From Acidimicrobiales bacterium (GTDB lineage: Bacteria; Actinomycetota; Acidimicrobiia; Acidimicrobiales; Iamiaceae), in assembly GCA_030447445.1 (NCBI GenBank), contig JAUJOW010000012.1, forward strand, positions 19,214 through 83,213: a DNA stretch of 64,000 nucleotides, read 5' to 3'. The position numbers were made by a program, and so were the translations under genes. Positions 1 through 64,000 of the stretch are shown here, piece by piece (the stretch's first letter is position 1; each line of letters begins with the position of its first letter). The notes under the pieces were generated by a model. It was given only the letters and a program-made list of their open reading frames with translations, was not told where the DNA came from and did not search any database.

Positions 1-2
1 CC

Positions 3-1076
3 CGGGTGCTCGAGGCCGCCGCCGCCGAGCTCGTCCCCCTCGTCGCCCCGGGGGACATCGTCATGGTCCACGATCCTCAGCCGGCGGGGTTGGCCGGCCC
101 CCTCGTCGAGGCCGGGGCCCACGTCGTGTGGCGCTGCCACATCGGCCTCGACCGTCCGAACGACGTGATGCGGCGGGCGTGGGACTTCTTGCGCCCGGCC
201 GTCGAGCCGGCCCACGCCTACGTGTTCTCCCGGGAGAGCTTCGTCTGGGAGGGGCTCGACAAGGACCGGGTCGAGGTGATCGCCCCGTCGATCGATGCCT
301 TCTCGGCCAAGAACCAGGAGCTGTCCGACCAAGCCGTGACCGCCATCCTGGGCGTGGCCGGGATCATCGCCGACGGTGATCGGATCCACGCCACGTTCAC
401 CCGCGAGGACGGCACGCCGGGGCGGGTCGACCGGCCCGCCGAGCTGTTCCAGGACGGCCCCGTGCCGGAGGGCGCGCCCATCGTCACCCAGGTGTCTCGC
501 TGGGATCGCCTGAAGGACCCGATCGGGGTCATCACCGGCTTCGCCGATCACGTCGACCCCGCCCTCGGCGCCCACCTCGTCTACGCCGGCCCGGCGGTGG
601 CGGCGGTGGCTGACGACCCCGAAGGTGCCGAGGTGTTGCAGGAGGCCCGGGAGGCATGGGAGAACCTGCCGGGCCCGGCCCGGTCCCGGGTCCACCTGGT
701 CTGCCTGCCGATGGAGGACGGCGAGGAGAACGCGGCGATGGTCAACGCTCTGCAGCGCCGTTCCGACGTGGTCGTGCAGAAGAGCCTGGCCGAGGGCTTC
801 GGGCTCACCGTGGCCGAGGCCATGTGGAAGAGCCGTCCGGTGGTGGCCTCGCGCATCGGCGGCATCCAGGACCAGATCGACGACGGGATCTCCGGGGTGC
901 TGCTCGACGACCCCAACGACCTCCCCGCCTACGGGGAGGCCGTAGGGGGGCTCCTCGAGGACGAGGCGGCGGCCCGGATGGGGGCGGCGGCCAAGGAGCG
1001 GGTGCGCCGGCAGTTCCTCGGCCCACGGCACCTGACGCAGTACGTCGAGCTGTTCGACCGTCTCACGGCGGGCTGA
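3..1076 (+). CDS. Trehalose synthase-like glycosyltransferase (GT4), 5'-truncated
   Basis: The product resembles TreT-type trehalose synthases, retaining GT4 enzymes that join a sugar-nucleotide glucose to glucose in the cytosol. Visible family signatures are VHDPQPAGL and WRCHIGLD near the N-terminus, the SRWDRLKDP segment that opens the C-terminal Rossmann domain, and the donor-site stretch QKSLAEGFGLTVAEAMWKS followed by VVASRIGG. The track's GTG at 6 is only the first available start. The frame is open to the window edge and TreT proteins are longer than 356 aa, so the N-terminus is missing. Its relation to the ribosomal genes downstream is positional only. Another GT4 specificity is possible. 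Confidence 0.8.
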   Translation, partial: RVLEAAAAELVPLVAPGDIVMVHDPQPAGLAGPLVEAGAHVVWRCHIGLDRPNDVMRRAWDFLRPAVEPAHAYVFSRESFVWEGLDKDRVEVIAPSIDAFSAKNQELSDQAVTAILGVAGIIADGDRIHATFTREDGTPGRVDRPAELFQDGPVPEGAPIVTQVSRWDRLKDPIGVITGFADHVDPALGAHLVYAGPAVAAVADDPEGAEVLQEAREAWENLPGPARSRVHLVCLPMEDGEENAAMVNALQRRSDVVVQKSLAEGFGLTVAEAMWKSRPVVASRIGGIQDQIDDGISGVLLDDPNDLPAYGEAVGGLLEDEAAARMGAAAKERVRRQFLGPRHLTQYVELFDRLTAG

Positions 1077-1132
1077 CGGGACCGGTGACGGCGACCCGTT
1101 CGGGCCATTTGCCGGTGGTCAGGGGCCGCCCC

Positions 1133-1138
1133 TAGCCT
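1133..1138 (+). promoter_or_regulatory. -10 element of rplM-rpsI
   Basis: TAGCCT lies 28 nt before the rplM GTG, leaving a short leader with a weak purine-rich RBS (GGAAG). No clear -35 is seen. Confidence 0.4.
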
Positions 1139-1166
1139 TGCCTGCTCCCCGACACGGAAGTCCAGC

Positions 1167-1616
1167 GTGCCCACCTACTCACCGAAGGCCAGTGAGATCC
1201 AGCGGAGCTGGGTCGTCGTCGACGCCGACGGCGTCGTGCTGGGTCGGCTCGCCTCGGAGGTGGCTCGGCTGCTGCGGGGCAAGCACAAGCCCATCTTCGC
1301 TCCCCACCTCGACACCGGCGACCACGTCATCATCGTCAACGCCGCCAAGGTGGTGCTCACGGCGTCCAAGGCTGACAAGAAGCTCGTCCACCGCCACTCC
1401 GGGTACCCCGGTGGCATCCGGCAGCAGACCTACGCCGACCTGTTGGCCAAGAAGCCCGAGGAAGCGGTGCGCCGCACCGTGCGGGGGATGCTGCCCAAGA
1501 ACCGCCTCGGGCGCCAGATGCTGCGCAAGCTCAAGGTCTACGCCGGTCCCCAGCACCCCCACGCCGCCCAGCGGCCCACCAACCTCGACCTGGCCCACCA
1601 CCGGCCCGGCGCCTGA
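1167..1616 (+). CDS. rplM: 50S ribosomal protein L13
   Basis: L13 is an early-assembling protein of the large ribosomal subunit. The 149-aa length is normal, and conserved blocks are present: the [18 protein letters not shown] opening, HRHSGYPGG in the middle, and [14 protein letters not shown] followed by [11 protein letters not shown] near the end. The GTG start is fixed by the usual N-terminus beginning a few residues before the W-x-V-D-A motif. rpsI follows after 17 bp, the near-universal rplM-rpsI operon. A -10-like TAGCCT lies upstream of a short leader. Confidence 0.97.
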
Positions 1617-1633
1617 GCAGGAGAACCCGACCC

Positions 1634-2026
1634 GTGCCCCAGCCGCTCGTGCAGTCCACCGGTCGCCGCAAGTCGGCCATCGCCCGCGTGCGGCTCCGCG
1701 ACGGCGAAGGCAGGATCACGGTCAACGGTCGCGACGTGGCCGAGTACTTCCCCTCCGACACGCACCGGATGGTGCTCACCGAGCCGCTGCGGGCCACCGA
1801 GACCCTCGACCGCTACGACATCGACGCCACCATGGACGGTGGCGGCGTGTCGGGGCAGGCCGGCGCCCTGCGCCTCGGCATCGCCCGGGCGCTCATCGAG
1901 CTCGACGAGGAGCTCCGGCCGTTGCTGAAGCGCTCGGGTTACCTCACCCGCGACGCCCGGGAGAAGGAATCGAAGAAGTACGGGCTGAAGAAGGCTCGCA
2001 AGGCGCCGCAGTACTCCAAGCGCTGA
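1634..2026 (+). CDS. rpsI: 30S ribosomal protein S9
   Basis: S9 is a small-subunit head protein whose basic C-terminal tail reaches the P-site tRNA. The 130-aa product has the family opening [14 protein letters not shown], the central [19 protein letters not shown] block, and the invariant tail ending in YSKR. The GTG start has an AGGAG Shine-Dalgarno about 10 nt upstream. It is cotranscribed with rplM and followed 28 bp later by glmM. Confidence 0.97.
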
Positions 2027-2054
2027 CCCGGCCGAGCCGGTCGGTGGTGCGGGC

Positions 2055-3398
2055 ATGACGCTGCGGTTCGGCACCGACGGCGTGCGCGGCGTCGCCAACG
2101 CCGAGCTGACCCCGGAGCTGGCACTGGCCCTCGGGCGGGCGGCGGCCCGGGTGGTGAGCGGTCGGCGGTGGGTGGTCGGCCGCGACACCCGCCGCTCGGG
2201 CCCGCTGCTGGTGGCTGCGCTGGCCGCCGGGCTGGCCTCGGAGGGCGCCGACGTGGCCGACCTGGGGGTGCTGCCCACACCCGGGGTGGCGCACCTGTCG
2301 GCCGTCGACGGCGTGGCCGGAGCCATGATCTCGGCCTCCCACAACCCGTTCGCCGACAACGGGATCAAGCTCTTCTCGCCGGGTGGGCGGAAGCTGGGGG
2401 GAGACGCCGAGGCGTCGCTCGAGGCCGAGCTCGACCGGGTGCGCAGTGAGCCCGACGGCCGCCCTCGACCCAGCGGGGCCGACGTGGGCGTGATCGGGAG
2501 CGAGCCCGATGCGTGGCAGCGCTACGCCAGCCACCTCGAGCGGGCGGTCCTGGACGGGCGGCGTCTCGGCGGCATCCGGGTGGTGGTGGACTGCGCCAAC
2601 GGCGCCGCGTCGACCGTCGCTCCTCGGGTGCTGACCGCTCTCGGGGCCGAGGTCACCGTGCTGCACGCCGATCCCGACGGCGTCAACATCAACGTCGAGT
2701 GCGGGTCGAACCACCCCACCGCCCTGCAGCGGGCCGTCGTGGCGCGACGGGCGCAGGTGGGGTTGGCCCTCGACGGCGACGCCGACCGGCTCATCGCCGT
2801 CGACGCCGACGGCCGGGTGGTGGACGGCGACCACGTGATCGCCGTGTGCGCTGTCGACCTGCACGACGAGGGTCGCCTGGCCGACGACACCGTCGTGGTC
2901 ACGGTGATGACCAACCTCGGCTTCCGCCGGGCCATGGGATCGCGAGGCGTCCGGGTGGTGGAGACAGGGGTGGGTGACCGGGCCGTCCTGGAGGCGCTCG
3001 AGCGGGGCGGCTACTCCCTCGGGGGCGAGCAGTCCGGCCATGTCATCTTCGCCGACCTCGCCACCACCGGCGACGGGCTGCTCACCGGGATCGTCCTGCT
3101 CGACGTGATGGCGCGGACCGGTCGCCCGCTGGCCGACCTCGCGGCGGTGATGACCCGCCTGCCCCAGGAGCTTCGCAACGTGGTCGTCGCCCGCCGGGAC
3201 CCAGCGGTGGTCGAGCACCTGGCCGGCGACATTGCCGCCGCCGAGGTGGCCCTCGGCGACGAGGGACGGGTGCTCGTCCGCCCGAGCGGCACCGAGCCTC
3301 TGGTGCGGGTGATGGTCGAGGCGCCGACGGCCGACGAGGCCGCCGCCGTCGCCGATCAGCTCGCCGCCGCCGTCGAGCGGGTCACCGCCTCGGCCTGA
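2055..3398 (+). CDS. glmM: Phosphoglucosamine mutase
   Basis: GlmM interconverts glucosamine-6-P and glucosamine-1-P on the way to UDP-GlcNAc for peptidoglycan. The 447-aa protein has all alpha-D-phosphohexomutase landmarks: FGTDGVRG at the start, the phosphoserine loop ISASHNP with Ser95, the metal loop DGDADR, and the C-terminal phosphate-binding RPSGTEPLVRVMVE. It sits just after rpsI, a common actinobacterial order. It ends tail-to-tail with the kinase gene, leaving only 9 bp between the stops. The amino-sugar partner GlmS-like gene lies 2 kb downstream. Confidence 0.96.
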   Translation: MTLRFGTDGVRGVANAELTPELALALGRAAARVVSGRRWVVGRDTRRSGPLLVAALAAGLASEGADVADLGVLPTPGVAHLSAVDGVAGAMISASHNPFADNGIKLFSPGGRKLGGDAEASLEAELDRVRSEPDGRPRPSGADVGVIGSEPDAWQRYASHLERAVLDGRRLGGIRVVVDCANGAASTVAPRVLTALGAEVTVLHADPDGVNINVECGSNHPTALQRAVVARRAQVGLALDGDADRLIAVDADGRVVDGDHVIAVCAVDLHDEGRLADDTVVVTVMTNLGFRRAMGSRGVRVVETGVGDRAVLEALERGGYSLGGEQSGHVIFADLATTGDGLLTGIVLLDVMARTGRPLADLAAVMTRLPQELRNVVVARRDPAVVEHLAGDIAAAEVALGDEGRVLVRPSGTEPLVRVMVEAPTADEAAAVADQLAAAVERVTASA

Positions 3399-3407
3399 CG
3401 TCGGCGC

Positions 3408-5075
3408 TCAGGCGCCGGACTGGTAGCCGTCGATCAGGTAGTTGCCGGTGGCCTCGTCGCGGACGAACTCCAGGCTGACCCGCTCGGTCGACCGGGAGCC
3501 GTCCGTGCGGACGTACACCAGGGTGGCGGTGGCGCTGTCCTCGCCTCGTGGCTGGACGTCGGACACGCTCACCGACTGGATGTCGCCGACCCAGAAGCGG
3601 TCGAAGGAGCTGCGGCCGGTCTGCTCCTGGTAGTCCGGGCTCAGCCAGGTGTACGCCTCGTCCAGGCGGTCCTGGTTGGTCAGGGCGTAGTACTGGGTCA
3701 CGGTCTCCTCGATGGTGGGGGCGCCCGGCCCCGCCCCGGTCGGCGCCGGCGCCGTGGTGGGCGGTGGCGCGGTGGTGGTCGGGGCGGTGGTTGACGTCGT
3801 CGTCGATGTGGTCGTCGTGGATGTGGTCGAGGTCGTGGACGAAGTCGCCGACGTGGGTGCCTGGGAGGTCGGCGTCGTGGTGGTCGCCTCGGGCCGGGTG
3901 CTGGACGCCGTCGTCGAGGACGGTGCCGAGGTCGAGGGGCTGGTCGGTGCCGTGGTGGTCTCAGCGGTGGCGGAAGGGGGGTCGTCGTCACCACCGATGG
4001 CGCCGGCGACGAGCAGCCCGAGCACGGTGAGCACGGCCAGGCCGGCCAGGACGGCGGCCAACAGCGGGCCCTTGCGCCGTCCGGCGGGATCGTCGGCCTC
4101 CTCGGGCCGTTCCTCGAGCACCTCGGGGTCTTCATCGTCAGGGCCGACCACCACGCCGGGCGGCGGTGGCATGGCGGCCAGGTCGCCCGTGTTGATGCGA
4201 GCCGTGGGCGGGCTGTCCTCGATGACCGCGGCCGGGAGCCGCCCGGCCGCGGCCAGCTCCCGCTGGAACACCTCCGCCGAGGGCGGGCGGTCGGCGGGGT
4301 GCTTGGCCATGGCGTCGTCGATGACGGTGGCCACCGCGCCGGGGACACCGAAGGACCGCAGGTCGGGTGGGTCCTCGGTCACCACCCGGGCCACCGTCGC
4401 CGCCAGGGGCTCACCGGAGGTGGCGGCGAACGGCGGACGACCGGTGAGGGCGGCGTGGAGGGTGGCGGCCAGCGAGTACAGGTCCGAAGCGGGGCTGGCC
4501 GGTTGGCCGGAGAGGATCTCGGGGGGTGCGTAGGTGACCGTGGCCGTGACCAGCCCGGTGGTCGTGCGGGTGGCGTCGGCCAGGCGGGCGATGCCGAAGT
4601 CGGCCAGCTGGGGTTCGTCGTAGGCGGAGTAGAGGATGTTGGAGGGCTTGACGTCGCGGTGCAGCACGCCCATGCCGTGGGCGGCGGCCAGGGCACCGGC
4701 CAACTTCGTGCCGACCGTGGTCACCTCCCGCCAGTCCATCGGCTGGCGTCGGAAGCGGTCGCCCAACGTGCCACCGGGCAGGTACGGCATCACCAGGTAC
4801 GGGTGACCGTCGGCGGTCACCCCGGTGGCGTAGACCGGCACCACGTTGGGGTGGTGGGACACCGCCCCCATGGCTGCCACCTCCCGGCGGAAGCGGGTGT
4901 CGGAGGTGGGGTCATCGGTGACCCCGTCGAGCACCTTGATGGCCACGTCCCGGTGGAACTCGGTCTGGCGGCCTCGGTACACCGTCCCGAATCCGCCCCG
5001 CCCGACGCGGGAGAGGTCGACGATGCCCGGGATCGTCGGTGGCGGGATACTGGTCGGTGTGGCTGGTTCCGGCAT
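3408..5075 (-). CDS. Membrane Ser/Thr protein kinase with extracellular NTF2-like domain
   Basis: This is a PknB-type receptor kinase. Residues 20-280 form the kinase: P-loop GRGGFGTVY (26-34), Lys47 in VAIK, catalytic HRDVKPSN with Asp141, DFG at 159-161, and APPE in the activation segment. A proline/acidic juxtamembrane region leads to one membrane helix at about 338-362. Then comes a Ser/Thr-rich linker of some 75 residues and a C-terminal domain of about 100 residues that looks like an NTF2-like fold. It has no PASTA repeats, so it probably senses something other than muropeptides. The external ligand is unknown. The ATG is supported by the kinase starting soon after it. Confidence 0.93.
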   Translation of the reverse strand: MPEPATPTSIPPPTIPGIVDLSRVGRGGFGTVYRGRQTEFHRDVAIKVLDGVTDDPTSDTRFRREVAAMGAVSHHPNVVPVYATGVTADGHPYLVMPYLPGGTLGDRFRRQPMDWREVTTVGTKLAGALAAAHGMGVLHRDVKPSNILYSAYDEPQLADFGIARLADATRTTTGLVTATVTYAPPEILSGQPASPASDLYSLAATLHAALTGRPPFAATSGEPLAATVARVVTEDPPDLRSFGVPGAVATVIDDAMAKHPADRPPSAEVFQRELAAAGRLPAAVIEDSPPTARINTGDLAAMPPPPGVVVGPDDEDPEVLEERPEEADDPAGRRKGPLLAAVLAGLAVLTVLGLLVAGAIGGDDDPPSATAETTTAPTSPSTSAPSSTTASSTRPEATTTTPTSQAPTSATSSTTSTTSTTTTSTTTSTTAPTTTAPPPTTAPAPTGAGPGAPTIEETVTQYYALTNQDRLDEAYTWLSPDYQEQTGRSSFDRFWVGDIQSVSVSDVQPRGEDSATATLVYVRTDGSRSTERVSLEFVRDEATGNYLIDGYQSGA

Positions 5076-5176
5076 GATCTCGGTCGGCTGGAGGAGACTC
5101 CAGTGTCACTACCCGCGCCGGTGGGTGTCCACCCACGGTGACGGCCGGGATCGGGGTGGGCTCACCGTATGTGCGG

Positions 5177-5250
5177 GTCCACGGGCCGTGGCCCCCGTGT
5201 GTGCCTGTGCGGTTTGGGGGTCCACGGGGGCACAGCCCCCGTGTGTGCCT
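5177..5250. repeat. Tandem imperfect repeat with hairpins before glmS
   Basis: Two copies of a roughly 35-bp unit are offset by 43 bp. Both begin GTCCACGGG and end CCCCCGTGTGTGCCT. Copy 2 contains a perfect 9-bp inverted repeat, CACGGGGGC-ACA-GCCCCCGTG (5223-5243). Copy 1 contains a weaker CACGGG-N8-CCCGTG. Copy 2 covers the expected -35 zone of the glmS promoter, so an operator or attenuator role is possible; this is inference. Confidence 0.6.
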
Positions 5251-5255
5251 ACGCT
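5250..5255 (+). promoter_or_regulatory. -10 element of glmS
   Basis: TACGCT ends 8 nt before the ATG at 5264, predicting a leaderless transcript. Confidence 0.45.
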
Positions 5256-5263
5256 ACGACGGC

Positions 5264-8200
5264 ATGTGCGGCATCATCGCCGTCGCCCGGCGGCGCAGCC
5301 GGCGGCGACCACCGACCTCGGCCGAGATCCTCGACCTGCTCGACGGCGTGCCCGACGAGCTGGCCGACACCTCTCCCGATGGGCTGGCCGACCGGGTGGG
5401 CGTCGCTGCTGATCGCATCGACCGGGCCGACCGGAGCCTGCGGGGGACCGCCGGCCTGCGGACCCTGCTCGCCGACCCGTCCTTGGCTCCGGCCGTGGAC
5501 GCCGTCCTCCGCAAGGTGGGGGAGGCCGCCGACGTCATCGAAGCCGGCCTCGACGCCGGTACCTCCGCCCGCACCCCGGCCGACCTCGAAGCCGTCAACG
5601 CCGCCCTCCTGCGCCTGCGCGACAAGACGTGGGCCGTGCAATGCGACCGGCTACGGGCGGCCGCCGGCGTCGCCGACCTGGCCGGGTCGGAGCGGGGCGT
5701 GGCCGCCGTCGAGGCCTTCGCGTCGGTCCAGTTGGCGCTGTCCGCCCTCGACCGGCTCGAGGTGCGGGGTCGGGACTCGGCCGGGCTGCACCTGCTCGTG
5801 CGGGGTCACGAGCTCGACCTCGGCCGCTCGGGCCTGGCGGCGCTGCTCGACCACCGAGCCGCCGACCCGTTGTTCGGCTCGACCTCGGTGCGAGTGGTCG
5901 GCGACTGCCTCAGCTTCGTCTACAAGGCGGCGGCCGAGATCGGTGAGCTGGGCGACAACACGCGGGTGCTGCGGGCGGCCATCACCGACGACGCGCTCTT
6001 GCACCGGGCCCTCGCCGCTGACGGAGCCGAGGTGGTGGTGCTCGGCCACACCCGGTGGGCCAGCGTCGGCATCATCTCCCAACCCAACGCCCACCCCCTG
6101 AACGCCGAGGAGCTCGACCGCACCGACGGGCCCTATGTCACCGCCGCCCTCAACGGCGACGTCGACAACTTCGCCGACCTCAAGGCCTCCGAAGCGCTCC
6201 GCATCGCTCCTGAGATCACCACCGACGCCAAGGTGATCCCGACCCTGATCTCCCGGCGGCTGGCCGCCGGTGACGACCTGGTCGAGGGCTTCCGCCGCAC
6301 CGTGGCCACCCTCGAAGGCTCGGTGGCCATCGCCGCCAGCGCCGCCGACGCCCCGGCCGACCTGCTCCTCGCCCTGCGAGGGAGCGGCCAGGCCCTGTAC
6401 GTCGGCGTGGCCGACGACCTCACCGTGGTGGCCTCCGAGCCCTACGGCGTGGTCGAGGAGTGCGACACGTACCTGCGCATGGACGGCGAGACGCCCGCCG
6501 ACGCCACGAACCCGGCCGGCAGCCGGGGCCAGGTCGTCCACGTCCGGGGTGCCCAGGCCGGGACCGTCGAGGGCATCCACCGCCTCTCCTACGACGGCAC
6601 CGTCCTGCCCGTCCTCCCCGACGAGCTTGCCGTCGGGGAGATCACCACCCGCGACATCGACCGGGGGTCGGCCCCCCACTTCCTCTTGAAGGAGATCGGC
6701 GAGGCGCCTTCGTCGTTCCGCAAGACGCTGCGAGGCAAGATCGCCGATGACGGTGACGGCGGCCTGCGGGTCGTGCTCGGGCCCGAGACCATCCCCGACA
6801 CCCTCCGGGCGGGGCTGGCCGACGGGTCGGTCGGGCGGGTGGTCGTCATCGGGCAGGGCACCGCCGCCGTCGCCGGACACGCCCTCGTCGGCGCGCTCGA
6901 GGACGCCGCTTCCGGTACGCCGCTGCGGGTCGAGGCCAGGCTGGCCACCGAGCTGTCGGGCTTCGGACTGAAGGCCGACATGAGCGACACGCTGGTGGTG
7001 GCGGTGAGCCAGTCGGGCACCACCACCGACACCAACCGCACCGTGGACCTCGTCCGGGCCCGGGGAGCCCACGTCGTGGCCATCGTCACCCGCCGGGGGA
7101 GCGACCTCACCGACAAGTCCGACGGCGTGCTCTACACCTCCGACGGGCGCGACGTGGAGATGAGCGTGGCCTCCACCAAGGCCTTCTATGCACAGGTGGC
7201 GGCGGGCTTCCTCCTCGCCTTCGCGGTGGCCGAGATCGTGGTCGACCCGGCCACCGACCCCGACGCCGCCAGGGAGCGGTCCGAGCTCCTGGCTGCGTTG
7301 CGGGAGGTGCCCGAGGCGATGGTCGCCACCCTCGAGCGGCGCGACGCCATCTCCGCTGCCGCTCGCCAGCTCGCTCCGCCCAAGCGCAACTGGACCGTGG
7401 TCGGCTCCGGCGCCGACCGGATCGCCGCCATGGAGCTGCGGATCAAGCTGAGCGAGCTCTGCTACAAGTCGATCTCCTGCGACGCCACCGAGGACAAGAA
7501 GCACATCGACCTCTCGGCCGAGCCGCTCATCCTCGTGTGCGCCACCGGGCTCCAGGGTTCCAACGCCGACGACGTGGCCAAGGAGGTGGCCATCTACCGG
7601 GCCCACAAGGCCACCCCCATCGTGATCGCCACCGAGGGCGAGGAGCGCTTCAGCGCTGCCCTCCAGGCGCTCACCGTGCCGGCCGTGCACCCCAAGCTGG
7701 CCTTCGTGCTGGCCACGGTGGTCGGCCACCTCTTCGGGTACGAGGCGGCGCTGGCCATCGACGCCCAGGCCGTGCCCCTCCGCCTGGCCCGCGCCGCCAT
7801 CGAGGAGCGGGTTTCGACCCCGGGCGCCGCCGCCGACGGTGACCGCCTCCTCGACGAGCTGCGGGGCGAGTTCGGGCCGCCGGCGGCCCGGTTCTTCGAC
7901 GGGCTGCGCGCTGGCGCCTACGACGGCCACCTCGGGGCGTCCAACGCCGCCCGCCTGGCGTCGCTGCTGCGCTACGGGATCGGGATATCGGCGCTCGAGG
8001 GCTACGAGGCCGAACACGGTCGGATGGGATCGCCGAGCGTGCTCATCGAGGACCTCACCGCCGCGCTGACGGCCGGCATCGAGGAGCTGACCCGGCCCGT
8101 GGACGCCATCAAGCACCAAGCCAAGACCGTCACCGTCGGCATCTCCCGCAGCGACGAGGGGCTGCTGCAGGTGGGGCTGGTACGGAAGGTGCTCGAGGTG

Positions 8201-8737
8201 GGCGCCGCCCGGGATCGGCTCAGCTACCGCTCGCTCCGCACCCTGGCCGGGCTCGATCCGGCTGTGGCCGAGGTGCGGGGCTTCACCCGCTACCGCATCG
8301 AGGGAGACGTCGAAGCCCACGACGCGACCATCACTGTGGTCGACCGGGGCGGGATCGCCCGCGACCTCCCGCTGCGCACCGAACGCAACCCCGTGCTGCG
8401 GGGCACCAAGCACCGGGTGGCCACCGAGCGGGAGGTGACGGTCGCCGTCGGCCGGAGCGACGGACGCCACGTGGTCATCGTCCCTGAGGTGAAGGGCAAC
8501 CAGTGCACCGGACTCACCTTGTTGCACGTGGCGGTGACCGAGCGCCTGTCGGCCACCCAGGCCCGCTCGGTGCTCGAGCAGTACCGCAACCGGTACTCGG
8601 CCCTGAAGGACGCCGTCACCGAGACCGAGCCGGCCTTCCGCGACGACCTCCTCGCCGAGGTCCCCCTCATCGACCTGCTCACCGAGCCCGTCTACGTGCT
8701 CGCCGACCGCTGGCGGGCCACCCGGCCATCGCCGTGA
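5264..8737 (+). CDS. glmS: Oversized GlmS-like glutamine amidotransferase/SIS protein
   Basis: The protein is related to glucosamine-6-phosphate synthase (fructose-6-P plus glutamine). The ATG at 5264, not the track's 5138, is right because the glutaminase needs Cys after Met: MCGIIA. Glutaminase motifs are RGRDSAG (168-174), GHTRWASVG (261-269), NAHPL (275) and NGD (297). A GlmS-like linker LLKEIGEAPSSFRKTLRG (about 474-491) precedes SIS1 (VSQSGTTTDT, about 581; VASTKAF, about 635) and SIS2 (about 708-800). At 1157 aa it is nearly twice the usual 610 aa. About 140 extra residues separate Cys2 from RGRDSAG, and about 290 unassigned residues follow SIS2. In SIS2 the usual ELKHGP is replaced by EDKKHID. 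It may be the cell's GlmS or a paralogue with another substrate. Confidence 0.8.
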   Translation: MCGIIAVARRRSRRRPPTSAEILDLLDGVPDELADTSPDGLADRVGVAADRIDRADRSLRGTAGLRTLLADPSLAPAVDAVLRKVGEAADVIEAGLDAGTSARTPADLEAVNAALLRLRDKTWAVQCDRLRAAAGVADLAGSERGVAAVEAFASVQLALSALDRLEVRGRDSAGLHLLVRGHELDLGRSGLAALLDHRAADPLFGSTSVRVVGDCLSFVYKAAAEIGELGDNTRVLRAAITDDALLHRALAADGAEVVVLGHTRWASVGIISQPNAHPLNAEELDRTDGPYVTAALNGDVDNFADLKASEALRIAPEITTDAKVIPTLISRRLAAGDDLVEGFRRTVATLEGSVAIAASAADAPADLLLALRGSGQALYVGVADDLTVVASEPYGVVEECDTYLRMDGETPADATNPAGSRGQVVHVRGAQAGTVEGIHRLSYDGTVLPVLPDELAVGEITTRDIDRGSAPHFLLKEIGEAPSSFRKTLRGKIADDGDGGLRVVLGPETIPDTLRAGLADGSVGRVVVIGQGTAAVAGHALVGALEDAASGTPLRVEARLATELSGFGLKADMSDTLVVAVSQSGTTTDTNRTVDLVRARGAHVVAIVTRRGSDLTDKSDGVLYTSDGRDVEMSVASTKAFYAQVAAGFLLAFAVAEIVVDPATDPDAARERSELLAALREVPEAMVATLERRDAISAAARQLAPPKRNWTVVGSGADRIAAMELRIKLSELCYKSISCDATEDKKHIDLSAEPLILVCATGLQGSNADDVAKEVAIYRAHKATPIVIATEGEERFSAALQALTVPAVHPKLAFVLATVVGHLFGYEAALAIDAQAVPLRLARAAIEERVSTPGAAADGDRLLDELRGEFGPPAARFFDGLRAGAYDGHLGASNAARLASLLRYGIGISALEGYEAEHGRMGSPSVLIEDLTAALTAGIEELTRPVDAIKHQAKTVTVGISRSDEGLLQVGLVRKVLEVGAARDRLSYRSLRTLAGLDPAVAEVRGFTRYRIEGDVEAHDATITVVDRGGIARDLPLRTERNPVLRGTKHRVATEREVTVAVGRSDGRHVVIVPEVKGNQCTGLTLLHVAVTERLSATQARSVLEQYRNRYSALKDAVTETEPAFRDDLLAEVPLIDLLTEPVYVLADRWRATRPSP

Positions 8738-9099
8738 TCGGCGTCGGGATCGACGCCGTCGAGGTGGACCGGTTCCGGCGGGTGGCGGCCCGCACGCCGG
8801 GCGTGCTCGATCGGCTGTTCACCGACCGTGAACGGGCCTATGCCGAGCGGCGGCGGGACCCGACCGAGCGGTTCGCTGCCCGCTTCGCCGCCAAGGAGGC
8901 GGTGATGAAGGCGCTCGGGGTCGGGGTGGGCGCTTGCAAGTGGCGGGAGATCGAGGTGGTCCGGGCGGCGTCGGGTCAGCCCTCGGTGCGGCTCACGGGT
9001 GGAGCGGCGGCGCTGGCCGAGCGCCGGGCCGTGACCGGCTGGCGGCTGTCGCTGACCCACACCGCCACCATGGCCGAGGCCGTGGCCCTCGCCCTGTGA
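8734..9099 (+). CDS. acpS: Holo-[acyl-carrier-protein] synthase
   Basis: AcpS moves 4'-phosphopantetheine from CoA to the serine of acyl carrier protein. The 121-aa product shows GVGIDAVEVDRF with the Mg-binding Asp at the N-terminus, FAAKEAVMKALG with the second metal ligand Glu, and a C-terminal LSLTHTATMAEAVALAL strand. The track extends this frame upstream inside glmS. The real start is the GTG whose GTGA overlaps the glmS stop by 4 bp, placing the motif at residue 3 as in other AcpS proteins. It is translationally coupled to glmS and followed by nnr. Confidence 0.94.
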   Translation: MIGVGIDAVEVDRFRRVAARTPGVLDRLFTDRERAYAERRRDPTERFAARFAAKEAVMKALGVGVGACKWREIEVVRAASGQPSVRLTGGAAALAERRAVTGWRLSLTHTATMAEAVALAL

Positions 9100-9109
9100 C
9101 CGACCACGG

Positions 9110-10507
9110 GTGATCCCGATCGTCACGCCGGAGGAGATGGCCGAGGTCGACCGGTCGTCGCCCGAACCCGTCGAGGTCCTCATCGAGCGGGCCGGCGCCG
9201 CCGTGGCCCGGGCCGCCACCGACCTGCTCGGCGGCACCTACGGCCGACGGGTGGTCGTGGTCGCCGGCAAGGGCAACAACGGCAACGACGGCCGAGCGGC
9301 AGCCCGGCGCCTCGATCGGCGCGGCGTGCGGCCCCTGGTGGTCGACGCCGGCGATCGGTCCCCGCTGCCCGGCAGCGACCTGGTGATCGACGCCGCCTAC
9401 GGCACCGGCTTCCGGGGTGAGCACCACCCCGTCCGTCCGGCGCGGGGCACGCCGGTGCTGGCCGTGGACATCCCCTCGGGCGTCGACGGGCTCACCGGTG
9501 CGGCCGCCGGTGAGCCCCTGGCCGCCACCCGCACGGTCACCTTCGCGGCGCTCAAGCCCGGGCTCCTCCTGGGGGCCGGACCGGACCTGGCCGGAGACGT
9601 CACCGTGGCCGACATCGGGCTCGACACCACCGGGGCCCGCGCCCACCTCGTCGAAGCCACCGACGTGGCGGCGTGGCTCCCGGCCCGGGCCCGGGAGGCC
9701 CACAAGTGGCAGACGGCGGCCTGGGTGGTGGCGGGGTCGACGGGCATGCTCGGCGCCGCCCACCTCTGCGCCCGTGCCGCCCAGCGGGCCGGCGCCGGCT
9801 ACGTCCGCCTGAGCTCGCCGGGCGTCGAGCACGATCCCGTCGCCCCCACCGAGGCCGTGCTCGTGGCCGTCGAGGAGGCGGGCTGGGATGCCGACGTGCT
9901 GGCTGGCAGCGACCGCTTCGGGGCCCTCGCCGTCGGTCCCGGCCTGGGGACCGGCGAGGCCACCGTCACCGCCGTGCGGGCCACCGTCGCCGGGGCGGCG
10001 GTCCCGGTGGTGGTCGACGGCGACGGGACAACCGCCCTCGCCAGCGCTCCCGGCGGGGCGGCGGCCGTACTGGCCGGGCGGTCGGCTCCCACCGTGCTGA
10101 CACCCCACGACGGAGAGCTCGCCCGCCTCATCGGCGGACCGCCGGCTGCCGACCGCCTCGGGGCGGTGCGGGCGCTGGCCGCCGAGACCGGTGCCATCGT
10201 GCTGGCGAAGGGCTCGACCACGGTGGTGGCCGACCCCGCCGGCACCGTGCTCGTCACCACCACCGGCGACGCCCGCCTGGCCACCGCCGGCACCGGCGAC
10301 GTGCTGACCGGCGTCGTCTGCGCCCTGCTCGCCCAGCAGGTGCCGGCACTCCAGGCCGCCGCCGCCGCCGCCTTCCTGCACGGCCGGGCGGGAGCAATAG
10401 CCTTGCCCCGGGGCCTGGTCGCCGGAGACCTGGTCGACCTGCTGCCCCTCACCCTCGCCGAGCTCCCGGAGGTCGGATGCCCCGCTCCACCGCCGTTCAC
10501 ACGGTGA
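9110..10507 (+). CDS. nnr: Bifunctional NAD(P)HX epimerase/dehydratase
   Basis: This protein repairs hydrated NAD(P)H. The N-terminal YjeF_N domain (about 1-200) epimerises NAD(P)HX, and the C-terminal carbohydrate-kinase-like domain dehydrates it using ADP or ATP. Visible motifs are VVAGKGNNGNDGRAAAR and AVDIPSGVDGLTG in the first domain. The second has GPGLGTG, LTPHDGELARL and TAGTGDVLTGVVCALLA. The 465-aa length is typical, and acpS-nnr adjacency is common in bacteria. The GTG start lies 10 bp after acpS. Its last 31 bp overlap the following CBS gene. Confidence 0.93.
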   Translation: MIPIVTPEEMAEVDRSSPEPVEVLIERAGAAVARAATDLLGGTYGRRVVVVAGKGNNGNDGRAAARRLDRRGVRPLVVDAGDRSPLPGSDLVIDAAYGTGFRGEHHPVRPARGTPVLAVDIPSGVDGLTGAAAGEPLAATRTVTFAALKPGLLLGAGPDLAGDVTVADIGLDTTGARAHLVEATDVAAWLPARAREAHKWQTAAWVVAGSTGMLGAAHLCARAAQRAGAGYVRLSSPGVEHDPVAPTEAVLVAVEEAGWDADVLAGSDRFGALAVGPGLGTGEATVTAVRATVAGAAVPVVVDGDGTTALASAPGGAAAVLAGRSAPTVLTPHDGELARLIGGPPAADRLGAVRALAAETGAIVLAKGSTTVVADPAGTVLVTTTGDARLATAGTGDVLTGVVCALLAQQVPALQAAAAAAFLHGRAGAIALPRGLVAGDLVDLLPLTLAELPEVGCPAPPPFTR

Positions 10508-10950
10508 TGAGTACCGAAGTGCTCACGTTGTCGCCCGACGACACCGTGCACGACGCGATGCAGGCGATGGTCGACAGGGACGTCGACGCCGCCCCCGTGG
10601 TCGACGGCGACGGCCGTGTGCTCGGCCTGCTCTCCACCGGTGACCTCATCGTGCAGGAGAGCCGGCTGCACTTCCCCACCGTCATCTCCATCCTCGGCGC
10701 CAGCATCGAGCTGCCGACGTCCTCGCACCGCTTCGACGAGGACATCCGCCGGGCGCTGGGCGCTCGGGTGGCCGACGTCATGTCGCCCGACCCCCTGACC
10801 ATCACCGAATCCGAGACGCTGGAGACGGCCGCCACACTGATGCACGATCATGAGGTGTCGCGCCTCCCGGTGGTGCGGGACGGGGTCCTGGTCGGTATCA
10901 TCACCAGGCGGGACATCGTGCGGGCCATCGTCGCCGACTCATCTCCGTAG
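10477..10950 (+). CDS. CBS-pair domain protein
   Basis: The product is a 157-aa stand-alone Bateman module: two CBS motifs, about residues 8-65 (VMSTEVLTLSPDDTVHDAM) and about 105-155 (VMSPDPLTITESETLETAA), separated by about 40 residues. Such proteins bind adenine nucleotides and regulate partners; the partner is unknown. The track runs the frame far upstream as a shadow. The ATG at 10477 is chosen because GGAGG lies 5 nt before it and it starts just ahead of the first CBS motif. It overlaps nnr by 31 bp and is followed 8 bp later by alr. Confidence 0.88.
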   Translation: MPRSTAVHTVMSTEVLTLSPDDTVHDAMQAMVDRDVDAAPVVDGDGRVLGLLSTGDLIVQESRLHFPTVISILGASIELPTSSHRFDEDIRRALGARVADVMSPDPLTITESETLETAATLMHDHEVSRLPVVRDGVLVGIITRRDIVRAIVADSSP

Positions 10951-10958
10951 GGGGCTCG

Positions 10959-12122
10959 GTGCGGGCCACGTGGGCGGAGATCGATCTCGACGCCGTCAGA
11001 CGCAACGTGGCCACGTTGCGGGCCGTGGCCGCCCCAGCGGGGCTGTGCGCCGTCGTCAAGGCCGACGGCTACGGCCACGGCGCCGTCGAGGTCGCGCAGG
11101 CGGCGCTGGCGGCGGGAGCGGACCGCCTGGCGGTGGCACTGGTCGAGGAAGGGGCAGACCTCCGGACCGGCGGCATCGACGCCCCGGTGCTGGTGCTCTC
11201 CGAGGCCCCCCGCGACGCCATCGGCGACGTCGTGGCCCTGGGCCTCGAGCCCACCGTCTACAGCGAGCCCGCGGTGCACGCCGTCGCCGACGCGGTGGCG
11301 AGCGTGGGCACCGCCCGCTCTGGCCCGCCCGCCCCGGGCCGGGCGCCGCTCGGCGTCCACGTCAAGGTCGACACCGGCATGCACCGGGTCGGCGCCCAGC
11401 CGGCCGACATCGTGCGGGTGGCCAAGGCGGTCACCGCCCGGCCCGAGCTGGCCCTCGTCTCGGTGTGGACCCACTGCGCCGTGGCCGACCAGCCCGCTGA
11501 TCCCTTCACCGGCGAGCAGCTCCGCCGCTTCGAGGCCGCGCTGGCCACGCTGCGCGACGCCGGCATCGACCCCGCGCTGCGCCACACCGCCAACTCGGCC
11601 GCCGCCATCGCCCATCCCGCCGCCCGCTACGACATGGTCCGCTGCGGCATCGCCGTCTATGGCATCGACCCCTCTCCCGAGCTGGCCGGGATGGCCGGCC
11701 TCGAGCCGGCGCTGCAGCTCGTGTCGCACGTGGCCATGGTCAAGGAGGTCGCCGCCGGCGAGGCCCTCAGCTACGGGCAGCGGTACCGGCTGGAGCGGCC
11801 GAGCGTCGTGGCCACCGTGCCCATCGGCTACGCCGACGGGGTGCGCCGCGACCTGTCCGCCCTCGGGGGTGAGGTCCTGATCGGCGGCCGCCGCCGGCCC
11901 GTCGCCGGCACCGTCACCATGGACCAGATCACCGTCGACTGCGGCGACGACCGCGGCGTCGCACCGGGCGACGAGGTGGTGCTGATCGGGACCCAGGGCG
12001 GCGAGCGGATCACGGCCACCGACTGGGCGACCCGGTTCGGCACGATCGGCTACGAGGTGGTCTGCGGGATCGGTCCCCGCGTCCCTCGTCGCTACCGGTG
12101 CACTGAGAGCGGGCCGTGCTGA
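10959..12122 (+). CDS. alr: Alanine racemase
   Basis: Alr makes D-alanine for peptidoglycan with a PLP cofactor. The 387-aa protein has the cofactor lysine in VVKADGYGHG (Lys34), the TIM-barrel strands VKVDTGMHRVG and HTANSAAAI, the MVRCGIAVYGI segment, SYGQRY, and the catalytic-tyrosine region IGYADGVRR in the C-terminal beta domain. The GTG start is 8 bp after the CBS gene. The 3' end overlaps the next gene by 7 bp. Alr beside the tsaEBD-rimI genes is a common actinobacterial arrangement. Confidence 0.96.
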   Translation: MRATWAEIDLDAVRRNVATLRAVAAPAGLCAVVKADGYGHGAVEVAQAALAAGADRLAVALVEEGADLRTGGIDAPVLVLSEAPRDAIGDVVALGLEPTVYSEPAVHAVADAVASVGTARSGPPAPGRAPLGVHVKVDTGMHRVGAQPADIVRVAKAVTARPELALVSVWTHCAVADQPADPFTGEQLRRFEAALATLRDAGIDPALRHTANSAAAIAHPAARYDMVRCGIAVYGIDPSPELAGMAGLEPALQLVSHVAMVKEVAAGEALSYGQRYRLERPSVVATVPIGYADGVRRDLSALGGEVLIGGRRRPVAGTVTMDQITVDCGDDRGVAPGDEVVLIGTQGGERITATDWATRFGTIGYEVVCGIGPRVPRRYRCTESGPC

Positions 12123-12994
12123 CCGACGTCCCCGGCGTCCGGGTCGGTCACTGGACCGACGAGGTGGCCCGAACCGGCTGCACCGTGGTGCTGCCGCCGG
12201 CCGGCACGGTGGCCGCCGCCGAGGTGCGGGGCGGTGCCCCGGCCACACGGGAGCTCGACGTGCTCGCTCCCGAACGCCTCGTCCACCGCATCGACGCCGT
12301 GGTGCTGGCGGGCGGGTCGGCCTTCGGCCTGGCCGCCGCCGACGGCGTGATGCGATGGTGCGAAGAGCGGGGGGTGGGGTTCCCGACCAGGGTCGGTCCG
12401 GTGCCCATCGTCCCTGCCCTCGCCCTCTTCGATCTCGCCGTCGGTGACGGGTCGGTCCGCCCCGGGCCGGCCGAGGGCTACACGGCCTGTGACGCCGCCG
12501 GCTCCGGCCCCGCCGCGGTGGGAGCGGTGGGGGCAGGCACGGGTGCCACCGTCGGCACCTGGCTCGGGCCCGACCACGCCGGTCCCGGTGGTATCGGCTC
12601 GGCCACCGTGCGCCGCGGCCCGCTGACCGTGGCCGCCCTGCTGGCCGTGAACGCCTTCGGCTCGATCGACCACGACGGCAGCGCCACCGACGGCACCGCC
12701 ACCGAGGGCGCCGTGGACGGCGACGGGCTCCGGCCGGCGTTCGGCAACACCACCATCGGCGTGATCGCCACCAATGCCCGCCTGACCAAGGGAGAGTGCC
12801 TGCGGGTGGCCCAGGGGGGCCACGACGGGCTGGCGCGCGCCATCGTTCCTCCCCACACCGGCTACGACGGCGACGCCCTCGTCGCCATGGCCACCGGCGA
12901 GCTGGATCCCGACGGTGGGACCGACGTCGAGGTCGTCCGGCTCCTCGCCGTCGTGGCCACCGAACGAGCGGTGCGCTCCCTGGCATCGGCCTGA
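12116..12994 (+). CDS. P1-family (S58) peptidase
   Basis: This belongs to the DmpA/BapA-like peptidases, Ntn hydrolases that self-cleave into two chains. The 292-aa sequence opens LTDVPGVRVGHWTD, carries VVLAGGSAFGLAAADGVMRW (about 62-81), and has the predicted autoprocessing stretch FGNTTIGVIATNARLTKGE. There Asn211-Thr212 would be cut to expose the nucleophilic Thr. The aminopeptidase or amidase substrate cannot be told from sequence. It overlaps alr by 7 bp and is probably cotranscribed with it. A GTG start gives the standard N-terminus. Confidence 0.88.
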   Translation: MLTDVPGVRVGHWTDEVARTGCTVVLPPAGTVAAAEVRGGAPATRELDVLAPERLVHRIDAVVLAGGSAFGLAAADGVMRWCEERGVGFPTRVGPVPIVPALALFDLAVGDGSVRPGPAEGYTACDAAGSGPAAVGAVGAGTGATVGTWLGPDHAGPGGIGSATVRRGPLTVAALLAVNAFGSIDHDGSATDGTATEGAVDGDGLRPAFGNTTIGVIATNARLTKGECLRVAQGGHDGLARAIVPPHTGYDGDALVAMATGELDPDGGTDVEVVRLLAVVATERAVRSLASA

Positions 12995-13017
12995 ACCGCC
13001 CCCTCTACGATGCGGAG

Positions 13018-13599
13018 GTGCTTCCCGCACTGGCCGACGTCGACGCCGAAGCCAGCACCTGCACCCGCTGCCCGCTGGCGGTGGGACGCACCCAGGTCGT
13101 GTTCGGCATGGGCAACGCCACCGCCGACCTGATGTTCATCGGCGAGGGTCCCGGTGCCGAGGAGGACCGCCAGGGGCTGCCGTTCGTGGGCCGCTCCGGC
13201 CAGCTCCTCGACCGGCTGCTCGCCGAAGAGACGGGCTTGACCCGCGACCACTGCTACATCGCCAACATCGTCAAGTGCCGGCCTCCCGGCAACCGCGACC
13301 CACGGCCAGAGGAGATCGCCGCCTGCCAGCCCTGGCTCGAGACCCAGCTCGACCTCGTGGACCCCACCGTGATCGTCACGCTCGGGAACTTCTCGACCAA
13401 GCTGCTGCTCGGCACCACCGTGGGCATCACCCGCCTCCGCGGCCACGCCTACCGGTTCCGGCGGGGCGTGGTGGTACCGACCCTCCACCCGGCCGCCGTG
13501 CTGCGAGGCGGGGGTACGCCGCTCGCCCAGATGCGGGCCGACCTGGTGCGGGCCAAGCTGGCGCTGGCCGACCCCACCCCGACGGCCACGGTGCCGTGA
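13018..13599 (+). CDS. Family 4 uracil-DNA glycosylase
   Basis: The enzyme removes uracil from DNA using a fold that carries a 4Fe-4S cluster. Four cysteines fit cluster ligands: Cys15 and Cys18 (CTRC), Cys87 (NIVKCRPP) and Cys103 (AACQPW). Motif A is [17 protein letters not shown], and the C-terminal HPA motif (TLHPAAVLR) is present. At 193 aa it has the size of thermostable-type UDGs. The track begins upstream in a shadow region. GTG 13018 is the best start, though GGAG abuts it directly and a CTG at 12990 is possible. tsaE follows with a 4-bp overlap. Confidence 0.9.
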
Positions 13600-14078
13600 T
13601 CACCGCTCGGACGACGACCGTCGACGACACCCGCGCCCTGGCCGCAGCCGTGGCCGAGCTGGCCCAGCCCGGTGACATCGTGCTCCTGGCCGGCGAGCTC
13701 GGGGCCGGCAAGACGGCCTTCGTCCAGGGCTTCGGCCGGGCCCTCGGTGTGACCGACCGCATCACGAGCCCGACCTTCACGATCGCCCAGGAGTACACCG
13801 GCCGGCTCCGCCTGCACCACCTCGACGTGTACCGCCTCGACCACCTCGGCGAGACCCTCGACATCGGCTTGCCCGAGATCGTCGACGAGGGGGCCGTCGT
13901 GGTCATCGAGTGGGGCGATGTCGTGGTCCCCGCCCTCCCCGCCGACTTCTGCGAGATCCGCCTCACGTTCGGCGACGGTGACGACGACCGCCTCATCGAG
14001 CTGCGTCCCGTCGGTCGCCGCTGGAGCGCTCGCGCCCGGGCCCTGGCCGACGCACTGGCTCCCTGGGTCGATCGCTGA
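13596..14078 (+). CDS. tsaE: tRNA t6A37 threonylcarbamoyltransferase ATPase TsaE
   Basis: TsaE is the small ATPase that works with TsaB and TsaD to place threonylcarbamoyl on A37 of ANN-decoding tRNAs. The 160-aa product has Walker A AGELGAGKT (about 32-40), the SPTF switch motif, the LHHLDVYRLD segment and VVVIEWGD. The start is the GTG overlapping the glycosylase stop (GTGA). The track's 387-aa ORF merges it with a shadow. The stop overlaps tsaB by one base, so the t6A genes are translationally coupled. Confidence 0.94.
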   Translation: MITARTTTVDDTRALAAAVAELAQPGDIVLLAGELGAGKTAFVQGFGRALGVTDRITSPTFTIAQEYTGRLRLHHLDVYRLDHLGETLDIGLPEIVDEGAVVVIEWGDVVVPALPADFCEIRLTFGDGDDDRLIELRPVGRRWSARARALADALAPWVDR

Positions 14079-14776
14079 TGCTGGTGCTCGGCATCGAGAC
14101 CGCTACCACGCAGGTCGGCTGCGCCATCGGTGGCCACGAGGGCGTGCTGGCCTCCACGCACTCGGCCCGTGGGCGCCGCCACGCCGAGACCTTGGTGCCT
14201 TCGATCGAGTTCGTCTGCCGCCAGGCTCGAGTCGAGCTGCGGGAGATGGGCGCCGTCGCCGTCGACCTGGGCCCGGGGCTGTTCACCGGGCTACGAGTGG
14301 GCGTCGCCACCGCCAAGGCCATCGCCCAGGCCCTGCGAGTGCCGATGATCGGCATCAACAGCCTCGACCTGCTGGCCTTCCCGGCCCGGTTCAGCAGCCG
14401 GCTCATCACCGCCGTGATCGACGCCCGACGGGGGGAGGTGTTCGCCGCCGGGTACCGCCACGTGCCCGGAGGTGTGCAGCGGGTGAGCGGACCTGCGGCG
14501 GCCACCCCCGAAGACCTCGCCTCGGACCTGTTCGCTACGGGCGAGGACGTGCTGCTCATCGGCGACGGTGCGCTGCGCTATGCCGACCGGTTCGCCGACC
14601 GTAGCCACATCGAGATGGCCGAGCAGGGCCTCGCCTACCCGTCGGCCCGATCGCTGGTGCAGCTGGCCCACGCCCGGGCCCTCCGTGAGCAGTGGGTGCA
14701 GCCATGGGATCTGGCGCCGCTCTACCTGCGCCGCCCCGACGCCGAGATCAACTGGTCGGTCAGGGAGGGGGCGTGA
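14078..14776 (+). CDS. tsaB: tRNA t6A synthesis protein TsaB
   Basis: TsaB is the catalytically silent ASKHA-fold partner of TsaD and scaffolds the t6A complex. The 232-aa protein opens MLVLGIETATTQVGCAIG, and carries the conserved GPGLFTGLRVGVATAKAIA and VIDARRGEVFAAGY. It lacks the metal-binding HxxxH pair of TsaD, as expected. It starts within the tsaE stop (TGATG) and its stop overlaps the rimI start codon. Confidence 0.94.
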   Translation: MLVLGIETATTQVGCAIGGHEGVLASTHSARGRRHAETLVPSIEFVCRQARVELREMGAVAVDLGPGLFTGLRVGVATAKAIAQALRVPMIGINSLDLLAFPARFSSRLITAVIDARRGEVFAAGYRHVPGGVQRVSGPAAATPEDLASDLFATGEDVLLIGDGALRYADRFADRSHIEMAEQGLAYPSARSLVQLAHARALREQWVQPWDLAPLYLRRPDAEINWSVREGA

Positions 14777-15336
14777 TGGCAGCCCGAGCCGACGCCGTCG
14801 AACCGGCCGCCCTCGACGTGGTGCTCACACCGATGCGTCGCCGCCACCTGCGAGGCGTCCTGCGCATCGAGCAGCAGGTGTACCCGCGACCGTGGTCGCT
14901 CGGCCTCTACATGACCGAGCTGGCCATGCGCACGGGCCGCTTCTACGTTGTGGCCCGGGTGGGTGGATGGGTCGTCGGCTACGCCGGGATGATGCTCGTG
15001 GGCGACGACGGCCACATCACCACCGTCGCCGTCGACCCGGCCTGGCACCGGCGGGGCATCGCCACCCGGCTGCTGCTGTGCCTCGTGCGTGGCGGCGTGG
15101 CGCGAGGGGCCAGCCAGCTCACGCTGGAGGTGCGGATGACCAACCAGGGGGCCCAGGCCATGTACCGACGCTTCGGTTTCGCCCCGGCCGGCGTGCGCAG
15201 GGGCTACTACGTCGACAACCGGGAGGACGCCCTCGTCATGTGGGCCCACGACGTCGACCTCGCCGACCACGCCGACCGCCTCCTCGCCATCGAGGCGGCG
15301 GTGGTCGGCACGACCACGCTCGAGGGCTTCGAGTGA
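14776..15336 (+). CDS. rimI: Ribosomal protein S18 alanine N-acetyltransferase
   Basis: This GNAT-fold acetyltransferase is named from context and domain. It has the IEQQVYPRPWS opening strand typical of RimI, the acetyl-CoA pyrophosphate loop in VDPAWHRRGIATRLL, and the LEVRMTNQGAQAMYRRFGF strand-helix. The track starts inside tsaB. ATG 14776, overlapping the tsaB stop, gives a 186-aa protein. RimI between tsaB and tsaD is a classic arrangement. The true acceptor could be another protein N-terminus. Confidence 0.9.
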   Translation: MAARADAVEPAALDVVLTPMRRRHLRGVLRIEQQVYPRPWSLGLYMTELAMRTGRFYVVARVGGWVVGYAGMMLVGDDGHITTVAVDPAWHRRGIATRLLLCLVRGGVARGASQLTLEVRMTNQGAQAMYRRFGFAPAGVRRGYYVDNREDALVMWAHDVDLADHADRLLAIEAAVVGTTTLEGFE

Positions 15337-16406
15337 CCGGGCCCCATCCACCGAACCGGCCACCCAACGGGCCGCCGACCGGCGGGGAAGGGAGAGACGC
15401 CGGTGTCACGGTGCTCGGGATCGAGACGTCGTGCGACGAGACGGCCGCCGCCGTGGTCGACGACGGCTTCGTGGTCCGCTCGTCGGTGGTGTCGAGCCAG
15501 GTCGACCTGCACGCCCGCTACGGCGGCGTGGTACCCGAGATCGCCAGCCGGGCCCACGCCGAGCTGCTCACCCCCGTGGTGGCCGAGGCGCTGGTGGAAG
15601 CTGGGGTGGAGGACGGCGACATCGACGCCGTGGCCGCCACCTACGGTCCCGGCCTGGTGGGCGCCCTGCTGGTGGGCGTGAGCACGGCCAAGGCGCTGGC
15701 CCTCGTCTGGGACGTGCCCTTCGTGGCCGTGAACCACCTCGAGGCCCACCTTTACGCCACCCTCCTCGACGACCCGTCGCTCGAGTTGCCCGTGGTGGTG
15801 TTGCTGGTGTCGGGCGGGCACACCATGGTCGTCGAGATGACGGGGCACGGCCGCTACCGGGTGCTCGGCTCGACCGTGGACGACGCCGCCGGCGAGGCCT
15901 TCGACAAGGTGGCCCGCTACCTGGGCCTGGGTTACCCGGGCGGCCCAGCCATCGACCGGTTGGCCATGCACGGTGACCCGACGGCCATCGCCTTTCCTCG
16001 GGCCATGCTCGAGGAGGGGTACGACTTCTCGTTCTCGGGCCTGAAGACAGCGGTGGTCAACCACGTCCGCCGCCACCCCGACGTCGCCACCGCCGACGTC
16101 GCCGCCTCCTTCCAGGCCGCCGTGGTCGACGTGCTCGTGCACAAGCTGCGACGGGCGGCGGCGGAGGTCGGCGCCAAGGGGATGTGCCTCGGCGGTGGCG
16201 TTGCCGCCAACTCGTTGCTGCGCGAGCGCTTCCTCGACGCCTGCACCACCGACGGCCGGCGGGGCTTCCTGCCCAGCCGAGCCATGTGCACCGACAACGC
16301 CGCCATGGTCGCCGCCGCCGGCTGGTGGCGCCTCCGGGCCGACGGGCCGAGCCCCCTCGACACGGGCGCCGTCCCCGGCCTCGGTCTGCCCGTCACCGCC
16401 CGTTGA
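15333..16406 (+). CDS. tsaD: tRNA N6-adenosine threonylcarbamoyltransferase
   Basis: TsaD transfers the threonylcarbamoyl group to A37 of tRNA. The sequence shows LGIETSCDETAAAVV, the metal-binding VNHLEAHLY (HxxxH), LLVSGGHTMVV, GEAFDKVARYLGLGYPGG, FSGLKTAV and GGVAANSLLRE. GTG 15333 overlaps the rimI stop (GTGA) and gives 357 aa with a proline-rich 26-residue N-terminal extension. GTG 15411 would give a standard 331-aa protein starting MLGIETSCDE. Either is possible, and the overlap favours the first. It ends inside the start codon of the asparaginase gene. Confidence 0.95.
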   Translation: MTGPHPPNRPPNGPPTGGEGRDAGVTVLGIETSCDETAAAVVDDGFVVRSSVVSSQVDLHARYGGVVPEIASRAHAELLTPVVAEALVEAGVEDGDIDAVAATYGPGLVGALLVGVSTAKALALVWDVPFVAVNHLEAHLYATLLDDPSLELPVVVLLVSGGHTMVVEMTGHGRYRVLGSTVDDAAGEAFDKVARYLGLGYPGGPAIDRLAMHGDPTAIAFPRAMLEEGYDFSFSGLKTAVVNHVRRHPDVATADVAASFQAAVVDVLVHKLRRAAAEVGAKGMCLGGGVAANSLLRERFLDACTTDGRRGFLPSRAMCTDNAAMVAAAGWWRLRADGPSPLDTGAVPGLGLPVTAR

Positions 16407-17362
16407 CGGCGGCGCTGCCCGTCGTGGCCCAGGTGGTGAGATCCGGGTTCGTCGAGAGCCGCCACACCGGTTCGGTGGTGGCCCTCGACGGCGCGGGGGA
16501 GGTGGCCCTGGCCGTCGGCCAGGTGGACGCCGCCATCCTGCCCCGGTCGGCCAACAAGCCGCTGCAGGCGACGGCCATGGTGGGCGCCGGGCTCGAGCTG
16601 GATGGTGAGCTGCTCGCCCTCGTCGCCGCCAGCCACTCCGGCGAGCAGTTCCACGTCGATGGGGTCCTCCGCGTCCTGGCCGCCGCCGGGCTCGGAGCCG
16701 AGGACCTCGACAACGTGGCCGGACTGCCCCTCGACCAGGATGCGCAACGGGCCGCCATCGCCGCCGGGGGCGGGCCCGAGCCGGTGCTCCACAACTGCTC
16801 GGGGAAGCACGCCGGGATGCTGGCCACCTGTGTGCGGGCCGGGTGGCCCATTGGCGGCTACCTGGCGCCGGACCACCCCGTGCAGCGCCACATCACCGCC
16901 GGCATCGAGCGGCTCGCCGGCGAGGCCGTGGCCGCCCTGGTGGTCGACGGCTGCGGCGCTCCCCAGCACGCGCTCACGCTCATCGGGCTGGCCCGCGCCT
17001 TCCGGGCGCTCGCCCTGGCACCGGCATCCACACCCGAGGGCCGGGTGGCGACGGCCATGAAGACCCACCCCCGGTGGTCCGGCGGCACGGGCCGTCCGGT
17101 CACCCGGCTGTTGGAAGGTGTCCCGGGTCTGGTGGCCAAGGACGGCGCCGAGGGCGTGATGGCCGGGGCCACCGCCGACGGGACGGCGGTAGCCGTGAAG
17201 ATCGCCGACGGGGCCCAGCGAGCGGCGGTGCCCGTCCTCGTGGCCACGCTGGCCAGCCGGGGGGTGGACACCGCTGCCGTGGCCGACCTGGCCACCGTGC
17301 CGGTCCTCGGGGGTGGCCGCCCGGTCGGAGAGCTGAGGGTGACGGGGATCGGAGGCCCGTGA
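16403..17362 (+). CDS. Asparaginase II-family protein
   Basis: This is a member of the Rhizobium etli-type L-asparaginase II family (PF06089), unrelated to the common AnsA/AnsB fold. Family blocks are VRSGFVESRHTGSVV, RSANKPLQA, SHSGEQFHVDGV, HNCSGKHAGMLATC, DGCGAPQHAL, HPRWSGGTGRPVTRL and VAKDGAEGVMAG. A TTG start overlapping the tsaD stop (TTGA) gives 319 aa. GTG 16424 is an alternative that starts just before the first block. It closes the long plus-strand run; groES has its own promoter. Confidence 0.88.
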   Translation: MTAALPVVAQVVRSGFVESRHTGSVVALDGAGEVALAVGQVDAAILPRSANKPLQATAMVGAGLELDGELLALVAASHSGEQFHVDGVLRVLAAAGLGAEDLDNVAGLPLDQDAQRAAIAAGGGPEPVLHNCSGKHAGMLATCVRAGWPIGGYLAPDHPVQRHITAGIERLAGEAVAALVVDGCGAPQHALTLIGLARAFRALALAPASTPEGRVATAMKTHPRWSGGTGRPVTRLLEGVPGLVAKDGAEGVMAGATADGTAVAVKIADGAQRAAVPVLVATLASRGVDTAAVADLATVPVLGGGRPVGELRVTGIGGP

Positions 17363-17422
17363 CGGCTCGTCGGGGCTGGTCGGGCTCTCCACCCGTCACC
17401 GGATGGCAGTTCGGACTCGCTG

Positions 17423-17451
17423 TTGCGACCGGCACCGACCTCGTCTACCGT
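17423..17451 (+). promoter_or_regulatory. Vegetative promoter of groES-groEL
   Basis: TTGCGA (17423-17428) and TACCGT (17446-17451) are separated by 17 bp. The -10 touches the left arm of the CIRCE element, so a repressor bound there would block RNA polymerase. Confidence 0.65.
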
Positions 17452-17477
17452 TAGCACTCGCCAATCGAGAGTGCTAA
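17451..17477. promoter_or_regulatory. CIRCE operator (HrcA binding site)
   Basis: TTAGCACTC, nine bases, then GAGTGCTAA is an exact match to the CIRCE consensus. HrcA binds it to repress groE when free GroEL is plentiful. The hrcA gene is not in this window. Confidence 0.96.
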
Positions 17478-17523
17478 CGCCGATACGGCGAGCCGCTCGC
17501 CAACGACCACCACGGAGGCGCTG

Positions 17524-19475
<1,952 letters not shown>

Positions 19476-19502
19476 CGAGGTCGGCTCCGCCGATCCCGAA
19501 TG

Positions 19503-19531
19503 AGAAGGACCGGGCTCAGCCCGGTCCTTCT
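19503..19531 (+). terminator. Intrinsic terminator of groES-groEL
   Basis: A perfect 12-bp stem, AGAAGGACCGGG / CCCGGTCCTTCT, with a 5-nt loop is followed by TCGTTT. It is the clearest terminator in the window. Confidence 0.92.
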
Positions 19532-19591
19532 TCGTTTCGGTGCCGCGTCGGGCGGCGTGGCCCGGGAGGCGTCGGGAAACGTGCGTTCGGG

Positions 19592-19597
19592 TATGGT
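19592..19597 (+). promoter_or_regulatory. -10 element of the DUF3072 gene
   Basis: TATGGT ends 6 nt before the ATG at 19604; a leaderless start is predicted. Confidence 0.5.
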
Positions 19598-19603
19598 GGA
19601 GCC

Positions 19604-19834
19604 ATGAGCGATCAGCAAGGCATCCCCGAGATCGATCCGTCCCTCGAAGGGTCCAACCTCGAGAAGGACCCGGACTCCTGGGTCACCGGTGACGAGGCCA
19701 TGACCGGCGCCCAGGCCTCCTACCTCAGGACCCTCTCGGACCAGGCCGGGGAGCCCTTCGACGAGAAGCTGTCCAAGGCCGAGGCCTCGAAGCGCATCGA
19801 CGAGCTGCAGGAACGCACCGGCCGCGGTCGCTGA
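19604..19834 (+). CDS. DUF3072 domain protein
   Basis: This 76-aa soluble acidic protein matches the DUF3072 pattern: KDPDSWVTGDEAMTGAQASY then LRTLSDQAGEPFDEKLSKAEASKRIDELQERTGR. The family is widespread in actinobacteria and of unknown function. The C-terminal half resembles a SAP- or LEM-like helical hairpin (inference). The track starts 132 bp too early, inside the groEL terminator region. ATG 19604 is preceded by a TATGGT -10. Confidence 0.85.
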   Translation: MSDQQGIPEIDPSLEGSNLEKDPDSWVTGDEAMTGAQASYLRTLSDQAGEPFDEKLSKAEASKRIDELQERTGRGR

Positions 19835-19853
19835 CCGGCCGGCGGGTGGTCGG

Positions 19854-19859
19854 TACGCT
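19854..19859 (+). promoter_or_regulatory. -10 element of the 56-aa ORF
   Basis: TACGCT ends 6 nt before the ATG at 19866; a leaderless start is predicted. Confidence 0.45.
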
Positions 19860-19865
19860 GCGACG

Positions 19866-20036
19866 ATGAAGCCGCTCATCGCCGACCCCGCCAAGCTGTT
19901 GGCCCACTGGATGGAGTGGGAGCGAGGCGAGACCCCGCCGGGACGGGTGATGAGCAACCTCAAGACCGGCGGGCTCCGGGAGGTCCTCGAACAGCTCGCT
20001 GACGAGTCGCGGGAGGCCGACCCCGCTGGCCGCTGA
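19866..20036 (+). CDS. 56-aa hypothetical protein (not in ORF track)
   Basis: The frame encodes 56 residues starting MKPLIADPAKLLAHWMEWER and containing TPPGRVMSNLKTGGLREVLEQL. It is too short for the ORF track. Support comes from a TACGCT -10 exactly 6 nt upstream of the ATG, a location between two real genes, and a protein-like composition (two Trp, amphipathic helices). No known domain is recognised. It may be cotranscribed with the NUDIX gene 88 bp downstream. Confidence 0.65.
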   Translation: MKPLIADPAKLLAHWMEWERGETPPGRVMSNLKTGGLREVLEQLADESREADPAGR

Positions 20037-20124
20037 GCGGCCCGAACCCGTCCGCCGGGGTGGGCCCCAGCGCATCCCGAGGCCGCCTGGGGTCGGACCC
20101 GGCGAACCGGCGCCGTGGGCGGAC

Positions 20125-20799
20125 ATGGTCGCCACCCTGGGCCGGGTCGGGGTCGACGATGTCCGGGCCGCCCTCGCCGCTGCCGGCCCGGCCCGTCCCT
20201 CGATCGTCGAGCAGCTCGGCTTCGGCGGGATGGCCGTCCCCGAGCGGATCCGCTCGGCCAGCCGAGCGGTGCGTCCCCGACCCTCGGCCGTCCTCGTGCC
20301 CCTCTACGACCACGAGGGCGAGGCATGGGTGGTGCTCACCCGGCGAGCCGCTCACATGCGGTCCCACAGCGGCGAGGTCAGCTTCCCCGGCGGCGGTCAG
20401 GAGCCCGGCGACGTCGATCTCGTCGCCACCGCGCTCCGGGAGGCCTACGAGGAGACCAGTCTCGACCGGGAGTCGGTCGAGATCATCGGCGAGCTCGACC
20501 ACCTGGCCACCGTCACCAGCCGGTCGTTCATCGTGCCCTTCGTCGGCGTGGTGCCCGGCCGCCCCCGGCTCACACCCCACGCCGAGGAGGTCGAGGCCAT
20601 CCTCCACGTGCCCCTGTCCGAGCTGCTGCTCGAGGGGGTGTTCAGGGAGGAGCGCTGGGGGTTCGGAGCCGTCCAGCGGCCGATCGTGTTCTTCGAGCTG
20701 GTGGGGGACACGGTGTGGGGGGCGACCGCAGCGATGCTGCGCCAGCTCCTCGGGCTCGTCACCGGCACCGTCGCCCGCGGCGAGCTGGGCCACGATTGA
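20125..20799 (+). CDS. NUDIX hydrolase, CoA-pyrophosphatase type
   Basis: The 224-aa protein has a NUDIX box in GGGQEPGDVDLVATALREAY followed by EETSL. It also has the preceding RRAAHMRSHSGEVSFPGG stretch that marks the NudL/CoA-diphosphatase subfamily, which cleaves CoA to 3',5'-ADP and phosphopantetheine. The usual Gly after EE is Ser here. ATG 20125 is the first in-frame ATG, and the frame is open for some distance upstream. The substrate assignment is from family resemblance only. Confidence 0.82.
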   Translation: MVATLGRVGVDDVRAALAAAGPARPSIVEQLGFGGMAVPERIRSASRAVRPRPSAVLVPLYDHEGEAWVVLTRRAAHMRSHSGEVSFPGGGQEPGDVDLVATALREAYEETSLDRESVEIIGELDHLATVTSRSFIVPFVGVVPGRPRLTPHAEEVEAILHVPLSELLLEGVFREERWGFGAVQRPIVFFELVGDTVWGATAAMLRQLLGLVTGTVARGELGHD

Positions 20800-20847
20800 G
20801 TGCGTGTCGGGTGCCTGTCCGACCAGGACGGTGCCACGGGTGGCCGG

Positions 20848-20853
20848 TAGGTT
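20848..20853 (+). promoter_or_regulatory. -10 element of ctaC
   Basis: TAGGTT ends 8 nt before the GTG at 20862; a leaderless or near-leaderless start is predicted. Confidence 0.45.
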
Positions 20854-20861
20854 GGCCGGCG

Positions 20862-21599
20862 GTGCCTGCTGGACGTGCCACCCGGCTGCTCGGCCTGCTC
20901 GGGCTCCTCGGCCTCACGCTCCTGACGGCATGCTCGGAGGCCCCGTCGCTCGGAGCTCCCGATCCCGCCTCGGAGCAGGGCCGTGAGATCGAAAACCTGT
21001 GGCGGGGCACCGTGGTCGCCGCCCTGGTCGTCGGCGCCATCGTCTGGGGCCTGATCCTGTGGTCGATCGTGCGCTACCGCAAGCGCAACGACGACGTGCC
21101 CGACCAGAGCCCCTACAACGTGCCCATCGAGGCCGTGTACACGATCGTGCCAGTGCTCATCGTGGCCGTCCTCTTCTATTTCACCCTGCGCACCCAGGTC
21201 GACGTCAGGGAGACGAACGCCTCCCCTGACGTCACCGTCGAGGTGGTCGGGTTCCAGTGGCAGTGGCAGTTCCGCTACCCGGGCGAGGACGTCATCGTCA
21301 CCGGCCGCCCCTCGGGCCGGCCCGAGATGGTCCTGCCGGTGGGGCGCACCGTCCGCCTGAGGCTGATCGCCGCCGACGTCAACCACTCCTTCTGGGTGCC
21401 CCGCTTCCTGTCCAAGCGCGATCTGATCCCCGGGATCCGCAACGTGATCGACATCGACACCACCGAGAAGGGGTCCTTCGTCGGGCGCTGCGCCGAGTTC
21501 TGCGGACTCGACCACTGGCGCATGTACTTCTCGGTGCGGGTGGTCGACCCGTCCACCTACGAGGCCTGGCTGGCCGACCAGCAGGAGACCCCCGGATGA
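20862..21599 (+). CDS. ctaC: Cytochrome c oxidase subunit II
   Basis: Subunit II of the aa3 oxidase carries the CuA centre that receives electrons. The 245-aa product starts with a lipoprotein signal (LLTAC lipobox), then two membrane helices (about 50-75 and 90-110). The CuA domain shows [22 protein letters not shown] (both Cys, His and Met ligands) and the aromatic [12 protein letters not shown]. The track begins 747 bp upstream in a shadow. GTG 20862 sits directly before the signal peptide. It overlaps ctaD by 4 bp (ATGA). Confidence 0.95.
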
Positions 21600-23308
21600 C
21601 CGTGCTCGATGCACCCCGGTCGGCGCCCGAGGAGCCCGAGCACCCCCCCGCGGCGCCCGCCACCGGGCTCCTCGGATGGCTGACCACAACCGATCACAAG
21701 AAGATCGGCATCAGCTACATGGTGACCGCCTTCGGCTTCTTCATGTTCGGTGGTGTCCTCGCCCTCGTGGTGCGGGCCGAGCTCTACAGCCCCGGCTCCC
21801 AGCTCGTCAGCGAAGGCACCTACAACCAGGTCTTCACGATGCACGGCAGCGTCATGATGTACCTGTTCATCGTCCCCTTCGCCTTCGGGTTCGCCAACTT
21901 CATCGTGCCCCTGCACATCGGCGCCGACGAGATGGCGTTCCCCCGCCTCAACGCGCTCAGCTACTGGCTCTACCTGTTCGGCGCGCTCACCATGGTCACC
22001 GGATTCCTCACCGCCGACGGGCCTCCCGCGTTCGGTTGGACGGCCTACGCCCCGCTGTCGGACTCGATCCGCACACCGTCGGTCGGCGCCGACCTGTGGC
22101 TCATCGCCATCGTGCTGACCGGCCTGTCGAGCGTGCTCGGGGCGGTCAACATCGTGGCCACCGTGTCGGCCATGCGGGCCCCGGGCATGTCGATGTTCCG
22201 CATGCCCATCTTCACCTGGAACATGTTGGTGACGAGCGTGCTGGTGCTGATCGCCTTCCCGGTGCTGACGGCGGCCTGCCTCATGCTCTTGGCCGACCGG
22301 ATGCTCCAAGCCCACATCTTCGACGCCGGGGCCGGCGGTTCACCCATCCTGTGGCAGCACCTGTTCTGGTTCTTCGGCCACCCCGAGGTGTACATCGCCG
22401 CGCTGCCGTTCTTCGGGATCATCACCGAGGTGCTGGCGGTGTTCTCGTGGCGACCGGTGTTCGGGTACAAGGGCCTGGTCTTCGCCACGCTGGGCATCGC
22501 GTCGCTGTCGGTGGGCGTGTGGGCGCACCACATGTTCGCCACCGGCGCCGTCGAGGTCGGCTTCTTCAGCGGGCTCTCCTACCTGATCGCCGTGCCCACG
22601 GGGGTCAAGTTCTTCAACTGGATCGGCACCCTCTGGAAGGGGCGGTTGACGTTTCCCACGCCGATGCTGTTCGCCATCGGCTTCCTCCTCCTGTTCCTGC
22701 TCGGCGGTCTGACCGGCGTGATCCTGGCCTCGCCTCCGGTCGACTACCACCTCCATGACTCCTACTTCGTGGTCGCCCACATGCACTACGTGCTCTTCGG
22801 CGGCTCGGCCTTCGCCCTGTTCGCCGGGATCTACTACTGGTACCCGAAGTTCACCGGCAAGCGGCTGCACGAGGGCTGGGGCAAGCTCCACTTCGCCCTG
22901 ATGTTCATCGGGTTCAACCTCACCTTCCTCGTCCAGCACCGGCTCGGGCTCGAGGGCATGCCCCGCCGCGTGGCCGACTACCTGCCGTCGGACGGCTTCA
23001 CCGACCTCAACCGGGTCTCGTCGGTGGGTTCGGCCCTGCTCGGGATGTCGACGCTTCCGTTCCTCTGGAACCTCTGGCGGACTCATCGTCGAGGCGGACC
23101 GGCCGGCGACGACCCGTGGGGCGGCCAGACCCTCGAGTGGGCGACGTCCTCCCCGCCGCCGCCGCACAACTTCGACCGGCTGCCGCCCATCCGGTCGAAC
23201 CGGCCGGTGTGGGACCTGAACCACCCCGTCGGCCCTGACCACCGGTCCGGCGAGACCGAGTACGACCCCGGCGGCCCTCCCGACGGCGAGAAGGCCGGGC
23301 ACCGGTGA
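21596..23308 (+). CDS. ctaD: Cytochrome c oxidase subunit I
   Basis: This is the 12-helix heme-copper subunit that reduces O2 at heme a3-CuB and pumps protons. Markers are [11 protein letters not shown] (heme a ligand His), [10 protein letters not shown] (CuB His and the cross-linked Tyr of A-type oxidases), the HHMFATG pair, and [11 protein letters not shown] (heme a/a3 ligands). The 570-aa length is typical. The start is the ATG overlapping the ctaC stop, not the track's 21257. ctaF overlaps its end by 4 bp. Confidence 0.97.
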
Positions 23309-23715
23309 GTTTCCAGGATGACGCCGGGCGGACCGACGACAGCCCGGGCTTCGACGTGCAGGCCCGCATCTTCACCGCCATCGGCGTGTTCGTCACCGTG
23401 GTCTCGATCGTCTACGGGTTCATCAGCTACGAGTGGGCGGGGACGGTCATGCTCTCCCTGACCAGCGGCCTGGCCTTCCTCACCGGCGCCTACCTCGGCT
23501 GGCGCAAGCCGAGCCACGGGACCGTCGAGGACGCCGAGCACGCCGACGACGAGCCCTGGTTCCCGTCGGCCAGCATCTGGCCTTTCGCGGTGGGCGCCGG
23601 TGCCGCCCTCGTGGCCAACGGGCTGCTGCTCGGCACGTGGCTCCTGGCCCCGTCCGTGGTCGTCCTCGCCTACGCCGTGGCCGGCTTCGTGCTCCAGAGC
23701 CGCCGCCGGGCCTGA
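23305..23715 (+). CDS. ctaF: Cytochrome c oxidase subunit IV
   Basis: CtaF is the small actinobacterial subunit IV of the aa3 oxidase. The 136-aa sequence has four hydrophobic segments in two pairs, split by an acidic loop ([20 protein letters not shown]), the standard CtaF layout. The GTG start overlaps the ctaD stop (GTGA). The gene ends tail-to-tail with qcrB, with one base between the stops. Confidence 0.88.
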
Positions 23716-23716
23716 G

Positions 23717-25147
23717 TTAGTCGGCCGGGGTGGGGCGGGGGTCGGGGCGGGGTCGGTCTCGGGTGCGACGGGGCGGGGGGACCGGCTTCGGGACCGTCTC
23801 GCCGCGGGCCACCTCCCGGTCCACGAGGTCACGGCACAGCCGGTAGGCGATCCACCCGGCCACCGGCGGAGCGACCAGGCAGAGGATGCGGAACGCCCAC
23901 AGCACGGCGTTCACCGACAGCCCGAAGGTCGTGGCCGTCACGTCGGTGGACGCCGACAGGGTCAGCACCGTGTAGAAGGCGAGGGTGGCGACGCCGAGGG
24001 CCGTGCGCACGGGCCGGTCGCGGGGGCGATCGAGTAGGTGATGCTCGGCCCGGTCGCCGGTGCGACGAGCCTCGAGGAACGGCCAGGCGAAGAGGGCGGC
24101 GAAGGTGAGCCCGGCCAGGAGCACGGCGGGGAAGAACGGAGCCGGCACCTCGAAGCCGAAGGCCCGGATCTCCCACGCCGGCCAGACCCGCAGGGCGCCG
24201 TCGAGCCAGCCCATGTACCAGTCGGGCTGCGAGGCGGCCGACACCTCCGCAGGGTCGAACGGGCCGTACAACCACACCGGGTTGATCTGGGCCAGGCCAC
24301 CCATGGCCGAGAGCACGGCGGCGGTGATGAGCATCAGGCCGATGGACTTGAAGGCGAAGCTCGGCCACACCCGCTCGCCCACCACGTTGTCCTCGCGGCG
24401 CTCACCGCCGCCGAACTGGGTGTGCTTCTGGCGGACGACCAGGCCCAGGTGGGCCCCGAGGAGGGCGATGATGGCGGCCGGCGCCAACAGGATGTGGATG
24501 ACGTAGAGGCGGGAGATGATGTCGGGCCCGGGGAACTCGCCCCCGAACAGCAGGGACGCCACCCAGGTGCCGGCCACCGGGATCGAGAGGGCGATCGAGT
24601 AGGCGATGCGCAGGCCGGTGCCGGAGAGTTGATCGTCGAGCAGCGAGTAACCGGCGAACCCGTTGAAGATGCCGAGGATCAGGAGGGTGACCCCGATCAT
24701 CCAGTTCAGCTCGCGCGGGCGGCGGAAGGCGCCCGTGAAGAAGACCCGCATGAGGTGCACGACGATGGCGGCGAGGAACAGCAGCGCCGCCCAGTGGTGG
24801 ATCTGTCGCATCACCAGACCGGCTCGCACGTCGAAGCTGAGATCGAGGGCCGACCGGTATGCCTCGGTCATCTCGACGCCCTGCAGCGGCTCATAGCTGC
24901 CGGTGTAGATCACCTCCTCCTGGCTCGGCGAGAAGAAGAAGGTGAGGTAGACGCCCGTGGCGAGCAGCACGACGAACGAGTAGAGGGCCAGCTCCCCGAT
25001 GAGGAACGACCAGTGGTCGGGGAACACCTTGCCGAGCGCCGACCGGGCGAACTTGGCGGCGCCGAGGCGGCTGTCGAGCCAGCGAGCGGTGCGCCGGGTC
25101 ACCAGGCGGTCGGGCTTGGAGTGGCGGCGACGGCGAAGCGGTGCCAC
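23717..25147 (-). CDS. qcrB: Cytochrome bc1 complex cytochrome b subunit
   Basis: QcrB is the quinol-oxidising di-heme b subunit of the actinobacterial bcc complex. The 476-aa protein shows heme-ligand helices HHWAALLFLAAIVVHLMRVF and YVIHILLAPAAI...LGAHLGLV, plus PDWYMGW, an equivalent of the Qo PEWY motif. The C-terminus is a long basic/proline tail. The GTG start is one base after the qcrA stop. It is the last gene of ctaE-qcrC-qcrA-qcrB. Confidence 0.95.
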   Translation of the reverse strand: MAPLRRRRHSKPDRLVTRRTARWLDSRLGAAKFARSALGKVFPDHWSFLIGELALYSFVVLLATGVYLTFFFSPSQEEVIYTGSYEPLQGVEMTEAYRSALDLSFDVRAGLVMRQIHHWAALLFLAAIVVHLMRVFFTGAFRRPRELNWMIGVTLLILGIFNGFAGYSLLDDQLSGTGLRIAYSIALSIPVAGTWVASLLFGGEFPGPDIISRLYVIHILLAPAAIIALLGAHLGLVVRQKHTQFGGGERREDNVVGERVWPSFAFKSIGLMLITAAVLSAMGGLAQINPVWLYGPFDPAEVSAASQPDWYMGWLDGALRVWPAWEIRAFGFEVPAPFFPAVLLAGLTFAALFAWPFLEARRTGDRAEHHLLDRPRDRPVRTALGVATLAFYTVLTLSASTDVTATTFGLSVNAVLWAFRILCLVAPPVAGWIAYRLCRDLVDREVARGETVPKPVPPPRRTRDRPRPDPRPTPAD

Positions 25148-25148
25148 G

Positions 25149-26063
25149 TCAGCGGCCCCTGTCCCAGAAGCCCGGGCCGGTCGGCGCCTCGAAGTCGCCT
25201 GTGGCCACCACGAAGCCCTCGTCGTCGATGCGGATGGGGAGGCTGGGCAGCGCCCGGGTGGCGGGGCCGAACACGGGCCGGGCGTCGTCGAGCACGTCGA
25301 AGGTCGACTGGTGGCAGGGGCAGAGGAGGAGGTGCTCGGGAGCCTGGTAGAGGCCCACCGGGCAGCCGAGGTGCGTGCACAGCTTGGAGTAGGCGAGGAG
25401 CTCGGCGGCCTCGCTGGTTCGGTCGCTGGTCTCGGCCCCCGCCGCCCCGTCGTCGGATCGGGAGCGGCCGGGCCGGATGAGCAACGTGGGGGCGTCGGCG
25501 GCGTCGGTGTGGTCCTCGGGGAAGGCGGTCAACAGGCCGTCGACGGCCACCTCGTCAGCCCGGATGGGCCGGTTGGCTTCGTCGACGAGGCGGACCCCGG
25601 CCCGGAACGGGGTGCCCTTGAACCCCCTGCCGGGCCGGGGACCGAGGGAGCGGATGGGGAACACGAGGGCGGCGGCGAGGGCGGCCACGGCGGCCCCCGC
25701 CATCTTGACGAGCAGCCCCCGACGGGCCAGGACGTGCTCGCCCTGCTCGAACTGGGTGGTGAAGGCGGCGATGTCCTCCTCGCTCGACTCGAGGGGCTTG
25801 CGCTCCTCGATGGCCGGGCCGTGGGGCATGAAGTAGCGGGCCCAGACCACGAGCCCGACCCCGAGGCCACCGAGGGCCAGGGCGAGCAGGATGCCCTCCA
25901 GTTGCGGCTGGCCGCCGGTCGAGAACACCACGGCGAGCCCGACGGCCCCCAGGATGCTGACGGCGAAGGCCACGGCGGTGAGGCGCTCGCCCTGCCGGGC
26001 CTGCTCCGGGCGCACCTCCGGGGCGTCCCCGGCCTCGTCCCGTCGTCCTTCGGTCGTCGTCAT
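25149..26063 (-). CDS. qcrA: Cytochrome bc1 complex Rieske iron-sulfur subunit
   Basis: QcrA holds the 2Fe-2S cluster that takes the first quinol electron. Cluster motifs are CTHLGCPV and CPCHQSTFD. The actinobacterial form has three N-terminal membrane helices, visible here as two close together after about residue 25 and a third before the SLGPRPGRG linker. The track begins 84 bp too early. ATG 26063 overlaps the qcrC stop (ATGA) and gives 304 aa. An insert before the first cluster motif, rich in Asp, Ala and Ser, is larger than in some relatives. Confidence 0.93.
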   Translation of the reverse strand: MTTTEGRRDEAGDAPEVRPEQARQGERLTAVAFAVSILGAVGLAVVFSTGGQPQLEGILLALALGGLGVGLVVWARYFMPHGPAIEERKPLESSEEDIAAFTTQFEQGEHVLARRGLLVKMAGAAVAALAAALVFPIRSLGPRPGRGFKGTPFRAGVRLVDEANRPIRADEVAVDGLLTAFPEDHTDAADAPTLLIRPGRSRSDDGAAGAETSDRTSEAAELLAYSKLCTHLGCPVGLYQAPEHLLLCPCHQSTFDVLDDARPVFGPATRALPSLPIRIDDEGFVVATGDFEAPTGPGFWDRGR

Positions 26064-26866
26064 CCCGCCTCGGCCTTCCGGCGGTGGTAGGACCGCTTGC
26101 CGATGACGTATGAGACGAGCAGCAACAAACCCATGCCGAGCACCCACACGAGGAACCCCTCGGGGATGGGGCCGAGCCGGCCGAGGGCGATGCCCCCACG
26201 GTCGTCGGGGTCTTCGAGGTAGCGGACGTAGCGGGCGATGGCATCCACCTCGGCGTCGTCGAGCGCGTCGCGGCCGAACACGGGCATCTGGCCGGGGCCG
26301 ATCCGCATCGCCGCGCCGACCTGGGTCGGGGTGGCCTGGCCGAGGGAGGGCGCCGCCCGCCCGTAGCTGAGCGCCCCTCCCGCCCCGGTGGCGCTGTGGC
26401 AGGCCTGGCAGTTGTCTCTGAACAGCTCCCCGCCCAGGGACAGATCGCCGGTGGCGGCATCGACGTCCGGCACGTCGGGCCCGTCGCCGAGGGTGCCGAC
26501 GTAGGCCACGAGGGCGGCGATCTCGTGCGGTTCGTAGGCTGGCTCCTTGCGCTGGGGGATCTCCTCGGAGCTGGCCAGGGGCATGCGTCCGGTCGTCAGG
26601 TAGTAGTAGGCGGCGGCCTCGCCCGAGTCCTCGAGCGATGGGCCCCGGTCGGCCCCGTCAGGGGCTCGAACGCCCTCGCCGTCGAGACCGTGGCAGCTCG
26701 AACAGCCCACGACGAAGAGCTCACGGCCCTGGGCCACCAGGTCGCCACCGGGCCGCCCCGGCGGGTCTTCCTCCTGGGCTGCCGATCCCGCTCCGAGGAC
26801 CAGGAACAGCGCCGCCGCCAGGACCGGCACGAGGAGGGCGGGGTGGCGCAGTCGACGGAGGGTCAC
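26060..26866 (-). CDS. qcrC: Cytochrome bc1 complex diheme cytochrome c subunit
   Basis: QcrC replaces separate cytochromes c1 and c in actinobacteria, wiring the bcc complex directly to the aa3 oxidase. The 268-aa protein has a signal or anchor segment (about 8-30), two heme c sites CSSCH (Cys55-His59) and CQACH (Cys153-His157), candidate Met ligands in RMPL and QMPVF, and a C-terminal membrane helix (FLVWVLGMGLLLLVSYVIG). A GTG start lies 7 bp after ctaE. Confidence 0.95.
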   Translation of the reverse strand: MTLRRLRHPALLVPVLAAALFLVLGAGSAAQEEDPPGRPGGDLVAQGRELFVVGCSSCHGLDGEGVRAPDGADRGPSLEDSGEAAAYYYLTTGRMPLASSEEIPQRKEPAYEPHEIAALVAYVGTLGDGPDVPDVDAATGDLSLGGELFRDNCQACHSATGAGGALSYGRAAPSLGQATPTQVGAAMRIGPGQMPVFGRDALDDAEVDAIARYVRYLEDPDDRGGIALGRLGPIPEGFLVWVLGMGLLLLVSYVIGKRSYHRRKAEAG

Positions 26867-26873
26867 CGGGTGG

Positions 26874-27437
26874 TCATCGCAAGAGGTAGATGGTGGCGAA
26901 CATGGCCACCCAGACGACGTCGACGAAGTGCCAGTAGTAGGCGCACACGGTCACGCCGGGCCCGACCGGGGCCGCCGATCGGCCACCGACGGCGCCGATG
27001 ACGGCCAGCATGAAGGCGATGCCCCCGAGGACGTGGAGGCCGTGGAAGCCGGTCATGAGGTAGAAGATCGAGCCGTAGGCGTGGGTCGAGATGGAGAAGG
27101 GCAGCTCGACGTACTCGACGGCCTGGTTGGTGAGGAACAGGGCCCCCAGCCCGGCGGTGACTAGCAGCCACCGGACAGCCAGCGACCGGTCTCCCCGCTC
27201 CGCCGCCCGCACGGCGACGTGCATGGTGAAGCTGGACCCGACCAGCACCCCGGTGGCGGCGGTGGTCCGCAGGGTGGCCAGCTCGACACCCTCGGGGGGC
27301 CAGACCAGGTTCTCGGCCCGGAGGGTGAAGTAGGCGGCGAACAGCCCGGCGAAGAACATGAGCTCCGACGAGAGCCACACGACCGTGCCGACGCCGAGCA
27401 ACGACGGACGACGGACGGTCTCGGCAGCAGCGGCCAT
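26874..27437 (-). CDS. ctaE: Cytochrome c oxidase subunit III
   Basis: Subunit III stabilises the aa3 core. The 187-aa sequence has five hydrophobic helices and the signatures SSELMFFAGLFAAYFTLR and MTGFHGLHVLGG, ending YYWHFVDVVWVAMFATIYLLR. ATG 27437 replaces the track start because it follows a TACAGT -10 by 8 nt and gives the normal short N-terminus. It is first in the ctaE-qcrCAB operon, as in mycobacteria. Confidence 0.94.
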   Translation of the reverse strand: MAAAAETVRRPSLLGVGTVVWLSSELMFFAGLFAAYFTLRAENLVWPPEGVELATLRTTAATGVLVGSSFTMHVAVRAAERGDRSLAVRWLLVTAGLGALFLTNQAVEYVELPFSISTHAYGSIFYLMTGFHGLHVLGGIAFMLAVIGAVGGRSAAPVGPGVTVCAYYWHFVDVVWVAMFATIYLLR

Positions 27438-27445
27438 CGCGGTGC

Positions 27446-27451
27446 ACTGTA
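27446..27451 (-). promoter_or_regulatory. -10 element of ctaE-qcrCAB
   Basis: On the minus strand TACAGT ends 8 nt before the ctaE ATG. This one promoter probably drives all four genes. Confidence 0.5.
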
Positions 27452-27567
27452 CGGCTCCCCCTTCCCCCCGGCCGGGTCGGAGCCGTCCGGCGAATGCAGT
27501 GGCGAGGAACCGGACGCTCCGCACGGTCGATCGCCGCCTGCGCTCTCGACGGGAACCGCAGGCGGCG

Positions 27568-27573
27568 TACCGT
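27568..27573 (+). promoter_or_regulatory. -10 element of the CtaG-like gene
   Basis: TACCGT ends 7 nt before the ATG at 27581; a leaderless start is predicted. Confidence 0.5.
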
Positions 27574-27580
27574 CGGGCTG

Positions 27581-28465
27581 ATGCCGCCGCCGTCGGTTCG
27601 CACCGTGGTCCTCGACTGGAGCGTCGACCCCGCCATGGCGCTGCTCGTCGGTTTGGCCGCCTACCTCTACCTGCTCGGCGTGCGGCGGTTGGCCCGGCGC
27701 CGCCCGGGCGGTGACCGGCGGTCTCGCCGCTGGCCCCCGCCGCGCACCTTGGCCTTTGCCGCCGGTCTCCTCACCCTGGTGTTCGCCACCCAGTCCGGCC
27801 TCGCCCGTTACGACACCGTGCTGTTCAGCCTGCACACCGTCCAGCACGTGCTGCTCGGCATGGTCGCGCCGGTGCTGCTCGCCCTCGGCGCCCCCATCAC
27901 GCTCGCACTGCAAGCGTCGGCCCGCCCCACCCATCGGACCCTGCTGCGAGTCGTCCACCATCCCGTCGTGGCGGCCCTGACCCACCCCCTCGTGGCGTGG
28001 GGCCTGTTCGGGGGCACGCTCTTCGCCCTGTACTTCTCGCCGCTGTTCGAGCAGTCACTGCGCAACGACCTCGTCCACCAGGCCGTGCACGTCCACTTCG
28101 TGGCCGCCGGGCTCCTGTTCGCCTGGCCAGCGGTTGGCCTCGACCCGCAACGGCGACGCCTGTCCCACCCGGGCCGGCTGCTCTACGTGCTGATGGCCGT
28201 GCCCTTCCACGCCTTCCTCGGCCTGGCCGTGCTGTCGGCGGCCGAGCAGCCTCTCGGGGCCGACGTGTACGGCGCAGTGGCCCGGGACTGGGGTCCGACG
28301 TTGGCCGTCGACCAGCGCACGGGAGCGGCCGTGCTGTGGGCGCTCGGCGACCTGTTCGGTCTCGTGGCCGGCGCCATCGTCGTCATCCAGTGGATCAAGG
28401 CCGACGAGCGGCGCCAGGCTCGGGAGGACCGCCGCCTCGACGAGGCGATGAAGGTGTCCGGTTAG
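27581..28465 (+). CDS. CtaG-like cytochrome c oxidase assembly factor
   Basis: The 294-aa polytopic membrane protein belongs to the Caa3_CtaG family (PF09678), linked to oxidase maturation, probably copper insertion. It has about seven hydrophobic helices and conserved His-bearing segments: LHTVQHVLLGMVAPVLLALG and LVHQAVHVHFVAAGLLFAW, and VPFHAFLGLA. The start is ATG 27581, 7 nt after a TACCGT -10, rather than the track's 27494. It is divergent from ctaE, consistent with a shared role. Confidence 0.88.
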   Translation: MPPPSVRTVVLDWSVDPAMALLVGLAAYLYLLGVRRLARRRPGGDRRSRRWPPPRTLAFAAGLLTLVFATQSGLARYDTVLFSLHTVQHVLLGMVAPVLLALGAPITLALQASARPTHRTLLRVVHHPVVAALTHPLVAWGLFGGTLFALYFSPLFEQSLRNDLVHQAVHVHFVAAGLLFAWPAVGLDPQRRRLSHPGRLLYVLMAVPFHAFLGLAVLSAAEQPLGADVYGAVARDWGPTLAVDQRTGAAVLWALGDLFGLVAGAIVVIQWIKADERRQAREDRRLDEAMKVSG

Positions 28466-28485
28466 CCCCTCGGTTCGCCCTCGCG

Positions 28486-30019
<1,534 letters not shown>

Positions 30020-30021
<2 letters not shown>

Positions 30022-30025
30022 CGGT
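30020..30025 (+). promoter_or_regulatory. -10 element of the PLP decarboxylase gene
   Basis: TACGGT ends 7 nt before the ATG at 30033 and overlaps the guaB -10, forming a compact bidirectional promoter. Confidence 0.55.
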
Positions 30026-30032
30026 CCCGGCA

Positions 30033-31463
30033 ATGGCCGAAGGCGACCCCTCGTACACCATGACCCCCGACGAGTTCCGCCGGTGGGGTCACGAGGCGGT
30101 GGAGTGGGTGGCGAGGTACATGGAGCAGGTGGAGGACCTGCCGGTCCGCTCCCCGGTTGCTCCCGGTGGCGTGCAGGCGGCAATGCCCCCGCACCCACCG
30201 GTCGAACCGGAGCCGTGGGACCGCATCCTCGCCGACCTCGACCGAGTGGTCCTACCGGGCATCACCCACTGGCAGTCGCCGAACTTCTTCGGCTACTTCC
30301 AGGCCAACGCCTCCGGACCCTCGATCATCGGAGAGCTGGTGGCCGCCGGGCTCGGCGTGCAGGGGATGCTCTGGTCGACGAGCCCGGCGGGCACCGAGGT
30401 CGAGACCGTGGTGCTCGACTGGCTGGCCGAGCTCCTCGAGCTTCCCGAGTGCTTCCGCTCCTCCGGCCCTGGTGGTGGAGTGATCCAGGACGGCGCCTCC
30501 GGGGCGACGCTCTGCGCCCTGCTCGCCGCCCGCGAGCGGGCCGGCGGGGTCGAGGCGCTCGACCGCCTCGTCGCCTACACGTCACAGGAGGCCCACTCCT
30601 CGGTGGAGAAGGGGGCTCGGGTGGCCGGTCTGCGCTCCGCTCAGCTCCACCTGGTCGAGGCCGACCGAGCCACCCGAGCCATGCGGGTCGACCAGCTGGC
30701 AGCGGCCATGGCCGCCGACGCCACCGCCGGCCGGACACCGTTCTTCGTGTGCGCCACCGTGGGCTCGACGTCGTCGCACGCCATCGACGACGTCGACGCC
30801 ATCGGTCGCGCCTGCGGTGACCACGGCGCCTGGTTGCACGTGGACGCCGCCCACGCCGGCGCCGCCGCCGTCTGCCCCGAGCTGCGGCCGATCGTGAACG
30901 GCGGGCTCGAGCGGGCCGACAGCTACTGCGTCGACCCGCACAAGTGGTTGTTCACGAACCTCGAGTGCGATGCCTTCTACGTGGCCGACCGCCGCCACCT
31001 CGTCGCCGCGCTCAGCGTGATGCCCGAGTACCTCCGCAACCCGGCGTCGTCCTCCGGAGCGGTCATCGACTACCGCGACTGGCACCTCCCCCTCGGTCGC
31101 CGCTTCCGGGCGCTCAAGCTCTGGTTCGTCCTGCGCCACTACGGAGCCGAGGGCCTGCGTCACCACGTCGCCGCCCACGTCGAGTGGGCTCGGGAACTGG
31201 CCAGCTGGATCGACGACGACCCACGGTTCACCCGCATCGAACCCACCCCCTTGAACCTCGTCTGCTTCCGGCCCGCCGCCGGCGGCGAGGAGGCGGCCCA
31301 GCGGTTGCTCGACGACGTGAACGCCAGCGGACGAGCCTTCCTCACCCACACCCGCATCGACGGCCATCTCGTGCTGCGGGCCTCGATCGGCCAGACCGCC
31401 ACCGAACGGCGCCACGTCGAGGCCCTCTGGCGCCTCCTGTCCGACCTGACCCCGGACGCCTAG
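30033..31463 (+). CDS. PLP-dependent group II decarboxylase (aromatic amino acid-like)
   Basis: The 476-aa enzyme is of the aromatic-L-amino-acid/tyrosine/histidine decarboxylase type. It has HWQSPNFFGYF, QDGASGATLCAL, VHVDAAHAG-like HVDAAHAGAA, and the cofactor lysine in DPHKWLF (Lys304). The match to the TDC/AADC length and N-terminus is good, but the amino acid used cannot be read from sequence. It is divergent from guaB. yqgE follows 30 bp later and may be cotranscribed. Confidence 0.9.
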   Translation: MAEGDPSYTMTPDEFRRWGHEAVEWVARYMEQVEDLPVRSPVAPGGVQAAMPPHPPVEPEPWDRILADLDRVVLPGITHWQSPNFFGYFQANASGPSIIGELVAAGLGVQGMLWSTSPAGTEVETVVLDWLAELLELPECFRSSGPGGGVIQDGASGATLCALLAARERAGGVEALDRLVAYTSQEAHSSVEKGARVAGLRSAQLHLVEADRATRAMRVDQLAAAMAADATAGRTPFFVCATVGSTSSHAIDDVDAIGRACGDHGAWLHVDAAHAGAAAVCPELRPIVNGGLERADSYCVDPHKWLFTNLECDAFYVADRRHLVAALSVMPEYLRNPASSSGAVIDYRDWHLPLGRRFRALKLWFVLRHYGAEGLRHHVAAHVEWARELASWIDDDPRFTRIEPTPLNLVCFRPAAGGEEAAQRLLDDVNASGRAFLTHTRIDGHLVLRASIGQTATERRHVEALWRLLSDLTPDA

Positions 31464-31493
31464 CCCGCGAGCACGGAGGGGCATGCTGTCGAT

Positions 31494-32003
31494 ATGCCGG
31501 AGTCGAGCCTCGTCGGGCGCCTGCTGGTGGCAACCCCGGTCATCGCCGACCCCAACTTCGAGCGCACCGTCGTGCTCGTGCTGGCCCACGGCGAGGAGGG
31601 CATCCTCGGCGTGGTCCTCAACCGGCCAAGCACGACCGACGCTGCCGATCTGGTGCCGGGCTGGGGTGAGCGGGCGGTGCCGCCCCCGCTCATGTTCCTC
31701 GGTGGCCCGGTGGCCCCGAGCGCCGTCATCGGCCTGCACCGAGGGGGCGCCGTCGACCTCAACGTGGCCCCCGAGGACACCGACGACCCACCGGATGCCG
31801 TGCGGCTCTTCGCCGGATCGGCGGGGTGGGGCGCCGACCAGCTCGCTAGCGAGCTGGCCGAGCAGGCGTGGTGGGTGGTCGACGCCGACGCCGACGACGC
31901 CTTCACCGACGACCCGGGCTCCCTGTGGCGCCGGGTGGTGGCCCGCCAGCGTGGCACCGTCGCCTGGTTCGCCCACTTCCCCGCCAACCTGCGAGCGAAC
32001 TGA
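31494..32003 (+). CDS. YqgE/AlgH family protein (UPF0301)
   Basis: The 169-aa protein matches UPF0301: it opens LVGRLLVATPVIADPNFERT, continues VVLVLAHGEEGILGVVLNRP, and has FLGGPV and LFAGSAGWGADQLASEL. The family has a known fold but no settled biochemical role. The ATG lies 30 bp after the decarboxylase stop, with AGGGG upstream. The next 128 bp hold a 13-bp direct repeat and a small hairpin but no gene. Confidence 0.9.
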   Translation: MPESSLVGRLLVATPVIADPNFERTVVLVLAHGEEGILGVVLNRPSTTDAADLVPGWGERAVPPPLMFLGGPVAPSAVIGLHRGGAVDLNVAPEDTDDPPDAVRLFAGSAGWGADQLASELAEQAWWVVDADADDAFTDDPGSLWRRVVARQRGTVAWFAHFPANLRAN

Positions 32004-32034
32004 GAGGCCGAGCCGGAACTAAGAGGCCGAGCCG
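32003..32034. repeat. Short direct repeat after yqgE
   Basis: AGAGGCCGAGCCG occurs at 32003-32015 and 32022-32034 (19-bp period). A small perfect hairpin, TGCGGC-GAA-GCCGCA, follows at 32068-32082. No T-tract follows, so terminator function is uncertain. Confidence 0.6.
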
Positions 32035-32131
32035 ATAGGCGAGGCCTCCATCAAGCACGGTGGGTGTTGCGGCGAAGCCGCATTGACATAGGGGACAGCG
32101 CGTGACCGAACCGCGCAACCTCTCCTGGGGA

Positions 32132-32566
32132 TCAGACGAGCTTGACGGCGGCGAGGACGAGCGCCGCGAACGTGGCGTTGCTGGCGAGCAGCATCCAGAT
32201 GAAGGTGCTCTTGAGCGAGCTGATCTCCCGGTGCAGCGACGCCTCGACACTCAGCCGAAGTGCCTCGAGCTCGCCTCCGAGTGCTGACGTCCGGTTGTCG
32301 AGCTCGCCTCGGAGCGCGGTGGTCTGACTCTGGAGCTCGCCTCGGAGCTCGGCGGTCTGGCCGTGGAGCTCGCCTCGGAGCGCGGCGGTTTGCTCACGGA
32401 TCTCGCCTCGGAGCACGGTGGCCAGATGGTCGAGATCTCGCTTGGTGGCGACATCAGCCCAACCGACAGGCGGGAGGTGCTCCATCAGGACGGTGGCCTC
32501 GTCGTGGCCGAGCGTCTCCTCGAGCTTCTGGTACATGCGGTGCCGGGTCTCCTCGGTGATGGCCAT
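32132..32566 (-). CDS. DUF1640-like coiled-coil membrane-anchored protein
   Basis: ATG 32566, with an AGGA Shine-Dalgarno just upstream, gives 144 aa. The N-terminal third (TEETRHRMYQKLEETLGHDE then LMEHLPPVGWADVATKRDLD) resembles bacterial DUF1640/CCDC90-type proteins. The centre is a hendecad coiled coil: repeated 11-residue units such as TAELRGELQSQ and TTALRGELDNR. The C-terminus is one membrane helix (FIWMLLASNATFAALVLAAVKLV). The likely topology is a cytoplasmic coiled coil held to the membrane. Function is unknown. It is divergent from the 130-aa unknown gene. Confidence 0.78.
   Translation of the reverse strand: MAITEETRHRMYQKLEETLGHDEATVLMEHLPPVGWADVATKRDLDHLATVLRGEIREQTAALRGELHGQTAELRGELQSQTTALRGELDNRTSALGGELEALRLSVEASLHREISSLKSTFIWMLLASNATFAALVLAAVKLV
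32267..32431. repeat. 33-bp tandem repeat encoding hendecads
   Basis: Five units starting at 32267, 32300, 32333, 32366 and 32399 share a GAGCTCGCCTCGGAG core (the first and last are degenerate). The exact 33-bp period equals 11 codons. It is coding sequence of the coiled-coil gene, not a regulatory array. Confidence 0.9.
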
Positions 32567-32662
32567 CGCTTCCTCGAATCGGGTTGAGCTGATCGGAGGG
32601 AGCGTCGGCTCCGAGATGCGGTCAGGGTACCCGCATCCGCCCCCGCCGGAAGAGGACAGAGG

Positions 32663-32668
32663 TACCGT
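32663..32668 (+). promoter_or_regulatory. -10 element of the 130-aa unknown gene
   Basis: TACCGT ends 6 nt before the ATG at 32675; a leaderless start is predicted. Confidence 0.5.
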
Positions 32669-32674
32669 TCGGCC

Positions 32675-33067
32675 ATGGCCACGCTGTCGTTCGAAGGTGA
32701 GACCCACGGCGAGCTGGTGGTGAAGGTGCGCCGTTGGCTGGCGTCGCTCGAAGGGAGAGACGAGGGCTCCCTCACCCGGGTGGAGGCTGTCGAGCAGGGC
32801 GCCGAGCTGACCAAGGAGGCGCTGCGGGTCATCGCCTCGTCCGCCCCCGAGCCCATTGCCCAGAGCGAGCTCGTCAAGGCCCTGACGGCCATGGGGTACA
32901 AGGCCACCGACGCCACCAAGGAGGCCATCGTCGACGGGCTCGACAGCGTCGAGGAGATGACCGGGGGGAGCGTGGTCAGGATGGCGCGGGAGGCCGGGAA
33001 GTCGGTGGCCTACCAGATGAACTCCACCATCGCCCGACAGATCCTTCGGCAGCTCAAGACCCGCTGA
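32675..33067 (+). CDS. Hypothetical protein, 130 aa
   Basis: No known domain is recognised. The soluble, helix-rich protein opens MATLSFEGETHGELVVKVRRW and has a central region (ELTKEALRVIASSAPEPI then ELVKALTAMGYKATDATKEA) suggesting a winged-helix-like or three-helix module. The C-terminus is basic (ARQILRQLKTR). Good codon structure, a promoter 6 nt upstream and conserved-looking sequence make it real. It stands alone between the coiled-coil gene and guaB3. Confidence 0.72.
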   Translation: MATLSFEGETHGELVVKVRRWLASLEGRDEGSLTRVEAVEQGAELTKEALRVIASSAPEPIAQSELVKALTAMGYKATDATKEAIVDGLDSVEEMTGGSVVRMAREAGKSVAYQMNSTIARQILRQLKTR

Positions 33068-33086
33068 GATCCTCTGCGACCCCCGT

Positions 33087-33092
33087 TAGTGT
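33087..33092 (+). promoter_or_regulatory. -10 element of guaB3
   Basis: TAGTGT ends 6 nt before the GTG at 33099; a leaderless start is predicted. Confidence 0.5.
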
Positions 33093-33098
33093 CGGCAG

Positions 33099-34208
33099 GT
33101 GGCCGAGGTCGACATCGGGATGGGCAAGGCGGCGCGGCGGGCCTACGAGCTCGACGACGTCGCCATCGTGCCCAGCCGGCGGACCCGCGATCCCGACGAC
33201 CTCGACCTCTCCTGGGAGATCGACGCGTTCCGGTTCGAGCTGCCGATCATGGCTTCGGCCATGGACGGGGCGGTCAGCCCGGCCACGGCTGTCGCCCTCG
33301 GCCACCTGGGCGGGGTGGGCGTGTTGAACCTCGAGGGCATCTGGACCCGCTACGAGGACCCCGAGCCGCTGCTGGCCGAGATCGCCTCCCTTCCCGACGA
33401 CGCCGTCGTGGCCCGGCTCCAGCAGATCTACGCCGAGCCGGTTCGTCCCGAGCTCATCGGTGAGCGGGTCCGCCGGATCCGCTCCGGCGGCGTGGTCTCC
33501 TGCGGAGCAGTCACCCCCCACCGGGTCGAGGAGCTCACCGAGGCCATCGTGGGGGCCGAGCTCGACCTCCTCGTGATCCAGGGCACGGTCGTCTCGGCCG
33601 AGCACGTCACCAAGGGGGCCGACGAGCCTCTCAACCTGAAGACGTTCGTCCGCCGGCTCGACCTGCCGGTGATCGTCGGCGGCTGCTCGAGCTACCAGGC
33701 CGCCCTCCACCTGATGCGCACGGGCGCCGCCGGTGTGCTCGTCGGCGTGGGTGCGGGGCGATCCTCCAGCACCCGACGGGTGCTCGGGACCGGCGTGGCC
33801 CAGGCCACGGCCATCGCCGACGCCCGCGCCGCCCGGATGCGCCACCTCGACGAGACCGGTGTGTACGTCCACCTCATCGCCGAGGGCGGCATGTCCACCG
33901 GAGGCGACATCGCCAAGGCGGTGGTGTGCGGGGCCGATGCCGTGATGCTCGGGGCTCCGGTGGCGGCCGCCGCTGAGGCCCCGGGCCGGGGACACCACTG
34001 GGGCCTCGCCGCCGCCCACCCCACCCTGCCGCGGGGCACCCGGGTCCGGGTCGGGACCCGCGGCTCGCTCGAGCAGATCCTCCTCGGTCCGGCGCCCGAC
34101 GACAGGGGTGACCTCAACCTGGTTGGCGGTCTGCGCCGGGCGATGGCGCTGTGCGGGCACGCCACGTTGAAGGAGCTCCAGAAGGCCGAGCTGGTCGTCA
34201 CCTCGTAG
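33099..34208 (+). CDS. guaB3: GuaB3 family IMP dehydrogenase-related protein
   Basis: The 369-aa TIM-barrel protein lacks the CBS insert and matches actinobacterial GuaB3: [20 protein letters not shown] at the N-terminus, [33 protein letters not shown], and [19 protein letters not shown]. At the position of the IMPDH catalytic Cys (GPGSICTTR) it has [10 protein letters not shown], so Ser replaces Cys. Cyanobacterial GuaB3 keeps the Cys, as I recall; several actinobacterial ones do not. Classical dehydrogenase chemistry is therefore doubtful. guaA follows after 59 bp with its own promoter. Confidence 0.9.
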
Positions 34209-34256
34209 CGGGCGGCCTCGCCGGCTGCGGTGGGCTGGGGGCGATGGGCGTCGGGA

Positions 34257-34262
34257 TAGGTT
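34257..34262 (+). promoter_or_regulatory. -10 element of guaA
   Basis: TAGGTT ends 5 nt before the ATG at 34268; a leaderless start is predicted. Confidence 0.45.
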
Positions 34263-34267
34263 GTGGC

Positions 34268-35823
34268 ATGACCCCTGCACCGGTCGGCGACCGCCCCGTC
34301 CTCGTCGTCGACTTCGGCGCTCAGTTCGCCCAGCTCATCGCCCGACGGGTGCGCGAAGCCCACGTCTACAGCGAGATCGTCCCCCACACGATCACGGCCG
34401 ACGAGCTGGCTGCCCGTCATCCGGCCGGGGTCATCTTCAGTGGTGGACCGAAGTCGGTGCACGTCGAAGGCGCGCCGGTGCTCGACCCGGCGGTCTACGA
34501 CCTCGGGGTCCCGGTGCTCGGCATCTGCTACGGCGCCCAACTGGTGGCATCACAGCTCGGTGGCGTGGTGGCCAGGACGGGGCGGGGCGAGTACGGGCGG
34601 ACCGAGCTCGAGGTGGTCCACGAGGGTGTCCTCTTCGGGGACGCCCCACCACCTCGCCAGCAGGTGTGGATGAGCCACTTCGACTCCATCACCACGCCGC
34701 CCGACGGGTTCACCGTCACGGGCCGGACGCCCGATGCGCCGGTGGCGGCCATGGAGCACGTCGGTCGGCGCGTGCACGCCGTGCAGTTCCACCCCGAGGT
34801 GGTGCACACGCCCCACGGCATGGAGATGCTCAAGCACTTCCTCTACGACGTGTGCGGGTGCCCGCCGTCGTGGACGATGACGTCGATCATCGAGGCGTCG
34901 GTCGACGCCATCCGTGACCAGGTCGGCCCCGGGCGGGCGATCTGTGGGTTGTCGGGCGGGGTGGACTCGGCGGTGGCCGCTGCGCTCGTGCACAAGGCCA
35001 TCGGCCACCAGCTCACGTGCGTGTTCGTCGACACCGGGCTCATGCGCCAGGGCGAGGGCGACCAGGTCGTCGAGACGTTCCGACGCCATCAGGGCATCGA
35101 GCTCATCCACGTCCGGGCCGCCGACCGCTTCTTCGACCGGCTGGCCGGCGTGGTCGACCCCGAGGAGAAGCGCAAGGTCATCGGCGAGGTGTTCATCCGG
35201 GTGTTCGAGGACGCCGCCGGTGGCATCGAGGACGCCCGCTTCCTCGTGCAGGGGACCCTCTACCCCGACGTCATCGAGTCCGGCGGTGGCAGTGGCGCGG
35301 CCACCATCAAGAGCCACCACAACGTGGGCGGCCTGCCCGAGGACCTCGACTTCGAGCTGGTGGAACCCCTGCGGACACTGTTCAAGGACGAGGTCCGCAA
35401 GGTCGGCGAAGAGCTCGGGCTCCCCGAGGAGATCGTCTGGCGCCAGCCCTTCCCCGGTCCTGGCCTGGGCGTGCGCATCATCGGTGCGGTCACCCCCGAG
35501 AAGGTGGCCACCCTCCAGCACGCCGACGCCATCGTCCGGGAGGAGATCAAGAAGGCGGACCTCGAGCGCGAGGTCTGGCAGGCCTTCGCCGTGCTCCCCG
35601 ACATCCGCACGGTCGGGGTGATGGGCGACGAGCGCACCTACGCTCACCCGATCGTCATCCGGGCCGTGACCAGCGAGGACGCCATGACCGCCGACTGGGC
35701 CCGGTTGCCGCCCGATCTGCTCGAACGCATGTCGAGCCGGATCATCAACGAGGTCCCCGGCATCAACCGCGCCGCCTACGACATCACCTCCAAGCCTCCC
35801 GGGACCCGGGACCATGGGAGTGA
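34268..35823 (+). CDS. guaA: GMP synthase (glutamine-hydrolysing), frameshift at last codons
   Basis: GuaA aminates XMP to GMP. The glutaminase domain has LGICYGAQL (Cys87) and [10 protein letters not shown]. The ATP-pyrophosphatase has the P-loop [14 protein letters not shown]. The dimerisation domain has [15 protein letters not shown] and ends TSKPPGT. The family normally finishes with about four more residues ending in WE. Here the frame runs on into the next gene, while TGG GAG TGA (35815-35823) sits one frame over. A single missing base near 35805-35815 explains this, so the natural stop is taken as 35823. The start is ATG 34268, not the track's 34151. Confidence 0.93.
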
Positions 35824-35872
35824 TGGGAGTGATCGGAGGTCCGGTGACCGGCCACGACTGCCGGACGGCGCC

Positions 35873-36659
35873 GTGAGCGAGCCGCTCGAGGGGTTCGCCG
35901 AGGACACCTTCGCCCACGACGGCACCACGCGTCGGGTGTTCGGCACGGTACCGGTCCCGCCGTGGTGGTCATCGCCGAGGTGCCCGGCATCACCCCGGCG
36001 GTGGCCGACTTCGCCCGGCGCGCCGCCTCCATCGGGTGCACCGCCGTGCTGCCGTCCCTGTTCGGGGTTCCGGCCGGGCGCCCTCGGTGCCCGCCGCCCT
36101 CTCGACCATCGTCCCGGCGTGTGTGTCCCGCGAGTTCACGGTGTTGGCCACCGGGCGGACGTCACCGGTGACGGTGTGGTTGCGAGCACTCGCCCGCCGG
36201 GAGCACGAGCGCTGCGGTGGGCCGGGCGTGGGCGTGGTCGGCATGTGCTTCACCGGCGGCTTCGCGCTGGCCATGATGGTCGACGACACCGTGCTGGCTC
36301 CGGTGCTCAGCCAGCCGTCCTTGCCCTTCGCCGTCACGCCCAAGCACAAGCGGGACCTCGGGGTGAGCGACACCGACCTGGCCCGGGTCAAGGAGCGGGT
36401 GGAGGACGGCGTGTGCGTCTTGGGGCTCCGCTTCACCGCCGATCGGCTGGCCCCGGCCGAGCGGTTCGCTCGCCTGCGCGAGGAGCTGGGTGACGGGTTC
36501 GTGGCCGTGGAGATCGACTCCTCGAGGGGCAATCCCCACGGCAACCCCCGTACCGCCCACTCCGTGCTCACCGAGCACCTGGTCGACGAGCCCGGCCATC
36601 CCACCCGCGAGGCGCTCGACCAGGTTCTCCAGCTCTTCCGGGACCGGCTGGTGGTGTGA
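35873..36659 (+). pseudogene. Dienelactone hydrolase-like gene, two frameshifts
   Basis: Three reading frames join into one alpha/beta hydrolase. The first (GTG 35873) gives [23 protein letters not shown]. The second (about 35950-36070) gives [20 protein letters not shown]. The third (about 36075-36659) gives [13 protein letters not shown] with the nucleophile Cys, and GNPHGNPRTAHSV with the catalytic His region. Each break equals one missing base, near 35947 and 36070-36078. Restored, it would encode about 260 aa of the DLH family (PF01738). Both breaks lie in GC-rich sequence, so sequencing error is as likely as decay. Confidence 0.8.
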
Positions 36660-36678
36660 TGCCGTGCCCGAGGAGGGG

Positions 36679-37779
36679 TCAGCAGCCCGGGGGGCCGCCC
36701 TCGGCCGGCCCGGCCCGGCGGATCACGGTGGCCTCCGGGACGGGGTCGACGTCCCACTTCCGCACCTCGGCCACCTCGGCGGCGTCCTCGGTGAGCTGGC
36801 GGATGGGGTGGAGGCGGCGACGCCGGGCCAGCGAGACCGGCCCCACCTTGAGCGAGCCGTAGGCCAGGGCACCGAGGGGGATCGGCAACCAGAACTGGGC
36901 GAGCCGGTAGGTGACCACCGAGATGGTGGCGGTTCCCCGGTCGAGCCCGAAGCCGAGGAGGGTCGAGATGAGCACCGCCTCGACCACGCCCAGCCCGCCG
37001 GGGGTGATGGGGATGGCGGCGAGCACGTTGGCCAGGCCGAAGGCCACGATGAGCTCGACCACGCCCATCGTGGAGCCGAAGGCGCGGATGAACACCCACA
37101 GCGAGGCGGCATCGAGCAGCCAGAAGGTCAGCGACCAGAACACGGTGCGGCGGACGAGGGGCGGGTCGCTGGCCAGCTCCCGCAGCCGCGCCGCGATCTG
37201 GTTGAGCACCCGGGCGGCGGCGTCCTCCTCCACGAGGGGCAGGGGGCGGGCGATGGCCCGGATGACCCGCTCGGCTTGGTCCCGGCCCCGCATGAGCAGC
37301 ACGACGAGCCCGCCGAAGGCTCCGAGCAGGAGGAGCCCGACCAGCGCGGCGGAGCCGTAGGCGGGGTTGAACCCGTTGACCGGGATCGACACCAAGAGGG
37401 CCACCCACAGCAACAGGTTGAGGACGACGGCGGAACCGAGCCCCACGGTGGCCAGCGTGAACCCGGCGGCGGGGCGGGCCACGCCCGCTTCGGTGAGCAA
37501 GCGGTACCCGAGGGCGCCGCCGGCGGCGCTGCCCCCCGGAACCAGGTTGGTCACCGCCTTGGTGGACAACTGGATGCGGAACAAGGTGAGCCGGCTCACC
37601 GGGGCGTCGCCGGGCAGCGTGGCTCGCGTGAACCGGGTGTAGGCGGCGAACGCCGCCAGCTCCAGGCCGAGGGCCAGCACGAGCAGGAGGGGGTTCACCT
37701 GGCTGAGCAGGTGGGCAGCCCGCCGGGCGCCACCGAGCTGGGGAAGGACGAGGTGGTTGAACACGAGCAGGAAGGCCAC
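36679..37779 (-). CDS. LPG-synthase-TM/UPF0104 family membrane protein
   Basis: The 366-aa polytopic protein (about eight helices) matches the flippase-like domain family PF03706. It has TKAVTNLVPGGSAAGGALGYRLL and the hallmark AAIPITPGGLGVVEAVL. Members include the flippase part of MprF and uncharacterised AglD2-like proteins. No synthase domain is attached. The given GTG start lies inside what looks like the first membrane helix. The frame stays open upstream through a basic stretch (ERRRIDTRKHLKRTASI) but has no usable start codon, so the N-terminus is uncertain or affected by an indel. Confidence 0.82.
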   Translation of the reverse strand: MAFLLVFNHLVLPQLGGARRAAHLLSQVNPLLLVLALGLELAAFAAYTRFTRATLPGDAPVSRLTLFRIQLSTKAVTNLVPGGSAAGGALGYRLLTEAGVARPAAGFTLATVGLGSAVVLNLLLWVALLVSIPVNGFNPAYGSAALVGLLLLGAFGGLVVLLMRGRDQAERVIRAIARPLPLVEEDAAARVLNQIAARLRELASDPPLVRRTVFWSLTFWLLDAASLWVFIRAFGSTMGVVELIVAFGLANVLAAIPITPGGLGVVEAVLISTLLGFGLDRGTATISVVTYRLAQFWLPIPLGALAYGSLKVGPVSLARRRRLHPIRQLTEDAAEVAEVRKWDVDPVPEATVIRRAGPAEGGPPGC

Positions 37780-38017
37780 GATCGACGCCGTCCGCTTCAG
37801 GTGCTTGCGGGTGTCGATGCGCCGGCGCTCGGCCGTGTCCGGTCCTTGGGCATGGCCGCCCCCATCGACCGACGCCGGCGGCGTCCCCTGCTCCGACGGT
37901 TGGTGACGTGCGATGGCGCGATTGTTCCAGCTACCGGCGGCGAGGACCGCCCCGGGCGCGGCCCCGCCGGCCCGGGCCTTGTTCGAGGGGCTCCGGGGCC
38001 ACCGTGCAACCCGTCGG

Positions 38018-38023
38018 TAGGGT
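38018..38023 (+). promoter_or_regulatory. -10 element of pcrA
   Basis: TAGGGT ends 7 nt before the ATG at 38031; a leaderless start is predicted. Confidence 0.5.
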
Positions 38024-38030
38024 GGGCGTG

Positions 38031-40264
<2,234 letters not shown>

Positions 40265-40315
40265 CACGGTCGGCTCCGATTGAGCCGACCACCGGTTGTC
40301 GAGTAGCACACACCC

Positions 40316-41833
40316 ATGCCCACCGTGACCCGAGCCATCCGGCGAGCCGGTCTGCTGCTGAAGCGGGACACCACGCTCGGTGTGGTCCTCGAGCGGCTGG
40401 CCGAGGTGCGGCCCGATCGCACGATGGTGACCGAGTCCGACGGCGGGCCGCATCTCACCGTCGGCGACGCTGCCGCCCTCGTCGACCGCTGGGCCGGCTC
40501 GGTGGCGGCCGCCGTCGATCCTGGCGCCGTCGTGGTCGTCGCCCTGCCCAACGGCTACGAGCAGCTCCTCGCCTGCCTGGCCGTGTCCCGGGCCGGTGCC
40601 GTGCCGGCGCCGGTCAACCCCCAGATGCGGGCCGAGGAGATCGACCACGTGGTGGCCGACTCCGATGCCGCCCTGGTGGTGCGGGAGAGCGCTGACCTGC
40701 GCGGAGCCGCTCCCCTCGGCGCCGCCGTCGCCGTCCCCGCCGATGCCGTGGCCGCCCTGTTCTACACGTCGGGCACGACCGGCACGCCGAAGGGAGTGGA
40801 GCTCACCCACCGGAGCCTCCTCGGCCAGCTCATGGCCGGCGTGGCCCTCCCCTCGGGCCTGCGGCGGGACGAGGCCGTGATGTCGCTGCCCATCGCCCAC
40901 ATCATGGGCTTCGCCGCCACCCTCGGGCTGGCCTGTGCCGGCATCCCGGTGTACTTCTTGCCGTCCTTCCACCCCGTGGCCGTGCTCGACGCCATCGAGT
41001 CCCGCCGGGCCTCGCTGTTCATCGGCGTCCCGGCCATGTACCGGATGCTGCTCGAGGCCGGGGCCGGCGACCGCGACCTGCGCTCCGTTCGGCTCTGGCT
41101 TTCGGGAGCCGACGCCATGCCTCCCGATCTGGCCGACCGGTTCAAGAAGATGGGAGCGACGGCCGAGCTGCCCCTTCTGGGAGCCGTCGGCGAGGCCGCC
41201 TTCGCCGAGGGCTACGGCATGGTCGAGACCGGTGGCGGGGTGGCGGCCCGCCTCTCCCCGCCGATGGTGGGGTTCGGGCGGGGGGCGTCGATGGGGGTGG
41301 CCCTACCCGGCTACCGCTTCAAGGTGGTGGACGACGACGGGGCCGAGGTCCGGCTGGGTTCCGTGGGCGAGCTGCTGGTGCGGGGGCCTGGGGTCCTGCG
41401 TGGCTACCACGGGGACGCCGGTGCGACCGCCGGAGCACTCACGGAGGACGGCTGGCTCCGCACCGGTGACCTCGCCCGCCTCGGGGCCCTGGGCACGGTC
41501 TTCTTCGTCGGTCGCAAGAAGGACGTGATCAAGCACGGCGGGTACTCGGTCTACGCCGTCGAGCTCGAGCATGTGATCGAGCAACACCCCGACGTGGCCG
41601 AGGCGGTGGTCGTGGCCCTGCCCGACGACCGCAAAGGGGAGGTGCCTGCGGCCGTGGTCCGCCTGCGCGACGGCGCCACCCTCGACGCCCCCGCCATGCG
41701 GGCCTGGGCCGACGAGCGGCTGAGCGAGTACAAGGTGCCGGTGCGATGGGTGGCGGTCGACGAGCTCCCGAGGACCGGCACCCGCAAGGTCCAACGGGCC
41801 GATCTGGTCGATCTCTTCGAGCCCCCGTCCTGA
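40316..41833 (+). CDS. Acyl-CoA synthetase (AMP-forming, ANL superfamily)
   Basis: The 505-aa adenylating enzyme activates a carboxylic acid as acyl-AMP and then acyl-CoA. Signatures are the P-loop FYTSGTTGTPKGVELTH, GYGMVETGGG (A5), WLRTGDLARLG, the hinge VGRKKDVIKHGGY, and the A10 lysine region RTGTRKVQR. The substrate, probably a fatty or aromatic acid, cannot be told. The ATG follows pcrA by 51 bp. It ends convergent with the membrane hypothetical, 6 bp away. Confidence 0.9.
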   Translation: MPTVTRAIRRAGLLLKRDTTLGVVLERLAEVRPDRTMVTESDGGPHLTVGDAAALVDRWAGSVAAAVDPGAVVVVALPNGYEQLLACLAVSRAGAVPAPVNPQMRAEEIDHVVADSDAALVVRESADLRGAAPLGAAVAVPADAVAALFYTSGTTGTPKGVELTHRSLLGQLMAGVALPSGLRRDEAVMSLPIAHIMGFAATLGLACAGIPVYFLPSFHPVAVLDAIESRRASLFIGVPAMYRMLLEAGAGDRDLRSVRLWLSGADAMPPDLADRFKKMGATAELPLLGAVGEAAFAEGYGMVETGGGVAARLSPPMVGFGRGASMGVALPGYRFKVVDDDGAEVRLGSVGELLVRGPGVLRGYHGDAGATAGALTEDGWLRTGDLARLGALGTVFFVGRKKDVIKHGGYSVYAVELEHVIEQHPDVAEAVVVALPDDRKGEVPAAVVRLRDGATLDAPAMRAWADERLSEYKVPVRWVAVDELPRTGTRKVQRADLVDLFEPPS

Positions 41834-41839
41834 GCGCGC

Positions 41840-42370
41840 TCACTCCGGGGTTTCGCCGGACTCGATCACCGTGGTGGTGGTCGACGTGGTGGTGGGGCGG
41901 TCGTCGGCGTTGATGTCCACGTCGATGCGACCGTCGATCACCCGGACCGGGTAGCGCTCCAACCCCTTGCCGTCGGCCGGGGCGGTGAGGGAGTGGTCGC
42001 ACTCGGCCCGGAACCGCCGCTGCTCCTCCTGCCACTGCCACGGGCAGGAGCGGGGCTTGTCCGGCGGTTGGGCGCGGAAGGCGTACCAGCCGGTGTCGGG
42101 GTCGTCGCCGATGTGCTGCAGGATCAGGTCCCGGCTGCGCTCGCCGGATACGTCGCCGTAGAGGATGGGGCCCCGGTCGGCGATCTCGGCGGCGAGGCGC
42201 TCGGCCTTCCCGCCCTGGAACGTCTGGTCTCCGATGCGCAGCTCGGTGCTGGTGCGATCGGCCAGGACGACGCTGACCACGAACAGGCCACCCATGACCA
42301 GCGCCACCGCCGCCGTGCCGACGGCGAGGGCCCGGCCGGCGTGCCCCGACGACCGGGCGACAGGGCTCAT
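41840..42370 (-). CDS. Membrane-anchored hypothetical protein
   Basis: The 176-aa protein has one N-terminal membrane helix (about 14-37) and an external domain of about 120 residues. A Thr-rich tail follows ([18 protein letters not shown]). Two cysteines in SCPWQWQ and RAECDH could form a disulfide or bind a ligand. No known domain is recognised. Thr-rich tails of this kind also occur in the kinase of this window. It is divergent from the B12-binding protein with 56 bp between start codons. Confidence 0.7.
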
Positions 42371-42413
42371 CGGTATGGTGCCGGCGATTGCGGGGCGGTC
42401 GGGGGCACCTGCC

Positions 42414-42419
42414 TAGTAT
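42414..42419 (+). promoter_or_regulatory. -10 element of the B12-binding gene
   Basis: TAGTAT ends 7 nt before the GTG at 42427; a leaderless start is predicted. Confidence 0.5.
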
Positions 42420-42426
42420 CCCTGCC

Positions 42427-42840
42427 GTGCAGCGCCGCTTTCGAGTCGTCGTGGCCAAGCCCGGCCTCGACGGACACGATCGTGGTGTCAAGGTGATCGC
42501 TCGTGCGCTGCGCGACGCCGGGTTCGAGGTCATCTACACCGGCCTGTTCCAGTCCCCCCAGCAGATCGCCGAGGCGGTGCTGCAGGAGGACGCCGACGCC
42601 GTCGGCCTGTCGGTGCTCTCGGGGGCCCACATGACGTTGTTCCCCCGGGTCGTCGACGAGCTGTCGGCCCGGGGCCTCGACGACGTGGTCGTGTTCGGCG
42701 GCGGCATCGTCCCCGGTGCCGACATCGCCGAGCTGAAGGAGCGGGGCGTGGCCGAGGTCTTCACCCCGGGCGCCTCCATGGACGTCATCTGCGCCTGGCT
42801 CACCGAGGCCCTCGAGGCCCGGGAGACCCAGCTCTCCTAG
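42427..42840 (+). CDS. Methylmalonyl-CoA mutase B12-binding subunit
   Basis: The 137-aa protein is a free-standing cobalamin-binding domain of the mutase small-subunit type. It has the lower-ligand motif [18 protein letters not shown] (DxHxxG), then GLSVLSGAH and [11 protein letters not shown]. The large catalytic subunit is not in this window. The GTG start follows a TAGTAT -10; the track starts 39 bp earlier. It is 21 bp upstream of sucC, which fits a route from methylmalonyl-CoA through succinyl-CoA to succinate. A related mutase (for example ethylmalonyl- or isobutyryl-CoA) is possible. Confidence 0.88.
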
Positions 42841-42861
42841 ACCCCCACCCCGGAGACGACC

Positions 42862-44056
42862 GTGGACCTGTTCGAGTACCAGGGCAAGCAGTTCTTCGCG
42901 ACCTTCGACATCCCCGTGTCCCCTGGTGATGTGGCCACGACCGTCGACGAGGCCGTGGCCGTGGCCGAACGCCTCGCCGCCTACCCGGTGGTGGTGAAGG
43001 CCCAGGTGCAGGTGGGCGGCCGAACGCCTCGCCGCCTACCCGGTGGTGGTGAAGGCCCAGGTGCAGGTGGGCGGCCGGGGCAAGGCGGGCGGCATCAAGC
43101 TGGCGGCCACCGCCGACGAGGTGCGGGAGCACGCCGGCAACATCCTCGGCATGGACATCAAGGGCCACGTCGTCGAGCGGGTCTGGATCGAGCAGGCCTC
43201 CGACATCGCCGAGGAGTACTACGCCAGCTTCACCCTCGACCGGTCGGCCAAGCAGCACCTCGGGATGCTGTCGGCCCAGGGCGGGGTGGAGATCGAGGCC
43301 GTGGCCGACGCCGACCCCGACGCCATCGCCAAGGTCTGGGTCAACCCGGTCGACGGGCTCACCACCGAGGTCGCCCGCCGGTGGGTGGAGGCGGCCAAGC
43401 TGAACCCGGCCGCCACCGAGGGCGCCGTGGACATCCTCGTGAAGCTCTACCGGGCCTACGTCGAGGGCGACGCCGACCTGGTCGAGATCAATCCACTCAT
43501 CCTCACCCCCGAGGGCCGGGTCCACGCCCTCGACGCCAAGGTGACCCTGGACGGGAGCTCGGTCTTCCGCCACCCCGAGTACGCCACCTACGACGAGACC
43601 CAGGAACGGGACGAGCGGGAGGCGGCGGCCCACGCCCGCGGCCTGCAGTACGTCGGCCTGGACGGCAGCGTCGGCATCATCGCCAACGGCGCCGGGCTGG
43701 CCATGTCCACCGTCGACATCGTCAGCCAGGTCGGTGGCCGTCCGTCCAACTTCCTCGACATCGGCGGCGGTGCCAACGCCGACGTCATGTCCGGCGCCCT
43801 CGAGGTCATCAACAACGATCCCGAGGTGCGGGCCATCTTCATCAACATCTTCGGTGGCATCACCAAGGGCGAGGAGGTGGCCAACGGCATCGTGGCCGCC
43901 CTCGGGCGGGTCGAGATCTCCTCGCCCATCGTGGTCCGCCTCGACGGCACCAACGCCGAGCAGGGCCGGGCCATCCTGGCCGACAACGCCAGCGTCGTGA
44001 CCGAGCCCACCATGGTCCAGGCCGCCCGCAGCGCCGTCGAGCTCGCCAACCGGTAG
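42862..44056 (+). pseudogene. sucC: Succinyl-CoA synthetase beta subunit, broken by 55-bp duplication
   Basis: SucC is the ATP-grasp subunit of succinate-CoA ligase. The frame opens DLFEYQGKQFFATFDIPVSP and shifts at about residue 55 because 55 bp (42963-43017) are repeated exactly at 43018-43072. The second frame continues GGRGKAGGIKLAATADEV, then LVEINPLI, GSVGIIANGAGLAMSTVD, and ends VELANR. Deleting one copy gives an uninterrupted 379-aa protein of normal length. The partner sucD is intact and lies 12 bp downstream. A stuttered assembly is likelier than loss of this TCA enzyme. Confidence 0.93.
42963..43072 (+). repeat. Exact 55-bp tandem duplication within sucC
   Basis: Two identical 55-bp copies, 42963-43017 and 43018-43072, begin GGCCGAACGCCTCGCC. 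Fifty-five is not divisible by three, so the reading frame shifts. Confidence 0.97.
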
Positions 44057-44068
44057 GGAAGGGAACCC

Positions 44069-44953
44069 ATGTCGATCTTCGTGGACGAGACGACCAAGGT
44101 CGTCTACCAGGGTCTCACCGGCTCGCAGGGCCGGTTCTACGGCCTGCGCAACCGGGACTACGGCACCCAGGTGGTGGCCGGCACGAACCCCAAGAAGGCC
44201 GGGACGGACGTGGACGGGGTGCCCATCTACGCGTCGGTGGCCGACGCCCGGGACGCCACCGGGGCCACCACGTCGTGCGTGTTCATCCCGGCGCCCGGGG
44301 TGAGGGCGGCGGTCATGGAGGCGGCCGAGGCCGGCATGGACCTCGTCGTCGTCATCACCGAGGGCGTGCCTGCCCACGACGAGGCGTGGTTCTACAACAA
44401 GGTGAAGCGCGACTTCCCCGGCACCCGCATCCTCGGTCCCAACTGCCCGGGCATCATCAGCCCCGGCCGGTGCAACATCGGCATCACCGCCGGTGAGATC
44501 GCCACGCCGGGCGGTCCCGTCGGGATCGTCAGCCGGTCCGGGACGCTCACCTACCAGGCCCTCTACGAGCTGAAGCTCCAGGGCATCGGCGTGACCACGT
44601 GCGTGGGCATCGGCGGCGACCCCGTGCCCGGCACCTCCTTCATCGACTGCCTGGAGGCGTTCGAGGCCGACCCCGAGACCCGGGCGGTGATGATGATCGG
44701 CGAGATCGGCGGCACCGGCGAGGAGGAGGCGGCCGAGTTCATCGAGGCCAAGATGACCAAGCCGCTGTCGTCCTACATCGCCGGCGTGACCGCCCCGCCA
44801 GGCAAGAAGATGGGCCACGCCGGGGCCATCGTCTCGGGCGGCAAGGGCACGGCCAAGGCCAAGATGGACGCGTTGGTCGGCGCCGGGGTGGCCGTGGGCA
44901 ACAACCCGACCGAGGCCGGAGAGCTGATGGTCGAGATCGTTCGTTCCCTCTAG
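44069..44953 (+). CDS. sucD: Succinyl-CoA synthetase alpha subunit
   Basis: SucD binds CoA and carries the phosphohistidine. The 294-aa protein has the CoA-binding [46 protein letters not shown], and the active-site His in [16 protein letters not shown] with GGGAAGGGA upstream is a good start, 12 bp after sucC. It ends one base from the convergent nagZ stop. Confidence 0.96.
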
Positions 44954-44954
44954 G

Positions 44955-46058
44955 TCAGCCGCCGGCCGGTCGGCAGGGGTCGAAGCCCTTGGCGTCCAGC
45001 ACCCGCTGGACGGACCGGTCCACGCCGGCCTCGCTCAGACGACCGGCGCCGACGTCGGCGACCAGCCGATCGAGCACCGCCACGAGTGACCCGGCCTGGG
45101 CGAAGAGGGCGACGTCGGCACCTGCCGCCAGCGCCCGGCGGGTGCTCTCGGCGATCCCGTAGCGATCGGTGACCGCTCGCATGCCGCCGAGTTCGTCGGT
45201 GAACACGAGCCCCCCGAAGCCCATGTCCCGGCGCAGCAGACCGTCCACGGCGGCCGCCGACAGCGAAGCCGGCACACCGCCGGTGAGCCCTGGCACGTCG
45301 AGGTGCCCGACCATGACGGCGGTTCCGCCCTCGGGCAGCAGGGTCCGGTAGGGCGCGAGGTCCGGGCCCAGGGCCTCGAAGTGTGGGGCGGTGCTCTTGC
45401 CCTGGTGGGAGTCACCAACGGCGTGTCCGTGGCCGGGGAAGTGCTTGAGCACCGGGAGCACACCGGCGTCCCGCAGGCCGGCGGCAAAGGCGCGGGCGTA
45501 GCGGATGACGGTGGCCGGGTCGTCGGAGAAGGACCGGTCACCGATCACCTCCCGGTCGGCCTGCGCGGAGACGTCGACGACGGGGGCGAAGTCGACGGTC
45601 ACGCCGTACCGGCGCAGGGTCAGGCCCCGCTCCCGGGCCAGCGTCCGCACCTCGGCCATGGTCATCGTCGCGGCCATGACCCGGGCGCTCGGGATAGGAC
45701 CATCCAGCCCGTCGATGCGCTGCACCCGACCGCCCTCCTCGTCGACGGCCACCATCGGGGGGACCTGGCCGGGTCCTGCGAGCGACCGGAGCGCACCGCT
45801 GGTGAAGAGTGTCGTGCTGGTGCCGCCCACGAACACACCGCCGACGCCGTGGTCGCGCACGGCGGCGCGGGCGCCGGTCACCCCGCCGGGCTCGACGTCG
45901 ACCATGAGGAGCTGGCCGAGACGGGCCCGGAGTGGCCAGCGGTGGATCGCCGCCACTGGATCACAGCCCGGGCGGGGAGGGGTGGAGGGCGGCTGGGCGC
46001 ACCCGATGACGGCGGCCGCCAACACGAGCGCGGCGGCGATCCGCCCTCCCGCTCGCAC
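44955..46058 (-). CDS. nagZ: Beta-N-acetylhexosaminidase-like lipoprotein (GH3, NagZ-type)
   Basis: The 367-aa protein has a lipoprotein signal ending in VIGCAQ, so it acts outside the membrane. The GH3 barrel shows MVAVDEEGGRVQRI, the catalytic loop KHFPGHGHAVGDSH that supplies the acid/base His-Asp dyad, and VFTDELGGMRAV with the nucleophile Asp. It would release GlcNAc from muropeptides or similar glycans. The ORF start at 46058 places the signal correctly. The neighbour upstream is the Pro/Gln-rich membrane protein. Confidence 0.88.
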   Translation of the reverse strand: MRAGGRIAAALVLAAAVIGCAQPPSTPPRPGCDPVAAIHRWPLRARLGQLLMVDVEPGGVTGARAAVRDHGVGGVFVGGTSTTLFTSGALRSLAGPGQVPPMVAVDEEGGRVQRIDGLDGPIPSARVMAATMTMAEVRTLARERGLTLRRYGVTVDFAPVVDVSAQADREVIGDRSFSDDPATVIRYARAFAAGLRDAGVLPVLKHFPGHGHAVGDSHQGKSTAPHFEALGPDLAPYRTLLPEGGTAVMVGHLDVPGLTGGVPASLSAAAVDGLLRRDMGFGGLVFTDELGGMRAVTDRYGIAESTRRALAAGADVALFAQAGSLVAVLDRLVADVGAGRLSEAGVDRSVQRVLDAKGFDPCRPAGG

Positions 46059-46069
46059 CGTGGGAGCCC

Positions 46070-46885
46070 CTAGAACTGGCTGCTACCCGGGGGTGGTTGC
46101 TGTTGGCTGCCCGCCGGTGGCGGCGGTTGCGGTGGGGGCGGCGGCGGGTAGCCAGCCGGTGGGGGTTGGGGTCCGGGCGGCGGTTGCGGCTGGCTCCAGG
46201 GCTGCTGCGGATGCGGTTGCGGCTGCGGCTGCTGGGGATAGCCCTGCTGCGGCGGAGGTTGGGGCTGTGGCTGCTGCGGCTGGGGCTGTGGCTGCTGGTA
46301 CTGCGGCGGTTGGCCGTAGCCCTGGGGCATCTGGGCGCCGATCCCCGGCGCCGGTTGACCCAGCCCCTGGCCGCCCGACCAGCCCTGGCCGCCGCCGCGC
46401 TCGCGCTTCTGCTTCTCGAGCACGGCGAGGACCGAGCCCACGACCAGGCCCATGGATCCGAGCAGGTTGATCCAGTAGCCCAGACCGAGCGAGAGCGACT
46501 CGCTGCCGGCGCCGAAGTCGCGGGCCATGAGCAGGTAGCCGACGGCGAGCAGGAAGGTGAAGACCGACAGTGCCAGCAGCACGTGCTCCCAGTCGAGGTC
46601 CCACGCCTTCTTGGGCAGTCCCTTGCGGGCCACGATGAGCAGGACGGCCAGCGCCGCTGCCACCAGCCCGCCGAGGGGAACGAGGGTCGACACCGGGAAC
46701 AGGCCGAAGTTGGTCGTCCACGCCGACCAGGAGATGTCGAAGTCGTCGTTGCCGACCCACTCGAAGAACGAGAACAGGAACATCAGCAGGCCGCTGATGG
46801 CGACGACCAGCTTCCCGGGCGACGGGTCAGCGGCTGATGCCGCCGACGACGGCTGAGGCGACGGAGCGGGGTTGGGCCAAGCCAA
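46070..46885 (-). CDS. Four-helix membrane protein with Pro/Gln-rich tail
   Basis: The 271-aa protein has a short Pro/Ser-rich N-terminus and about four membrane helices between residues 25 and 160. A charged segment (EKQKRERGGG) follows, then about 110 residues of low-complexity Pro, Gln and Gly (PQPQPQQPQPQPPPQQGYPQ). No known domain is recognised; the membrane half resembles other actinobacterial small integral proteins. The tail probably lies in the cytoplasm by the positive-inside rule. It ends 11 bp before nagZ on the same strand. Confidence 0.72.
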   Translation of the reverse strand: MAWPNPAPSPQPSSAASAADPSPGKLVVAISGLLMFLFSFFEWVGNDDFDISWSAWTTNFGLFPVSTLVPLGGLVAAALAVLLIVARKGLPKKAWDLDWEHVLLALSVFTFLLAVGYLLMARDFGAGSESLSLGLGYWINLLGSMGLVVGSVLAVLEKQKRERGGGQGWSGGQGLGQPAPGIGAQMPQGYGQPPQYQQPQPQPQQPQPQPPPQQGYPQQPQPQPHPQQPWSQPQPPPGPQPPPAGYPPPPPPQPPPPAGSQQQPPPGSSQF

Positions 46886-47004
46886 GACGGCCTCCTCGAG
46901 CTGGGTTCAGGCACGGGATCGGGCCGATCCCTGCCGATCATCATGGTCCCTCGGCGGCCGCCGCGCCGCCATCTCCGCCGAGCCGGGCTCCAGATGGCGG
47001 CTGG

Positions 47005-47010
47005 TAGCGT
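47005..47010 (+). promoter_or_regulatory. -10 element of purN-purH
   Basis: TAGCGT ends 8 nt before the GTG at 47019; a leaderless or near-leaderless start is predicted. Confidence 0.45.
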
Positions 47011-47018
47011 CGCATCCG

Positions 47019-47527
47019 GTGCGGATGGCGGTGCTGGTGTCGGGCAGCGGCACGATCCTCGATGCCATCGTGGCCGACGATCTTCCCGTCGCCCTCGTCC
47101 TCGCCGACCGGCCCTGCCCCGCGCTGGCCCGGGCCGACGCGGCCGGCATCGAGGCTCTGCTCGTCGAACGGGACTGCTTCGGTCCGGGCTTCGACCGTGA
47201 CGCCTACACCGAGCGCGTCGTCCGGGCGCTGACCGAGCGCGACGTCGACCTGGTGGCCATGGCCGGCTTCGGCACCATCTTCGGCGCCGCCATGCAGGAC
47301 GCCTACGGGCTGTGGCCGACGCCCTCGCCTACGGGGTCAAGGTCACCGGGTGCACCGTCCACCTCGCCGGCCTGGAGGTCGACAGCGGGCCGATCCTCGC
47401 CCAAGAGGCCGTGCCCGTGCTCCCCGATGACACCGTGTCGAGCCTGCACGAGCGCATCAAGGAGGTCGAGCGGCGGCTCTACCCCCGCACCCTCCGCGCC
47501 ATCCTCGAACGGGGATCGGTCGGGTGA
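47019..47527 (+). pseudogene. purN: Phosphoribosylglycinamide formyltransferase, internal deletion
   Basis: PurN formylates GAR with 10-formyl-THF. The first frame reads RMAVLVSGSGTILDAIVADD through [19 protein letters not shown]. The second frame picks up [20 protein letters not shown] with the downstream Asp region and ends ILERGSVG. Between them (about 47305-47312) the family block like RVLNIHPSLLPxFxGxHA is missing, about 17 codons with the catalytic Asn and His, plus a frame change. The missing length is therefore about 50 bp and not a multiple of three. GTG 47019 or ATG 47025 starts it. purH overlaps its end by 4 bp. Confidence 0.88.
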
Positions 47528-49077
47528 GGGCCCTGCTGTCGGTGCACGACAAGACCGGCGTGGTGGACCTGGCCCGAGGCCTCGCCGCCCTCGGCTGGGA
47601 CCTCGTGGCCAGCAGCAGCACGGCGGCCGCCCTCCGCCACGCCGGCCTGGCCGTCACCGACACCGCCGAGCTCACCGGGTACCCGGCCATCCTCGGGGAT
47701 CGGGTCAAGACCCTCCACCCCAAGGTGCACGGCGGGTTGCTGGCCGACCGGAGCAACCCCCACCACATGGCCGAGATGGAGCAGTACGGCATCGACCCCA
47801 TCGACCTGGTGGTGGCGAACCTCTACCCCTTCTCGTCGGACCCCTCGATCGAGCTGATCGACATCGGCGGCCCGGCCATGGTGCGCTCCGCGGCCAAGAA
47901 CCACTCCCACGTCGGCGTGGTGGTCGATCCCGCCGACTACGGGCCCGTGCTCGACGAGCTCCGCCGGGCCGGGGGCTTGTCCGACGACACTCGGCGACGG
48001 CTGGCGGGCAAGGCCTTCGCCACCACGTCCTCCTACGACGCTGCGGTCACGGCCTGGCTCGAGGGAGCAGCCCCCTCGGGTGCGATGCCGAACGCAGGGT
48101 CCGGCCCCGCCGACCAGCCCTTTCCGACGACGCTGGAGGTGACCGCCGACCGGGTCGATCTGGCCCTTCGCTACGGCGAGAACCCCCATCAGCGGGCAGC
48201 CCTCTACCGCACCCGCAGCGTCTCGCCGTGGTGGACAGCGATGACCCGCCACGCCGGCCTGGACCTGTCCTACCTCAACCTGTTCGACGCCGACGCCGCC
48301 TGGGTGATCGTGCACGACATCGCCGGCACCGTGGACGACCGGCCCGCCTGCGTCATCGTCAAGCACGCCAACCCCTGCGGGGCGGCGGTGGCCGACACGC
48401 TCGCCGACGCCTACCGACGGGCCCTCGAGTGCGACCCCCGCTCGGCCTTCGGTGGAATCGTCGCCCTCAACCGGCCCATCGACACCGTCACCGTCGAGCG
48501 CATGGTCGCCGGCCCCCAGGCCGACGTGGTCATCGCCCCGGGATACGGCGACGGTGTGGTCGAGGCCCTCGTGGCCAAGCGGAAGAACACCCGCCTGCTG
48601 GAGGCGCCCCCACCGGTCCCCGATCCCGTCCACCTCCGACCGATCACCGGCGGTTTCCTCGTGCAGGACCCCCACCACTTCGCCTCCGACCCGGCCACCT
48701 GGCCGGTGGTCACCGCTCGCCCGCCCACCGCCGACCAGCGGGCCGACGCCGCGCTCGCCTTCCGGATCTGTGGCTGGGTGCGCTCGAACAGCGTCGTCCT
48801 CGCCCACGGTGGCGTGGCCTGGGGCATCGGCGCCGGCCAGCAGAACCGCGTGGAGGCCGGCCAGATCGCCGCCCACAAGGCGGCCGGCCGAGCCGCCGGC
48901 GGGGCCTGCGCCAGCGACGCCTTCTACTTCCCCGACGGCATCGACGCCGCCGCCGACGCCGGTGTGGCCGTCGTCGTGCAGCCCGGCGGGTCGGTGCGCG
49001 ACGCCGAGGTCATTGCTCGCGCCGACGAGCTCGGGTTGGCCATGCTGTTCACCGGGGAACGGCATTTCCTCCACTGA
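47524..49077 (+). CDS. purH: Bifunctional AICAR transformylase/IMP cyclohydrolase
   Basis: PurH completes de novo IMP synthesis. The 517-aa protein has the cyclohydrolase domain ([35 protein letters not shown]-like [22 protein letters not shown]) and the transformylase domain ([48 protein letters not shown]). The GTG start lies in the purN stop (GTGA). It is intact although its partner purN is broken. Confidence 0.96.
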
Positions 49078-49100
49078 GGCGCCGGGTTGTGGGTTAAGGC

Positions 49101-49139
49101 TGGTGCGCTAGAGCGGGCATAGCCCGACCCGGCGCACCA
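49101..49139. terminator. Nested hairpins between purH and gluD
   Basis: TGGTGCGC (49101-49108) pairs with GCGCACCA (49132-49139), enclosing CGGGC-ATA-GCCCG. The right arm is part of a 13-bp direct repeat, GCGCACCAACCCG (49132, 49150), so two pairings are possible. No T-tract follows. Confidence 0.5.
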
Positions 49140-49183
49140 ACCCGACCGAGCGCACCAACCCGGGAGGAGCGAATGGCCCAACC

Positions 49184-50026
49184 TCACAGCTGGCCGGTGC
49201 TGATCTCGACCGGCACCTCGTCGTGGCGGCGGCGCTCACCCCGTTGGCGCCGCTCCAGCCACGAGGCGATCTGGGAGAGGGCGAGGTTGATGAGGATGTA
49301 GATGGTGGCCACCACGATGGCGGTGGGGATGACGTTGCCGATGTTGGTGTAGATGCGCCGCCCGCTGCGGAGCAGCTCGGGGTAGGCGACGATGAACCCC
49401 AGGGCCGAGTCCTTCAACAGCACCACGAGCTGGCTGACGATGGTGGGCAGCATGGTTCGGACGGCCTGGGGGATGAGGATCAGCCGGGTCACGGCGCCCT
49501 TGCGGAGGCCGATGCTGTAGGCCGCCTCGGTCTGGCCCCTCGGCACGGCGTTGATGCCCGCCCGGAAGATCTCGGCCAGCACCGAGCCGTTGTAGAGGGT
49601 GAGGCCGATCACGAGGGCACCGAAGGCGCCGATGTCGATGCCCAGCTGCGGGAGGCCGAGGAAGGCGAAGAAGATCAACAGGACGAGGGGCAGGGCCCGG
49701 AAGAACTCCACGACGACCCCGCTGGCCTGCCGGAGCAGTCGCCGTTCGGACAGGCGTCCCACCGCCAGCAACAGCCCCAGGGCGATCGCCAGCACCAGCG
49801 CCACCCCGGCGGCCCGAAGGGTCGCCCCCAGGCCCCGCAGCAGGATCCGCTGCACACCTGACCGCGTGAACGGCTCCCAGAAGATGCTGCGGAACTGGCC
49901 CGTGTCGCTGAGTCGCCAGACGACCACGCCGACGACGGCGAGCAGGACCAAGGCCCCGAGTGCACTGCCGATGAGGACCCGGCGACGGGAGCGGGGGCCC
50001 GGAGCGTCGTAGAGGGCGACGGTCAT
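49184..50026 (-). CDS. gluD: Glutamate-type amino acid ABC transporter permease GluD
   Basis: This 280-aa inner-membrane permease is of the HisM/GltK type. It has an N-terminal anchor helix, and the permease domain ([34 protein letters not shown], and the EAA loop [20 protein letters not shown]). The C-terminus is charged. It overlaps gluC by 4 bp. Order and sizes match the coryneform gluABCD operon, though the actual substrate could be another acidic or polar amino acid. Confidence 0.88.
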
Positions 50027-50670
50027 CGAGCCACCGCCACCCGCCGCTCGAGGCGGCTGAACGAGAAGCTGAGGAAGAGCGTGAGGACGATGTAGCCGGC
50101 GGCGGTGGTGAGCAGCAGGGGGAAGGTGGCGCTGGCGTCCTGGTTCTGCAGGCGCCGGAGGATGCTCGTGGCTTCGGCCACGCTGAAGGCGACGGCGATC
50201 GACGTGTTCTTGGTGAGCGCGATGAAGACGCTGGTCAGCGGAGGGATGACGGCCCGGAAGGCCTGCGGGAGGACCACCTGGCCCAGTGTCTGGCCGAAGG
50301 GCAGGCCGATGGCGCGGGCGGCCTCGATCTCACCAGCGGCCACCGAGTTGATGCCGGACCGCACCACCTCGCAGACGAACGACGACGTGTAGACGGTGAG
50401 GGCGATGATGGCGAAGGTGACGAAGGAGAACCGGATCTCGAGCCGGGGCAGCCCGAACGTGGAGAAGACGAACACCAGGGTGAGCGGGGTGTTGCGCACC
50501 ACCGTCACGTAGAACGCTCCCGCCCACCGCAGGGGTGGGATGGGGCACACCCGCATCACCGCCAGCACGGTGCCGAACAGCAGCGACAAGACGCCGGACA
50601 GCACCGTCAGCCGCACCGTCATCCAGAACCCCTCCAGGATGACGGTGCGCTGCTCGATGACGAAGTCCAC
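50023..50670 (-). CDS. gluC: Glutamate-type amino acid ABC transporter permease GluC
   Basis: The 215-aa permease has five helices, a VVRNTPLTLVFVF segment typical of HEQRo-type amino-acid permeases, and the ATPase-contacting EAA loop EIEAARAIGLPFGQTLGQVVLP. GluC and GluD would form the heterodimeric channel. It starts 44 bp after the gluB stop. Confidence 0.88.
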   Translation of the reverse strand: MDFVIEQRTVILEGFWMTVRLTVLSGVLSLLFGTVLAVMRVCPIPPLRWAGAFYVTVVRNTPLTLVFVFSTFGLPRLEIRFSFVTFAIIALTVYTSSFVCEVVRSGINSVAAGEIEAARAIGLPFGQTLGQVVLPQAFRAVIPPLTSVFIALTKNTSIAVAFSVAEATSILRRLQNQDASATFPLLLTTAAGYIVLTLFLSFSFSRLERRVAVAR

Positions 50671-50714
50671 CGGCGGCGCCTAGTGCCCGGCCGGGTCTTC
50701 CGAGCGGGGCCGGG

Positions 50715-51599
50715 TCAATACCGGTCGAGCTCGGGCGGCTCGGGGGCCTCCACGCCGCTCGCTCCGAGGGTGGCCTCGAAGGCCTCCTCCCAGCTCCCGT
50801 CCTCGAAGGCCTCCTCCAGCGTGTCGTTGAGGAAGTCGCGGAAGTCGTCCTGGCCCTTCTCGAGCCCGATGCCGTACGGCTCCTCGCTGAAGGTCTCGCC
50901 CACCACGCGGAACTTGCCCTCGTACTTGGGGTCGGCGGCGTAGCCGGCCAGGATGATGTCATCGGTGCTCACCGCGTCGATCTGGCCCGCTTCGAGCTGG
51001 TCGACGCACTCGGTGTAGGTGTCGAACTCGACCGGCTCGGCCTCCGGGTAGTTCTCACGGATGTTCTCGATCGGCGTCGACCCGCTCGCCGCGCACACCC
51101 GCTTGCCGGCGAGGTCGTCGGGGCCGTTGATGGACTCGTCGTCCTCGGCGACGAGGAGGTCCTGGCCGGCCACGTAGTACGGCCCGGCGAAGTCGACCTG
51201 CTCCTTGCGCTCGTCGTTGATCGTGTAGGTGGCTATCACGATGTCGACGCGGTCGTTGGCGATGAAGCTCTCGCGGTTGGCCGAGACGGTCTCGACCCAC
51301 TCGATCTGGTCGGGTTCGATGCCGAGCTCACCGGCCACGATCTTGCCGATCTCGACGTCGAAGCCCTCCGGCTCGTCGGTCTCCAGGTTGATGTTGCCCA
51401 GCCCGGGCTGGTCGTACTTGGTGCCGATGCGGATGGTGCCGGCCTCGGCCAGCTCGGCCATGACCGAACCGCTCGCGAACTCGGGGTCCTCCTCGACCTC
51501 GACGTCGGGACCGCCCGACTCCTCCTCGTCGCCGCAGCCGGTGACGATCATGGCGAGTGCCGCGCACAGCACGGCGACCAGACGCAGGTGGTGCTTCAT
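50715..51599 (-). CDS. gluB: Glutamate-binding lipoprotein GluB
   Basis: The 294-aa extracellular solute-binding protein (SBP family 3) has a signal with lipobox VTGC (Cys22) followed by an acidic linker. The mature part shows IRIGTKYDQPGLG, EGFDVEIGKIVAGELG, FAGPYYVAGQDLLV and AASGSTPIENI. It delivers substrate to GluC-GluD. An unusually acidic composition (EEESGGPDVEVEEDPE) follows the lipid anchor. Confidence 0.91.
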   Translation of the reverse strand: MKHHLRLVAVLCAALAMIVTGCGDEEESGGPDVEVEEDPEFASGSVMAELAEAGTIRIGTKYDQPGLGNINLETDEPEGFDVEIGKIVAGELGIEPDQIEWVETVSANRESFIANDRVDIVIATYTINDERKEQVDFAGPYYVAGQDLLVAEDDESINGPDDLAGKRVCAASGSTPIENIRENYPEAEPVEFDTYTECVDQLEAGQIDAVSTDDIILAGYAADPKYEGKFRVVGETFSEEPYGIGLEKGQDDFRDFLNDTLEEAFEDGSWEEAFEATLGASGVEAPEPPELDRY

Positions 51600-51616
51600 C
51601 GTGGTTCCTTTCGGGG

Positions 51617-52387
51617 TCAGTGGCTGAGGATCTTGGACAGGAAGCTCTTGGCCCGCCGGCTGGTGGGGTTGTCGAAGAAGTCGGCTGGGGTGGCCGTCTC
51701 GACGATCTCGCCTTCGTCCATGAACACGACACGGTGAGCGGCCTTGCGGGCGAAGCCCATCTCGTGGGACACCACGATCATCGTCATCCCGCTCCCGGCC
51801 AGCTCGACCATCACGTCGAGCACCTCGCTGATCATCTCGGGATCGAGGGCCGAGGTGGGCTCGTCGAACAACAACAGCTTGGGTTCCATGGCCAGGGCGC
51901 GGGCGATCGCCACCCGCTGTTGCTGACCGCCGGAGAGCTGCGCCGGCATGGCATCGGCCTTCTCGGCCAGGCCCACCCGGTCGAGCAGCTCACGGGCCCG
52001 CTCGTCGGCCTCCGCCTTGCGCAGGCCCCGCACCTTGACCGGCCCCAGGGTGACGTTCTCCAGGGCTGTCTTGTGGGAGAAGAGGTTGAAGCTCTGGAAC
52101 ACCATGCCGACGTCGGAGCGGAGCCTGGCCAGGGCCTTGCCTTCGGCGGGAAGCGGCTCGCCGTCGACCTTCACCGTGCCCGAGTCGATGGGCTCGAGCC
52201 GGTTGATGGCGCGACACAGGGTGGACTTCCCGGACCCTGATGGCCCGATCACCACCACCACCTCACCGCGGTCGACGGTGAGGTTGATGTCCTTCAACAC
52301 GTGGAGCGGCCCAAAGTGCTTCTGCACGTTGGACAGCTCGAGCAGGTGGTCGCTCCCGATCAACCGCTCGTCGGAGATCGCCTGCAA
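51617..52387 (-). CDS. gluA: Glutamate-type ABC transporter ATPase GluA
   Basis: The 256-aa ATPase has Walker A IGPSGSGKSTLCRAINRLE, the Q-loop FQSFNLFSH, signature LSGGQQQRVAIARALA, Walker B LLLFDEPTSALDP and the switch SHEMGF. The track start is a TTG. Conserved sequence begins at LLELSNVQKHFG, so a TTG eight codons later is possible. On the minus strand TAGATT lies about 31 nt upstream. It is first in gluABCD. Confidence 0.93.
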   Translation of the reverse strand: MQAISDERLIGSDHLLELSNVQKHFGPLHVLKDINLTVDRGEVVVVIGPSGSGKSTLCRAINRLEPIDSGTVKVDGEPLPAEGKALARLRSDVGMVFQSFNLFSHKTALENVTLGPVKVRGLRKAEADERARELLDRVGLAEKADAMPAQLSGGQQQRVAIARALAMEPKLLLFDEPTSALDPEMISEVLDVMVELAGSGMTMIVVSHEMGFARKAAHRVVFMDEGEIVETATPADFFDNPTSRRAKSFLSKILSH

Positions 52388-52477
52388 GCTCTGGGCCCCA
52401 ATCGTCTCGGCTGGTGTGAATCTACAAGAGACGCTGCCGGCGCACCGGCGGTACCCGGACGCTGGCGCACGGCGACC

Positions 52478-52483
52478 TAGGCT
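52478..52483 (+). promoter_or_regulatory. -10 element of the folD leader
   Basis: TAGGCT ends 9 nt before the ATG of a 16-codon leader ORF at 52493, itself overlapping folD. Confidence 0.4.
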
Positions 52484-52492
52484 GCGGGCCGG

Positions 52493-52543
52493 ATGGTGTT
52501 CCAGGCAGATCTCGACCGGCCCTGCCAGTCGAGACGGCGATGA
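52493..52543 (+). CDS. Putative 16-aa leader peptide upstream of folD
   Basis: An ATG 9 nt after a TAGGCT -10 opens MVFQADLDRPCQSRRR, whose TGA overlaps the folD ATG (ATGA). This geometry suggests folD is translated by termination-reinitiation after the leader. The Cys and the run of three Arg near the end could make it responsive to charged-tRNA supply. That is inference; no attenuator hairpin was established. Confidence 0.4.
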   Translation: MVFQADLDRPCQSRRR

Positions 52544-53403
52544 CCGCCACTCGCCTCGACGGCCAAGTCGTCGCCGACGGGCTGAAGGCGGGGCTGGCCG
52601 ACCGCATCGGTGCCCTCGCCGAGCGAGGCATCACCCCCGGGCTCGGCACCGTGCTCGTCGGCGACGACGGACCGAGCGCCAACTACGTGGCCATGAAGCA
52701 CCGGGACTGCGCGGAGCTCAGCATCGCCTCCTTCCACGAGCACCTCCCTGCCGACGCCACCGAGGCCGACGTGGTGGCCGTGGTGGAGCGGTTCAACGCC
52801 GATCCCGCCGTCGACGCCTACCTGCTCCAGTACCCCTTTCCCGCCCACCTCGACTACGAGTCGATCCAGGCGCGGGTCGACCCCGCCAAGGATGCCGACG
52901 GTCTGCACGAAGTGAGCCTGGGGCGGCTCCTGCTCGGTCTGCCCGGCCCGCTGCCGTGCACGCCCGCCGGCATCCAGGCCTTGCTCGTCCACCACGACGT
53001 GCCCATCGAAGGGCGGCACGCGGTGGTCGTGGGCCGCGGGCTCACCATCGGTCGACCGCTCGCCATCCTGTTGGCCCGCAAGGCACCGAACGCCAACGCC
53101 GCCGTCACCGTGGTGCACACCGGCGTGGCCGACCTCGGCGAGCACACCCGCCGGGCCGACATCCTCGTCGCCGCCGCCGGCTCACCTGGGATCGTCACCC
53201 CCGACATGGTGAAGCCGGGCTCGGCCGTCGTCGCCGCCGGGGTGGCGATGCGCGACGGCCGCATGGTCTCCGACGTCGCCGACGGGGTGGCCGATGTGGC
53301 CGGGTGGCTGACGCCACGGATCTCGGGCGGGGTGGGGCCGATGACCAGGGCCATGCTGCTCGAGAACGCCGTGCGGGCCGCCGAGCACGCCGCCGACGGG
53401 TGA
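52540..53403 (+). CDS. folD: Methylenetetrahydrofolate dehydrogenase/cyclohydrolase
   Basis: FolD makes 10-formyl-THF from 5,10-methylene-THF, supplying PurN and PurH. The 287-aa protein has VLVGDDGPSANYVAMKHRDC with the catalytic Lys, the substrate motif LQYPFPAHLDYESI, DADGLHEVS, PCTPAGIQALL, the NADP-site VVVGRGLTIGRPLA and the C-terminal GGVGPMTRAMLLEN. The start ATG overlaps a possible leader-peptide stop. metF follows 61 bp later with its own -10. Confidence 0.95.
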   Translation: MTATRLDGQVVADGLKAGLADRIGALAERGITPGLGTVLVGDDGPSANYVAMKHRDCAELSIASFHEHLPADATEADVVAVVERFNADPAVDAYLLQYPFPAHLDYESIQARVDPAKDADGLHEVSLGRLLLGLPGPLPCTPAGIQALLVHHDVPIEGRHAVVVGRGLTIGRPLAILLARKAPNANAAVTVVHTGVADLGEHTRRADILVAAAGSPGIVTPDMVKPGSAVVAAGVAMRDGRMVSDVADGVADVAGWLTPRISGGVGPMTRAMLLENAVRAAEHAADG

Positions 53404-53448
53404 CCCGTTGGCCGACAGGTCGGCTCCTCGACCGGCTCGGCTCGTCGC

Positions 53449-53454
53449 TACCCT
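53449..53454 (+). promoter_or_regulatory. -10 element of metF
   Basis: TACCCT ends 10 nt before the ATG at 53465. Confidence 0.4.
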
Positions 53455-53464
53455 CGCGGCCAGC

Positions 53465-54346
53465 ATGACCCGGATCGCCGATCTCCTGGCCGAGGGGCCG
53501 ACCTTCTCGTTCGAGTTCTTCCCGCCGAAGACCGACGCCGAGCAGGCCACGCTGGTCCGCACGTTGCTCGACCTGCAGCCGTTGGAGCCATCGTTCGTGT
53601 CGGTGACCTATCGGGGCGGTCGATCCTCGCGGGGGCGCACGACGGCGCTGGTCACGTCCATGTTGCGCACGACGGCGCTGACCCCGATGGCCCACCTCAT
53701 CTGTGTGGCCCACACCCGCCTCGAGCTGGCCGAGATCCTGGTGGAGCTGCGCCGGGCCGGGGTCGAGAACCTCATGGCCCTCGGCGGCGACCCCCCCACC
53801 GACCCCGACGCCGGGGAGGGCGAGCTGGCCCACGCCATCGAGCTCGTCGAGCTGGCCCGGGCCATCGGCGGCTTCTCCATCGGGGTGGCGGCCCACCCCA
53901 TCGGCCACCCGCGGTCACCCGACCTCGACTTCGATCGACGGTACCTGGCCGAGAAGCTCGCCTTGGCCGACTTCGCCGTCACCCAGTTCTTCTTCGAGGC
54001 CGACGACTACCTGCGCCTGGTCGACGAGCTGGCCGGCCTCGGCATGCACAAGCCCGTGCTGCCGGGCATCATGCCGGTGACCGCCCGCTCCTCTGTCCCC
54101 CGCATGGCCGAGATGGGAGCGGCCGTGCCGGACTGGATGGTCGAGCGCTTCGACCGGGCCGGCGACGTCCCCGGAGCGGTGCGCCAGGTCGGCGTGGACT
54201 GCGCCACCGACCTGTGTCGCCGGCTCCTCGACGAGGGCGCCCCGGGGCTGCACTTCTACACGCTCAACCGCTCCAGCGCGACCCGGGAGATCTACGCCAA
54301 CCTCGGGCTGGTGCCGGCCACCGGCGCCCTGTCCGGGGGCGGGTGA
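53465..54346 (+). CDS. metF: Methylenetetrahydrofolate reductase
   Basis: MetF reduces 5,10-methylene-THF to 5-methyl-THF for methionine synthesis. The 293-aa TIM-barrel protein shows FSFEFFPPKTDAEQ with the catalytic Glu, SVTYRGGR (usually TYGAGG), NLMALGGDPP, the FAD-binding region IGVAAHPIGHP (normally AAYPExHP), FAVTQFFFEADDYL and the C-terminal LHFYTLNRSSAT. ATG 53465 aligns the N-terminus with the family; the track starts 57 bp early. Confidence 0.94.
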   Translation: MTRIADLLAEGPTFSFEFFPPKTDAEQATLVRTLLDLQPLEPSFVSVTYRGGRSSRGRTTALVTSMLRTTALTPMAHLICVAHTRLELAEILVELRRAGVENLMALGGDPPTDPDAGEGELAHAIELVELARAIGGFSIGVAAHPIGHPRSPDLDFDRRYLAEKLALADFAVTQFFFEADDYLRLVDELAGLGMHKPVLPGIMPVTARSSVPRMAEMGAAVPDWMVERFDRAGDVPGAVRQVGVDCATDLCRRLLDEGAPGLHFYTLNRSSATREIYANLGLVPATGALSGGG

Positions 54347-54399
54347 CGGCGGCCGGCCCGCCGCCGTCTCCACGGGACGCTGCCGACGCCGGTCGCCGG

Positions 54400-54405
54400 T
54401 AGGTT
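54400..54405 (+). promoter_or_regulatory. -10 element of icd
   Basis: TAGGTT ends 6 nt before the ATG at 54412; a leaderless start is predicted. Confidence 0.5.
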
Positions 54406-54411
54406 GCTGCG

Positions 54412-55608
54412 ATGCCCGACAAGATCACCGCCAACCCCGACGGGTCCCTCAACGTCACCGACGAGCCGATCGTCCCGTTCATCGAGGGCGATGGCACCGG
54501 TGTCGACATCTGGCCGGCGGCCAGGCTCGTGCTCGACGCCGCCGCCGCGAAGCACGGTCGCACGGTGTCCTGGAAGGAGGTCCTGGCCGGCCAGAAGGCC
54601 TTCGACGAGACCGGCGACTGGCTCCCCCAGGAGACCGTCGACACGTTCCAGGAGTACCTGATCGGGATAAAGGGGCCGCTCACCACCCCGATCGGCGGCG
54701 GCTTCCGCAGCCTGAACGTGGCGCTGCGCCAGATCCTCGACCTGTACGTGTGCCTCCGCCCGGTGCGCTGGTTCGAGGGCGTGCCCTCGCCGGTGCGGAC
54801 GCCCGAGCTGGTCGACATGGTGATCTTCAGGGAGAACACCGAGGACATCTACGCCGGCCTCGAGGTGGCGGCCGGCTCGCCCGAGGCGGCCAAGCTGCGG
54901 GACCTGCTTCACGACTCGTTCGGGTGGGAGATCCGGGACGACTCCGGCATCGGGATCAAGCCCATCTCCGAGACGGGCTCGAAGCGGCTGATCCGGGCCG
55001 CCCTCAACTACGCCGTGGCCAAGGGCCGCGAGAGCGTCAACCTCGTGCACAAGGGCAACATCATGAAGTTCACCGAGGGGGCCTTCAAGAACTGGGGCTA
55101 CGAGCTGGTCCGAGACGAGTTCTCCGACGTGGCCGTGGGCTGGGACGACTGCGGGGGCGACCCCGGCGGCAAGGTCCTCGTGAAGGACTCGATCGCCGAC
55201 ATCACGTTGCAACAGGTGCTCACCCGGCCGGCCGAGTTCGACGTGATGGCCACCATGAACCTGAACGGCGACTACCTCTCGGACGCGCTGGCGGCCCAGG
55301 TCGGGGGCATCGGCATCGCGCCGGGCGCCAACGTCAACTACGTCACCGGCCACGGCATCTTCGAGGCCACCCACGGAACGGCGCCGAAGTACGCCGGCCA
55401 GGACAAGGTGAACCCCGGCTCGGTGCTGTTGTCGGGCGTGCTGATGTACGAGCACCTGGGCTGGCAGGACGCCGCCGACGACATCGTGGCCGCCCTCGAG
55501 GCCACCATCGCCGACAAGATCGTGACCTACGACTTCGCTCGCCTGATGGACGGGGCCACCGAGGTCAAGTGCTCGGAGTTCGCCAGCGCCATCGTCGACC
55601 GCCTCTGA
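54412..55608 (+). CDS. icd: Isocitrate dehydrogenase [NADP], E. coli type
   Basis: This converts isocitrate to 2-oxoglutarate. The 398-aa protein is of the homodimeric E. coli Icd class: FIEGDGTG, the phosphorylatable loop [40 protein letters not shown], and [18 protein letters not shown]. The Lys-Tyr pair in that last motif and the YDFARLM Tyr/Arg favour NADP over NAD. Many actinobacteria use a monomeric Icd instead, so this type is worth noting. A bidirectional terminator follows. Confidence 0.95.
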
Positions 55609-55635
55609 TCCCGAGCTTCCCATGACGGCGCCGGT

Positions 55636-55673
55636 CCGCCTGCGCACCGGCTCAGCGGCCGGTGCGCAGGCGG
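55636..55673. terminator. Bidirectional terminator between icd and the PH-domain gene
   Basis: A perfect 15-bp stem, CCGCCTGCGCACCGG / CCGGTGCGCAGGCGG, with an 8-nt loop lies between convergent genes. The right arm is inside the last codons of the PH-domain gene. Confidence 0.8.
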
Positions 55674-56065
55674 TCGAGGACGGCCACCCGCTCGGCGGCC
55701 AGGCGCTTGGAGCCGAAGTAGCGGAGGCCGAGGGCTCGCAGGGCGACGGTGCGGTCGTCGGTGCGACGCAGGACCATCGTCGTCGGCCCCTGTTCGAACC
55801 CCGCGACCTCGCTCCAGGGCAGGCGGTGGGACACGAGCCGGTTGCGCCACGTGATGCCCTCCCGGTCGGCTCGGACCACCGCCCACAGGTCGAGCCCGAT
55901 GGGGGCCAACACGGCCGCCACCACGGCGATGAAGGCCACCAGCACCCCTGCCCCCTGGTCGAGGACCACGAGCGCCCGGCCGGCCACCACCACGCCCACC
56001 ACGAGCAGCACCGCCTGCACCCCCGCCCGGGCCAGTGGGGACGGCTGGAACACGACCGACTCCAC
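55652..56065 (-). CDS. Bacterial PH-domain membrane protein
   Basis: The 137-aa product has two membrane helices (about 14-60) followed by a short domain (ADREGITWRNRLVSHRLPW then VAGFEQGPTTMVLRR) that matches the bPH_6-type pleckstrin-like domains of actinobacterial membrane proteins. Function is unknown. It lies 32 bp downstream of the SRPBCC gene on the same strand. Its last codons form one arm of the icd terminator. Confidence 0.78.
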   Translation of the reverse strand: MESVVFQPSPLARAGVQAVLLVVGVVVAGRALVVLDQGAGVLVAFIAVVAAVLAPIGLDLWAVVRADREGITWRNRLVSHRLPWSEVAGFEQGPTTMVLRRTDDRTVALRALGLRYFGSKRLAAERVAVLDRLRTGR

Positions 56066-56097
56066 CTGCGACCGGCCTGCGCCGGCGGAACGGGGGA

Positions 56098-56538
56098 TCA
56101 GCTCGACCCCGACTCGGCCGCCGCCTTGATGCGCTCAAGCGTCTCCTGCATGCCCTTGCGCAGGCCCTCGTCCTGGCCCATGAGTCGGTTCACGAACCGC
56201 CCGAGCGCCGGCGAGTTGCTCAGGTCGCGGGTCTCGGTCAGCCGGGTGCCGCCGTTCGTGGCCTCGAGGCGGTAGCTCCAGCGGGCGCCGGTCCCCGCCA
56301 CCCGGAAGGCGAAGGCCCGGCCCGGGTCGGCCTCTTCCACCGTGCAGTCGGTGAACCAGCGCAGCGGCCCCCGCTTGTTCCACCCGCGGAAGCGGGCGCC
56401 CTCGGCCGGTCCGCTGGCCCCGCGGCGCCACTCGGCCCGGTAGGTCTCCGGGCTCCAGCGGCCCATCGCCGGGATGTCGGCGACCAGGTCGTACACGCGG
56501 TCGGGCGGGGCGTCGATGTCGATGCTGAACTCGTCCAT
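56098..56538 (-). CDS. SRPBCC family protein
   Basis: The 146-aa protein is a START/Bet v1-like hydrophobic-ligand fold. It begins [20 protein letters not shown] and has [11 protein letters not shown] and the edge strands [20 protein letters not shown]. Many such proteins are annotated polyketide cyclase/dehydrase, but no catalytic residues are diagnostic. ATG 56538, preceded by AAGGA, is chosen over the track start. It is divergent from the aldehyde dehydrogenase gene. Confidence 0.85.
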
Positions 56539-56583
56539 CGCCCCATCCTTGCCGGTGCCAACGCAGACCGGCGCCGGCCCCGG

Positions 56584-56589
56584 TACCGT
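56584..56589 (+). promoter_or_regulatory. -10 element of the aldehyde dehydrogenase gene
   Basis: TACCGT lies 35 nt before the GTG. Unlike its neighbours this transcript would have a leader with a GGAGG Shine-Dalgarno 7 nt from the start. Confidence 0.45.
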
Positions 56590-56624
56590 GGCCACGATCC
56601 CCAGCACACACCGGAGGTAGGCCC

Positions 56625-58067
56625 GTGAAGGTCCCCGAGAAGGTTTGCGACAAGCTCTACATCGAGGGTCAATGGGTCCCATCGACCGGGTCGGGCACGA
56701 TCGACGTGATCAACGCGTCGACCGAGGACGTCATGGGCCGCATCCCGGAGGGCACCCCGGCCGACGTCGACCGTGCCGTCGCCGCCGCCCGCACCGCCTT
56801 CGAGTCCTGGTCCCAGACCGACCCCCAGGAGCGGGCCAAGTTCCTCCAGGCCCTGGCCGACGGGCTGGGGGCGAGGAACCAGGAGATCGCCGAGACCATC
56901 TGCGGCGAGGTCGGCATGCCGATGTTCCTCGCCCAGCTCATCCAAGCCGGATTGCCGACCGCCGTGGCCGGCAGCTTCGTGTCGTTGCTCGACGAGTTCG
57001 CCTTCGAGGAGCGCATCGGCAACTCGCTCGTGGTGCGCGAGCCGGTCGGGGTGGTCGGCTGCATCACCCCGTGGAACTACCCGCTGCACCAGATCATCGC
57101 CAAGGTGGCCCCCGCCCTCGCCGCCGGCTGCACGGTGGTGCTCAAGCCGAGTGAGGTGGCGCCGCTCAACGCCTTCATCCTGGCCGAGATCGTCGACTCG
57201 ATCGCCCTACCGGCCGGGGTGTTCAACCTCGTGTCGGGGACGGGGCCAGAGGTGGGCGAGGCCATCGCCGGTCACCCCGACATCGACATGGTCAGCTTCA
57301 CCGGCTCCACCCGGGCCGGCAAGCGGGTGGCCGAGCTGGGGGCCCAGACGGTGAAGCGGGTGGCCCTCGAGCTGGGTGGCAAGTCCGCCAACATCCTCCT
57401 CGACGACCTCGACGACGACGAGCTCGAGAAGGCAGCCCGGGCCGGGGTGGGGAGCTGCTACCTCAACTCCGGTCAGACCTGCACGGCCTTCACCCGCATG
57501 CTCGTGCCCCGGTCCAAGCACGACGACATCGTCGACATCGTCCGCGACGAGGTCGAGAAGGTGTACACGATCGGCGACCCGGCGGCGGGGGAGTCACGCC
57601 TCGGGCCCCTCATCTCCGACGCGCAGCGCAGCCGGGTGCGGGGCTACATCGAGAAGGGCATCGAGGAGGGGGCCACGCTCGTGGCCGGCGGGCCCGAGCA
57701 GCCCGAGGACCTTCCCACGGGGTACTACGTGAAGCCCACCGTCTTCGCCAACGTGGACAACGCCATGACCATCGCCCAGGAGGAGATCTTCGGGCCGGTG
57801 CTCTCGGTGATCCCCTACGACGACGAGGATGACGCCGTGCGCATCGCCAACGAAACCGCCTACGGGCTGTCGGGTGGGGTGTGGGCCCACGACCCCGACC
57901 GGGCCACCGCCGTGGCCCGGCGGGTCCGCACGGGCCAGCTCGAGATCAACGGCGGCAGCTTCAACCCGCTGGCCCCCTTCGGGGGGTACAAGCAGTCCGG
58001 CAACGGGCGCGAGCTCGGCCGCTACGGGCTCGAGGAGTTCCTCGAGACCAAGTCCCTCCAGCTGTAG
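56625..58067 (+). CDS. NAD(P)-dependent aldehyde dehydrogenase
   Basis: The 480-aa enzyme has the standard ALDH motifs: [42 protein letters not shown], the general base in [10 protein letters not shown], the nucleophile in [11 protein letters not shown], and [13 protein letters not shown]. It would oxidise an aldehyde to the acid; the substrate is not evident. The GTG start has GGAGG 7 nt upstream. The Uma2 gene begins 11 bp after the stop. Confidence 0.92.
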
Positions 58068-58078
58068 CGACCGTCGCC

Positions 58079-58633
58079 ATGGCACTGACCGGCCAACGGC
58101 TCACCGCCGAGGAGTTCCTCGCCATCCCCCAGGGGGAGGGCCACTACCAGCTCATCGACGGGGAGATCGTGGTGAGCGAGCCCAGGTGGGCCCACCAGCG
58201 GGCGGTCGGCTTGATCCACGCCCGCATCCTGGCCTGGACCGAGTCGGGCCCTGGGCGAGGCACCGTCGGCCTGCCCGTCGACACCCACCTCGACGACCGC
58301 AACGTCTATGCCCCCGACGTGTGGTGGCTGGCCGACGACCACCGCTCCCGCCTCGACACCGGGTACCTGATCGGCCCGCCCGACCTGGTCGTGGAGGTGC
58401 GCTCGCCATCGACCTGGCGGTACGACCGGGGCACCAAGCGGGACGTGTACGAACGCACCGGCCTGGCCGAGCTGTGGCTCGTCGACCCGGCCGTGGCCAC
58501 CGTCGTCGTCCACCGCCGGTCCGGCCCGCGAACCGACTTCGACGTCACCTTCGAGCTGGGTCGTGACGACCACTTCACCTCGCCGCTCCTGCCCGGGTTC
58601 TCCCTGCCGGTGGCGTCGGTCGCCGACGAGTAG
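58079..58633 (+). CDS. Uma2 family PD-(D/E)XK nuclease-like protein
   Basis: The 184-aa protein has the DUF820/Uma2 layout: RLTAEEFLAIPQGEGHYQLI and DGEIVVSE, then APDVWWL, PPDLVVEVRSPST, YDRGTKRDVYERTGLAELWL and VDP. The Asp of PDV and the E-V-x-S segment are the nuclease-fold residues. Uma2 proteins are common in cyanobacteria and actinobacteria and of unknown role. The start is ATG 58079; the track begins in the previous gene. It is probably cotranscribed with the aldehyde dehydrogenase gene. Confidence 0.9.
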   Translation: MALTGQRLTAEEFLAIPQGEGHYQLIDGEIVVSEPRWAHQRAVGLIHARILAWTESGPGRGTVGLPVDTHLDDRNVYAPDVWWLADDHRSRLDTGYLIGPPDLVVEVRSPSTWRYDRGTKRDVYERTGLAELWLVDPAVATVVVHRRSGPRTDFDVTFELGRDDHFTSPLLPGFSLPVASVADE

Positions 58634-58652
58634 GTCCCGCGTTGGCGCACCG

Positions 58653-58682
58653 TTGGGTCGCCCGCGGCGCCCTGGGTAGGGT
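58653..58682 (+). promoter_or_regulatory. Promoter of mdh
   Basis: TTGGGT (58653-58658) and TAGGGT (58677-58682) are 18 bp apart. They leave a 36-nt leader with a GAGGAG Shine-Dalgarno before the mdh ATG. Confidence 0.5.
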
Positions 58683-58718
58683 GCCGCCGTCCGATCCGGC
58701 GCCGTCGAGGAGCGACCC

Positions 58719-59705
58719 ATGAACGAGCCCGTCCGCGTCGCCGTCACCGGGGCCGCCGGCCAGATCGGCTACAGCCTGCTGTTCCGCGTCGCCAGCGGCG
58801 GGCTGCTCGGCTCCGAGACGCCGGTGATGCTGCAGATGCTCGAGATCACCCCCGCGCTCGGTGCGCTGGAGGGGGTGGCCATGGAGCTCGACGACTGCGC
58901 GTTCCCGCTCCTCGCCGGCACGGTGCGCACCGACGACGCCAACGAGGCGTTCGCCGGGGCGAACGTCGCTCTGCTGGTCGGCTCCCGGCCACGTACCAAG
59001 GGCATGGAGCGCGGTGACCTCCTCGAGGCCAACGGCGCCATCTTCACCGTGCAGGGCAAGGCCCTCGCCGCCAGCGCCGCCGACGACGTGCGGGTGCTGG
59101 TGGTGGGCAACCCGGCCAACACCAACGCGCTCATCGCCATGCGCAACGCCGCCGGCATCGCCCCCGAGCGGTTCACGGCCATGACCCGCCTGGACCACAA
59201 CCGGGCCAAGGCGCAGCTGGCGGCCAAGGCGGGTTCGGCGGTGAGCGACGTGAGACGCATGACGATCTGGGGCAACCACTCCGCCACCCAGTACCCCGAC
59301 GTGTTCCACGCCGAGGTGAGCGGCCGCAACGCCGCCGAGGTGATCGGTGACCAGGACTGGCTCGAGGAGACGTTCATCCCCACCGTGCAGCAGCGCGGCG
59401 CCGCCATCATCGAGGCCCGGGGCGCGTCGAGCGCGGCGTCGGCCGCCAACGCCGCCCTGGACCACGTGCGCGACTGGATGGAGGGCACGCCCGAGGGTGA
59501 CTGGGTGTCCATGGCCGTGCCCTCCGACGGCTCCTACGACGTGCCCGAGGGGCTCATGTCGTCGTTCCCGTGCACCTGTTCGGACGGGCGCTGGGAGATC
59601 GTCCCCGGCCTCGACATCGACGACTTCTCCCGTGGCCGGATCGACGCCTCGGTGGCCGAGCTGGCCGAGGAGCGCGACACGGTGGCCCACCTCGGTCTCA
59701 TCTGA
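58719..59705 (+). CDS. mdh: Malate dehydrogenase
   Basis: Mdh oxidises malate to oxaloacetate with NAD. The 328-aa protein is of the cytosolic-type group: [21 protein letters not shown], the [11 protein letters not shown] block, [16 protein letters not shown] with the substrate Arg, [23 protein letters not shown], and the catalytic His in [13 protein letters not shown] leader with a Shine-Dalgarno separates it from the promoter. It ends facing the Fpg-like gene across a small UUCG hairpin. Confidence 0.96.
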
Positions 59706-59723
59706 CTCGGGTCTGGCCGCCGT

Positions 59724-59739
59724 CCGACCTTCGGGTCGG
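59724..59739. terminator. UUCG-loop hairpin between mdh and the Fpg-like gene
   Basis: CCGACC-TTCG-GGTCGG, a 6-bp stem with a stable tetraloop, lies between convergent genes. No T-tract follows. Confidence 0.5.
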
Positions 59740-59756
59740 CACCCGGCCTTCGAGCG

Positions 59757-60593
59757 CTACTTGAGGAACCGGCTGGTGGTGTTGTCGGCCAGGAGCTTGC
59801 CGCCGGTCTGGCACGTGGGGCAGTAGTTCACCGTGTAGGAGCGGTACTCGACGGCCCGCACCGTGTCACCGCACACCGGGCAGGCCTCACCCTCCCGGTG
59901 GTGGACGTTGCCGGGCCGCTCCTTCGACGAGCTCATGTCGGGCCGGCCCCGCTCGTAGGCGAGAGACTCGTTGGCGCAGGCGCCGATGGCCTCGACGACG
60001 GCCTCGGCGGCATCGATCCCCAGCCGGCCGGTGGTGGCGAAGGGCGAGAGGCGAGCCCGGTGACAGATCTCGTTGGCCAGGCGACGCCCGAGCCCGGCCA
60101 GGATCCGCTGGTCGCGGAGGAAGCCGTGCAGTCGCATCGAGTGGGCGGTGAAGAGGCCGGCGAGGGTGGGAGCGTCGACCCGATCGGCCTCCGGGCCGAG
60201 GCCGGCGAGCGGCTCGGACGCCTCCGGGTCACCCTCCACCACCCACACCCCCGCCTTGCGCTCCGAGCCGGCCTCGGTGAGGAGCAGGGCCCTGCCGTCG
60301 GCGAAGTGCCAGCGGGCGATCCCACCTCGAGGCTTGGCGGCCTGCTTCTCGTCCACGAGCAGCCGCCCGCCCTGCATGAGGTGGATGGCGAAGGTCGCCG
60401 TGCCGAAGTCGGCCAGCAGGTACTTCCCCCGGCGGCCCACGAAGACGAGGGCACGGTCGACGGCATCCTCCGGAGCCGGCCGGACGGTCTTCAGGGCGGT
60501 GAAGGTGAGGGGCCGGAACCCGGCGAGGACGGCGCCGGAGAAGGCGCTGTCGAGGCGTTCGGCGTGGGCCTGGAGCTCGGGCATCTCAGGCAC
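59757..60593 (-). CDS. Fpg/Nei family DNA glycosylase
   Basis: The 278-aa enzyme excises oxidised bases and nicks the abasic site. GTG 60593 gives MPEMPEL, placing the catalytic Pro2 and Glu3 as needed, and Lys57 (RRGKYLL) falls exactly where E. coli Fpg has it. The H2TH region reads QRILAGLGRRLANEICHRARL, with Arg where Fpg usually has Asn (GNIYADE). The C-terminal zinc finger is CPVCGD and YCPTCQ. It could be Fpg (8-oxoG) or Nei (pyrimidines). Confidence 0.9.
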   Translation of the reverse strand: MPEMPELQAHAERLDSAFSGAVLAGFRPLTFTALKTVRPAPEDAVDRALVFVGRRGKYLLADFGTATFAIHLMQGGRLLVDEKQAAKPRGGIARWHFADGRALLLTEAGSERKAGVWVVEGDPEASEPLAGLGPEADRVDAPTLAGLFTAHSMRLHGFLRDQRILAGLGRRLANEICHRARLSPFATTGRLGIDAAEAVVEAIGACANESLAYERGRPDMSSSKERPGNVHHREGEACPVCGDTVRAVEYRSYTVNYCPTCQTGGKLLADNTTSRFLK

Positions 60594-60602
60594 GGCCCGC
60601 CC

Positions 60603-60992
60603 TCACCACTCGGTGCCGGCTCGCACGGTGGCGAACACGTCGTCGACGCCGGCGAGCGCTCGCTGGTGGCGGATCAAGCCGGCCACGTCGCCCCCGACCC
60701 GGAGACGGCCCACCATGAACGCCGCCTGGGCGGCCAGCTCCCCGCGGGTGATGGCGACGGCGGTGGCATGGTCCTGGCGGAAGGTGACGTCGGCCACCGC
60801 CGCCGGCCCCGGCCGTACGGCCACGTTGCCGTGATCGAGGACGACGTGCCAGGCGACGTCTCCCCCGGGCCCACCAGTCACCTCCTGTTGCACGACCAGG
60901 ACCACGTCGGCGGTGGCCGCCCGCAACGAGGCGCTCGTCGACGCCACCTGGTGCAGCTCGTCGATCCATTCCGGGGACAGGTACCGCGCCAC
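60603..60992 (-). CDS. SCP2 sterol-binding-like protein
   Basis: The 129-aa protein resembles the SCP2 lipid-binding fold: YLSPEWIDELHQVA at the start, a central beta region WHVVLDHGNVAVRPGPA, then VTFRQDHATAVAITRGELAA and RLRVGGDVAGLIRHQ. Such proteins bind fatty acyl chains or sterols. The GTG start is 8 nt after a TAGGGT -10. It is divergent from the PEP-mobile-domain operon and lies 9 bp upstream of the glycosylase gene. Confidence 0.8.
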   Translation of the reverse strand: MARYLSPEWIDELHQVASTSASLRAATADVVLVVQQEVTGGPGGDVAWHVVLDHGNVAVRPGPAAVADVTFRQDHATAVAITRGELAAQAAFMVGRLRVGGDVAGLIRHQRALAGVDDVFATVRAGTEW

Positions 60993-61000
60993 CGGCCGGG

Positions 61001-61006
61001 ACCCTA
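61001..61006 (-). promoter_or_regulatory. -10 element of the SCP2-like gene
   Basis: TAGGGT on the minus strand ends 8 nt before the GTG at 60992. Confidence 0.45.
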
Positions 61007-61044
61007 CCGGCGGCGAGCAACGGCCCGGTCGTCGGCGGGCGTCG

Positions 61045-61050
61045 TACGAT
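61045..61050 (+). promoter_or_regulatory. -10 element of the PEP-mobile-domain operon
   Basis: TACGAT ends 7 nt before the GTG at 61058; a leaderless start is predicted. Confidence 0.45.
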
Positions 61051-61057
61051 CCTCCGG

Positions 61058-61432
61058 GTGCGGGTCATAGGACGGGGCTCCAAGGTCTTCGACGCCGCCC
61101 CCGTCCGCGGCCGGCTGCGGGTGATGGAGAGCACCGACGACGTGCTCGAACTGATGGACGCCGGAGCGGTCGGGGTGATCGTCCTCCTCCGCGATGCCGG
61201 CGCCACCTTCCTCGCGCCGCTGTACCACGAGCTGGCCGGCATCATCTGCACCGGCGGCACGCCCCGCAGCCACATCGGCATCGTCAGCCGTGAGTTCCAG
61301 GTGCCCTGCGCCATGGGCACCCGTTTCTCCGATGACGACGACGAGGGCGGCGGCGACGGGGCCGGCGAGCCGGCCGACGGCACCGAGGTGGAGCTCGACT
61401 GCTCCGGCGAGGAGGGGTTGGTGCGTGGCTGA
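61058..61432 (+). CDS. Stand-alone PEP-utilising enzyme mobile (swivelling His) domain
   Basis: The 124-aa protein matches PF00391, the swivelling domain that carries phosphate on a histidine in PPDK, PEP synthase and rifampicin phosphotransferase. It has AGIICTGGTPRSHIGIVSRE followed by FQVPCAMG, where the SHxxIVxRE His is the phosphoryl carrier. The ATP-grasp and PEP/substrate domains that normally accompany it are absent, both here and in the neighbours as far as can be seen. An acidic insert (DDDDEGGGDGAGEPADGTEV) precedes the last strand. It overlaps the next gene by 8 bp. Confidence 0.85.
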   Translation: MRVIGRGSKVFDAAPVRGRLRVMESTDDVLELMDAGAVGVIVLLRDAGATFLAPLYHELAGIICTGGTPRSHIGIVSREFQVPCAMGTRFSDDDDEGGGDGAGEPADGTEVELDCSGEEGLVRG

Positions 61433-62564
61433 CCCGCCGAGTGACCCGGTCGTCGAGGCCAACCGCCTCATCGCCTACCACGCGCCCATCAGCGCCGCCC
61501 TCACGAACGAGCGCACGTCGCTCGAGTCCGAGCTCATCCCCGTGACCGCCTACATCGTGGTGGCCTGCGCCGAGGCCTACCTCCGCTACCCCGAGCTCAT
61601 GGCCCGCATAGACGCCGCCCTTCCCGCCGAGGAGATCGGCCGGCGAGCCCGGCGGCCCGGGCTGCGGGTGAACACCGTCGGCCTGTGGTCCATCGCCAAC
61701 TTCTGGTTGATCGGGCGCAAGGTGGTCCGCTCGCTCGATCCGGGCGGCGACGATCCGCTTCCGGCCGCCACCGTCCTCGGGTTCTGGGAGCGGGCGGCAC
61801 TGGGCTTTCGGGGCGACGGCACCCGCCAAGCGGCCGACGACGGCACCGCCCGCCCCTACGGGCCCGACCTGGTCGCCACGCTGGTCGCTGCGGTGGCCCC
61901 CGTCGACGCCGAGGACCGGGACCGGATCAAGCGGTTCAACGCCACGCTCGTGGCCTACCTGTTCCTGCTCTACTTCGACACCCGGGTCGGCAGCAGCGAC
62001 ACCGGCCCCTACCCCCTCCCCGACGGCCGCCGCCTGGTGGTGCGCGACTTCTACCAGATGGGCGAGAGCGACTTCTGGTGGTCCGACGTCGCCGGCCACC
62101 TGCCCTACCGCAACCTGACCGCCGCCCTCGTCCTGGACGGCGTCGACGTCTCCATCACCGACTTCGGTACCGCGCGCACGACCCCGGAGGACTACCTGGA
62201 CCACCTCGTGGGGTTCTCCCTGTGGACCACCGACACCGACGGCGGGGCCGGGGGCGGGCCTCTCCGGCCGGTGCCGCTCGACCGCCTCGACGGGATCATG
62301 GCCGAGGTGCGGCGGGCGCAGGCGGCGCTCTACCGGTCGATCGCCGCCATGAGCCGGGACGACAAGGTGCGATGCGGCGCCTACGTCTACTTCAGCATCC
62401 TGGCCCCCTTCGCCGACCTGGCCGGGGTGGCCGACGACGTCGACTGGTCGGTGCCGCTGGCGCTTCCCGGCGACTGGTACGACCTGTTCTCGGCCATGGA
62501 GGGAACGAACACGGGGGTCACCGACGACGGCCCGTACTACGAGCTGTACGAGGCGAACCGATGA
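61425..62564 (+). CDS. Hypothetical protein, 379 aa
   Basis: No known family is recognised. The protein is probably soluble and helix-rich. Distinctive segments are ITDFGTARTTPEDYLDHLVG, LVVRDFYQMGESDFWWSDVA, LYFDTRVGSSDTGPYPLP, and a C-terminal ALPGDWYDLFSAMEGTNTG. GTG 61425 has GGAGG about 9 nt upstream and overlaps the swivelling-domain gene by 8 bp. Its stop overlaps the next start (ATGA). Coupling to a phosphohistidine domain suggests it may be that domain's partner; this is inference. Confidence 0.75.
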   Translation: MADPPSDPVVEANRLIAYHAPISAALTNERTSLESELIPVTAYIVVACAEAYLRYPELMARIDAALPAEEIGRRARRPGLRVNTVGLWSIANFWLIGRKVVRSLDPGGDDPLPAATVLGFWERAALGFRGDGTRQAADDGTARPYGPDLVATLVAAVAPVDAEDRDRIKRFNATLVAYLFLLYFDTRVGSSDTGPYPLPDGRRLVVRDFYQMGESDFWWSDVAGHLPYRNLTAALVLDGVDVSITDFGTARTTPEDYLDHLVGFSLWTTDTDGGAGGGPLRPVPLDRLDGIMAEVRRAQAALYRSIAAMSRDDKVRCGAYVYFSILAPFADLAGVADDVDWSVPLALPGDWYDLFSAMEGTNTGVTDDGPYYELYEANR

Positions 62565-63508
62565 AGGAGCTCGAAGCCGATCCGGGTGACGAGCGCCGGC
62601 ACGAGCCCGGTCCCGAGGAGCTGTGGAACGAGTCGTGGTACTTCGACTTCACCGACGCCGAGGGCCGTCTCGGCGGCTACGTGCGCCTCGGCCTGTACCC
62701 GAACCAGGACACGGCATGGTACTGGGCCTGTCTCGTCGGCCAGGGGCGGCCGCTGGTCACCGTGATCGACCACGACGTGCCGCTTCCGGCGGGGAGCTCG
62801 CTCGAGATCCGCGCGGACGGGCTGTGGGCTGACCACACCGTCGAGGACCCCCTCGACCACATGACGCTCGGCTGTGAGGCCTTCGCCGTCGGGCTGTCGC
62901 ACCCGGCCGAGGCCTACGGGGCCATGCGGGGGGAGCGGGTGGCGTTCGGCCTCGACCTCGAGTGGGAGACCGACGGCGGCACGTACCCGTATCCGGGGGT
63001 GTCCCGCTACGAGGTGCCGTGCCGGGTCCATGGCGAGATCCTCGTCGGCGACGAGCGCATCGACCTCGACGGATGGGGCCAGCGCGACCACTCCTGGGGC
63101 GTGCGGGACTGGTGGAGCGTCGCCTGGTGCTGGACCTCGGGCCGCCTCGAGGACGGCACCCGCTTCCACGCCACCCACGTCACCCTCGGCGAGGCCCCGC
63201 TCTACGCCACCGGCTACGTGCAACCACCCGACGGTCCCTTGACGGCGGTCGATGGACGGGCTGTCGACCGGCGCCAGGTCCTCGGCGACCACGGGCTGCC
63301 GACCTCTGCCGAGATGGACCTCGCCGACCTGCGGCTGTCCATCGAGCCCGTCGCCTTCTCGCCGGTGCTGCTCACCGCTCCCGACGGCCGGGTGTCGCGC
63401 TTCCCCCGGGCGCTGTGCCGGTTCACCGACAGGCGCTCCGGCCGCTCCGGGGTCGGTTGGACCGAGTGGAACCAGCCGCAGCAGGGCGGGCCCGGGGGCG
63501 ACCACTAG
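62561..63508 (+). CDS. CrtC/DUF7064-like lipocalin-fold protein
   Basis: The 315-aa protein looks like the two-barrel AttH/CrtC superfamily (hydroxyneurosporene-synthase-like, DUF7064/7065). It has ELWNESWYFDF and GGYVRLGLYPNQDTAWYWAC at the N-terminus and the family hallmark GWGQRDHSWGVRDWW in the second half. Members bind or modify hydrophobic molecules such as terpenoids and are common in mycobacterial lipid and steroid loci. ATG 62561 overlaps the previous stop (ATGA). It is third in the operon; the dedA -10 overlaps its stop. Confidence 0.8.
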   Translation: MKELEADPGDERRHEPGPEELWNESWYFDFTDAEGRLGGYVRLGLYPNQDTAWYWACLVGQGRPLVTVIDHDVPLPAGSSLEIRADGLWADHTVEDPLDHMTLGCEAFAVGLSHPAEAYGAMRGERVAFGLDLEWETDGGTYPYPGVSRYEVPCRVHGEILVGDERIDLDGWGQRDHSWGVRDWWSVAWCWTSGRLEDGTRFHATHVTLGEAPLYATGYVQPPDGPLTAVDGRAVDRRQVLGDHGLPTSAEMDLADLRLSIEPVAFSPVLLTAPDGRVSRFPRALCRFTDRRSGRSGVGWTEWNQPQQGGPGGDH

Positions 63509-63511
63509 TGT
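63506..63511 (+). promoter_or_regulatory. -10 element of dedA
   Basis: TAGTGT overlaps the preceding stop codon (TAG) and ends 6 nt before the ATG at 63518. Confidence 0.5.
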
Positions 63512-63517
63512 GGACCG

Positions 63518-64000
63518 ATGCTCGCTCGCATCCTGGCCGCCGGTGGCCCGCTCGACCCCAAGGAGCTGATCGACAAGGTCGGCCTGGTCGGCATCTGGAT
63601 GGTGGTGTTCGCCGAGTCAGGGCTCCTGGTCGGCTTCTTCCTCCCTGGTGACTCGCTGCTGTTCACGGCCGGGTTCTTCGCGTCGGCGCCCAGCAGCGTC
63701 AACGAGGCGCTGCACCTGCCCCTGTTGCCACTGGTCATCGGTTGCTTCGTGGCCGCCGTGGCTGGCGACCAGGTCGGCTACCTGTTCGGTCGTCGGGTGG
63801 GCCCCGCCCTGTTCCGCCGACCCAACTCCCGCTTCTTCAGGCGGGAGAACGTGGACAAGGCCCAGGCCTTCTTCGACAAGCACGGCTCGAAGACCATCGT
63901 GCTGGCCCGGTTCGTGCCCGTCGTCCGGACCTTCGCCCCGATCGTGGCCGGCGTTGGCGCAGTGCGCGGCGATGGCCGCCCCCATCGTCCCGGCCCCCAG
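63518..64000 (+). CDS. DedA family membrane protein, 3'-truncated
   Basis: The frame has no stop before the window edge, so the track omits it. It encodes a DedA/VTT-domain protein: GIWMVVFAESGLLVGFFLPG then DSLLFTAGFFA, and the amphipathic RFVPVVRTFAPIVAGVGAVR near the end. DedA proteins move undecaprenyl phosphate or phospholipids between leaflets. Similarity holds to about 63972. After that the sequence stops looking like DedA and instead encodes another protein on the opposite strand, so the 3' end is lost or misjoined. Confidence 0.85.
   Translation, partial: MLARILAAGGPLDPKELIDKVGLVGIWMVVFAESGLLVGFFLPGDSLLFTAGFFASAPSSVNEALHLPLLPLVIGCFVAAVAGDQVGYLFGRRVGPALFRRPNSRFFRRENVDKAQAFFDKHGSKTIVLARFVPVVRTFAPIVAGVGAVRGDGRPHRPGPQ
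63944..64000 (-). pseudogene. 3-hydroxyacyl-CoA dehydrogenase N-terminal fragment
   Basis: Read on the minus strand, the last 57 bases encode LGAGTMGAAIAAHCANAGH, the GxGxMG NAD-binding loop that opens FadB/FadN-type dehydrogenases. The frame then runs into antisense dedA and loses resemblance. The gene would start to the right of the window. It is joined head-on to a truncated dedA, which points to a misassembly or an inversion breakpoint near 63945-63972. Confidence 0.7.

Follow-up and report, generated by a model that had tools for sequence, protein, structure and literature searches.

A phosphohistidine swivel protein and the X379 family as the predicted substrate side of a split histidine phosphotransferase in Acidimicrobiales

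The window, a stretch of 64,000 nucleotides from an Acidimicrobiales bacterium, contains at positions 60603-63508 a divergent minus-strand gene for an SCP2-like protein and three overlapping plus-strand genes. These encode a lone phosphohistidine swivel protein, a 379-aa protein (X379) and a DUF7065/DUF7064 protein (Table 1). We predict that the swivel and X379 supply the substrate side of a split histidine phosphotransferase, with X379 as a substrate-side protein of a new kind, and assign this reading a probability of roughly 0.6.

Architecture of the Locus

The swivel and X379 genes overlap by 8 bp and the X379 and DUF7065/DUF7064 genes by 4 bp, as an earlier sequence-only reading had stated, and all three reading frames are open. 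Each is under purifying selection (pN/pS 0.29-0.44 against orthologues). The same reading gave the three genes one promoter. The overlaps and the 65-bp divergent gap make this plausible, but a scan for sigma-70-like promoters, which covers actinobacterial promoters poorly, recognized none in 3.3 kb on both strands (0.1 expected by chance). Pfam bears out the naming of the third gene as DUF7064 and of the divergent gene as SCP2-like, the third gene matching both the DUF7065 and the DUF7064 profile. The swivel was also correctly described as having no ATP-grasp or PEP-barrel neighbor: an ATP-grasp partner gene is absent at the window locus and at the loci of close relatives, and the PEP-binding barrel profile PF02896 matches none of the four window proteins (Pfam; the PPDK of L077, the positive control, does match).

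Table 1. Features of the window locus (positions of the window) and plasmid clusters with RPH-type acceptors (positions of the respective locus).
Feature	Location	Strand	Evidence
SCP2-like protein, 129 aa; divergent	60603..60992	-	PF02036 E 4e-11
Lone phosphohistidine swivel protein, 124 aa, GTG start	61058..61432	+	PF00391 E 5.8e-8
Predicted phospho-accepting His72 codon (PRSHIGIVSRE)	61271..61273	+	Sequence; invariant in 35/35 aligned swivels
X379, 379 aa, GTG start; proposed acceptor module	61425..62564	+	No family or fold match
DUF7065+DUF7064 protein, 315 aa, ATG start	62561..63508	+	PF23213 E 1e-16, PF23212 E 2e-26
Short PPDK/winged-helix/RPH-type acceptor-swivel/DUF7065-type cluster, M. 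avium	L148:3374-9629		
Same type of cluster, M. branderi	L150:4292-9276		
Same type of cluster, Diaphorobacter	L151:3266-8066		

The Lone Swivel Protein

The swivel protein reads PRSHIGIVSREFQVPC and scores 33 bits against PF00391, above the curated cut-off of 23.1. Its homologues begin at the same start position in a 35-sequence alignment, and none of the 35 departs from the His or the Arg of SHxxIxxR, so the phospho-accepting His is kept as expected. The best profile and fold matches are the swivels of PEP synthase, PPDK and RPH. A natural swivel-X379 fusion (L062) was also modeled, with moderate overall confidence (pLDDT 83.7, pTM 0.75). Over about 115-135 columns, one swivel in length, its swivel half is matched in fold by the swivels of PPDK, of pyruvate kinase and of RPH, and other Foldseek matches of the model are dihydroxyacid dehydratase and carbamoyl-phosphate synthetase. 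The part outside the swivel has no Foldseek match. PEP synthase, PPDK and PTS enzyme I likewise use a swivel domain with a catalytic His, but the window operon has no ATP-grasp, PEP barrel or HPr-binding part.

Pairing of the Swivel with X379

X379 occurs in 41 of 298 genomes of the order, across 16 families, and strong matches to the lone-swivel profile (at least 121 bits) fall in exactly the same 41. The co-occurrence expected by the sequence-only reading thus holds for swivel and X379 in 41/41 genomes. As for the four genes as a unit, the pair stands; SCP2 and DUF7064 accompany it often in the window's clade but not always, and the winged-helix-like partner, whose gene lies elsewhere in the genome, was out of that reading's sight. 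The remaining genomes reach at most 44 bits, mostly with swivels inside proteins of at least 500 aa, except for two. These two, G014 and G068, score about 100 bits and retain an SCP2-swivel-DUF7064 locus from which X379 is missing; the His is still present in their swivels, but the Arg found in every one of the 35 aligned partners has been lost. Loss of X379 together with decay of the swivel is as predicted for a two-part machine. Natural loci of this kind, with SCP2, swivel and DUF7064 genes, no X379 and a swivel that keeps its His but lacks the following Arg, are seen at L152:6233-6559 (-) and L153:1313-1627 (-).

The swivel lies within 1.4 kb of X379 in 57 of the 59 copies examined, which are not all independent; of the two exceptions, one copy sits at the edge of a contig and the other has its swivel 8 kb away in the same cluster. 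Order and strand of the two genes vary, being swapped in L050 and on opposite strands in L045-L049 and L056-L058. Three copies are swivel-X379 fusions (L062, L099, L100), and a fourth fusion, in R. opacus B4, joins swivel, X379 and a winged-helix protein in a single 793-aa chain. The pairing extends to plasmids of Rhodococcus, Methylibium and Paraburkholderia. Plasmid RPME01 of Methylibium petroleiphilum PM1 (L096:7402-11866) has genes for DUF7064, X379, a 153-aa protein, the swivel and the winged-helix protein in the vicinity of a B12-dependent methylmalonyl-CoA-mutase-type cluster. No Pfam family matches the 153-aa protein, for which L076 has a counterpart of similar size.

The X379 Family

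No Pfam family matches X379, and its NCBIfam matches are trivial; among the latter, hints of kinship with GvpA are far under the cut-off, and this relationship was discarded. Searches of PDB sequences with X379 singly or as a 37-sequence profile give no credible match. AlphaFold2 predicts the protein alone with confidence (pLDDT 91.9, pTM 0.91); the model is helical and includes a region of six strands, and its best Foldseek match in the PDB has an E-value of only 0.76. The first impression of an unfamiliar protein therefore survives both family and fold searches, and no description of the family was found in open-access papers. A defense system was considered and set aside, X379 having no match in PADLOC. 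Assignment as a protein kinase from the motif ITDFGTART was likewise rejected: no kinase family matches X379, and only the Asp of the motif is near-invariant (44/48).

The residues Y43, F180, R187, G194, R207, W219, P254 and Y322 are the same in all 48 homologues compared, distant plasmid copies included, while D185, G189 and D192 are almost as constant. Such conservation suggests a functional site, including residues that may bind the substrate.

Candidate Donor Proteins and the Winged-Helix Partner

At distant X379 loci a PPDK_N+swivel protein is encoded beside or near the pair (L051-L055, L076, L098, L104, and one cluster each in L099 and L100), and these loci encode two different swivels. 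The PPDK_N+swivel proteins of L051, L053 and L099 have no recognized PEP barrel, and the copies of L053 and L051, like that of an M. avium plasmid, exceed the NCBIfam cut-off for the short PPDK family PRK05878. A gene for a winged-helix-like protein of about 200 aa adjoins the PPDK gene in distant X379 loci and overlaps the short PPDK gene on the M. avium plasmid. This family is present in 40 of the 41 X379 genomes vs. 92 of the 257 other genomes of the order (Fisher p 4e-15, inflated by shared ancestry), a striking near-subset relation. Its gene is usually unlinked, lying by inspection between pnp/dapB and dapA/RNase J/ftsK genes.

The arrangement recalls VadK of M. tuberculosis. Its description reports an ATP-grasp + phospho-His architecture, a His that is autophosphorylated with ATP, and separation of VadK from its operon partner Rv1126c by a 2 M NaCl wash (PMC13400623). 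Distant X379 loci similarly pair a PPDK_N+swivel protein without recognized barrel with the winged-helix-like protein, a candidate counterpart of Rv1126c. VadK is, however, described as a regulatory kinase, proposed to control the methylcitrate cycle by binding its enzymes, and the passages of the article consulted mention neither a lone swivel nor X379 (PMC13400623). The X379 systems suggest testable partners for this recently described kinase.

A linked ATP-grasp donor and a short PPDK_N+swivel protein of the VadK type were both sought in the window's genome (86% complete) and not found. The only PPDK_N found there belongs to an ordinary full-length PPDK with its own PEP barrel, near a dnaG-like gene. 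A winged-helix-like partner is present, as an unlinked homologue on contig C7 of this genome (G000). Among 22 X379 genomes tested, seven have no PPDK_N, the single-contig genome G176 included. G176, G285, G119 and G113, which are among the X379 genomes without PPDK_N, have, with a glyS-like gene on one side and a dnaG-like gene on the other, a gene for a swivel+PEP-barrel protein that lacks ATP-grasp (G176 and G285 by Pfam, G119 and G113 by inspection). PEP may, speculatively, be the donor in genomes of this kind. PPDK-like proteins of this build and setting, consisting of swivel and PEP barrel only and found in X379 genomes without PPDK_N, are encoded at L143:3377-4885 (-) and L144:2314-3879 (-), and also in L145 and L147; they could serve as PEP-driven histidine phosphodonors.

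RPH-Type Acceptors and Known Systems

Plasmids of M. avium, M. branderi and Diaphorobacter carry short PPDK and winged-helix genes near genes for a 503-572-aa protein and a DUF7065-type protein. The 503-572-aa protein matches the C-terminal part of RPH, with acceptor domain and swivel and no ATP-grasp, and from their gene content these clusters are a putative second kind of split dikinase. In profile comparisons the lone swivel aligns to the swivel of the plasmid protein (97%), and X379 shows no relation to the RPH-type acceptor (0.1%, hhalign); the notion that X379 is a disguised RPH substrate domain was dropped. RPH is also missing from the fold matches of X379 alone, and X379 has no RPH-family NCBIfam match. 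X379 looks like an alternative substrate module to the RPH-type acceptor. It is mainly because two unrelated acceptor types share one partner set that X379 is taken for an acceptor rather than a kinase. Where the sequence-only reading had offered "a new kinase or acceptor domain", the acceptor half fits better, an ATP-grasp+swivel protein accompanying X379 at distant loci and an RPH-type acceptor replacing it elsewhere. The window's own genome encodes an RPH-type acceptor-swivel protein without ATP-grasp (L078:6376-7905, contig C10 of G000), possibly a second client of the same donor.

HpeHI is a split swivel dikinase able to phosphorylate a small molecule (PMC12167813). In HpeHI, CreHI and PpsAB, as in the X379 system, a swivel with conserved His is separate from its ATP-grasp partner (PMC12167813), and some X379 clusters share the same type of carboxylase, CoA ligase and phosphatase genes downstream. 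In those systems, however, the swivel and an RPH-like substrate domain share one chain, whereas X379 is unrelated by profile and fold and mostly has its swivel as a protein apart; moreover, the window's clade has no linked ATP-grasp gene. RPH itself has a swivel related in sequence and fold and the three-part logic of donor, swivel and acceptor proposed here, but it is a single polypeptide whose ATP-grasp and RIF-binding domains are both absent from the window operon. The window locus thus has neither an RPH-like substrate domain nor an ATP-grasp encoded with the swivel. Because the defining substrate domain is lacking, the X379 system is not counted as a member of the HpeHI/RPH group, although it is proposed to work alike.

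Proposed Mechanism and Alternatives

A donor encoded elsewhere would phosphorylate His72 of the swivel. The phospho-swivel would dock on X379, which would bind a small hydroxylated molecule, and the phosphate would pass to that molecule. The winged-helix-like protein, encoded elsewhere in the window's genome and a fixed partner by co-occurrence, may link donor and acceptor. In the distant relatives the donor is very probably the adjacent VadK-type ATP-grasp+swivel protein, judging from gene order; in the window's clade it could, more speculatively, be PPDK, or a PEP-barrel+swivel protein where ATP-grasp is absent. For the latter case we offer a rather unlikely extension: X379 would be a new fold to which a separate swivel hands phosphate, and where a genome lacks PPDK_N the ATP-grasp-less PPDK (swivel + PEP barrel) would make this a PEP-driven, multi-protein phosphorylation of small molecules outside the sugar PTS.

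The split phosphotransferase is supported by the shared distribution (41/298), the proximity (57/59), the four fusions and the invariant His; by the ATP-grasp+swivel and winged-helix genes that adjoin distant X379 genes, the winged-helix family being found in 40/41 X379 genomes; by the partners shared with the RPH-type acceptor and the loss of the swivel Arg where X379 is lost; and by two precedents, the His autophosphorylation reported for a protein of the VadK type (PMC13400623) and HpeHI (PMC12167813). It is weakened by the lack of a linked donor in the window's clade, the 7/22 X379 genomes without PPDK_N and the ordinary nature of the one PPDK found in the window's genome, which has its own barrel. 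X379 also has no fold neighbor hinting at catalysis, the fusion model reaches a pTM of 0.75, and the two different swivels at distant loci complicate the phosphate route between them.

Some of the same evidence can be read as a regulatory phosphorelay, in which swivel and X379 respond to a metabolite by signaling, through phosphate transfer, to the winged-helix protein or metabolic enzymes, with no modification of a small molecule. No partner is more constant than the winged-helix-like protein, which in R. opacus forms one chain with swivel and X379; the role proposed for VadK (PMC13400623) is regulatory, and genes for malate, isocitrate and succinate dehydrogenases surround the close-clade locus. 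We nevertheless think a phosphorelay unlikely: several distant copies sit within catabolic clusters of carboxylase, CoA ligase, thiolase and phosphatase genes, and the place of X379 beside the same partners is taken by the RPH-type acceptor domain, known to phosphorylate small molecules. Doubtful to a greater degree is a swivel that acts as a binding or structural subunit rather than a phosphocarrier, required by an X379 that is an unrelated enzyme such as a lyase or hydratase. Swivel-like folds do occur in dehydratases and carbamoyl-phosphate synthetase, both represented among the matches of the fusion model, and the missing linked donor in the window's clade and the lack of PPDK_N in some X379 genomes would be explained; the invariant His and Arg of SHxxIxxR, the PEP synthase, PPDK and RPH swivels as best matches, and the ATP-grasp+swivel genes beside distant copies all argue for a phosphocarrier instead. 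That the genes are neighbors merely by hitch-hiking in a chromosomal region conserved clade-wide is scarcely credible. Gene order around the locus is indeed conserved across the close clade, but the pairing persists in unrelated surroundings (the three plasmid genera, the swapped order, the opposite strands, the fusions), and fusions and 41/41 co-occurrence contradict such an origin.

If the split phosphotransferase is real, X379 would be a second, unrelated acceptor module for swivel-type dikinases, examples of which are now turning up in the first steps of aromatic catabolism and in the inactivation of antibiotics. The ATP-grasp and winged-helix parts would then form a reusable base fitted with different substrate modules, and a protein family without known fold would gain a function.

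Possible Substrates

Neighboring genes differ by clade, so the substrate of X379 probably does too. In the window's clade the neighbors are DUF7065/7064, SCP2 and, by inspection, malate dehydrogenase, with succinate dehydrogenase genes further off. The SCP2 gene adjoins the swivel gene in 24 of 30 close-clade loci, and a relative of the DUF7065/DUF7064 protein is also present at distant X379 loci and RPH-type loci. The DUF7065/DUF7064 protein is proposed to handle the substrate or product, and together with SCP2 it suggests, weakly, that this compound is hydrophobic. In L053 (an AT-richer member of the order), L099 and L100 (Rhodococcus plasmids) and L101 (Novosphingobium), X379 occurs with a biotin-carboxylase set, CoA ligase and thiolase genes, accompanied by a tyrosine-phosphatase-like gene in the first three and a SurE-like gene in L101. 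By analogy, these sets resemble phenolic-ketone catabolism as in the Hpe pathway, where hydroxyphenylethanones are phosphorylated, carboxylated, dephosphorylated and CoA-activated (PMC9618137; PMC12167813). In another group the genes that accompany X379 encode thiolases, a Zn alcohol dehydrogenase and an OB_ChsH2_C protein. Of the lipid or terpenoid phosphotransferase suggested earlier, the split phosphotransferase is well supported by context, but lipid or terpenoid is a guess from the neighbors, and some distant clusters point to phenolic ketones. As a common substrate, a hydrophobic alcohol or phenol would be our guess. X379 operons that also contain ATP-grasp, winged-helix and HAD or DUF7064 genes adjoin EutN/BMC microcompartment, EutJ-like and aldehyde-dehydrogenase genes in L051-L054 and at L098:9471-21401, loci that come from marine-type relatives in the Acidimicrobiia and from a Rhodococcus plasmid.
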